From assembly GCA_023436825.1 (NCBI GenBank), contig JAEZHS010000051.1, forward strand, positions 1 through 34,369: a DNA stretch of 34,369 bases, read 5' to 3'. Origin of the DNA: Pseudomonadota bacterium (GTDB taxonomy: Bacteria; Pseudomonadota; Alphaproteobacteria; Reyranellales; Reyranellaceae). A program made the translations under genes and the position numbers. The number at the start of each line of letters is the position of its first letter. The first letter of the stretch is position 1. Under the pieces are notes generated by a model, which saw nothing but the letters and a program-made list of their open reading frames with translations, did no database searches and was not told the DNA's origin. This document shows, one piece after another, positions 1-34,369 of the stretch.

Positions 1-1450
1 TGTCGAGCATGCCCTCGAGCGAGAACTCGCGGCCGATGCCGCTCTGCTTGTAGCCGCCGTAGGACATGCCCGGCACCTGGCCGAGGCCCTGGTTGACCTG
101 CACCCAGCCCGATTCGATGGCGTGCGCGGTGCGCAGGCCCGTGCCGATGTCGTGCGTCCAGACGTAGGCCGCGAGCCCGTAGTGGCTGTCGTTGGCCATG
201 CGGATCGCTTCGGCCTCGTCGCTCCACCGGATCGCCACCAGCACCGGTCCGAAGATCTCCTCGCGCGCCAGCCGCCAGTCGTTGGAGCGGTCAGCGAATA
301 CGGTGGGAATGGCATAATAGCCTTCGCTCAGCGGACCGCTCTTGGGCGGCAGGCCGCCGAACACCAGCTTGGCGTCGGAGCGCTTCAGGCCCTCGTCGAC
401 ATACTTGCAGACCTTGGTGAACTGCTTGTTGTTGATGATGGTGCCGATGTCGGTCTTCTCGTCGAGCGGATCACCGATCTTGAGCGACGTCGTCTTCTTC
501 TCGAGCTTGCCGAGGAAGGAATCGAAGATGTCCTCGTGCAGGAAGAGGCGCGAGCCGGCCGTGCAGCTCTGGCTCTGCCGCGTGAAGCGCATGGCGGCGA
601 TGATGCCGTCGACCGCCCAGTCCTCGTCGGCGTCGGGATAGACGATCGACGGGCTCTTGCCGCCGAGCTCCAGCGACACCGGCACGATGCGCTCCGCCGC
701 GGCGCGCATGACGATCTTGCCTACCTCGGTCGAGCCCGTGAAGGAGAGCTTGCGGACACCGGGATGATTCAGCAGCGGCCCGCCCACCTCCTCGCCGAAG
801 CCGGTCAGCAGGTTCAGCACTCCAGGGGGGAGGAACTGCTGGCAGATCTCGGCCAGCAGCAGCACGCCGACTGGCGCATCCTCGGCCGCCTTCATCACCA
901 TGGCGTTGCCGGCGCACAGCGCGGGCGCGATCTTGAGCGCCGCCAGCATGACCGGCGCATTCCACGGGATGATGGCGCCGACCACGCCCAGCGGCTCGCG
1001 GCGCGTGTAGGACAGCACATGCTCGCCGAGCGGGATGGTCTCGCCCTTGAGCTCGCTGCCGAGCCCGCCGAAATAGCGGAAGATGTCGGCGGTGAGATTG
1101 GCCTCGCCGCGCGCCTGGGTGCGCAGCGCATTGCCGGTCTCGAGCGCGATGGTGCGCGCCATCTCCTCGGCGCGCGCCTGCAGCGCCTCGGCGATCTTCA
1201 GCAGCACCTTGCCGCGCTCGCGCGGCGGCACCTTGCGCCACTCGGCATAGGCTTTGGTGGCCGCCTCGACGGCGCGATCGACGTCGGCGGCGTTGCCGCG
1301 CGGGACTTCGGCGACTATGGTCTTCTTGGCGGGGTTCTCGACGGTGAAGCGCGCGCCCGAGGCGCTGTCGACCCATTGGCCGCCGATCAGCATGCCCTTG
1401 GGGGAAACGGAGTGAGCCTGCGGGTTGCTCTGCGTAGTGGTCATCGACAT
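1..1450 (-). CDS. NAD(P)-dependent aldehyde dehydrogenase, C-terminus cut by window edge
   Basis: The reading gives 483 codons of an aldehyde dehydrogenase superfamily protein, which oxidises an aldehyde to a carboxylate with NAD(P)+. Visible motifs are the cofactor-loop segment IIPWNAPVML, the general-base segment LELGGKSPS and the catalytic-cysteine segment RQSQSCTAGSR. The family is usually about 480-500 residues, so only the last 10-20 residues should lie outside the window. The start at 1450 follows GGAGG by six bases; a second in-frame ATG lies at 1444. The gene follows ahpC-ahpD on the same strand after a 72-base gap and may be read through from it. The usual GQ before the cysteine is replaced by SQ. 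The substrate cannot be told from sequence; generic annotation only. Confidence 0.93.
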   Translation of the reverse strand, partial: MSMTTTQSNPQAHSVSPKGMLIGGQWVDSASGARFTVENPAKKTIVAEVPRGNAADVDRAVEAATKAYAEWRKVPPRERGKVLLKIAEALQARAEEMARTIALETGNALRTQARGEANLTADIFRYFGGLGSELKGETIPLGEHVLSYTRREPLGVVGAIIPWNAPVMLAALKIAPALCAGNAMVMKAAEDAPVGVLLLAEICQQFLPPGVLNLLTGFGEEVGGPLLNHPGVRKLSFTGSTEVGKIVMRAAAERIVPVSLELGGKSPSIVYPDADEDWAVDGIIAAMRFTRQSQSCTAGSRLFLHEDIFDSFLGKLEKKTTSLKIGDPLDEKTDIGTIINNKQFTKVCKYVDEGLKRSDAKLVFGGLPPKSGPLSEGYYAIPTVFADRSNDWRLAREEIFGPVLVAIRWSDEAEAIRMANDSHYGLAAYVWTHDIGTGLRTAHAIESGWVQVNQGLGQVPGMSYGGYKQSGIGREFSLEGMLD

Positions 1451-1522
1451 GCGGGTCCTCCGGGTACAAAAACGGCCCGGAGTTTGGCCCGCATGTCGTG
1501 ACGCTACAAGGCTGAGCGAGCC

Positions 1523-2074
1523 TTACGCTGCTTGCGCGAGGGGCGTCGCCAGCGCCTCTTCCGCACTGAGCGTGCGGGCAACGGCGTGGACCGTCGCGGC
1601 GATGCGTACCGCAGCCTGGATCTGCTCGGGGGAAAGGCCATGCTCGCGGCAGACCTTCTCGTGCGCTTCCAGGCACATGCCGCAGCCGTTGATGGCCGAG
1701 ACCACTAGCGACCACAGTTCGAAGTCGACCTTGTCGACGCCGGGCTTGGCCATCGCGGTCATGCGCAGCTTGGCCGGCAGGGTCTTGTAGTCCGCCGCGT
1801 GCACCAGGTGCACGAAGCGATAGTAGATGTTGTTCATCGCCATCAGCGACGCCGCGATCTTGGCGGCGTTCAGCGCCTCGGGCGTGAGCTCGGCGCCGAG
1901 GGCGTCGACCACGGCCTGCGTGGTCGGCGCATGATTGGCCGCAAGCGCGGCAGCGACGAAGCTGCCGGCCTTCTGCTGCGGACTGAGAAGCTGCTCGGAC
2001 GCCAGGCTCGACAGGTTGAGCTTGAGGTCGCGGGCATACTCCGGCAGCCGGTCCTTCAGAACATCGATCGACAT
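1523..2074 (-). CDS. ahpD: Alkylhydroperoxidase AhpD
   Basis: A 183-residue AhpD-family protein. The redox site is [13 protein letters not shown], with Cys131, Cys134 and His138, and Glu119 lies in the preceding helix. This matches the Glu/Cys-x-x-Cys/His proton-relay arrangement of Mycobacterium AhpD. In that system AhpD accepts electrons from dihydrolipoamide-type donors and re-reduces the peroxiredoxin AhpC. The gene starts ten bases after the ahpC stop. Its ribosome-binding site AAGGAGG overlaps that stop codon (TAAGGAGG), so the two are translationally coupled. The function as AhpC reductase is inferred from family and adjacency; a direct peroxidase activity is also reported for the family. 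Confidence 0.95.
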
Positions 2075-2084
2075 GGTTGCCTCC

Positions 2085-2624
2085 TTATGCGGCCTTCAGG
2101 ACCTCGTCGCCCTTCTGCCAGTTGCAGGGGCAGAGCTCGTCGGTCTGCAGCGCGTCGAGCACGCGCAGCACTTCCTGCGGATTGCGGCCGACCGACAGGT
2201 CGTTCACCGACACGAAGCGGATGATGCCCTCGGGATCGACGATGAAGGTGGCGCGCAGGCAGACGCCCTCGCCCTTGTCGAGGATGCCGAGCTCCTGCGA
2301 CAGCTCGCGCTTGATGTCGGCCAGCATGGCGAACGGCAGAGCCTTGAGGTCGGCATGGTTCTGGCGCCAGGCCAGGTGCACGAACTCTGAATCGGTCGAG
2401 ACGCCGTAGACCACCGCGTCGCGCTCGGCGAAGTCCTTGTTGATCTTGCCGAAGGCGGCGATCTCGGTCGGGCAGACGAAGGTGAAGTCCTTCGGCCAGA
2501 AGAACACGACCTTCCACTTGCCGGCATCGCTCTTGTCGGACACCTGCTTGAAGGCAGTCTTCGGATCGGTGCTCACCACCGCCTTGAGGTCGAAGGAAGG
2601 AAACTTGTCGCCAATGGTCAGCAT
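2085..2624 (-). CDS. ahpC: Peroxiredoxin AhpC (AhpD-dependent type)
   Basis: A 179-residue 2-Cys peroxiredoxin that reduces hydrogen peroxide and organic hydroperoxides in the cytoplasm. The peroxidatic cysteine is Cys51 in DFTFVCPTE. The C-terminal end carries LCPCNW (Cys165 and Cys167). This Cys-Pro-Cys arrangement is that of the mycobacterial AhpC which pairs with AhpD, rather than of the enterobacterial AhpC/AhpF type, and ahpD follows directly. I chose the ATG at 2624 because GGAG precedes it and the protein then begins [11 protein letters not shown], the family N-terminus; an in-frame start at 2675 would lie upstream of the probable promoter. A palindromic operator lies 20 bases upstream, over the predicted -10 element. 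Confidence 0.95.
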
Positions 2625-2643
2625 GAAACGCTCCGTGAAATGG

Positions 2644-2660
2644 ATTAGAACGTTTCTAAT
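2644..2660. promoter_or_regulatory. Irr/Fur-superfamily operator (ICE-like palindrome) upstream of ahpC
   Basis: A perfect inverted repeat, ATTAGAA-CGT-TTCTAAT, sits 20 bases before the ahpC start. The iron control element bound by Irr in rhizobia and Brucella has the consensus TTTAGAA-N3-TTCTAAA; all twelve inner positions (TTAGAA/TTCTAA) match and only the outermost pair is swapped. It overlaps the predicted -10 hexamer, so bound protein should repress. A PerR-like member of the Fur superfamily would be an alternative binder. Confidence 0.7.
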
Positions 2661-2685
2661 ATGCTGCGCCCACATCTAATTGCAA
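2656..2685 (-). promoter_or_regulatory. Predicted sigma-70 promoter of ahpC-ahpD
   Basis: On the minus strand a TTGCAA -35 hexamer (2685-2680) is followed, after 18 bases, by TATTAG (2661-2656) as -10. The -10 lies inside the ICE-like palindrome. Predicted by eye from consensus only. Confidence 0.45.
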
Positions 2686-2699
2686 GTCATTCGCAGAAC

Positions 2700-2728
2700 T
2701 ATTTCAATGAAATAATTATTAATTATTT
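2700..2728. repeat. Two overlapping AT-rich inverted repeats upstream of the ahpC promoter
   Basis: TATTTCA-A-TGAAATA (2700-2714) overlaps AAATAATTA-T-TAATTATTT (2710-2728), two perfect dyads with one-base centres. The second covers the stop codon of the upstream VOC gene. The tract is almost pure A+T in a GC-rich genome and lies about 15 bases upstream of the ahpC -35. It could be an UP element, a second regulator site or a weak transcript end; it lacks the GC stem of a normal terminator. Confidence 0.5.
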
Positions 2729-3156
2729 TTCAATGACTTACGTTTCCGCTTAGCCGTCAGCTCGCCGTACTTCATGCCTTCCAGCTTGATGCCGTCAGGG
2801 TCGAGAAAGAACACCGCGTAGTAGTCCTCGTAATACTCGTCGGCCGGGTCGACGATCTTCACACCCTCTTCCTCCAGGAACGCCTGCAGGGCGTCGACGT
2901 CCTTCCGGTTGCGCAATTCGAATGCGTAGTGATGCAGGCCGACATCGCCGATGCTGTACTTCTGGCGGCCCTCGGCCGGCGCGATCCAGTAGCGCGTCTT
3001 GCCGTTGGTCCAGCCGATCGTGCTGGGATACTCGTCCGAGATCTCGAACCCCAGGAACTCGAACAGCCTGCCGTAGAAGGCCTTCGACCTCTCGTAGTCT
3101 TTGACGCGGATGGAAATGTGGTCGATGCCGACAACCTTACAGACAGGCTTCGCCAT
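2719..3156 (-). CDS. VOC-superfamily (glyoxalase/dioxygenase fold) protein
   Basis: A 145-residue single-domain vicinal-oxygen-chelate protein. It begins VVGIDHISIRVKDYERSKAF with the first metal-ligand histidine, has a second in GLHHYAFELRN, and ends with the Glu ligand in GIKLEGMKYGE. These are the His/His/Glu positions used to bind a divalent metal in glyoxalase I, fosfomycin-resistance enzymes and extradiol dioxygenases. The substrate is not evident. The start at 3156 has GGAGGG six bases upstream. The C-terminus is lysine/arginine-rich (KRKRKSLKNN). It precedes ahpC on the same strand but is separated from it by the AT-rich, promoter-bearing gap, so it is probably transcribed separately. 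Confidence 0.88.
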   Translation of the reverse strand: MAKPVCKVVGIDHISIRVKDYERSKAFYGRLFEFLGFEISDEYPSTIGWTNGKTRYWIAPAEGRQKYSIGDVGLHHYAFELRNRKDVDALQAFLEEEGVKIVDPADEYYEDYYAVFFLDPDGIKLEGMKYGELTAKRKRKSLKNN

Positions 3157-3236
3157 GGCGTCCCTCCAATTCCTGTGGTCACAACGGCACCGATGTCGGA
3201 TTGTTGCCCGACGCACAGGTGAACGGGGGCAACCTC

Positions 3237-4106
3237 ATGGGCACATTCTCCAGGACGCTGGGCGTGCTGGTGCTGGCAAGTATCGGATCGTTCGGCGAAG
3301 CGGCCACCGCCCAGACCATCGAGCAGCTGCGCGACAGCAAGACGCTGCGCATCGCTTATGGCGCGGACTCGCCGCCCTTCTCGTACCTCCCGGCGGGCAG
3401 CGCCGCGACCGCCGCGCCGAGGGGCTATTCGGTCGATCTCTGCCGCGCCATCGCCGACAAGCTCAGGGTCCAACTCGGCATTCCCGATCTCAAGCTTGTC
3501 TACGTGCCGGTGACCTCGGCCGATTGGTTCGACGCCATCACCGGCAACAAGGCCGACCTGCTGTGCGAGTCCGCGACGGCGACGCTGCAACGCCGCGCCA
3601 TCGTCGACTTCTCCATCCCGATCTTCATCGACGGCGCCAGCTTCGCGATCGGCCCCGACGGTCCGCGCGATGTCAGCCAGCTCAACGGCAAGAGGGTCGC
3701 GGTGCTGTCGGGCACCACCACCGAGCAGGAACTGCGGCGCGCACTCGGCGGCACGCACGTCGACGCCGAGATCGTGCTGGTCAAGACCAACCAGGAAGGC
3801 GTCGAGATGGTTGAAAAGGGCCGGGTCGCGGCCTACTTCGCAGACCGCGCCACGCTCACCTTCCTGCTGCGCAAGGAGAAGCAGTTCGCCAACCTGCTGC
3901 TGGCCGACGCCTATCTCAGCATCGAGCCGATCGCCTTGGCGCTGCGGCGCGGCGACGGCGACTTCCGCCTCGCGGTCGATACGGCGCTGAGCCACATCTA
4001 CCGCCGCGGCGAGATCGTGCAGATCTTCAAGGGCGCCTTCGGGCCGCTCAATACGCCGAGCCAGCTCCTGGGCGCGCTCTACCAGATCTCGGGCTTGCCG
4101 GACTGA
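3237..4106 (+). CDS. Periplasmic amino-acid-type solute-binding protein (SBP family 3)
   Basis: A 289-residue extracellular solute-binding protein of family 3 (polar amino-acid ABC type). The first 25 residues form a Sec signal peptide with a hydrophobic core VLVLASIG and cleavage around ATA|QT. The mature part starts with LRIAYGADSPPFSY, then RGYSVDLCRAIADKL, and SVDLCRA is the usual family motif. The start at 3237 follows GGGGG with seven bases between. No permease or ATPase genes adjoin it, so it is an orphan binding protein: it may serve a transporter elsewhere, perhaps the one at 8.9-12.5 kb, or act as a sensor. The ligand is unknown. Confidence 0.9.
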   Translation: MGTFSRTLGVLVLASIGSFGEAATAQTIEQLRDSKTLRIAYGADSPPFSYLPAGSAATAAPRGYSVDLCRAIADKLRVQLGIPDLKLVYVPVTSADWFDAITGNKADLLCESATATLQRRAIVDFSIPIFIDGASFAIGPDGPRDVSQLNGKRVAVLSGTTTEQELRRALGGTHVDAEIVLVKTNQEGVEMVEKGRVAAYFADRATLTFLLRKEKQFANLLLADAYLSIEPIALALRRGDGDFRLAVDTALSHIYRRGEIVQIFKGAFGPLNTPSQLLGALYQISGLPD

Positions 4107-4130
4107 GCGCCAAGCGCCATTTCCTACGCC

Positions 4131-5141
4131 ATGCGTTTGTCCGTTCTCGATCAGTCGATCGCCGTCGCCGGCCGTCCCCAGGACCAGTCGATCCGCAACA
4201 CCGTCGCGCTCGCCAAGCATTGCGAAGCTCTGGGCTACGAGCGTTTCTGGGTTTCCGAGCATCATAACCATCCGACCATCGTGGGCACTGCGCCTGAGAT
4301 CGTGATTGCGGCCATCGCCGCCACCACCGACCGCATCCGCATCGGCAGCGCCGGCATCATGCTGCCGCACTATTCGCCGTTCAAAGTGGCCGAGGTGTTC
4401 CGCGTGCTCGATGCCCTGGCGCCAGGCCGCATCGACATGGGGCTGGGTCGCGCGCCGGGCTCCGACGGACGCACCGCCTTTGCCCTCAACCCCGCGGCCA
4501 ACGAGCGGCCCGAGCATTTTCCCGCCGACGTGCGCGACCTGCTGGCGTGGGTGCATGGCGAACCTCTCGTCGATCGCCATCCCTTCGCCGCCGTGAAGGC
4601 CTTCCCGCAAGCCGACACCGCGCCCGAGGTCTGGATCCTCGGCAGCTCCGACTACGGCGCCCAGGTCGCGGCCCTGTTCGGCCTGCCCTACTGCTATGCC
4701 TGGTTCTTCAGCGACGGCGCCGGCGGCGAACGCGCGATAAAGCTCTACAAGGAGAAGTACCGGCCGAGCGCGCGCCACCCCGAGCCACGCTCGGGCCTCT
4801 GCGTCTGGGCGCTGGCCGCCGAGACCATGGAAGAGGCGCAGTACCACTTCACGTCACGCGCGCTCTCGCGCATGAACCGCGACCGCGGCATCCTTGTGCC
4901 GCTGGACACACCCGAGGTCGCCGCCGAAGGCCTCAAGGCCTTCGACCCCGGCCGCGTCGAGCGCTTTCGCCAAGAGTCCTTCGTCGGCACCGGGCCCGAG
5001 GTCGCGGAGCGCATCGAAGCGCTGAAGAACCATGTCGGTGTCGACGAGATGGCCGTCGTCACCTGGACCCATGACGAGGAGGTGCGGCGGGCAAGCTACA
5101 CGCATCTCGCCCGCGCCATGGGTTTTGCGCCGAAAGGTTAG
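4131..5141 (+). CDS. LLM-class flavin-dependent oxidoreductase (luciferase-like)
   Basis: A 336-residue bacterial luciferase-like monooxygenase of the MsnO8/alkanal-monooxygenase-like subgroup. The N-terminal strand is MRLSVLDQSI, followed by ERFWVSEHHNHPTIVG, TDRIRIGSAGIMLPHYSP and RIDMGLGRAPGSDGRT, the conserved blocks of that subgroup, which form a TIM barrel that binds reduced FMN. Such enzymes use FMNH2 and O2 on varied small molecules; the substrate here is unknown. No clear Shine-Dalgarno site precedes the ATG. It lies 24 bases after the binding-protein gene on the same strand and may be co-transcribed. Its stop codon overlaps that of the convergent gene. Confidence 0.92.
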   Translation: MRLSVLDQSIAVAGRPQDQSIRNTVALAKHCEALGYERFWVSEHHNHPTIVGTAPEIVIAAIAATTDRIRIGSAGIMLPHYSPFKVAEVFRVLDALAPGRIDMGLGRAPGSDGRTAFALNPAANERPEHFPADVRDLLAWVHGEPLVDRHPFAAVKAFPQADTAPEVWILGSSDYGAQVAALFGLPYCYAWFFSDGAGGERAIKLYKEKYRPSARHPEPRSGLCVWALAAETMEEAQYHFTSRALSRMNRDRGILVPLDTPEVAAEGLKAFDPGRVERFRQESFVGTGPEVAERIEALKNHVGVDEMAVVTWTHDEEVRRASYTHLARAMGFAPKG

Positions 5142-5719
5142 CGCGCCTCGGTCCAGCTCTCCGAGAACGCCAGCGCGCAGGTGCTGAACGGCCGGCCTTC
5201 GCGCTCGCGCTTCCACGGCGTGCCGCGCGCCTGGTTGCCGTTGATGGTGAGGCGTGCGCCCATCGCCGGGACCAGGACGGTGCAGACGCCGTATTGACGG
5301 TTCTGCGGTGGCTGGTTGGGCTCGGTGTGGATCAGCAGCGGCTCGCCGATATCGTGCCAGGTCATGGCGATGTCGGCGTCGTGCGCCTTGATGTGCTCGG
5401 TCCAGAAGTAGCGCGGATCGCCCGACTTTGAGAAGGCGGCGTCGATCACCGGGATCGTCGTGTCCTTCAGCTCGGCATTGAGCATGCCCTGTACGGTCTG
5501 CTGGAGCCAACGCGCCATGGCGATGTTGTCGGAATAGATTCGCCAATGGCCGTGCGTCAGCTCGCTCTTGACGTAGAGCACGTGCCCGGGACCGGCCGGG
5601 CAGAACAGGATCCGCCAATAGCTGGCGTCGGTCGAATTGGGATCGCCGTCCTTCTCGGACAAACGAATGAACGGGTTCTCCCCGGTCAGGATCAAACGAT
5701 GCGGATCTGCGACAGGCAT
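5138..5719 (-). CDS. Conserved protein of unknown function
   Basis: A 193-residue soluble protein that I do not recognise. It has no signal peptide or membrane segment. Notable stretches are HRLILTGENPFIRL near the start and a tryptophan/tyrosine-rich middle (YWRILFCP, HGHWRIYSDN, YFWTEHIKAHDADIAMTW). It also has a late YGVCTVLVPAMGARLTINGN block. Codon use is like its neighbours, and a strong GGAAGGGGAAGAGA ribosome-binding site precedes the ATG, which supports a real gene. Its TAA stop (5140-5138) interleaves with the TAG stop of the convergent monooxygenase, so the two messages overlap by four bases. It is divergent from the FecR-domain gene. Confidence 0.75.
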   Translation of the reverse strand: MPVADPHRLILTGENPFIRLSEKDGDPNSTDASYWRILFCPAGPGHVLYVKSELTHGHWRIYSDNIAMARWLQQTVQGMLNAELKDTTIPVIDAAFSKSGDPRYFWTEHIKAHDADIAMTWHDIGEPLLIHTEPNQPPQNRQYGVCTVLVPAMGARLTINGNQARGTPWKREREGRPFSTCALAFSESWTEAR

Positions 5720-5801
5720 TCTCTTCCCCTTCCGGAACCGGCCGACACAAGTCGGCGTTCTGCATGGTTGCAGGCGAGGAGCCTAGCAGGAGGCCGCAAA
5801 A

Positions 5802-7916
5802 ATGCGCGAATTGTTTCGTGGCGTTGCCGCAATCGTGGCGGGACTTCTGGCAGCGACCATCGCCTGCTCCAGCGCCATGGCGCAGGCCGAACCGCCAGCG
5901 CGAGTCGGACGGCTGGCCTTCATCGACGGCTCGGTCTCCTTCCACGACGACCGGCGGGCCGGCTGGGACCAGGCCATCCTCAACACGCCGCTGACCAGCG
6001 GCGATGCGCTATGGACCGAGCCGGGCGCGCACAGCGAGATCTCCCTCGCCGGCACGCGCGTGCGCCTCGATGGCGCCACCCAGCTCGACGTGCTGGCCCT
6101 CGACGACAGCCAGACCCGATTGCAGCTCGCGCAGGGCCGCATCGACATCAAGACCTTCGACTTCGATACCCGCCTGCCGTATCAGATCGTCACGCCGCGC
6201 GGCACGATCTCGCTGCAACAGCAGGGTGACTACTATGTCGAGGCCGGCTCGACCGAGGACCCGACACGGCTGGGCGTGCGCTCCGGCGCGGCGCAGATCG
6301 AGAGCCTGAACGGGCAGGTGCTGGCGGTGCGCGCCGGCGAAGTCGGCGAGGCGCTGGGCGATTCCGGCGCATTGCAGCTTCGTACCATCAAGACCATACC
6401 GCCGGCGCCGCCGGCCTACTGGGCCAATCGCGACCGCCAGATCGTCTATGACCCGCCGCAGTACGTGTCGGCCGGCATGGTCGGCTACGAGGATCTCAAC
6501 GCCTACGGCGACTGGATCAATGACGGCGGCTACGGCCGCGTCTGGGTGCCGCGCGCCGTGCCGAGCGGCTGGGCGCCCTACCGCACCGGCCACTGGGCCT
6601 ATATCCAGCCCTGGGGCTGGACCTGGATCGACGAGCAGCCCTGGGGCTTCGCGCCGTACCATTACGGCCGCTGGGCCAACAGCCGCGGCCGTTGGGTGTG
6701 GGTGCCGCCGCAGCGCGAGCCGCGCCCGGTCTATGCGCCGGCATTGGTCGCCTTCGTGGGCGGCGTCGAGCTGGCGGCGACCCTCGCCAATGCCAGCGCC
6801 GCGCCCGTCGGCTGGTTCCCGCTGGGACCGCGCGAGGTCTACGTGCCGCCCTACACGACCAACCGCGACTACTATCGTCGCCTCAACCGCTCGGCGCGCA
6901 TCGACGATCGCATCCTCGACGATCGCTGGCGGCGCGCGCAGCGGCAGGAAACATGGACCGATCGCCGAGCCGCCTGGGCGAACCAGCGCTTCGCCACCGT
7001 GATGCCGTCCACCGCCTTCATCCGCTCCGAGCCGGTGTCACGCGCTGCGCTGCACGTGGCGCCGGAGAAGATCGCGACTGCGCCCGTGGCCCCAGTCGCG
7101 GCACCGCCGGCGCCGACGGCGTCCATGGTCAGCGCCAAGGCAGCGCCGGTCGCTCCGAGCGTGGAGCCGAAGTCCGTCGACGTACCGGTCGCCAAAACAG
7201 CCATCGCCGCCATGCCTGCGCTGGCGAGGCCAACGACGACCGAAACGCGCGGTGCGCCCGGGCCGAAGACCGCAACCGCGCAGCCTCAGTCGCCTCCCGG
7301 CGACGACAGGGGCCGCTTGGCAACCCCGCCGCTTGCGCCTCGCCAGGGTGTGGCACCCCCAGAGCTCAAGGGCACTGTGACTCCAGTCCCCGTTCAGCCA
7401 CCACGGCAGCAGCAGGGGGCACCTCAACCGCAAGTCCGGGACGCCGAGCCACCGAAGCCCGCGACGCCGCCCGTCGCTGCGCCCAGGCCGCCCGAACCGC
7501 CTAAGCAGCAGGCCGCACCGCAGCCGCAAGCGCGACCTGAAACGCCGCGCGCTGTCGCGCCGCAACAGCAACCACGCCCGGAGCCGCCCAAGCAGGCTGA
7601 CCCGCCGAGGCAACAGGCAGCGCCACAGCCGCAGGCGAGACCGGAACAACCGCGTCCACCGGCACCGCAGCAGCAGACACGCCCGGAGCCGCCGCGACAG
7701 GTCGAACCGCCTCGCCAGCAGGCCGCCCCTCCGCTGCAGCAGCAGCAAGCACCGCAGCGCCAGGCCGAACCGCCTCGCCCGCAGGTCGCGCCTCAGCCGC
7801 AGCGCCAGGCCGCGCCGCCGCCGCAACAGCAACATCAACCTGCTCCGCCCAGGGCGCCGGAGCAGGCGCAGTCACCGCGGCCGGCGCCTCAGCCGCGCGG
7901 CGACGAGAAGAAGTAG
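5802..7916 (+). CDS. Exported FecR-domain / DUF6600 protein with Pro/Gln-rich repeat tail
   Basis: A 704-residue envelope protein. Residues 1-28 are a Sec signal peptide (cleavage near AMAQA|EPP). A FecR-type beta domain follows at about 40-150, including VRLDGATQLDVLALDD and LPYQIVTPRGTISLQQ. Residues about 220-345 are rich in Trp/Tyr/Gly with blocks such as VPSGWAPYRTGHWAYIQPW and QPWGFAPYHYGRWAN, the hallmark of DUF6600. From about 440 to the end the chain is low-complexity Pro/Ala/Gln, including a 35-residue imperfect tandem repeat. AGGAGG precedes the ATG by eight bases. Families of this architecture are exported and of uncertain role, perhaps in cell-wall or surface interaction; the tail could span periplasm or peptidoglycan. 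No sigma/FecI partner adjoins it. Confidence 0.9.
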   Translation: MRELFRGVAAIVAGLLAATIACSSAMAQAEPPARVGRLAFIDGSVSFHDDRRAGWDQAILNTPLTSGDALWTEPGAHSEISLAGTRVRLDGATQLDVLALDDSQTRLQLAQGRIDIKTFDFDTRLPYQIVTPRGTISLQQQGDYYVEAGSTEDPTRLGVRSGAAQIESLNGQVLAVRAGEVGEALGDSGALQLRTIKTIPPAPPAYWANRDRQIVYDPPQYVSAGMVGYEDLNAYGDWINDGGYGRVWVPRAVPSGWAPYRTGHWAYIQPWGWTWIDEQPWGFAPYHYGRWANSRGRWVWVPPQREPRPVYAPALVAFVGGVELAATLANASAAPVGWFPLGPREVYVPPYTTNRDYYRRLNRSARIDDRILDDRWRRAQRQETWTDRRAAWANQRFATVMPSTAFIRSEPVSRAALHVAPEKIATAPVAPVAAPPAPTASMVSAKAAPVAPSVEPKSVDVPVAKTAIAAMPALARPTTTETRGAPGPKTATAQPQSPPGDDRGRLATPPLAPRQGVAPPELKGTVTPVPVQPPRQQQGAPQPQVRDAEPPKPATPPVAAPRPPEPPKQQAAPQPQARPETPRAVAPQQQPRPEPPKQADPPRQQAAPQPQARPEQPRPPAPQQQTRPEPPRQVEPPRQQAAPPLQQQQAPQRQAEPPRPQVAPQPQRQAAPPPQQQHQPAPPRAPEQAQSPRPAPQPRGDEKK
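7500..7772 (+). repeat. 35-residue (105-bp) imperfect tandem repeat in the Pro/Gln-rich tail
   Basis: Unit 1 (7500-7604) and unit 2 (7605-7709) each encode 35 residues beginning P(K/R)QQAAPQPQARPE and ending RPEPP(K/R)Q(A/V)(D/E)P. A third, diverging copy begins at 7710 with PRQQAAP. The repeats keep the reading frame, so copy-number change would lengthen or shorten the tail without breaking the protein. Confidence 0.8.
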
Positions 7917-7931
7917 CTTCGCACAGCTCTC

Positions 7932-8903
7932 TTAGAGGACCTGATTGCGCAGGCTGGATTTCTCGTCCCGCCACAGCCGCTCGAGGTTCTCCATCAGGAT
8001 GTCGAGCACGTTGTCCTCGTAGGCCCGCGTCTCGCCCGCCGTATGCGGCGTGACGAAGACGTTGGGCAGGGTCCAGAGCGGCGAGCTGGCCGGCAGCGGC
8101 TCCTCGGCGGTGACGTCGATTCCCGCCGCCCAGATCCGGTTGTTCTTCATGGTGTCGATCAGGGCGGCCTCGTCGGCCACCTTGCCGCGCGCCGCGTTAA
8201 CGAACACCGACGAGGGCTTCATCGCCTTGAAGGCCGCCGCACTCATCAGTCCGGTGGTCTCAGGCGTGAGCGCGCAGGTCAGCGCCACGATGTCGGCCTG
8301 CGGCACCAGCTTCACCAGGTCGCCCATGCCGTGGATCGAATCGGCGCCGTTCTCTCCCTGCGAGGGATCGCGGCGGATGCCGATCACCTTCATGCCGAAG
8401 GCCTTCGCCAGCAAGGCGAGATGACTGCCGATGCGGCCCATGCCGACGATCAGCAGCGTCTTGCCGCCCAGCTCGTCCTCACGCTGCGTCAGGTCGCCCA
8501 GCATGCCGCGCCACATCTTGCGATGCTGGTTGTCGCGCGCCTCGGGCAGGCGCCGGTACAGCGCCAGGATCAAGGCGATCGCGTGCTCGGCCACGGCACG
8601 GGCATTGACGCCGGCGGCGCTGGCCAGCCGCACGCCCTTGGCGCCGAGCTGTTCCTTGGAATACTGGTCCATGCCCGAGCTGATCGACTGGATGAACTTC
8701 AGCTTGGAGGCGTGAGGAATCAGGTCGTTCTTCCACATGCCCGAGGCCACCACGATGTCCGCCTCGCCGATGCGCTTCACCAGGTCGTCGTAGGCCCAAA
8801 CCTGGAAGTTCTTGATGCCGGTCTTTCGCAGATCGAAGCGCGCCTGCATCTGGTACGCGGCGTGGGCGAAGCAGATCGTCAGATTTTCCTTGGACGGAAA
8901 CAT
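7932..8903 (-). CDS. NAD-dependent D-2-hydroxyacid dehydrogenase
   Basis: A 323-residue member of the D-isomer-specific 2-hydroxyacid dehydrogenase family, which interconverts 2-keto acids and D-2-hydroxy acids with NAD(P)H. The Rossmann motif GMGRIG lies at 154-159. The catalytic set is Arg239 (NAARGKV), Glu268 (GIDVTAEEP) and His287 (VTPHTAG). I start it at 8903 (MFPSKENLTI), preceded by AGGAG eleven bases upstream; longer in-frame starts would run into the preceding ATPase gene. It is the last gene of the amino-acid uptake/oxidase operon, 16 bases after the ATPase gene. This suggests it reduces the 2-keto acid made by the oxidase, or oxidises an imported hydroxy acid; that role is inference. 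Confidence 0.92.
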   Translation of the reverse strand: MFPSKENLTICFAHAAYQMQARFDLRKTGIKNFQVWAYDDLVKRIGEADIVVASGMWKNDLIPHASKLKFIQSISSGMDQYSKEQLGAKGVRLASAAGVNARAVAEHAIALILALYRRLPEARDNQHRKMWRGMLGDLTQREDELGGKTLLIVGMGRIGSHLALLAKAFGMKVIGIRRDPSQGENGADSIHGMGDLVKLVPQADIVALTCALTPETTGLMSAAAFKAMKPSSVFVNAARGKVADEAALIDTMKNNRIWAAGIDVTAEEPLPASSPLWTLPNVFVTPHTAGETRAYEDNVLDILMENLERLWRDEKSSLRNQVL

Positions 8904-8919
8904 TTCTTGGAAAACTCCT

Positions 8920-9708
8920 CTAACTCCTGCGCTCGCCGATGGTGCTGTGGAAGCGCGACAGGAACGATGCGGTACGCGGGTTCTTGGGCCGGAGCAAGAC
9001 TTCTTCCGCCCGCCCCTGCTCGACCACCTGGCCAGCATCCATGACGACCACCTGGTCGGCGACGTCGCGGGCGAAGGCCATCTCGTGCGTCACCACGATC
9101 ATGGTCGTGCCGTCGGTGGCGAGCTGCTTCATGACGTCCAGCACCTCGCCGACCAGCTCGGGGTCGAGCGCCGACGTCACCTCGTCGAACAGCATGATCT
9201 CCGGCGCCATCGCCATGGCCCGCGCGATGGCGACACGTTGCTGCTGGCCGCCCGACAGGTTGCGCGGAAAGCGGTCGGTGAAGGCTGCGAGTCCGACCTT
9301 GGCCAGAAGATCGCGGGCGACGGTCTCGGCCTCGGGCTTGGCCAGCTTCTTCACGATGACCGGGCCCGACATCACGTTCTGCAGCGCCGTCATATGCGGG
9401 AAGAGATCGAACTGCTGGAACACCATGCCGATGCGCTCGCGGAAGCGCGCCAGGTCGCGGCCGTGCGGCATCGAATGCTTGGCACTGAAGTCGATGCGCC
9501 GGTCGCCGACCTGGAGCGTGCCGGCCGACGGCTCCTCGAGCAGATTGATGCAGCGCAGGAAGGTGGACTTGCCGCAGCCCGACGGGCCGATCACGACGAC
9601 GACCTGACCGCGGTCGACCTCGAGCGACACGCCGCGCACCGCCTCGACCGTGCCGTAGCTCTTGCGCAGCCCCTCGGCCTTGACCATCACCTCGCTGCTA
9701 CTGGTCAA
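8920..9708 (-). CDS. Polar amino-acid ABC transporter ATP-binding protein (GlnQ/HisP type)
   Basis: A 262-residue ABC ATPase. The Walker A motif is GPSGCGKST, the Q-loop lies in FQQFDLFPHMTALQNV, the signature is LSGGQQQR, and Walker B with D-loop is IMLFDEVTSALDPE (Val where Pro is commoner), followed by the H-loop VVTHEM. This is the polar amino-acid family. The start is a TTG at 9708 placed six bases after GGAGG, inside the end of the permease gene (11-base overlap); ATG at 9687 is the alternative but lacks a well-spaced site. It energises the permease encoded immediately upstream. Confidence 0.95.
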   Translation of the reverse strand: MTSSSEVMVKAEGLRKSYGTVEAVRGVSLEVDRGQVVVVIGPSGCGKSTFLRCINLLEEPSAGTLQVGDRRIDFSAKHSMPHGRDLARFRERIGMVFQQFDLFPHMTALQNVMSGPVIVKKLAKPEAETVARDLLAKVGLAAFTDRFPRNLSGGQQQRVAIARAMAMAPEIMLFDEVTSALDPELVGEVLDVMKQLATDGTTMIVVTHEMAFARDVADQVVVMDAGQVVEQGRAEEVLLRPKNPRTASFLSRFHSTIGERRS

Positions 9709-10369
9709 CGCGCGCCTCCAGGCGGGCGGCCCACAAGGTCAGTGGGTAGAGGATGACGAAATAGGCGATGGCGACGCTGGTATAGACTTCCAGCGGCCGG
9801 AAGGTGTCGGAGACGATGATCGAGCCGGTGTACATGAGGTCGGGGATCGCCACGACGTAGAGCAGCGAGGTGTTCTTGAGCTGGATGATCGACTGGTTGA
9901 CGAACGGCGGCACCATGCGCTTGGTGGCCTGCGGCAGGATGATGTGGCGCATCAGCTCACCGCCGGTCATGCCGAGCGCGCGCGACGCCTGCCATTGGCC
10001 CTTGTCGATCGAGATGATGCCGCCGCGGAAGATCTCGGTGGCGAAGGCGCCCATGTAGAGGGTGAGGCCGAGGCCGGCGGCGAACCAGTCCGGCAGCTCG
10101 ACCTGCAGCACGATGGGCAGCGCGTAGAAGAACCAGACGATCTGCACCAGGAGCGGCGTGCAGCGGAAGATTTCGACGTAGTAGTGGACGGGCAATGTCA
10201 CCCAGCGGCTGCGCACCAGCAGCAGCAGGCCGCAGATCACGCCGATGATCATGCCGCCGACCACGGTTCCCACGGAGTAGGCGAGCGTGACGCCGAGCCC
10301 CTTCGCCCACAGGTGGGTGTAGCTGAGGACGAGCCCGAAATCCCACTTGTAGGCGGCGGCGAGGATCAT
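9698..10369 (-). CDS. Amino-acid ABC transporter permease (HisM/GlnP type)
   Basis: A 223-residue inner-membrane permease of the polar amino-acid family. Hydrophobic segments alternate through the chain (GVTLAYSVGTVVGGMIIGVI, then QIVWFFYALPIVL and others). The cytoplasmic EAA-type loop is seen as SRALGMTGGELMRHIILPQA. The ATG at 10369 lies one base after the stop of the oxidase gene (TGA-C-ATG), so translation is coupled. Only one permease gene is present, whereas many relatives have two; it probably works as a homodimer. Confidence 0.94.
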   Translation of the reverse strand: MILAAAYKWDFGLVLSYTHLWAKGLGVTLAYSVGTVVGGMIIGVICGLLLLVRSRWVTLPVHYYVEIFRCTPLLVQIVWFFYALPIVLQVELPDWFAAGLGLTLYMGAFATEIFRGGIISIDKGQWQASRALGMTGGELMRHIILPQATKRMVPPFVNQSIIQLKNTSLLYVVAIPDLMYTGSIIVSDTFRPLEVYTSVAIAYFVILYPLTLWAARLEARVDQ

Positions 10370-10370
10370 G

Positions 10371-11609
10371 TCAGAACCGGTCGGGACGGAACGGCGCCAG
10401 GTCCACCGTCGTCGGCTTGCCGGTTGCAAGTTCAGCAACGAGCTTGCCGGTGATGCCTGCCATGGTGAGACCGAGATGGTCGTGGCCGAAGGCCAAGAAC
10501 ACGTTCTTGTGGCGCGGTGAGCGGCCGATCACCGGCTTGGAATCGGGATGCGAGGGCCTGGGGCCCATCCACTTCGAGGCTGGCTCGCCCTTCAACCCGG
10601 GCACCAGTTCCTTGGCGTGCCGCGCGATCATGTCGGCGATGCGCATGTCGGGCGGTGCGTCGGGCGCTGCGAACTCGGCGACGCCGGTGGCGCGGATGCC
10701 TTCGTGCATGTGCGCCAGCGAGACGCTGCGATCGGCCGACACCAGAGCGCGCCTGAGCCCGAAGTCCTGGGCGGCAAACATCACATGATAGCCGCGCTCG
10801 GCTTCCAGCGGCACCGACGTGCCGAGCTGCTGGGCGAGCGGCCGCGACCACACGCCGGCCGCCAGCACGACGGTCTCGACATCGAGCGGGCCGCGATCGG
10901 TGACGATCTTCGTCGGGCCCTCGCCGCCGATCTCGAAGCCCCGCACCTCGGCGTTGACGATCTCGCCGCCGCGGCGGACGAAGTCCTTGGCCAGCGAATC
11001 GCACAGCCGCCACGGATCGATGGTGCGATTGACATCGGGCAACGACACGGCCTTGACGATCTTCTTCGACAGCGCCGGCTCCATCTGGCGCGCCTCGTTG
11101 CCGTCGAGGATGTCCATGTGCACGCCATGGCGCCGCCGCAGGTCGAGGGCGTAGGCGGCGCCCTGGAACGCCTCCTCGCTCTCGAACAGCATCATCAGGC
11201 CGTCATCCTTCACCCACTGCTTGGCATCCGACCCTTCGATCAGGGGCGCGTAGCCGGCGTGCGTGTGCACCAGCAGCGAGTTGCGCGCGGCGGCGATCTC
11301 CTCGACGCGTGACGGCCGCGCCGCTGCGATGAAGCGCAAGAACCAGGGCAGCGCGCTCGGCACGTGACTCCAGCGCAGCTTCAACGGCGACGTGGAGTCG
11401 AACAGCATCTTGGGCACCTTCTTCAGCACGCCCGGCATGGCGAAGGGCACGCAGGAGGCGGTGCCGAAGCTGCCGGAGTTGCCGAAGGAGGCCTTCATGC
11501 CCGGCTCGCCTTTCTCGACGAGCCGGACCTTGAAGCCTTCGCGCTGCAGATGAAGCGCACAACAGACGCCGACGATGCCGGCGCCTATCACGGTAACGGA
11601 CTTGGCCAT
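10371..11609 (-). CDS. FAD-dependent D-amino-acid dehydrogenase/oxidase (DadA-like)
   Basis: A 412-residue DAO-superfamily flavoprotein. The N-terminal dinucleotide-binding motif is VTVIGAGIVGVCCALHLQRE, and the C-terminal FAD-contact region reads HDHLGLTMAGITGKLVAEL. Length and the segment SRPLAQQLGTSVPLEAERGY match DadA-type D-amino-acid dehydrogenases, which deaminate D-amino acids to 2-keto acids and pass electrons to the respiratory chain or O2. The start at 11609 (MAKSVTVIG) is 13 bases after the binding-protein stop, with only a weak ribosome site. Its place inside an amino-acid ABC operon implies that the imported ligand is its substrate. A hydroxyproline- or opine-type amine substrate is an alternative. 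Confidence 0.9.
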   Translation of the reverse strand: MAKSVTVIGAGIVGVCCALHLQREGFKVRLVEKGEPGMKASFGNSGSFGTASCVPFAMPGVLKKVPKMLFDSTSPLKLRWSHVPSALPWFLRFIAAARPSRVEEIAAARNSLLVHTHAGYAPLIEGSDAKQWVKDDGLMMLFESEEAFQGAAYALDLRRRHGVHMDILDGNEARQMEPALSKKIVKAVSLPDVNRTIDPWRLCDSLAKDFVRRGGEIVNAEVRGFEIGGEGPTKIVTDRGPLDVETVVLAAGVWSRPLAQQLGTSVPLEAERGYHVMFAAQDFGLRRALVSADRSVSLAHMHEGIRATGVAEFAAPDAPPDMRIADMIARHAKELVPGLKGEPASKWMGPRPSHPDSKPVIGRSPRHKNVFLAFGHDHLGLTMAGITGKLVAELATGKPTTVDLAPFRPDRF

Positions 11610-11622
11610 CAGGACGGGGCCA

Positions 11623-12471
11623 TCAGTTCGGCTGGAACGAGACGGTTGACGGGATCTCCAGGCCTTCACGCTGCAGCGCCGCCTTCATGCGCGCCTCGTT
11701 ATGGCCCAGCAGGATGTTCCACTCCGCCCAGCGGTTTAAAAACTTCTGCCAGCGCTGGTCGTCCTCCAGGCGCAGGCCGATATAGCCCGGCAGCGCCACG
11801 CGCGGCGTCGGATTGACGAAGTCGCCCAGCCCCGGGTTCTTCGCCTTGGCGACCATCGAGTTCAGCACCGTCGTGGTGAAGGCATCGGCGCGTCCCGACG
11901 ATACGGCAAGCGCGATCTCCGCCGCCGATTTGAACTCCACGCGCGTCGCCTTGGGCGCCATCTTGCGCAGCAGCAGCTCGTCGGAGGTGCCGGTCATCAC
12001 GGCGACCTTGACGCCCTCCTTGTTGTAGTCGGCCCATACCTTGCCGTTGAACTTCGGGTTGTTCACCGTCACCCATTCGATCCAGTAGATCGGGCCCGCG
12101 AAGTCGATGGCGGTGGCGCGCAAGGGTGTCGCCTGCAGCGCGAAGTTCATGTCGACCTTGCCCGACTGCAACGACAGCACGGACTCGCCGAAGCCGCCGA
12201 CCTCGACCGGCACGAACTTGACCTTGAGCTCGTTGGCGATGTCCTTGCCCATGTCGACCATGGCGCCGACCCATTCGCCGCTCGCCTTGTCGCGCATGAA
12301 GTAGGGTGAGTACTCGAAGATTCCCATGCGCACCTGGCCGGTGCGCTTGATCAGGTCCCAGGTCGATTCGTTCTTGGGCTGCGCCCGCGCCGGCGCCGAA
12401 ACAGCGGCGGCGGTGACGGCAGCAGCAGCAATGGCAGTCGCGGAAGCGACATCACGACGGCGGATCCCCAT
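11623..12471 (-). CDS. Periplasmic amino-acid-binding protein of the ABC operon, Tat-type signal
   Basis: A 282-residue family 3 solute-binding protein and first gene of the five-gene operon. The N-terminus MGIRRRDVASATAIAAAA has the Arg-Arg then hydrophobic pattern of a twin-arginine signal, cleaved near APARA|QPK. The mature protein carries VRMGIFEYSPYFMRDK, then VGAMVDMGKDIANEL and MNFALQATPLRATAIDFAGP. The start at 12471 has AGGAG seven bases upstream; an in-frame start at 12585 would destroy the signal peptide. The ligand is probably an amino acid, consistent with the neighbouring DadA-like enzyme, but it cannot be named. Confidence 0.92.
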   Translation of the reverse strand: MGIRRRDVASATAIAAAAVTAAAVSAPARAQPKNESTWDLIKRTGQVRMGIFEYSPYFMRDKASGEWVGAMVDMGKDIANELKVKFVPVEVGGFGESVLSLQSGKVDMNFALQATPLRATAIDFAGPIYWIEWVTVNNPKFNGKVWADYNKEGVKVAVMTGTSDELLLRKMAPKATRVEFKSAAEIALAVSSGRADAFTTTVLNSMVAKAKNPGLGDFVNPTPRVALPGYIGLRLEDDQRWQKFLNRWAEWNILLGHNEARMKAALQREGLEIPSTVSFQPN

Positions 12472-12555
12472 ATCCCTTCTCCTCTCAGCCGTTGTTCGTC
12501 TTGCTTGGACCGATCTTCGCCGGTTCTGACACTCGAGGAGGCAAACGCGCGGCAA

Positions 12556-12585
12556 AAGTCTGGTGTCGGCTTCGGCGCGCGTCAA
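12556..12585 (-). promoter_or_regulatory. Weak candidate promoter of the amino-acid uptake operon
   Basis: On the minus strand TTGACG (12585-12580) is followed after 18 bases by AGACTT (12561-12556), about 85 bases before the binding-protein start. The -35 is good and the -10 poor. This is the best candidate in the 162-base gap between the operon and the enolase-superfamily gene. Confidence 0.3.
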
Positions 12586-12633
12586 GCATCCCGCGGTTGA
12601 GGCCCATGCACGATGTGCGCCAAGGAACCAATG

Positions 12634-13758
12634 TCACGTCAGGGTTTCGACCGCATAGTGCTTCACGCGATCCTCGTCGACCGCGATGCCGAGACCGGGC
12701 GTGCGCGGCACGATCACGCGTCCGTTCTCGATGGGGAACGGCTCGGCCAGCAGGTCGCGCTCGAGGAAGTACTTGGCCTGATAGAACTCGCAGCCCAGCG
12801 AAATGTTGGGCGTGGCCGCGATCACATGCGTACCCGCGAGATGGGCAATGCCGGTCTCGAACATGTCGCCGCCGTAGCAGGCGATGCCGGCGGCCTCGCA
12901 GATCGCCGCCACCTTGCGGCCGGCCAGCATGCCGCCGTGCTTCATGATCTTGATGCTCACGAGGTCGGCCATGCGCTGCGACGCGACCAGCAAGGCATCA
13001 GTCGGGGTGAATACGCTCTCGTCAGCCAGCACCGGCGTGTCAAGCGCGCGGGTGATCTCGGTCAGGGCCGCACGATGATGGCCCGGCACCGGTTGCTCGA
13101 TGAAGGTCGGCTTGAAGGCCTCGACATCGCGTAGCTGGCGGATGGCGTCGTGCGTGACCATGCCCTGGTTGTAGTCGATGCGCAGGTCGGCATCGGCCGG
13201 CAGCTCCTTGCGGAAGCGCTCCATGCGCTCGAGGTCGGCGGCATGGCCTGCGAAGCCGGTCTTCATCTTGAACAAGCGCAGGCCTTCGCCGTAGAGCCGC
13301 TTCACCATCTCCATGTCGCGATCGACGTCGGGATCGGCGACGGAGAACGACAAGGGAATGTCGTCGCGGCAGCGGCCGCCCAGAAGCTCGGCGACCGGCA
13401 GGGCGGAAGCCTGGCCGACGATGTCGAACAGCGCCATCTCCATCGCCGCCTTGGCTTCGGGATGGCCGACGACGGCGTGATCGGCGTCGTGCATGAGCTG
13501 TTCTACGCGGAACGGATCGGCGCCGATCAGGACGGGCCGAAGGTAGACGTTGAGCGCGGCGGCATTGGCCTCGATGGTGCCGGTGAACACCGCCCAGGGC
13601 GCCGCGTCGCCCCAGCCGGTGATGCCGGCGTCGGTTTCGAGCTTCAGAATGGCGTTCTTCACTGAGCCCGCGACGTCGCCCGAGCCGTGGCGGCGCATCA
13701 GGCGCACCGGGATATCGGTGATGTAGACCGTCGCCGCCGTTATCTTGATCTGCTTCAT
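12634..13758 (-). CDS. Mandelate racemase/muconate-lactonizing enzyme (enolase superfamily)
   Basis: A 374-residue enolase-superfamily enzyme. Catalytic positions are visible: the KxK motif FKMKTG (Lys164, Lys166), metal ligands Asp195 (RIDYNQ), Glu221 (FIEQP) and Asp246 (LADESV), and the partner Lys270 (SIKIMKHGG). Lysines on both faces place it in the muconate-lactonizing-enzyme subgroup (cycloisomerases, N-succinylamino-acid racemases, dipeptide epimerases), not among the His-Asp sugar-acid dehydratases. The start at 13758 has GGGGGA four bases upstream. It is divergent from the HpcH/HpaI aldolase with 68 bases between. The true substrate is not evident. Confidence 0.9.
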   Translation of the reverse strand: MKQIKITAATVYITDIPVRLMRRHGSGDVAGSVKNAILKLETDAGITGWGDAAPWAVFTGTIEANAAALNVYLRPVLIGADPFRVEQLMHDADHAVVGHPEAKAAMEMALFDIVGQASALPVAELLGGRCRDDIPLSFSVADPDVDRDMEMVKRLYGEGLRLFKMKTGFAGHAADLERMERFRKELPADADLRIDYNQGMVTHDAIRQLRDVEAFKPTFIEQPVPGHHRAALTEITRALDTPVLADESVFTPTDALLVASQRMADLVSIKIMKHGGMLAGRKVAAICEAAGIACYGGDMFETGIAHLAGTHVIAATPNISLGCEFYQAKYFLERDLLAEPFPIENGRVIVPRTPGLGIAVDEDRVKHYAVETLT

Positions 13759-13826
13759 GCGTTCCCCCGCTTCCCGAGAGCCAGTGTATCGCGCACTATG
13801 CGTGCCAACCATAATGGGGAACCAAC

Positions 13827-14723
13827 ATGCGCCGTAACCTGCTCCGCGAATGCCTGAATGCCGGGAAGCCGACCGTCGGCACCCACATCCTGTCGGCCTG
13901 GCCGACGCTGGTGGAGCTGATCGGCCACTCCAAGCAGTACGACTACGTCGAGTTCACGGCCGAGTACGCGCCCTTCACGATGCACGACCTCGACAATCTC
14001 GGCCGCTCGTTCGAGCTCATGAACATGGCGGGCATGATCAAGATCGAGCAGACGCAGTATACGCACCAGGCGATGCGGGCGATCGGCGCGGGCTTCCAGA
14101 GCGTGCTGTTCGCCGACATACGTTCGGTCGAGGACGCCAGGCTCGCCGTCGACGCGGTGCGCGCCGAGACGACGATGGTGCGCGGCGTACGCGGTCGCGG
14201 GCGGCTCGGCGTCGGCATGCGCCGCGACGTCGGCACGGTGCGCGAGGGCGGCACGCCCGCCTACGTCGACGCCCTGAACGAGGTCGTGATCGCCATCATG
14301 GTCGAGAAGAAGTCGTGCGTAGACGACCTCGACGCCATCCTGTCGGTACCGGGCATCGACATGGTGCAGTTCGGCGCCTCCGACTTCTCCATGAGCATCG
14401 GCAAGACCGGCCAGTACGGCCATCCCGACGTGCTGGCCGCCGAGACCAAGACCATCCAGACCGCGCTCAGGAAGGGCCTGCATCCGCGCGTCGAACTGCG
14501 CGATCCCAGCCAGGCCGGGCGCTATCTCGAGATGGGCGTAAAGCATTTCTGCATCGGCTGGGACGTCCGCATCCTGGCGGACTGGTGGGACACCAAGGGC
14601 GCGGAGATGCGCAAGCTCCTGAGCACCAAGCCGAAGAAGGCCGTGGCGAAGGCTGCACCGGCGTCAGCGCGTGCGAAAGGCAAGGCCAATGGCCGGGGGG
14701 CGGCGCGCGGCAACTACGCCTAG
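13827..14723 (+). CDS. HpcH/HpaI-family aldolase
   Basis: A 298-residue TIM-barrel aldolase of the HpcH/HpaI (class II, metal-dependent 2-keto-3-deoxy acid aldolase / citrate-lyase-like) family. Recognisable blocks are YDYVEFTAEYAPF, the metal-binding region MIKIEQTQ, MVEKKSCVDDLDAILSVPGI, and VQFGASDFSMSIGKTG. Family members cleave or form 4-hydroxy-2-oxo acids with pyruvate. The last 40 residues are a Lys/Ala/Gly-rich basic tail (KPKKAVAKAA and onward) not seen in typical members. GGGGAACCAAC precedes the ATG. Divergent pairing with the enolase-superfamily gene suggests a shared catabolic pathway. The stop codon interleaves with the end of a minus-strand remnant. Confidence 0.9.
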   Translation: MRRNLLRECLNAGKPTVGTHILSAWPTLVELIGHSKQYDYVEFTAEYAPFTMHDLDNLGRSFELMNMAGMIKIEQTQYTHQAMRAIGAGFQSVLFADIRSVEDARLAVDAVRAETTMVRGVRGRGRLGVGMRRDVGTVREGGTPAYVDALNEVVIAIMVEKKSCVDDLDAILSVPGIDMVQFGASDFSMSIGKTGQYGHPDVLAAETKTIQTALRKGLHPRVELRDPSQAGRYLEMGVKHFCIGWDVRILADWWDTKGAEMRKLLSTKPKKAVAKAAPASARAKGKANGRGAARGNYA

Positions 14724-15002
14724 AACAGACCACCTTTGGGGAGACGGAGACAGCAAAGGAGTCGGCCCCGTGTAGTAACGGGCATCCTGGAATGGATCTG
14801 TGATCAGGTCCCCTTTCTTCAACGCGTCATGGATGCGGTCGGCAATTTTGTCGTTGTCCGCCGCGCCCTCGGCCAGTCGACGCCGGACGGCGTTGCATCC
14901 CCAAGCCCCATCGGTGGCCTTTCTCGGGTTAGTTCCGTATAGGCGCGCGTGGTGTTCCGCCTCGTTCCAGTAGCGCTCGAACAGCGTAGTGTATGGATTC
15001 AT
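14720..15002 (-). pseudogene. Unrecognised, probably truncated phage-like protein remnant
   Basis: A minus-strand reading begins MNPYTTLFERYWNEAEHHAR with GGAG seven bases upstream of its ATG, so it looks like a genuine start. About 80 residues of protein-like sequence follow (AVRRRLAEGAADNDKIADRI, then KKGDLITDPFQDARYY). The same frame then runs on, without plausible protein, into the antisense of the aldolase gene. A different frame in the last 30 bases reads LPKGGLF-stop, with the stop at 14722-14720 interleaved with the aldolase stop. I read this as a frameshifted 3' end. I do not recognise the family; the terminase fragments in the similar graveyard at 21.4 kb make a phage origin likely but unproven. 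Confidence 0.45.
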
Positions 15003-15071
15003 CGTTCTTCTCCAAAGTCAGCGGCGGCACAAAGGAGCAGAGTGGCTCCACAAACTTGTCCGCAATCGGCG

Positions 15072-15291
15072 CTACTCACCAAGGCTAACCATTGCTTCGC
15101 GGACCTTCATGATGAGAGCGCGATCAACCATGGTGCATTCGATTGGCTTGAACGTGCTGGGCAAGGCCAGCACCGTCCGGTGCTAGGTACAGCTGGCCTG
15201 GAAGCGCATTGATTTGCTGCACGGCCACAAAGTCACCAAAAGCCAGCTCCGGGAGTGTGGACAATCTGCGATTGTATTGTAGTAAATCCCA
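15072..15291 (-). pseudogene. Short minus-strand coding fragments upstream of the phage-like remnant
   Basis: A 55-codon open stretch (15291-15124) without an ATG includes LAFGDFVAVQQINALPGQLY, which looks like protein rather than noise. It overlaps a 19-codon reading starting MVDRALIMKVREAMVSLGE (15131-15072). The order is the same as, and collinear with, the remnant at 14720-15002. Taken together these look like the worn residue of a minus-strand gene cluster. Neither fragment is recognised. Confidence 0.3.
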
Positions 15292-15486
15292 TTACTCAGG
15301 AGAGTGCTCCGGACTCCGTTTGCAACGCCTTATCATATAACAACTATAGTGCTCTTTGGCAAATACTGATGTTTTCGAAACGCGTAACCCCTGTCAGCAT
15401 TGCATGCATGTTTCCAAGGACCACATTCTCCCGGCCGGTCAGGCCGCGCCGTCCTGCGCTGCCGCCGGCCGAAAGGTCCGAGCCCA
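15292..15486. other. Non-coding gap of low GC before the peptidase gene
   Basis: No gene or RNA is recognisable here. From about 15250 to 15415 the base composition is close to half A+T, much lower in GC than the genes on either side. This fits inserted foreign DNA or a promoter region for the downstream oligopeptidase gene. No convincing promoter pair could be fixed. Confidence 0.4.
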
Positions 15487-17616
15487 ATGGATACGCAGAT
15501 CGCCGCCGATGAACTGACCGCTGCCTCGCCACCAGTAGCCCCGCGGCGGCCCTCGCAGCGTACGATGCACGGCATAACGGTGGTCGATGACTATGCCTGG
15601 CTGAAGGACGCCAAATGGCAGGAGGTGCTGCGCAACCCGGCCCTGCTCGACCCCGACATCAGGGCCTACCTCGAGGCCGAGAACCGCTACACCGAGACAT
15701 TTCTCGGACCCTTGAAGGGGCTGCAAGCGACGCTGGTCGCCGAGATGCGCGGCCGCATCAAGGAGGACGATTCGAGCGTGCCGCAGCCCGACGGGCCGTT
15801 CGCCTACCTGTGGAAGTTCCGCGAAGGCGGCCAGCACGAATCGATCGGCCGCATGCCGCGCGACGGCGGCGATGTCCAGATGCTGCTCGACGGCGACGCC
15901 ATGGCCAAGGGCCTGCCGTACTTCGACTTCGGCGGCACGCGGCACTCGCCCGACCATCGGCTCGAAGCGTGGAGCGCCGACGTCCGCGGCTCGGAGTTCT
16001 TCACCATCCGCGTGCGCGACTGGCAGACCGGCGCCGACCTGCCCGACGTCATCGAGCAGACCAGCGGCAGCGTCGTCTGGAGCCTCGATTCGACGTTCTT
16101 CTATTACGTCAAGCTCGACGACAATCATCGGCCGTTGCACATCTATCGCCATCGCCTGGGCACGCCGCAAAGCGCCGACGTCCTGGTCTACGCCGAGCCG
16201 GACAACGGCTGGTTCGTGCGCGCCGAGGAAAGCGCCTCGGGCCGCTTCTGCATCGTCGCCACCGGCAACCAGGAGACCTCCGAGCGCTGGCTGATCGACC
16301 TCGCCGACGCCGATGCCGTGCCGCGCCTCGTGGCGGCGCGCGAGAGCGGCGTGCGCTACGGCGTCCACGACCGCGGCGATCAGCTCTTCATCCACACCAA
16401 CCAGGGCGGCGCCATCGACTTTCGCATCGCCGTCGCGCCGCTGGCCACGCCCGACCGCGCCAACTGGCGCGAGCTGATCCCGCATCGGCCCGGCACCTAC
16501 ATCATCAGCGTGTCGCTCTACGCCGGGCATCTCGTGCGGGTGGAGCGCGCGAATGCGCTGCCCTCGATCGTGATCCGCGACCTCGCCGACGGCAGCGAGC
16601 ACGTCATCGCCTTCGAGGAGACGGCCTACTCGCTCGATGTCACGGAGGGCTTCGAGTACGACACCACGCGGCTCCGCTTCTCCTACTCGTCGATGACGAC
16701 GCCGATCGAGATCTACGACTACGACATGGCGACCCGCCAGAGGACCCTGCGCAAGCGCCAGGAGATCCCGTCGGGGCACGATCCGGCCAACTACGTCACG
16801 ACGCGCATCATGGCGCGGGCCCAGGACGGCGCGCTGGTGCCGGTGTCGATCCTGCATCGCCGCGGCCTCGTGCGCGACGGCCGCGCGCCCCTGCTTCTCT
16901 ACGGCTACGGCTCCTACGGCATGGCGATGCCGGCCTCGTTCTCGGCCAACCGCCTGTCGCTGGTCGATCGTGGCTTCGTCTACGCCATCGCCCACATCCG
17001 AGGCGGCTCGGACAAGGGCTGGGGCTGGTATCTCGACGGCAAGCGCGAGAAGAAGGCCAACACCTTCGACGATTTCGCCGCGGCCGCGCGTACGCTGATC
17101 GCCGAGCGCTACACCTCGACCAAGCGCATCGTCGGCCATGGCGGCAGCGCCGGCGGCATGCTGATGGGGGCTGTCGCCAACCGCGCCGGCGAGCTCTTCG
17201 CCGGGATCGTCTCGGAGGTGCCGTTCGTCGACGTGCTGAACACCATGCTCGACGACAGCCTGCCGCTGACACCGCCGGAGTGGCCCGAATGGGGCAATCC
17301 GATCACCGACGAGGCGGCCTTCCGCTACATCCTCTCCTACTCGCCCTACGACAACGTGACGGCCAAGCCCTATCCCGCGATCCTGGCGATGGGTGGATTG
17401 ACCGATCCCCGCGTCACCTATTGGGAGCCGGCCAAATGGATCGCGCGGCTGCGCGCCACCATGACCGGCGGCGGCCCTGTCCTGCTGCGCACCAACATGG
17501 GCGCGGGCCACGGCGGCGCGGCCGGCCGCTTCGATCGCCTCGAGGAGGTGGCGATCGCCTATACCTTCGCGCTTGCGGTCACGAGCAGCGTCACGAGTAC
17601 CGTCACGGGCACGTGA
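15487..17616 (+). CDS. ptrB: Oligopeptidase B / S9A-family serine peptidase
   Basis: A 709-residue prolyl-oligopeptidase-family enzyme that cleaves short peptides, in oligopeptidase B after Arg/Lys. The N-terminus has the family block RTMHGITVVDDYAWLKD, then a beta-propeller to about residue 430. The C-terminal alpha/beta hydrolase carries LLYGYGSYGMAM and AIAHIRGGSDKGWGWY. The triad is Ser554 in GHGGSAGG, Asp640 in GLTDPRV and His675 in GAGHGG. I start it at 15487 with AAGG ten bases upstream; the in-frame start at 15400 adds a non-homologous stretch. No signal peptide, so it is cytoplasmic. The tail ALAVTSSVTSTVTGT is odd and short. It stands alone before the TRAP operon. Confidence 0.93.
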   Translation: MDTQIAADELTAASPPVAPRRPSQRTMHGITVVDDYAWLKDAKWQEVLRNPALLDPDIRAYLEAENRYTETFLGPLKGLQATLVAEMRGRIKEDDSSVPQPDGPFAYLWKFREGGQHESIGRMPRDGGDVQMLLDGDAMAKGLPYFDFGGTRHSPDHRLEAWSADVRGSEFFTIRVRDWQTGADLPDVIEQTSGSVVWSLDSTFFYYVKLDDNHRPLHIYRHRLGTPQSADVLVYAEPDNGWFVRAEESASGRFCIVATGNQETSERWLIDLADADAVPRLVAARESGVRYGVHDRGDQLFIHTNQGGAIDFRIAVAPLATPDRANWRELIPHRPGTYIISVSLYAGHLVRVERANALPSIVIRDLADGSEHVIAFEETAYSLDVTEGFEYDTTRLRFSYSSMTTPIEIYDYDMATRQRTLRKRQEIPSGHDPANYVTTRIMARAQDGALVPVSILHRRGLVRDGRAPLLLYGYGSYGMAMPASFSANRLSLVDRGFVYAIAHIRGGSDKGWGWYLDGKREKKANTFDDFAAAARTLIAERYTSTKRIVGHGGSAGGMLMGAVANRAGELFAGIVSEVPFVDVLNTMLDDSLPLTPPEWPEWGNPITDEAAFRYILSYSPYDNVTAKPYPAILAMGGLTDPRVTYWEPAKWIARLRATMTGGGPVLLRTNMGAGHGGAAGRFDRLEEVAIAYTFALAVTSSVTSTVTGT

Positions 17617-17691
17617 CCACGCCGCGATAGGTCTGGACAGGGCTTCAACTGACGGTTCATCCTTCCATCGGCTAATGGGAGGGAACCAACA

Positions 17692-18828
17692 ATGACTGAT
17701 AAAGCCAAGTCTGGGCGTAATACACGTCGCAAGTTCCTCAAGGGCGCCGCCGTCGCCGGTGCCGCCGTCGCCACCCCTGCCGTCGTGCACGCGCAGGGGC
17801 CGATCAACATGCGTTGGCAAAGCACCTGGCCGTCGAAGGACATCTTCCACGAGTTCGCTCAGGACTTCGCCAAGAAGATCAACGATATGACCGGCGGCGA
17901 TCTCAAGATCGAGGTGCTGCCGGCCGGCGCCGTCGTCCCCGCCTTCGGCCTGCTCGAAGCCGTGTCCAAGGGCACGCTCGACGGCGGCCACGGCGTGCTG
18001 GTCTATCACTACGGCAAGCAGACCGCGCTCGCCCTGTGGGGCTCGGGTCCGGGCTACGCCATGGACGCCAACATGCTGATGGCCTGGCACAAGTACGGCG
18101 GCGGCAAGGAGCTGCTCGACAAGCTCTATGCCTCGATCGGCGCCAACGTCGTGTCGTTCCCCTACGGGCCGATGCCGACCCAGCCGCTCGGCTGGTTCAA
18201 GAAGCCGGTGACCAAGCCCGAGGACCTGCAGGGGCTGAAGTTCCGCACCGTCGGCATCTCGATCGACGTCTTCCAGGGCATGGGCGCGGCGGTGAACGCG
18301 CTGCCCGGCGGCGAGATCGTGGCGGCCATGGACCGCGGCCTGCTCGACGCGGCGGAGTTCAACAACGCCACGTCGGACCGCGTCCTGGGCTTCGCCGATG
18401 TGTCGAAGATCTGCATGCTGCAGAGCTACCACCAGAACGCCGAGCAGTTCGAGATCATGTTCAACAAGGACAAGTTCAACGCCCTGCCCGACAAGATGAA
18501 GGCCATTATCGCCAACGGCGTCGAAGCGGCCAGCCAGGACATGCAGTGGAAGGCGATCGACCGCTATTCCAAGGACTATGTCGAGCTGCAGACCAAGGAC
18601 AAGGTCCGCTTCTACAAGACGCCGGATTCGGTGTTGAAGAAGCAGCTCGAGATCTATGACGGCGTGGTCGCCAAGAAGTCGGCGGAGAATCCGCTGTTCA
18701 AGGAGATCGCCCAGTCGCAGGTCGCCTTCGCCAAGCGCGCCACGCAGTGGGAGCAGGACACGGTGGTCAGCCGCAAGATGGCCTTCGACCACTACTTCGG
18801 CCCGCAGGCCAAGCCGATCAAGCTGTAG
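17692..18828 (+). CDS. TRAP transporter substrate-binding protein (DctP family), Tat signal
   Basis: A 378-residue periplasmic binding protein of a tripartite ATP-independent transporter. The N-terminus NTRRKFLKGAAVAGAAVA is a clear twin-arginine signal, cleaved near VVHAQ|GP. The mature part begins NMRWQSTWPSKDIFHEFAQD, and the DctP-family ligand region is seen in LKFRTVGISIDVFQGMGA with the conserved arginine, then ALPGGEIVAAMDRGLLDAAE. This subgroup usually binds organic carboxylates, including 2-keto acids; the actual ligand is unknown. GGGAGGGAACCAACA precedes the ATG. The dctQ and dctM genes follow after a 155-base gap containing a palindromic repeat. Confidence 0.94.
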   Translation: MTDKAKSGRNTRRKFLKGAAVAGAAVATPAVVHAQGPINMRWQSTWPSKDIFHEFAQDFAKKINDMTGGDLKIEVLPAGAVVPAFGLLEAVSKGTLDGGHGVLVYHYGKQTALALWGSGPGYAMDANMLMAWHKYGGGKELLDKLYASIGANVVSFPYGPMPTQPLGWFKKPVTKPEDLQGLKFRTVGISIDVFQGMGAAVNALPGGEIVAAMDRGLLDAAEFNNATSDRVLGFADVSKICMLQSYHQNAEQFEIMFNKDKFNALPDKMKAIIANGVEAASQDMQWKAIDRYSKDYVELQTKDKVRFYKTPDSVLKKQLEIYDGVVAKKSAENPLFKEIAQSQVAFAKRATQWEQDTVVSRKMAFDHYFGPQAKPIKL

Positions 18829-18853
18829 GGTGCGGGTGACGCAATATCGCATT

Positions 18854-18979
18854 CCTCCCCTTCGCGGTACCCGCGAAGGGGAGGTGCCCGCGGAGCGGGC
18901 GGAGGGGTCATGAGCAGCAGCACAGTTGCTCATGGCCCCTCCGGCCCTGCGGGCCACGTCCCCAGCTTCGCTGGGGAGG
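18854..18979 (+). repeat. Composite palindromic intergenic repeat between TRAP genes
   Basis: Five hairpins are packed into 126 bases. The first is a 14-bp perfect stem with three-base loop (18854-18884). Then come GCCCGC-GGA-GCGGGC (18886-18900), a long stem GGAGGGG..CATGAGCA / TGCTCATG..CCCCTCC (18901-18942), GGCCC-TGC-GGGCC (18943-18955) and CCCCAGC-TTC-GCTGGGG (18960-18976). The whole is bounded by CCTCCCC and GGGGAGG, also inverted. This is the style of REP/BIME-like repeats. Its last seven bases are the ribosome-binding site of dctQ. Confidence 0.85.
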
Positions 18980-18983
18980 AAGC

Positions 18984-19655
18984 ATGACGGTCGAACGCTT
19001 TCTCCACACCATCGACGGCATCAGCACCTGGGTCGGCAAGGCCGCCGCCTGGCTGATCATCGCCCTGATGGCGGTGGTCTGCCTCGAAGTCGTCAAGCGC
19101 TACGCGCTCAATGCGCCGACGGCCTGGATCTTCGACCTCAACAACATGCTCTACGGTTCGCTGTTCATGCTGTGCGGCGCCTATGCGCTGGCCCAGAACG
19201 CGCATGTCCGCGGCGACTTCCTCTACAGCTCGATGCGGCCGCGCACCCAGGCGCTGTTCGACCTGATCCTCTACTTCGTCTTCTTCTTCCCGGGCATCGC
19301 CGCCCTGCTCTACGCCGGCTGGGAATATGCCGGCGATTCGTGGCGCATCAACGAGCACTCCAACGTCACCGCCGACGGCCCGCCGGTCTACCATTTCAAG
19401 ACCGTCATCCCGATCGCCGGCGCCCTGGTCATGCTGCAGGGCGTGGCCGAGGTGGTGCGCTGCGTCGTCTGCCTCAAGACCGGCGCCTGGCCGTCGCGGC
19501 TGAAGGACGTCAGCGAGATCGACGTCGTCGAGGAGCAGCTCTCCCAGAGCGAGCATGTCGACGAGGAGGCGCGCCAGGCCGCGATCGCGCGAGCGGCGCA
19601 GATCGACGAAGCGGCACGGCAGCGCGGCATGGGATCGGGAGACAACAAGATATGA
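18984..19655 (+). CDS. TRAP transporter small permease (DctQ family)
   Basis: A 223-residue inner-membrane subunit with four hydrophobic segments (about 20-42, 50-70, 88-112, 133-160), the pattern of DctQ. The block LEVVKRYALNAPTAWIFDLN is the family's first loop. It bridges the binding protein and the large permease. The C-terminal 55 residues are hydrophilic and rich in Glu/Gln/Ala/Arg (EEARQAAIARAAQIDEAARQ), an extension beyond the usual length that may form a cytoplasmic helix. Its GGGGAGG ribosome site comes from the upstream palindromic repeat. It overlaps dctM by an ATGA. Confidence 0.93.
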   Translation: MTVERFLHTIDGISTWVGKAAAWLIIALMAVVCLEVVKRYALNAPTAWIFDLNNMLYGSLFMLCGAYALAQNAHVRGDFLYSSMRPRTQALFDLILYFVFFFPGIAALLYAGWEYAGDSWRINEHSNVTADGPPVYHFKTVIPIAGALVMLQGVAEVVRCVVCLKTGAWPSRLKDVSEIDVVEEQLSQSEHVDEEARQAAIARAAQIDEAARQRGMGSGDNKI

Positions 19656-21394
19656 GCGATCCCGCCCTGGGACTGCTGATGCTCGGGCTCATCGTGGTCG
19701 TGATCATGATGGGCTTCGCCACGGCCTTCACCCTGATGGGGCTCGGCATCGTCTTCGGCTTCATCGCCTTCTACACGCCGGGCCAGCCGTGGGCCGACAA
19801 CAAGATCTTCGCCCTGATGGTCCAGCGCACCTACGGCGCCATGACCAACGACGTGCTGATCTCCATCCCGCTGTTCGTGTTGATGGGCTACGTGATGGAG
19901 CGCGGCGCGCTCGTCGACAAGATGTTCTACTCCATCCAGCTCGCCTTCCGCCGCGTGCCGGCGGCGCTGGCCGTCGCGACCTTGGTGGTCTGCACCTTCT
20001 GGGGCATCGCCAGCGGGCTGGTCGGCGCCGTCGTGGTGCTGATGGGCGTCATCGCCATGAACCCGATGCTGCGTGCCGGCTACGACGTGAAGCTCGCCTC
20101 GGGCGTGATCACCGCCGGCGGCACGCTCGGCATCCTGATCCCGCCCTCGGTGATGATCATCGTCTACGCCGCGGTGGCCGGGCAGTCGGTGGTCAAGCTC
20201 TACGCCGCGGCGATGATCCCGGGCTTCTTCCTGGCCTTCCTGTACCTCGTCTACATCATGGGCTGGGCGATGCTGAACCCCAAGATCGCCCCGCAACTGC
20301 CCGAGGAGCAGACGCGCGTGCCGGTGCCGGGCTGGGTCGGCCGCCTGCAGGCGGACTATTCGCGCAACGTGCTGGTCGGCCTCGTGAAGGCGGTGTTCGC
20401 GCCGGCCGGGGCCCGCGGCCTCACCGACGAGGGCAAGCCGCTCGGCTATCGCGGCATCCTCTACAATTTCAGCATCGCCCTGGTGCCGCTCCTGCTCTAC
20501 GTCGCGACGTTCGGCGGTACCTGGTGGTACGTCGTGATCCACAAGAAGTCGATCGACGCCGCAGACACCGGCGGCTTGCAACCGCTGGGCGGGGCGGCGG
20601 CGCAGGCGGCCGAGGCCGCCGAGGAGGTCGTGCCGCAGGCCTTCTACATCTGGTTCGCCGTCCTGGCCGCGCTCTTCCTGCTCGCCACGATCCGCTACTA
20701 CTGGCGCATGGACGCGGCGCGCTTCACCGTGCTGAAGCTGCTCAGCATCTCGGTGATGCCGCTCGGCATCCTCACGGTCGTCGTGCTGGCGGTGATCCTG
20801 TTCGGCATCACCACGGCCACCGAATCGGCGGCCGTCGGCGCCGCCGGCGCCTTCCTGCTCGCCTTCCAGGCGCGCACGCTCGACTGGAAGCGCACCAAGG
20901 AGGCGGTGTTCCTGACCGCCAAGACCACCGCCATGGTGTGCTGGCTGTTCGTCGGTTCGGCGCTGTTCTCGGCGGTGTTCGCCATCCTCGGCGGCCAGGG
21001 GCTGGTCGAGCAGTGGGCGCTGTCGCTCAACCTGACGCCGGTCCAGTTCATGCTGCTGTCGCAGGCCATCATCTTCATCCTGGGATGGCCGTTGGAATGG
21101 ACGGAGATCATCATCATCTTCGTGCCGATCTTCCTGCCGCTGCTCAAGCACTACAACATCGACCCCGTGCTGTGGGGCTGCCTGGTGTTCGTGAACCTGC
21201 AAGCTGCGTTCCTCTCACCCCCCGTCGCCATGTCGGCCTACTACCTGAAGGGCGTCTCGCCGCCGCACGTCACGCTGAACCAGATCTTCGGCGGCATGAT
21301 GCCCTACATGCTGATCGTCATCGTCTGCATGGTGATCATGTACCTATGGCCCGGCATGACGCTGTGGCTGCCTAATTACCTGTACGGCGGCTGA
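19652..21394 (+). CDS. TRAP transporter large permease (DctM family), enlarged form
   Basis: A 580-residue polytopic inner-membrane carrier. The N-terminal half has SIPLFVLMGYVMERG, FWGIASGLVGAVVVLMGVIA and SGVITAGGTLGILIPPSVMI, typical of DctM; the C-terminal half resumes with FGITTATESAAVGAAGAFLL and ends with LQAAFLSPPVAMSAYYLKG. Ordinary DctM proteins are about 425-450 residues. Here roughly 150 extra residues (about 215-375), with additional hydrophobic helices and an Ala/Glu-rich loop, lie in the middle, as in the ~600-residue subgroup of the family. The ATG overlaps the dctQ stop (ATGA). Sodium- or proton-driven import is known for the family. Confidence 0.94.
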   Translation: MSDPALGLLMLGLIVVVIMMGFATAFTLMGLGIVFGFIAFYTPGQPWADNKIFALMVQRTYGAMTNDVLISIPLFVLMGYVMERGALVDKMFYSIQLAFRRVPAALAVATLVVCTFWGIASGLVGAVVVLMGVIAMNPMLRAGYDVKLASGVITAGGTLGILIPPSVMIIVYAAVAGQSVVKLYAAAMIPGFFLAFLYLVYIMGWAMLNPKIAPQLPEEQTRVPVPGWVGRLQADYSRNVLVGLVKAVFAPAGARGLTDEGKPLGYRGILYNFSIALVPLLLYVATFGGTWWYVVIHKKSIDAADTGGLQPLGGAAAQAAEAAEEVVPQAFYIWFAVLAALFLLATIRYYWRMDAARFTVLKLLSISVMPLGILTVVVLAVILFGITTATESAAVGAAGAFLLAFQARTLDWKRTKEAVFLTAKTTAMVCWLFVGSALFSAVFAILGGQGLVEQWALSLNLTPVQFMLLSQAIIFILGWPLEWTEIIIIFVPIFLPLLKHYNIDPVLWGCLVFVNLQAAFLSPPVAMSAYYLKGVSPPHVTLNQIFGGMMPYMLIVIVCMVIMYLWPGMTLWLPNYLYGG

Positions 21395-21891
21395 TCAGAA
21401 GAGACTGCCTTTGGGGATCGGCAGGCCGTTGTTCCTGGGATTTGCTCGACTTCCTACTGGCGCACAACAGCGGATTCTCGATCCCTGGTGCCATGTAAGG
21501 CATGCTCGGCAGACGCAGGCCCATCGCCTCGACCAGCGTACAATTGACCGAATTGCTGTTGCCCGCGATGACTGGCGGCACTGGCGCGTCCCAGTCTCCT
21601 GGCCCGTTGAGATCGCGGCCCCATGGATTGTAGGTCAAGTTTTCTGCGGTTGATCTCATCGTGCGCATTCCTGGCCGCCTGAAAACCAGTTCCGGCGCTC
21701 GACCGGATAGCGAAGGTCAGCGCCAGGGCATCGCCGTCGTCGGGCGAGGCGAGCCCACGCTTGCGCATGTCGTCCTTGCGCTCGAGCCGGATGGCATCCG
21801 AGGCGTCGTAGCCGTAACCAAGGGGATCGAAGCGGAAGCGGCCGATGGTCTCGAATTGGTGCAGTGCTGTCGGGATTTCAGTCACGGTCAT
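21395..21891 (-). pseudogene. Phage terminase large-subunit C-terminal fragment and downstream debris
   Basis: A reading from 21891 begins MTVTEIPTALHQFETIGRF and soon gives GYDASDAIRLERKDDM and SPDDGDALALTFA. Sequence of this kind closes the nuclease domain of many tailed-phage terminase large subunits in alphaproteobacteria. Only about 60 residues of a protein normally near 500 remain, so nearly the whole gene is deleted. Beyond LTFA the plausible coding moves through other frames (NLTYNPWGRDLNGPGDWDAP, then LRLPSMPYMAPGIENPLL, then NNGLPIPKGSLF-stop at 21397-21395). This indicates several frameshifts or joined fragments. The end abuts the dctM stop with no spacer. Confidence 0.65.
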
Positions 21892-22333
21892 GATGTCGTG
21901 CGCTCTCGGCTGCGGCTTCCAGCACAGCGATATTGCCAACGGTATTCGAGGGCGCATCGTTGGGTGCGTCGTGCCACGTCTGACGACGGCGGTTGCGAAG
22001 CCAGAAGATGCAAGCTTGCACGCTGGGCGGATAGTGGACGGTGCTGGTGACCGATTTGAGTTCGCCGCCGAGCACGATTTCGCGCTCGACCTTTCGGTCG
22101 TAACCCACGGCGCGGCTATAGAGGCCCTGCGCCACTTTGGCGTCGGCAACGACGCGGCCGCTCCTTACGGCCTTGCCGAAATCGGCATGGCGCGCGATCC
22201 AGTTGTCGATGGTGCTCGGGCAGACATCGAAGAACCCGGCCAGCTCGTCGTTGGTCGCGCCGAGCAGGCAGTAATTGTGCGCCTGTTCGCACATTTCGGA
22301 ATGGTAACTTGTGGGACGGCCCATGGTGGTCAT
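21878..22333 (-). CDS. Terminase small-subunit-like helix-turn-helix protein (phage remnant)
   Basis: A 151-residue protein beginning MTTMGRPTSYHSEMCEQAHN. It has a helix-turn-helix (GATNDELAGFFDVCPSTIDN) followed by WIARHADFGKAVRSGRVVAD and a C-terminal region including GYDRKVEREIVLGG and PPSVQACIFWLRNRR. This architecture is that of phage terminase small subunits, or related DNA-packaging recognition proteins, common in rhizobial prophages. In a phage it would precede the large subunit, as its fragment does here. The last 25 residues look like a junction. No good ribosome site is seen and GC content is lower than in the flanks. It is probably not functional, because the large subunit is gone. 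Confidence 0.65.
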   Translation of the reverse strand: MTTMGRPTSYHSEMCEQAHNYCLLGATNDELAGFFDVCPSTIDNWIARHADFGKAVRSGRVVADAKVAQGLYSRAVGYDRKVEREIVLGGELKSVTSTVHYPPSVQACIFWLRNRRRQTWHDAPNDAPSNTVGNIAVLEAAAESARHHDRD

Positions 22334-22592
22334 GAACCAATAATAACTTCGGTTCGCTTTTCGAGCAAGGAAAATAACTCGGGTGAATTCGCTCCATCAG
22401 GATTTCGCTGGCGCGACTTTTTGGGCTCCAGAAGGGGGTACCAATAGAAGGCCCGACCCGTCGGGCATACCACATACAGATGACTGCAGTGCTGTCACTG
22501 AGGGCAGCAAGCCCGGCCCGGCCTAGCGATCCGACTGATATTCGGGATGTGCAACTCGTCGCGGAGCACCAGTCGACCCATATCGCGCGTCG
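22334..22592. other. Gap between phage remnant and agmatinase remnant: nothing recognisable
   Basis: No gene, RNA or clear repeat can be supported here. Minus-strand readings are short and switch frame. The tract is likely junction debris between the two remnants. Confidence 0.4.
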
Positions 22593-22825
22593 CCCCACCA
22601 GGGCCGTATTGCGGGTCGGATCGAACGGGGGAGATACCTCGACGATATCCCCTCCGACGAGGTTAGGCCTCGCAGGCTGCGGATGATTTGTTGGCCCTCG
22701 AATGTGTTCAGTCCGCCAATCTCGGGAGCGCCGGTTCCAGGCGCAACGGCAGGGTCGAGGCCATCCACGTCGAAGCTGACATAGGTTGGGCCGTCTCCAA
22801 CGACGGTCCGAATCTCCTTGAACAA
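22593..22825 (-). pseudogene. Agmatinase/arginase-family (ureohydrolase) C-terminal pseudogene
   Basis: The minus strand reads LFKEIRTVVGDGPTYVSF, then DVDGLDPAVAPGTGAPEIGG, which contains the metal-binding Asp-x-Asp-x-Asp of ureohydrolases, then LNTFEGQQIIRSLRGL. Near 22662-22667 the frame is lost: one missing base in what should be CTG-AAC shifts the match to NLVGGDIVEVSPPFDPTRNT in the next frame. That is the expected continuation of agmatinases. After ALVG (about 22593) the similarity fades. The N-terminal two thirds of a roughly 310-residue enzyme is absent, and the fragment begins directly after the stop of the hydrolase gene. It cannot make an active enzyme. Confidence 0.85.
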
Positions 22826-22832
22826 TCGACAA

Positions 22833-24236
22833 CTACCTTTTGCCCTCCTCCGCGCCTTCAACCTCGAAGACGAGCTTCTGTATCCCGGGCTGCCGCTCGG
22901 GCGAGAGCATAACCGTTATCTTCAGGCGACCGTGTGCGCCAGCCAAGGTGAAGCGTCCACCGAGCGCATGTGTCGGCTCAATCGTCTCGACGGTGCCCTC
23001 GCCCAACCTCTTCTTCAGGTCGGCGAGCTCGGCGTTGCGCAGGCGCGGCGGTGTGTCGAGCAGCAGGTTCGGCGCGCACGCGTCGGCCACGTCCTCGATC
23101 CGGCCCGAGGCGTAGGCCACGACCACGGCGTCGACGGCGCGCCTGAGCGCAGGCGACGGGGCGACGGGCGGGCGCTTCGGCGCAGCCTCGTGCAGGATCT
23201 GCGCCAGAAGCGGCGTCAGCTTCGACATCGGCGCGTAGGTGCGGTTGGCGAAGGCGAACACGCCCCAGCCGCGGTCGGGCATCATCAGCACGTGCGACCC
23301 GTAGCCCGGCAGGCCGCCGGGATGATGCAGAAAGCGACCGAGCCGCTTGTCGCTCGCATTCATCAGGCCGTAGCCATAGGCGCTGGGCCGCGGCTCGGGC
23401 GTGTCGGGCTGGAAGGGCGGCGCGTGATAGAGCGCCATCTCGCGCACGCTGGCGCGCCGGACCGGCCCGGTCTCGGGATCGTCGCGCGCCGGCCACGCCG
23501 CGAGCAGGAAGGCGACCCAGCGCGCATAGTCCGGCACCGTCGTGACCAGCCCGCCCATGGCGCCGACCTCGCCATCCGGCTCGATGCGCTCGCGCGACCA
23601 GGCCTCGCCGTCGAGGCGGTAGCCGAAGGCATAGTCCCCGCGCGCCGCCGCGATCGCGTCGAAGGTCGTGCGCGTCATGCCGAGCGGCGCGAGGAAGAGT
23701 CGACGCACGTAATCCTGGTAGGGCTCGCCGCTCACGTTGGTCAGGACCCGGCCGAGCAGCGCATAGCCCAGGTTGGAATATTCGTAGGCGAGGCCCGGCG
23801 CGCGGGCGAACAGGGTACCGCTGGCGATCAGCTCGTCGAGCCCGGCCGGCGTCATGCCGAGCACGCGATCGCCCCACGGATCGTCGGTGACGAAGCCCGC
23901 GACGTGGCACAGCAGATCGCGCACCGTGACGGGCTTGCTGTCGGCGGTGGCAGGCTTCACCGCCGCAAACTGCGGCACGTATTCGGCGAGCGGCGCATCG
24001 AGCGCGACCTTGCCGGCGTCGCGCAGCGACAGGACCGCGAGCGCCGTCATGTTCTTGGTCATCGAGGCGATGCGGAAGGCGGTCTCCCGTCCCACCGGTC
24101 GCCCGGCCTCGCGGTCGGCCAGCCCGAGCGCGGTGACATGGACGAGGCGCCCCTGATCGACGATGCCCGCGACGAGGCCGGGGAGCCTGTGCTCCTCGGC
24201 GAAAGCCGCCGAGGCGGCGTCGATTTTGGCAAACAT
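22833..24236 (-). CDS. Serine hydrolase, class C beta-lactamase/penicillin-binding fold
   Basis: A 467-residue protein of the beta-lactamase-related serine hydrolase family. The nucleophile motif is Ser58-Met-Thr-Lys61 (RIASMTKNM), the second motif Tyr153-Ser-Asn155 (YEYSNLGYALLGR), and the third triad equivalent is the HHPGGLPGYGSH segment. There is no signal peptide, so it is more likely a cytoplasmic esterase, D-aminopeptidase or amidase than a resistance enzyme. After about 370 a small C-terminal domain follows (LRRAVDAVVVAYASGRIEDV to the end), as in many members. The ATG at 24236 has no strong ribosome site; an in-frame start at 24308 adds a non-homologous leader. Confidence 0.88.
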   Translation of the reverse strand: MFAKIDAASAAFAEEHRLPGLVAGIVDQGRLVHVTALGLADREAGRPVGRETAFRIASMTKNMTALAVLSLRDAGKVALDAPLAEYVPQFAAVKPATADSKPVTVRDLLCHVAGFVTDDPWGDRVLGMTPAGLDELIASGTLFARAPGLAYEYSNLGYALLGRVLTNVSGEPYQDYVRRLFLAPLGMTRTTFDAIAAARGDYAFGYRLDGEAWSRERIEPDGEVGAMGGLVTTVPDYARWVAFLLAAWPARDDPETGPVRRASVREMALYHAPPFQPDTPEPRPSAYGYGLMNASDKRLGRFLHHPGGLPGYGSHVLMMPDRGWGVFAFANRTYAPMSKLTPLLAQILHEAAPKRPPVAPSPALRRAVDAVVVAYASGRIEDVADACAPNLLLDTPPRLRNAELADLKKRLGEGTVETIEPTHALGGRFTLAGAHGRLKITVMLSPERQPGIQKLVFEVEGAEEGKR

Positions 24237-24314
24237 CGGACCACAATAGCGGGACTGAGCGGTGCGCGTCGCCTGGCCTGAGCATCGTCGAAGGGAGGCG
24301 TAAACCATTTCGCG

Positions 24315-25280
24315 CTAGCCAGCCACCTCCCGCCCCATCTTCGATATGGACCGCACGTAAATCAGCTCAGCGACCAGCTCGACCAGGGTTTGCGTGAGAA
24401 TGACGACAGGCAATACGGGTGATGCCCCCGGAACGGCGAGCCCGAGCGGCAGGACAACCAGCGAATTTCGCGTCGCCGTGCTGAACGCAATCGCTCGACG
24501 ACCAGCAGCTGGCAACCTGAACAACCATCCAACGGCGAGCCCTACGAAGGGGGCAACAACGGCGAACGCAACGTAGATCAGGGCGGCCTGAATGGCGCTC
24601 GACCTGGCGGCGTAGAGCTGCGGAACGACGGAGCAGACGACGACGAGCAGAACGATTGCGGTCGCCGGAACGGGAAGAAGCCCCAACCTGTCGACCATAC
24701 CGGCCATTGAAACGCTTCTCCCCGCCCAGGCCTGGAGCGCTCCCGCGAGGAAGAGAGGCACCGCGATCAGCCAGACGAATGCGCGAACGAACGGCCCGGC
24801 CTCGATCAGGTCGCGCCCGGCTTCGCCCAGCAACAGCCCCAGATAGACCGGCAAGAGCATCATCTGCGCGACAAGCAGCAGCGGCGTCGCCGCGAGCAGC
24901 GACCGGGAGTCGGCGCGGCCGAGATGCGCAAACGTGACGACATAGTCGATGCACGGAGCGAGGAGCACGATCAGGACACCCAGCCGAAGCAGCGGATCGT
25001 GCGGGAGAGCCTGCACCAGGAGCGCCACGAGCAGGGGCATCGCGACAAAATTGGCGACCAGCAGCGCCGCCATGAAGCGAACCTGGCGGAACGTCCTGCT
25101 CAGCTCACCGAGAGGAACCTGGAGGAACGTCGCAAAGAGCATGACTGCCAGGGCGGGATTGATCGCCGCCTCGAGCACTCCCAGGCCGGGAGCGACGGTG
25201 GCTCCGGCAGCAGCCGCAATCACCGCACCGAAATAGATCGAGACCTGACGCCTTTCCAAGGCCTCTCGAATGACCGTCAT
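24315..25280 (-). CDS. Acr3/bile-acid:sodium symporter-family transporter, probable metalloid efflux
   Basis: A 321-residue membrane protein with about ten hydrophobic helices, of the BART/BASS superfamily in the branch annotated as arsenic-resistance proteins. The conserved helix 4 cysteine is in VLLAPCIDYVVTFAHLGRAD. Members of the Acr3 branch export arsenite or antimonite; some relatives move other anions. The best start is the ATG at 25280, whose ATGA overlaps the merR stop; a GTG two codons earlier also exists. Co-transcription with a MerR-type thiol metal sensor supports a metal(loid) role. No arsenate reductase or ArsR gene is present in the window. Confidence 0.82.
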   Translation of the reverse strand: MTVIREALERRQVSIYFGAVIAAAAGATVAPGLGVLEAAINPALAVMLFATFLQVPLGELSRTFRQVRFMAALLVANFVAMPLLVALLVQALPHDPLLRLGVLIVLLAPCIDYVVTFAHLGRADSRSLLAATPLLLVAQMMLLPVYLGLLLGEAGRDLIEAGPFVRAFVWLIAVPLFLAGALQAWAGRSVSMAGMVDRLGLLPVPATAIVLLVVVCSVVPQLYAARSSAIQAALIYVAFAVVAPFVGLAVGWLFRLPAAGRRAIAFSTATRNSLVVLPLGLAVPGASPVLPVVILTQTLVELVAELIYVRSISKMGREVAG

Positions 25281-25714
25281 CCACACCGCCGCTTGGGAGC
25301 GGTCGACGCAGTGCCCGCCAGATCATCCAGGATGACGCAATCCGGACCGGGGCCGCCGACACAATTGACATTGCAGCTTTCGACGAAGCCCGCGATGCCC
25401 CTCTCCGGCTCCCTCAACTCCCTCAGCTCTGCCCGCACTCGCGCCAGGTGCGCCTGGGCCAGGTCACGGGCCTCCAGGCAGGTACGCGATCGATCCTGCT
25501 CGAGCGCGACGAGCGTGCGCACCTGTTCGATCGAGAACCCGAAGTCACGGCACCGGCGGGTGAAAGTCAGGCGCACGTCGCTTTCCCCGTAGTGTCGCTG
25601 GTTGCCCTCCTGCCGATCCGGCTGCGGCAGAAGCCCGCTCTCCTCGTAGTACCGGATCGTCGGTGAATTCGTTCCGGTTCGTTCGGCCAGGTCGCCGATC
25701 TTCAGCCCGGACAT
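25277..25714 (-). CDS. MerR-family thiol metal-responsive regulator
   Basis: A 145-residue MerR-family activator. The winged helix is LKIGDLAERTGTNSPTIRYY with ESGLLPQPDR, followed by the dimer helix. Potential metal ligands are Cys79 (RSRTCLEARD), Cys114 and Cys118 (ESCNVNCVGG) and Cys126 (PGPDCVILDDL). Cys79 and the C-terminal loop cysteines sit where ZntR, CadR and MerR bind metal, so a soft or thiophilic metal (Zn/Cd/Pb/Hg, perhaps arsenite) is expected. It is not SoxR: the Fe-S spacing is absent. It overlaps the Acr3-like gene by four bases, and a MerR-type promoter lies in the divergent gap. Confidence 0.9.
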   Translation of the reverse strand: MSGLKIGDLAERTGTNSPTIRYYEESGLLPQPDRQEGNQRHYGESDVRLTFTRRCRDFGFSIEQVRTLVALEQDRSRTCLEARDLAQAHLARVRAELRELREPERGIAGFVESCNVNCVGGPGPDCVILDDLAGTASTAPKRRCG

Positions 25715-25737
25715 GGGGTTCTCTTTCCGATCGCCTC

Positions 25738-25768
25738 TTGAACCTCAAGTTACTTGAGGCCCTATCTC
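25738..25768 (+). promoter_or_regulatory. MerR-type promoter/operator with 19-bp spacer
   Basis: TTGAAC (25738-25743) and TATCTC (25763-25768) are separated by 19 bases, the stretched spacing that MerR-family activators correct. The spacer holds a perfect dyad, CCTCAAG-TTA-CTTGAGG (25743-25759). It points to the plus strand, that is, to the small Cys-rich genes at 25.8-26.5 kb; the dyad also lies about 29 bases upstream of merR, allowing autoregulation. Confidence 0.75.
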
Positions 25769-25850
25769 ACGACCAGCATCAAGTCACGGCCGCCTGGCCG
25801 GGAGCTGGAGGTATGACGATGAAGGAAGGAATCCTCGACCGTGCGAAGGC

Positions 25851-26180
25851 ATGCGGCTCGCGCCGGACGAACTCGAGACGCGTCTGACATGGATTGCGCA
25901 ACTCAACACACGAGCCTTGATCTCGTCGCGGCGATCCGACCTGGAACTGGTATTGGCGTATCCACCGCTCGCGATCGGCGATGTCGAGAGACTGATCGAA
26001 TACGAGCAGGAGTGCTGTGGCTTCTTGAGCTTCCGTCTCGACAAGAGCGGAAACAACCTGGTCCCGACGATCACGGCGCAAGAGACGAGTCGCGAGGCGG
26101 CGGCCGATCTCTTCGAGCAGTTCGCCATCGGCATTCCGCAGAAAGCGCCCATCTGCTGCGCCGGAGGATGCGCCACATGA
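25851..26180 (+). CDS. Small CC-motif protein of the metal locus (possibly frameshifted at its 5' end)
   Basis: The 109-residue reading carries VERLIEYEQECCGFLSFRLD and ends APICCAGGCAT. Small proteins with a Cys-Cys-x-Phe-Leu motif of this kind recur beside MerR regulators, but their function is unknown to me. The ATG at 25851 has no well-placed ribosome site. Thirty-seven bases upstream, GGAGCTGGAGGT precedes an ATG at 25814 that opens a 24-codon frame (MTMKEGILDRAKACGSRRTN). Restoring one base after its TGC codon would join that frame to RLAPDELETRLTW. So either the gene has lost one base, or a short upstream ORF overlaps the true start. Its TGA overlaps the next ATG. Confidence 0.7.
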   Translation: MRLAPDELETRLTWIAQLNTRALISSRRSDLELVLAYPPLAIGDVERLIEYEQECCGFLSFRLDKSGNNLVPTITAQETSREAAADLFEQFAIGIPQKAPICCAGGCAT

Positions 26181-26495
26181 TCGAGGCACGCGCGCCCATC
26201 AAGTCGAGGACGGCCCACGGCATCGACGGCCGTCGTTGCATGCGCCGTTTGCTGCGCCCTGTCCTTCGTCGCCCCGATTGCCGTACTCGCTTCCGCAGGC
26301 GGCATCCTCGCCTGGTTCAGCGAGAGCTCGAACTGGCTGATGGCGATTGCCGTCGCGGCCGTTGCCCCGGGCTGGATCTGGGCCGGCGTACAAAGCCGGC
26401 GGACACGCCGCAGGCCTGCCCGTGCCACGTTCTGGGTGTTGTCGCTCGCGTCGGCTTCGGTCCTGGCGGCCTGGCTGTGGGTTTCGCTCTGCTGA
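26177..26495 (+). pseudogene. Small Cys-containing membrane protein, frameshifted
   Basis: An ATG at 26177 overlaps the previous stop (ATGA) and reads MIEARAPIKSRTAHG. That frame then turns to arginine-rich non-protein. One base over, from about 26220 to a TGA at 26493-26495, lies a clear membrane protein. It reads STAVVACAVCCALSFVAP, then IAVLASAGGILAWF, then WLMAIAVAAVAPGWIWAGVQ, then RRTRRRPARATFW and a last helix ending LWVSLC. This second frame has no ATG or GTG start of its own. The simplest reading is a single-base insertion between about 26205 and 26235 in a three-helix, Cys-bearing protein of about 100 residues. A sequencing error or recoding are alternatives. Confidence 0.7.
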
Positions 26496-26616
26496 CCGGG
26501 GCGGATCGCGCCGCGATGGCCAGACCGGACATAGCGAGCTTGGCTATGGCTACACAGGCTGAGAAAAGTATGCTGTGTCGCGGTGGGCAAACGCTCGTCC
26601 GACCTTGGGGGAGGCC

Positions 26617-27372
26617 ATGGATCTCAACGCAAAGGTCGCGTTCGTTACCGGGGGATCGGGCGACATCGGAAAGGCGATCGCGCAGGCGCTCGCCCGGGCC
26701 GGCAGCGATGTCGTCGTCTCTTATGTGGGCGATGCCGGGCGGGCCGACGTGGCGGTCGAAGCCGTCCGGAAGGCCGGCCGGCAGGGCCACGCCGTGCAGC
26801 TCGATCAACGCGACCCCAAATCGATCGATACCTGCGTCGAAAAGGTGATGGGGCAGGTCGGGCGGCTCGATATCCTCGTCAACAACGCCGCGTGGAATAT
26901 CGGCATCCCTTTCAGGGAGCTCGATGCGCTGACACCGGACATCTGGGATCGTGTCCTCGAGACCAACCTGCGTGGTCCATTCCTGCTTTGCCGGGCGTTC
27001 GCATCGGAACTCGGCCGACACAAGGCCGGCCGGATCGTCAATATCGCGTCGATCGCCGGACTTGCCCCGGCCGGCAGCAGCATCGCCTACGCGGCCGCCA
27101 AAGCGGCGCTGATCCATCTCACACACTGCCTGGCCGTCGCAATGGCACCGGATGTGACGGTGAATTGCATCGCTCCCGGACTGGTCGAAGGAACCCGCAT
27201 GGCCGAGCGGCTGCCGGAGGAAGTGAAGCAAGCGGTCCGGTCCCAGGTCACCCTTGGACGAACGGGAAGCGCCGAAGACATCGCGCAGATGGCGGTAGCC
27301 TATTGCCGGGCGGAAAGCGTGACGGGCCAAACGATCGTCGTCGATGGCGGAGCCCCGATCGGGATGCGTTGA
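26617..27372 (+). CDS. Short-chain dehydrogenase/reductase (SDR), classical
   Basis: A 251-residue classical SDR that oxidises or reduces an alcohol/ketone with NAD(P)(H). The cofactor motif is TGGSGDIG (11-18), the NNAA motif is in LDILVNNAAWN, and the catalytic residues are Ser145 (NIASIAG), Tyr158 and Lys162 (AYAAAK). The tail QTIVVDGGAPIGMR is typical. The ATG at 26617 follows GGGGGAGG. A serine at the place after Gly13, with no adjacent Arg, does not settle NAD versus NADP. Fatty-acyl (FabG-like) and sugar dehydrogenases share this form; the substrate is unknown. The next gene, a beta-lactamase-fold hydrolase, lies 105 bases on. Confidence 0.92.
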   Translation: MDLNAKVAFVTGGSGDIGKAIAQALARAGSDVVVSYVGDAGRADVAVEAVRKAGRQGHAVQLDQRDPKSIDTCVEKVMGQVGRLDILVNNAAWNIGIPFRELDALTPDIWDRVLETNLRGPFLLCRAFASELGRHKAGRIVNIASIAGLAPAGSSIAYAAAKAALIHLTHCLAVAMAPDVTVNCIAPGLVEGTRMAERLPEEVKQAVRSQVTLGRTGSAEDIAQMAVAYCRAESVTGQTIVVDGGAPIGMR

Positions 27373-27477
27373 CCTGCTGCGACAGTGGCGCCCGATGCGC
27401 GAAAAGAGCAGAGTCGCGACTGCAGGGGCGGCCCGTCGAAGCAGCCCGCGACGAATCCGATGCGCAGGAGGAACGCC

Positions 27478-28641
27478 ATGAAAGCAGCAGCCGACAAGGT
27501 TCTGAAGGACGCGGTGAGCAAGGGCGACGTGCCGGGAGTCGTCGCCACCGCGACGGACGCCAAAGGCACGACCTACGAGGGGGGCTTCGGCAAGCGCACG
27601 CTGGGCGAGCCGGCCGAGATGACGCCCGACACCGTGGTGTGGATCGCCTCGATGACCAAGGCAGTCACCGGGGCCGCCGCCATGCAGCTGGTCGAACGCG
27701 GCAAGCTTTCGCTCGACGGGCCGGCCAAGGAGGTGATCCCGGCGCTGGGCGAAGTCGGCGTGCTCGACGGCTTCGACGCCGCCGGCAAGCCGAGGACGCG
27801 CAAGCCCAAGCGCGACATCACCCTGCGCCACCTGCTGACCCATACCGCGGGCTTCGGCTACGACATCTGGAGCCCGGAGATCGCCAGGTACATGGAGGCG
27901 ATGGAGATACCGGGCATCATCAGTTGCCAGAACAAGGCGCTGACCACGCCCCTGCTGTTCGATCCCGGCGAGCGCTGGTTCTACGGCATCAACATCGACT
28001 TCGCCGGCAAGATGGTCGAAGCGGCGAGCGGCCAGAAGCTCGGCAACTACATGCAGGACAACCTGTTCGGCCCGCTCGGCATGGCGAGCACGGCGTTCCG
28101 CATCACCGACGACATGCGCGGGCGCCTGGCCAGGATCCATCATCGCGGCGCCGACGGCGCGCTCACCCCCGACCCCAGCATCGAGATTCCGCAGGAGCCC
28201 GAGTTCGAGATGGGCGGCGGCGGGCTCTACAGCACGGCAGGCGACTACCTCAGGTTCGTGCGCATGATGCTGAACCAGGGCAAGTCGGACAAAGGCGAGG
28301 CGGTGCTGAAGCCCGGGACGGTCGCCGAGATGTCGAAGAACGCCATGGGCGATTGCAAGGTCTGCCTGCTCGAGACCGCCGCCCCGCCCTTCTCCAACGA
28401 TGCCGAGTTCTTTCCCGGCATCGAAAAGCAGTGGGGCCTTTCCTTCATGATCAACAATGCCGAAGCGCCGACCGGACGCTCGCCCGGGTCGCTGGCCTGG
28501 GCCGGACTCGCCAACACCTACTACTGGATCGACCAGAAGAAGGGTGTCGGCGGCGTCTACGCCACCCAGGTCCTGCCCTTCGCCGACGTGAAGTCGCTGC
28601 CGCTGTTCTACGCCTTCGAAAGCGCGGTGTACGGGCGGTAG
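27478..28641 (+). CDS. Beta-lactamase-family serine hydrolase (EstB-like)
   Basis: A 387-residue serine hydrolase of the class C beta-lactamase/esterase fold. The nucleophile motif Ser58-Met-Thr-Lys61 is in WIASMTKAVTG. The second motif region is ERWFYGINIDFAGKMVE (Tyr169), and a WAGLANTYYWID block near the C-terminus is characteristic of the EstB-like esterase branch. No signal peptide is seen. AGGAGG stands six bases before the ATG at 27478, which fixes the start. It shares only the general fold and motif positions with the hydrolase at 22833-24236, so the two are not a recent duplication. Probably an esterase; physiological substrate unknown. Confidence 0.9.
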   Translation: MKAAADKVLKDAVSKGDVPGVVATATDAKGTTYEGGFGKRTLGEPAEMTPDTVVWIASMTKAVTGAAAMQLVERGKLSLDGPAKEVIPALGEVGVLDGFDAAGKPRTRKPKRDITLRHLLTHTAGFGYDIWSPEIARYMEAMEIPGIISCQNKALTTPLLFDPGERWFYGINIDFAGKMVEAASGQKLGNYMQDNLFGPLGMASTAFRITDDMRGRLARIHHRGADGALTPDPSIEIPQEPEFEMGGGGLYSTAGDYLRFVRMMLNQGKSDKGEAVLKPGTVAEMSKNAMGDCKVCLLETAAPPFSNDAEFFPGIEKQWGLSFMINNAEAPTGRSPGSLAWAGLANTYYWIDQKKGVGGVYATQVLPFADVKSLPLFYAFESAVYGR

Positions 28642-28655
28642 GCGCTTCTGGCGGG

Positions 28656-28775
28656 CGCGCCACTCCGTGGCGCGTCATGCTCTTCCGGCCCGCGAGCCTC
28701 CGGCTCGCTAATGATTCATGAGCGCGCAGGGAGGTCGCGTCTGACGCGACCCAGCGCGCGGTCCGCAAGAGCATG
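28656..28775 (+). repeat. Composite palindromic intergenic repeat, second type
   Basis: The gap after the esterase gene is filled with inverted repeats. These are CGCGCCAC-TCC-GTGGCGCG (28656-28674), GCGAGCC-TCC-GGCTCGC, and GGTCGCGTC-T-GACGCGACC. An outer pair, CATGCTCTT (28676-28684) with AAGAGCATG (28767-28775), encloses the last two. The first hairpin could end transcription of the esterase gene. Layout resembles a REP/BIME-type element and differs in sequence from the repeat at 18.85 kb. Confidence 0.75.
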
Positions 28776-28793
28776 ATCATGAGCGGCCGGGAC

Positions 28794-29642
28794 CTAGCGT
28801 TGCAACCGCAAGCGCTCCAGGAACCGGAAGCTGCTGGCGGCGCTCGCGAGTGGATCGGGCGAGTCGTCCTGCTCGACGAAGAGATGCCGCACGCCGGCGA
28901 GAAGCGCGGTGCGGACGATCTCTGTCATGCGCAGGACGCCGCTGCCCACCTCTACCGTGGCGCCGTCCGCGCCGAGGTCCTTCAGGTGCACCAACACGAT
29001 CCGGCCCGCGCCGTTCTTCAAATGCTGCACGGGGTCCATCCCGGCCTTGGCGGCCCAGTACACATCGAGCTCGAGCTTGACGTCGTGCGGCTCGGTCTCC
29101 GCCATCAGCAGGCCGAACGGCGTCGAGCCGTCGTCGAACGGGACGAACTCGAAGTCGTGATTGTGGTAGGCAAGCACGAGGCCCTGGCCGCGAGCGGCGC
29201 GCCCGATCCCGGTCAGCGTCCGGCAGACCTTTTTCCAATCGTCAGCCGTCCGCCGCTGCCCGGCATCGACCGACGGGCACACCACCGAGGTCGCTCCGAG
29301 CGCTCGCGCTTCCTCGACGACGGCAGCGAAGTCTCCGCGGAGCCTGTCATAGCTTGCGTGCATCGACGGCGCCTGCAGCCCGTAGTGCTGCAGGCTCTCG
29401 CGCATCGAGAGCGCCGTGACGCCGGGCAAGCCCGCGAGCTCGACCTCGCGGTAGCCGATATCGGCAACACGCCTCAGCGTGCCCTCGACGTCGGCAGCGA
29501 GAGCATCCCTTACGGTGTAGAGCTGCAAGCCGGGGCGCCATGGCGGGCGAGGTTGCGCAAGAGCGCCGAGCGGCACGGCAAATCCCGCCAGCACGACCAG
29601 GAGAGATCGCCTGGAAGACGCTCCGGTGCGCCCGAAGCTCAT
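28794..29642 (-). CDS. Exported xylose-isomerase-like TIM-barrel protein
   Basis: A 282-residue sugar phosphate isomerase/epimerase-family (AP endonuclease 2 fold) protein. Residues 1-29 are an export signal with an Arg-Arg pair before the hydrophobic run (SSRRSLLVVLAGFAVP), cleaved near ALA|QP, possibly Tat-dependent. Barrel strands and metal-ligand candidates are seen in LQLYTVRDAL, YREVELAGLPG, LAYHNHDFEF, VKLELDVYWAAKAG and IVLVHLKDLG. Relatives isomerise sugars or inositol derivatives in the cytoplasm or periplasm. The ATG at 29642 overlaps the glucokinase stop (ATGA), so they are co-translated. The role in sugar use is inferred from that. Confidence 0.86.
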   Translation of the reverse strand: MSFGRTGASSRRSLLVVLAGFAVPLGALAQPRPPWRPGLQLYTVRDALAADVEGTLRRVADIGYREVELAGLPGVTALSMRESLQHYGLQAPSMHASYDRLRGDFAAVVEEARALGATSVVCPSVDAGQRRTADDWKKVCRTLTGIGRAARGQGLVLAYHNHDFEFVPFDDGSTPFGLLMAETEPHDVKLELDVYWAAKAGMDPVQHLKNGAGRIVLVHLKDLGADGATVEVGSGVLRMTEIVRTALLAGVRHLFVEQDDSPDPLASAASSFRFLERLRLQR

Positions 29643-30604
29643 CGGCGCGGATGGACGCGCGCCAGATGGGCGAGGCCGACGAAGGCCGGTGTCGGATGGA
29701 CGATGACCGCCGTGGGGATGTGCGCGAGATAGCTCGACAAGCGTCCCTTGGCCTCGAACCGCTCGCGGAAGGCCGAAGCCCGCAGGAAATCGGTGAAGCG
29801 CGGTGCTATCCCGCCGCCGATGAACACGCCGCCGCGCGCGCCCAGCGTCAACGCGACGTTGCCCGCGACGCTGCCCAGGAAGGCGCAGAACAATTCCAGG
29901 GCCTCGCGGCTCACCTTGCAATCATCCGCGAGCGCATGAGCCACGATCTCGCTGCTGTCACGCTCGGGCACTGCCTTGTCGTCGACGCGCGCGATAGCGT
30001 GATAAAGCTGGATCAGGCCCGATCCGGAGAGCACGCGCTCGACCGAGACATGGTGGAACTGCTGGCGCAGGGCCAGGATGACGGCGTCCTCGCGCCGATT
30101 CTCGCTGGACAAAGTGGCGTGGCCGCCCTCCGTCACCAGGACGACCTCGGCCTCGCCGGCGAATACCATGGCCGCCAGTCCGAAGCCGGTGCCGGGGCCC
30201 ATCACGGCCATGGTGCCGCGGTCGCCGGCGCGCGGCATGCCCAGGGTCACGATGTCCTTGGCGTGCAGGTCGGGCAGCGACCAGGCAAGCGCCTCGAAGT
30301 CGTTCAGCACCGCCACGTCGCTCATGCCGAGGCCCTTGGCGATGCGCTCCGAATCGACGATCCAGGCGGCATTGGTGAGCGCGATCCGCCCCTGGTCGAC
30401 GGGTCCCGCAGCCGCGATCAGCGCCCGCTTGGGTGAATGGCCCTTGGCCGGCCCCTCCAGGAAGTCGCGCGCCGCCTCGATCGGCGAGCCGTAGTCCGAA
30501 ACGGCATAAGTCTCGGACGCGGCAAGCTCGCTGCCTTCCAGCAGCGCGAAGCGGGCGTTGGTGGCGCCGATATCGGCGATCAAGGCGGGGGCAGCCGGTG
30601 TCAT
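29639..30604 (-). CDS. glk: Glucokinase (proteobacterial Glk type)
   Basis: A 321-residue glucokinase, which phosphorylates glucose with ATP to glucose 6-phosphate. The phosphate-binding motif is LIADIGATNARFALLEG, and further family blocks are ALIAAAGPVDQGRIALTNAA, DVAVLNDFEALAWSLP, VMGPGTGFGLAAM and TEGGHATLSSENRRE. The C-terminal GGVFIGGGIAPRF completes the fold. The ATG at 30604 follows a perfect AAGGAGGT site by eight bases, which excludes a longer in-frame start at 30700. It is divergent from a disrupted sugar porter and lies near a second, unrelated glucokinase gene. Confidence 0.95.
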   Translation of the reverse strand: MTPAAPALIADIGATNARFALLEGSELAASETYAVSDYGSPIEAARDFLEGPAKGHSPKRALIAAAGPVDQGRIALTNAAWIVDSERIAKGLGMSDVAVLNDFEALAWSLPDLHAKDIVTLGMPRAGDRGTMAVMGPGTGFGLAAMVFAGEAEVVLVTEGGHATLSSENRREDAVILALRQQFHHVSVERVLSGSGLIQLYHAIARVDDKAVPERDSSEIVAHALADDCKVSREALELFCAFLGSVAGNVALTLGARGGVFIGGGIAPRFTDFLRASAFRERFEAKGRLSSYLAHIPTAVIVHPTPAFVGLAHLARVHPRR

Positions 30605-30730
30605 GCGTCGATACCTCCTTGCCTGCAGCACTGGTCCCGAACCGATGTTGACGCCGGGGAGCCATCGCGGGTTCCCGATCCAGCGGAACCTCCAGTACAT
30701 TTACGGCCCAAGGAGAAACATCATCAAGTC

Positions 30731-31014
30731 GCGCCCACGATCTACTTCCTCGCCGGCGTTGCGGCGATCGCCGGGTTCCTGTTCGCTTCGGCCGGCGCCG
30801 CGTGCTGATGCTGGCGGGACCTGGGCTCGCCTTCACCTTCACGGTGTTCGCGGCGATCTGCCTGGTCGGCATCGCCTTCAGCCTGCTGCGCGTACCCGAG
30901 ACCATGGGTTATTCTCTCGAGGCGATCGAGAAGCACCTGCGCTCGGGCGAGCCGCTGGCGTCGCTGCGCCGGGATACCGTTGTCGGTGTGACGGTGGCGG
31001 TTGCGGGCAAGTGA
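30731..31014 (+). pseudogene. MFS sugar-porter remnant with internal deletion
   Basis: An initial reading, APTIYFLAGVAAIAGFLFAS (from 30731), is the usual first transmembrane segment of glucose/galactose:proton symporters, where GFLFGYD would follow. It stops at 30806-30808. In another frame, from about 30826, comes the last helix FTVFAAICLVGIAF and the sugar-porter signature RVPETMGYSLEAIEKHL, ending at 31014. About 400 residues between these ends are missing, so no transporter can be made. AAGGAG lies upstream at 30710-30715, but the expected ATG is ATC. The rest of the 441-base gap between glk and ppgK holds no other gene. Confidence 0.8.
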
Positions 31015-31045
31015 GCGGGCGGGGCTGACACTCGGAGGACGCACG

Positions 31046-31750
31046 ATGAACGGCGCGCACAAACTCACGCTGGGGATCGACATAGGCGGCACCGGCCTCA
31101 AGGCAGCGGTCGTCGACGAAGACGCCCGGATGCTCACCGATCGGGTGCGCGTGGCAACGCCGACCGGGGCGCCCCCGGCGAAGTTCGTCGAGGTGCTGGC
31201 CGGGATGGTCGCCCCGCTGGGCGCCTTCGACCGCGTCGCCGTCGGCTTTCCCGGCGTCGTGCGCAATGGCCGGGTGCTGACCGCGGCGAACCTCGGCAAC
31301 GACACGTGGATCGGCTTCGACCTCGCCCAGGCGCTCGAGGCGTCCCTGGCAAAGCCGGTGCGGGTCGCCAACGACGCCGACCTGCAGGGCCTGGCCGTGA
31401 TCACCGGCAAGGGCGTCGAGATGGTCATCACCTTGGGCACGGGCTTCGGCACGGGCCTCTATCTCGATGGGCGGCTGGCGCCGCACCTCGAGATCGCCCA
31501 TCACCCCTTCCGCCACGGCGAGACGTACGACGAGCAGCTCGGCAATGCCGCACGCAAGGAGATCGGCGGGGCGCGCTGGAACAAGCGCGTGGAAAAAGCG
31601 ATCGGCAACATGCGGCGGCTGACCAACTTCGATCGCCTGTTCATCGGCGGCGGCAACGCCAAGAAGATCGACTTCGCCCTCGCGCCGGACATCACCGTCA
31701 TCTCGAACGAGGCCGGCATGGAGGGCGGCGTCGCGCTGTGGCGGGATTGA
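31046..31750 (+). CDS. ppgK: Polyphosphate/ATP glucokinase, ROK family
   Basis: A 234-residue ROK-family kinase of the polyphosphate-glucokinase type, phosphorylating glucose with polyphosphate (and often ATP). The motif LGIDIGGTGLKAAVVDED opens the protein. Further conserved blocks are VAVGFPGVVRNGRVLTAANL, VRVANDADLQGLAVITGKG, VITLGTGFGTGLYLDG and HHPFRHGETYDEQLGNAARK, and the late FIGGGNAKKIDF is distinctive for PpgK. The ATG at 31046 has GGAGG upstream. It follows the dead sugar-porter remnant on the same strand, most likely its former operon partner. This kinase is best known from actinobacteria and cyanobacteria, but occurs in other phyla. Confidence 0.92.
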   Translation: MNGAHKLTLGIDIGGTGLKAAVVDEDARMLTDRVRVATPTGAPPAKFVEVLAGMVAPLGAFDRVAVGFPGVVRNGRVLTAANLGNDTWIGFDLAQALEASLAKPVRVANDADLQGLAVITGKGVEMVITLGTGFGTGLYLDGRLAPHLEIAHHPFRHGETYDEQLGNAARKEIGGARWNKRVEKAIGNMRRLTNFDRLFIGGGNAKKIDFALAPDITVISNEAGMEGGVALWRD

Positions 31751-31754
31751 TCGA

Positions 31755-32963
31755 CTAAGGAGCGAGGCCGAACAACTCGGTCTCCTCGCGCACGCCACGC
31801 AGGCGATGGCGGCCAAGAGACACGAGCTCGTGGCGGCTGGCATCGGCGGCCTGCGCAAAGGACTGCGACACCACGAGATGGCGGTCGAGCGTGTCGCACA
31901 GGCGCTCGAGGCGCGAGGCCTCGTTGACGGCAGGCCCGATCACCGTGAAATCCAGGCGCGCGTCGGCGCCGACATTGCCATAGCTCACCTGGCCGACGTG
32001 CAGGGCGATGTCGAGGTCGGGCGTCGGCAGCGAGCGGGCGCCGCGCGTCTCGGCCAGGCCCGTCATCAGCGCCAGCGCCTCCTTCGCCGCTTCGAGCGCC
32101 ATCGCACAGGTCTCGGCGCGCGGCCGGTCCTCGATCCGGAAGATGGCCAAAAGCCCGTCGCCCATGAACTTGAGGACCTCGCCGCCGCGCGCGGTGAGCG
32201 GGCGCACCATGCAGTCGAAGCAGTCGTCCAGCAGCGCGATCAGGTCGCGGCCCGGCAGCGTGTCGGCAAGGGCGGTGAAGCCGCGCAGGTCGGTGAAGAA
32301 CAGCACCGCCTCCACGCCCTGCACCTCTCCGCGTTGCACCGTGCCGGCCAGCACACGCGTCGCCGGGTCTTGGCCGAGATAGGCCGACAGCAGCCCCTGG
32401 TAGACGGTGCGCATGGTCTGGGCCTTGGCAGCGAGCGCGAAGACCGGCAGCAGCGCCCGTATCGTCTCGACCTGGTCGTCCGAGTAGCCGCCCGGCCGAT
32501 CGGTGGTGAGCGAGCAGACGAGAAATAGTTCGCCGACGACGCGTTCAGGGTCGGCGGGAGCCAGCTCGCCGAATTGGAAGACGCGCGCCAGCCATTCCGT
32601 CATGCCGGCCGCCCGCAGCTCGTCGAACACCGGCACCTCCTGCTCGGGCGGCGGCGAGGTCAGGTCATAGCGGCGCTCGGCGATGCCATGCCTGATCATG
32701 GGCAAGAAGGGACTTTGCCGGATGATGGGCGCATCGACCTCGACGTGCTGGAACTCGTAGCGCACCCTGAGGCCCGTGGCGCGCTCCCAGATGAGGCTGC
32801 GCATGCGCACCATGGGATGAAGCGTGTTCATGCCGACGAAGGCCCTCGCCACCGGCACGCCGATCTCGTTCAGACGGCGCACGAAGCCGTCGACGATGTC
32901 GTCGAGCGAGAGGTCGCGCAGGCCGGCGTCGGCCAGCCAGTCGGTGATGGCCGTGAGCTTCAA
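31755..32963 (-). CDS. Class III adenylate cyclase with N-terminal sensory-like region
   Basis: A 402-residue cytoplasmic protein. Residues about 210-400 are a class III nucleotidyl cyclase domain. Metal ligands are Asp225 (FFTDLRGFT) and Asp269 (FMGDGLLAIF), base-selecting Lys265 (EVLKFMGDG) and Asp338 (RLDFTVIG), and transition-state Asn347 and Arg351 (GPAVNEASRLE). Lys with Asp specifies ATP, so the product should be cAMP. Residues 1-200 lack membrane segments and contain MNTLHPMVRMRSLIWERATG, a GAF/PAS-size region of unidentified ligand. The start is a TTG at 32963, six bases after the VOC gene stop; no in-frame ATG lies before residue 45. Translational coupling to the VOC gene is likely. 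Confidence 0.9.
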   Translation of the reverse strand: MKLTAITDWLADAGLRDLSLDDIVDGFVRRLNEIGVPVARAFVGMNTLHPMVRMRSLIWERATGLRVRYEFQHVEVDAPIIRQSPFLPMIRHGIAERRYDLTSPPPEQEVPVFDELRAAGMTEWLARVFQFGELAPADPERVVGELFLVCSLTTDRPGGYSDDQVETIRALLPVFALAAKAQTMRTVYQGLLSAYLGQDPATRVLAGTVQRGEVQGVEAVLFFTDLRGFTALADTLPGRDLIALLDDCFDCMVRPLTARGGEVLKFMGDGLLAIFRIEDRPRAETCAMALEAAKEALALMTGLAETRGARSLPTPDLDIALHVGQVSYGNVGADARLDFTVIGPAVNEASRLERLCDTLDRHLVVSQSFAQAADASRHELVSLGRHRLRGVREETELFGLAP

Positions 32964-32969
32964 CCGTGC

Positions 32970-33413
32970 CTAGGCCTTGACGCGGTTGCTGGCCCGGCAG
33001 CGGCAAGTGTCGAACTGGTGCAGCTCGACCATGTTGCCGCAGGGATCGTTCATGAAGAGCTGCGTGGAATCGGGACTGACGAGCCCCTCGATCACCCAGT
33101 ACTTCACGCCCATGCGGTCGAGCTCGGCCCGCGTCTCCTTGATGCTCCTGACGGCGTAGGCGACGTGCGGCCGCGTCGGATCCTCACCCGGCCCCTTGGC
33201 CACAGGGGACGGCTGCTTGCCGCCGATCAGATGGATCTGGCCGACCTCTCCGACATTGACCCAGGCGCCCGGGATGCCGGGAATGGTCGGGCGACCGCTG
33301 TCGCAGTGCAGGCCGAGCACGTCGGCATAGAAGTCCTGCGTCGCCTTCAGCTTGGCGCCGTCGTCGTCGACGCGGACGCCGGTGTGATGGATTTCCAGAA
33401 TCTCGACAGCCAT
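32970..33413 (-). CDS. VOC-superfamily protein (glyoxalase/bleomycin-resistance/dioxygenase fold)
   Basis: A 147-residue VOC protein. The first metal-ligand position is in EILEIHHTGVRVDD, a second in PHVAYAVRSI and the Glu in GNMVELHQFD. The C-terminus is Cys-rich and basic (TCRCRASNRVKA). AGGAGG precedes the ATG by nine bases. It lies 12 bases after the deacetylase gene and six before the cyclase gene, so the three form one transcript. The substrate is not evident; the unrelated-looking company (deacetylase, cyclase) does not clarify it. Confidence 0.9.
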   Translation of the reverse strand: MAVEILEIHHTGVRVDDDGAKLKATQDFYADVLGLHCDSGRPTIPGIPGAWVNVGEVGQIHLIGGKQPSPVAKGPGEDPTRPHVAYAVRSIKETRAELDRMGVKYWVIEGLVSPDSTQLFMNDPCGNMVELHQFDTCRCRASNRVKA

Positions 33414-33425
33414 TGTTCGTTCCTC

Positions 33426-34334
33426 CTATGCCGGCGGCGGCACCATCGTGCCCTTGGGCAGGGCCGCGCAGTGATCGTAGATCGCCGATGGCCGGGTGAA
33501 CCAGACGTTGTCCTTCTGCGGGTGATTGACGATGTGCTGCAGGGCCTCGCGCAGCATGCGCAGGCGATAGGGCTGGCCGACGATCATCGTGTGCAGGGCG
33601 ATGCCGCAGACCAGCGGCTGCTTCGCCGATTGCCTCAGCAGCTCCTCGAACTGGCCGATGACGAAGTCGCGGAACTGCTCGGGCGTGTGATGGCGCACCA
33701 GGATCTGCGGACTGTCGTTGATCTCGATGGGATAGGGCACGCTCATCAGCGGGCCCGAGCGGGTCTTCATCCAGAGCGGCTGGTCGTCGGCCGGCCAGTC
33801 CATCAGGAAGTCGAAGCCCGTCTCCTTCAGGAGGTCGGGGGTGTGATGGCTGGAGCTCATCCACGGCGCCATCCAGCCGCGCGGCCGCCTGCCCGACGCC
33901 TTCTCGATCGCGTCGCGCACCTCCTCCAGGAACCGCTTCTCATCGGCCTCCCACATCTGGCCGTGGCGCTCGGCATTGGTGCGGCCATGGCCGATGAACT
34001 CGTCGCCGCGCCCCTTCAGCGCCGCCACGATCTGCGGCGCGTAGTCGAACACCGTGGTGTTGATCAGGTGCGCTGCCGGCAGGTTGAGCTCGTCGAACAG
34101 CTCCAGGCAGCGCCACACGCCGACGCGGTTGCCGTAGTCGCGCCACGCGAAGGTGCGCGGATCGGGCGGCGTGCCGGCCACCGTCAGGAGATGCCCATCA
34201 CCGGCGCCGAAGGCGAAATGCTCGATGTTGAGGCCGAGATAGACGGCGAGCCGTTTGCCGTCGGGCCAGGAATAGTCCTTGCGCTCGGTGATCGGCGAGT
34301 AGCCGTAGCGATTGTGATAGGGCAGACGGAGCAT
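33426..34334 (-). CDS. Polysaccharide deacetylase-family (carbohydrate esterase 4) hydrolase
   Basis: A 302-residue protein of the polysaccharide-deacetylase superfamily in the branch with PuuE allantoinase-like and peptidoglycan-deacetylase-like enzymes. Recognisable parts are RLAVYLGLNIEHFAFGAG, WRDYGNRVGVWRCLELFDEL, DEFIGHGRTNAERHGQM (metal-binding His region), RPRGWMAPWMSSSHHTPDLL and CGIALHTMIVGQPYRLRML. These remove N-acyl groups or hydrolyse amides using a bound metal. No signal peptide, so a small cytoplasmic substrate is likelier than cell-wall polymer. GAGG precedes the ATG by eight bases. It heads the operon with the VOC and cyclase genes; the 35 bases beyond it hold nothing recognisable. 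Confidence 0.88.
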   Translation of the reverse strand: MLRLPYHNRYGYSPITERKDYSWPDGKRLAVYLGLNIEHFAFGAGDGHLLTVAGTPPDPRTFAWRDYGNRVGVWRCLELFDELNLPAAHLINTTVFDYAPQIVAALKGRGDEFIGHGRTNAERHGQMWEADEKRFLEEVRDAIEKASGRRPRGWMAPWMSSSHHTPDLLKETGFDFLMDWPADDQPLWMKTRSGPLMSVPYPIEINDSPQILVRHHTPEQFRDFVIGQFEELLRQSAKQPLVCGIALHTMIVGQPYRLRMLREALQHIVNHPQKDNVWFTRPSAIYDHCAALPKGTMVPPPA

Positions 34335-34369
34335 GGATCGATCCTCGTTACGACAATGCTGTCATCCCG

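Follow-up and report, generated by a model that had tools for sequence, protein, structure and literature searches.

A conserved Irr-type palindrome upstream of ahpC-ahpD in Reyranella-type bacteria and its putative role in peroxide defence

We analysed a 34,369-nucleotide stretch of alphaproteobacterial DNA, referred to here as the window, together with related genomes, and found that the palindrome before ahpC-ahpD is a real, conserved feature and a putative docking site. Our main reading, to which we give a probability of about 0.76, is that this palindrome is the operator through which Irr, a Fur-family protein, would control ahpCD until relieved by peroxide and/or heme, and that a second operator, probably Fur's, accompanies it before both ahpC and the rubrerythrin linked to irr. 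Within this reading, we infer the binding of Irr, the repression, the releasing signal and the presence of Fur at the second motif from sequence comparison. Irr is best known as a heme and iron regulator of rhizobia and their kin. Here, Irr appears to fill the place of OxyR, the usual regulator of peroxide defence, and it looks more like a peroxide regulator than a heme/iron regulator, because the exact copies of its predicted box in 24 Reyranella genomes stand at peroxide genes and none stands at heme-synthesis or iron-uptake genes.

The features of the window are listed in Table 1. The palindrome is the 17-mer ATTAGAACGTTTCTAAT (ATTAGAA-CGT-TTCTAAT), which was read directly in the window, and its core, TTAGAANNNTTCTAA, ends 20 bp before the ATG of ahpC. 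The core of the alphaproteobacterial Irr box is TTAGAA-N3-TTCTAA, and the original prediction that the palindrome agrees with it at all twelve fixed positions was confirmed (12/12). With up to three mismatches to the consensus allowed, the TTAGAANNNTTCTAA core was also the only match in the window. Shuffled versions of the window contained 0.83 such matches on average, with at least one match in 58 of 100 shuffles; this control applies to matches with up to three mismatches and not to an exact copy, and the window by itself does not settle the significance of the palindrome.

Table 1. Positions in the window of ahpC, ahpD and the putative control elements before ahpC.
Feature	Position	Strand	Basis
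ahpD, 183-aa alkylhydroperoxidase	1523..2074	-	TIGR00777, 219 bits, above cut-off 192
ahpC, 179-aa peroxiredoxin, AhpC/AhpD type	2085..2624	-	family search, similarity to Reyranella
ribosome-binding site GGAG of ahpC	2631..2634	-	mean column identity 1.0 across the block, 25 aligned sequences
putative Irr-type operator	2644..2660 (core 2645-2659)	.	exact match, kept before ahpC, exact copies at peroxide-defence genes
putative -10 CATATT of ahpC	2658..2663	-	conserved columns, 16-nt spacer to -35
putative -35 TTGCAA of ahpC	2680..2685	-	conserved columns
second operator-like element TGCGAATGACTTGCA, probable Fur box over -35	2681..2695	-	column identity, same motif at iron genes

The gene names ahpC and ahpD held: AhpD exceeded the cut-off of its family model, and the window AhpC, which showed up to 99% identity to Reyranella proteins, is a member of the peroxiredoxin family, yet it did not reach the cut-off set for the classical AhpC model (NCBIfam TIGR03137, 150 bits against 272). 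We took the ATG at 2624 as the ahpC start rather than the longer open reading frame start at 2675, because this ATG and its ribosome-binding site were conserved, and because the box-to-ATG spacing varied by non-multiples of three. The claim that the palindrome covers the -10 of ahpC stood as to position, one end of the palindrome overlapping the conserved -10-like stretch CATATT, but a consensus promoter scanner made no call at this -35/-10 pair; by our count, TTGCAA/CATATT agrees with the consensus at 8 of 12 positions, and the scanner threshold is 9. A small VOC/glyoxalase-like gene, recognized by eye from its translation, occupies 2719-3156 on the same strand, with 94 bp separating its end from the ahpC start, and transcription may run through from this gene into ahpC.

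The original prediction had proposed looking for the palindrome upstream of ahpC in relatives, for irr in the genome and for other copies of the motif before iron and heme genes. For the relatives, we scored the 150 bp before the ATG in the best 80 of 501 related ahpC loci. The palindrome was present in all 27 Reyranella-type loci (L009-L031, L033, L037, L040 and L041), where it matched 10-12 of the 12 positions at a distance of 16-28 bp from the ATG. When the 80 upstream regions were dinucleotide-shuffled, at least 10 of 12 positions matched in 18 of 1,600 trials (1.1%) and 12 of 12 in a single trial of the 1,600. Upon alignment of the window with 24 Reyranella-type ahpC loci (25 sequences), the mean column identity was 0.94 for the Irr core, 0.96 for the TGCGAATGACTTGCA element and 1.0 for the ribosome-binding site, compared with 0.70 for the remaining upstream region and 0.66 for the spacer between the two elements; the TGCGAATGACTTGCA element of ahpC was thus as conserved as the Irr box. 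Some relatives with Irr have no box at ahpC. The nearest genome compared, G001, had 30% of the sampled 31-mers in common with the window.

Other copies of the motif were counted genome-wide in 24 Reyranella genomes, a set that leaves out L032 as well as the Reyranella-type genomes of L037, L040 and L041. Sites with up to one mismatch numbered 75, compared with 24 for a reversed-pattern control. All 44 exact copies precede peroxide-defence genes, namely ahpC, katG, rubrerythrin and catalase, and none of the 44 was found before heme-synthesis or iron-uptake genes, so the expected company of iron and heme genes did not appear at the exact sites. Overall, 61 of the 75 sites lie before ahpC, katG, the irr-linked rubrerythrin, the second rubrerythrin-katG pair or catalase, including 17 of the 31 one-mismatch sites. 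The catalase of locus L111, a partial open reading frame, matches catalase HPII under the cut-off. In the finished genome of the same genus, G096, only three sites with up to one mismatch were found, at catalase, between irr and rubrerythrin, and at ahpC; its sites with up to two mismatches were not above the control (10 versus 31).

The remaining 14 of the 75 sites had no peroxide gene, and all of them were one-mismatch sites. One (L139, 1501-1515) is located 43 bp before the start, at 1559 and cut by the contig end, of a probable bacterioferritin, which we take to be such from its first residues. The same site stands behind a BFD-like ferredoxin open reading frame (Pfam BFD, under the cut-off). 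Among the viewed neighbours of the other 13 sites, part of which were covered by the family search, no heme or iron-uptake gene was seen. A TTACAATTGTTCTAA-type near-match with conserved flanks, also with one mismatch, was observed behind a permease-like gene in L008, L118, L123, L129, L136 and L138 (at about base 1501); these loci showed no peroxide gene, no tRNA in the two that were scanned (L008 and L118) and no Rfam family in the four that were searched. In L122 and L126 (at about base 1501), one-mismatch Irr-type sites lie before or near the start of a CCG-domain protein. Additional one-mismatch sites were located before a Hint-domain protein (L120) and between folK (HPPK) and an NYN-domain gene (L131), and no gene link was found for those of L119, L133 and L141, the neighbours of L119 lying outside the family search.

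A wider survey covered 115 alphaproteobacterial genomes, each from a different family except for one pair. Exact boxes exceeded the reversed control in the 65 genomes with Irr (50 versus 19) and fell below it in the 50 genomes without Irr (12 versus 50). Outside the genus, 13 of 63 Irr-containing genomes had a box directly 3' of irr, which stood before rubrerythrin in 12 cases and before katG in one. By our count, 31 of the 46 exact sites in these 63 genomes belong to rubrerythrin/irr, peroxiredoxin (ahpC, 1-Cys, redoxin), katG, ferritin-like or cytochrome-peroxidase genes; the remaining 15 lie elsewhere, including at an Nfu gene and an Rrf2-type gene.

The irr gene itself was found in 23 of the 27 Reyranella-type genomes related to the window, comprising 20 of 24 Reyranella genomes, in which the protein showed at least 83% identity to the G001 copy, and all three further Reyranella-type genomes. 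The four Reyranella genomes without Irr also lack fabA, the neighbour of irr, which suggests that the absence reflects assembly gaps. In further relatives, the search for Irr covered 50 of the 56 remaining genomes (L083-L088 were left out). With the NCBIfam models, the G001 protein exceeded both Irr cut-offs (NF045678, 200.3 bits against 150; NF045677, 184.2 against 170), remained under those for PerR (PerRB, 70.7 against 250; PerRA, 60 against 200; PerRClab, 50.2 against 180; PerRTherm, 33.4 against 200) and passed no Fur cut-off. G001 encodes two further Fur-family proteins besides Irr; these reach no Irr, PerR or Fur cut-off, and Fur is their nearest model.

The PerR ligands H37, D85, H91, H93 and D104 (listed in PMC4700492, which, like the other papers cited here, was available to us in part) line up in Reyranella Irr upon alignment to Bacillus PerR (2fe3). 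All five (H, D, H, H, D) were kept in 20/20 Reyranella Irr and in 14/14 other Irr sequences, the latter being those above 90 bits in the examined loci, with L238 among them coming from the same genus (G096). The His-cluster heme site (HxH) reads HHHH in 19 of the 20 Reyranella proteins and HHQH in one. None of the 20 has a cysteine, and the heme regulatory motif (Cys-Pro) is consequently absent; this motif is a feature of only some Irr. For Irr of B. japonicum, the same five ligands have been proposed to make up a non-heme iron site at which H2O2 is activated (PMC4700492). Release of Reyranella Irr by peroxide is plausible, because the PerR-type ligands are kept and because of this proposal for B. 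japonicum.

OxyR was looked for in the same genomes. An OxyR-type gene adjoined ahpC in 0/27 Reyranella-type loci, and an OxyR query (E<=1e-45) detected none in 24 Reyranella genomes, in three of which 79 of 91-110 candidates were scored; the same query revealed an orthologue in 5/5 control genomes, one of which was the query's own. OxyR control of Reyranella-type ahpC was rejected on these two counts, and a more distant OxyR in Reyranella is possible. Among the best 80 of 501 loci, a LysR gene with the OxyR-type GHC motif lies next to ahpC in 40, and the neighbouring taxon L032 has this arrangement and no box. A strict inverse, in which a locus has either oxyR or the box, holds in part only: of the 40 loci with oxyR alongside, 10 have a palindrome of at least 10/12 within 150 bp as well, and 7 of the 40 loci without adjacent oxyR have no palindrome (Fisher p 4e-7 for the association of oxyR and box).

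The second operator-like element of ahpC was followed through the motif TGCRAATNAYTYGCA, which, with up to one mismatch, was found in four genomes at a total of 37 distinct places (forward counts of 5, 7, 10 and 5, against 0, 0, 3 and 1 for the reversed pattern). The genes behind it include hemA (5-aminolevulinate synthase), a BFD-type ferredoxin (bfd), ECF-type sigma factors that we take to be FecI-like, TonB receptors and a solute-binding protein, presumably with an iron role. The motif was also present before ahpC in all four genomes and before rubrerythrin in G096. By our count, 22 of the 37 places fit an iron, heme or peroxide role, and 15 show no fit or cannot be assigned, including those at a PNPOx-type protein (three genomes) and at an alpha/beta hydrolase (three genomes). 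At the PNPOx-type protein, the Fur-type motif lies 6-7 bp before the start in L257, L273 and L280.

A Fur-type matrix, trained on 11 sites that we picked ourselves and partly chose for their iron-gene company, detected the element before ahpC in 27/27 Reyranella-type loci, at 36-37 bp from the Irr box, weakly so in L015 and L016. At the irr-linked rubrerythrin, 20 of 21 loci (L238 and 20 others) have the element, at 18-20 bp from the Irr box, and 0/200 shuffles were as good; in six of these 20 loci the score was 13.5, barely above the 13.2 attainable by Irr boxes themselves. Before katG, the second rubrerythrin and catalase, the matrix picked out nothing beyond weak matches and the Irr box itself. 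In locus L035, where oxyR lies next to ahpC and the Irr box is absent, a Fur-type motif, TGCGAATTGTTCGCA, was observed 32 bp from the ATG. The TGCGAATGACTTGCA/TGCRAATNAYTYGCA motif is probably the Fur box of the genus Reyranella, and we infer that Fur is its likeliest binder. Since this probable Fur box and the Irr box both stand at the promoter, ahpC probably carries tandem, putative Fur and Irr operators.

In the proposed mechanism, ligand-free Irr would sit on the -10 and the expected start site and thereby block ahpCD. Peroxide, via oxidation at the five PerR-like ligands, and/or heme at the His cluster would release Irr, upon which ahpCD, katG, catalase and rubrerythrin would be switched on together, and the second operator of both ahpC and the irr-linked rubrerythrin, probably that of Fur and placed at the -35 or farther upstream, would add an iron input. 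At katG, the box is flanked by a -35-like CTTG on one side and an A+T-rich, -10-like stretch on the other, whereas at the irr-linked rubrerythrin it lies directly upstream of a conserved TTGAC. Repression is suited to ahpC and katG, because the box overlaps the -10/start region or sits between the -35-like and -10-like stretches; the position before TTGAC suits repression less well and could serve activation. According to the available part of PMC7762939, Irr represses or activates depending on the position of its site. The overlap at ahpC resembles that at R. sphaeroides mbfA, whose 5' end lies inside the Irr box (PMC3413700, in part). In the accessible portion of PMC6956336, Rhodobacter Irr gel-shifts the site TTAGAAATATTCTAGA, and the predicted Irr box at Rhodobacter iscR P2 was not bound in vitro; a box alone is therefore no proof of binding.

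We compared this reading with other explanations of the palindrome. A chance match, or a by-product of an A+T-rich promoter, would agree with the window control at up to three mismatches, which is non-significant by itself, but it is highly improbable and was rejected: the palindrome is kept in every one of the 27 loci, while the neighbouring spacer has a column identity of 0.66, shuffles seldom produced as good a match (1.1%), and the exact copies in the 24 genomes stand at peroxide-defence genes without exception (44/44). It is also improbable, though less so, that a Fur paralogue other than Irr binds TTAGAA-N3-TTCTAA, with PerR-like use of one of the two further Fur-family proteins of G001. 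Fur-family proteins do use related palindromes, which counts for this explanation; however, exact boxes rise above the control only in genomes with Irr, the box is linked to irr in 13 of 63 such genomes outside the genus, both paralogues stay below all Irr, PerR and Fur cut-offs with Fur as the nearest, and a different motif, TGCRAATNAYTYGCA, goes with the iron genes.

Irr might instead act as it does in rhizobia, as a pure heme/iron-status regulator, so that ahpCD, katG and rubrerythrin are repressed in iron scarcity and peroxide has no action on Irr. We consider this unlikely but worth serious attention. KatG, catalase and rubrerythrin need iron, as such control would lead one to expect, whereas AhpC and AhpD need none. 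The His cluster, complete in all but one of the 20 Reyranella proteins (HHQH in that one), agrees with it, as do the heme binding of Rhodobacter Irr without the heme regulatory motif (PMC3413700, in part) and the near-match before the probable bacterioferritin, a gene that is a rhizobial Irr target (PMC7762939, in part); the latter source also describes Irr as a heme sensor and not a peroxide sensor. Against it stand the 24 genomes, in none of which an exact box precedes heme-synthesis or iron-uptake genes, and the lack of a cysteine, and hence of the heme regulatory motif, in all 20 Reyranella Irr. The same evidence divides the original prediction that ahpCD is placed under a heme/iron-status regulator rather than OxyR: the Irr-type box, Irr in 23/27 genomes and OxyR in 0/24 speak for the replacement of OxyR by Irr, but the exact sites avoid the iron-uptake and heme genes. 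As to the predicted link between iron limitation and peroxide handling, a probable Fur motif lies over the ahpC -35, and the predicted targets of Irr are peroxide-defence genes; the link between iron and peroxide is one that runs via peroxide control at least as much as via heme/iron status. A bolder reading, which we advance tentatively and at somewhat less than even odds, is that Irr itself is the peroxide sensor that replaces OxyR, with a regulon essentially of peroxide defence and in tandem with Fur at ahpC and rubrerythrin; a role of Irr in peroxide defence and iron storage may be the older one in Alphaproteobacteria, and the heme/iron control of rhizobia derived. Full opening would need both metal-loaded Fur and free Irr to come off, which peroxide would bring about and an iron swing alone would not.

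No link of Irr to ahpC in Alphaproteobacteria appeared in the titles and abstracts surveyed. In the literature available to us, we met no earlier account of ahpC-ahpD under Irr, of Irr where OxyR is missing or of a Fur-Irr tandem at ahpC and rubrerythrin, although Rodionov et al. 2006 and the Magnetospirillum IrrB work may contain parts of these. Irr sites before catalase-peroxidase genes were predicted by Rodionov et al. 2006 (cited in PMC2464607), which agrees with the Irr box at katG found here; the part of that account available through PMC2464607 mentioned neither ahpC-ahpD nor the tandem Fur-type motif. In Magnetospirillum gryphiswaldense, IrrB is a similar case of a non-rhizobial Irr that affects iron/oxygen balance and oxidative-stress tolerance (Wang 2015, via PMC5459824); katG is said there to be under Fur, unlike here, and ahpC was not met in the available portion of this account. 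For more basal alphaproteobacteria, reliance on Fur has been described (PMC3751524, in part).

The known Irr regulons of Rhizobiales and Rhodobacter (mbfA, ccpA, bfr, suf) resemble the present case in having an orthologous regulator and a matching box. R. sphaeroides has Irr boxes at two genes, mbfA and ccpA; both are oxidative-stress genes too, and its irr mutant shows greater peroxide resistance (PMC3413700, in part). In contrast to these groups, the predicted Reyranella targets are ahpCD, katG, catalase and rubrerythrin, heme-synthesis and iron-uptake genes carry no exact box, and R. sphaeroides has OxyR, which was not found in the Reyranella genomes searched. The irr promoter of B. japonicum is read by both Fur and Irr, as is proposed here for ahpC, but its target is irr itself, with Irr as antirepressor, whereas the targets here would be ahpC and rubrerythrin (reference list of PMC8638967). 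If confirmed, the tandem Fur/Irr operators would provide a compact system for separating the iron input to one promoter from the peroxide input. PerR regulons of the Bacillus type have catalase and peroxiredoxin as target genes. Reyranella Irr is similar to PerR as a Fur-family protein placed over catalase and peroxiredoxin genes with the five PerR metal ligands kept, but it is an Irr orthologue by family model and has no cysteines, and therefore no Cys4 zinc site, unlike PerR. Irr and PerR are said to have target genes in common (PMC8638967, in part). If our reading is true, Irr without a detectable OxyR and with a peroxide-defence regulon would offer a natural test of direct peroxide sensing by Irr and a hint at its first role, and it would represent an alphaproteobacterial counterpart of PerR.
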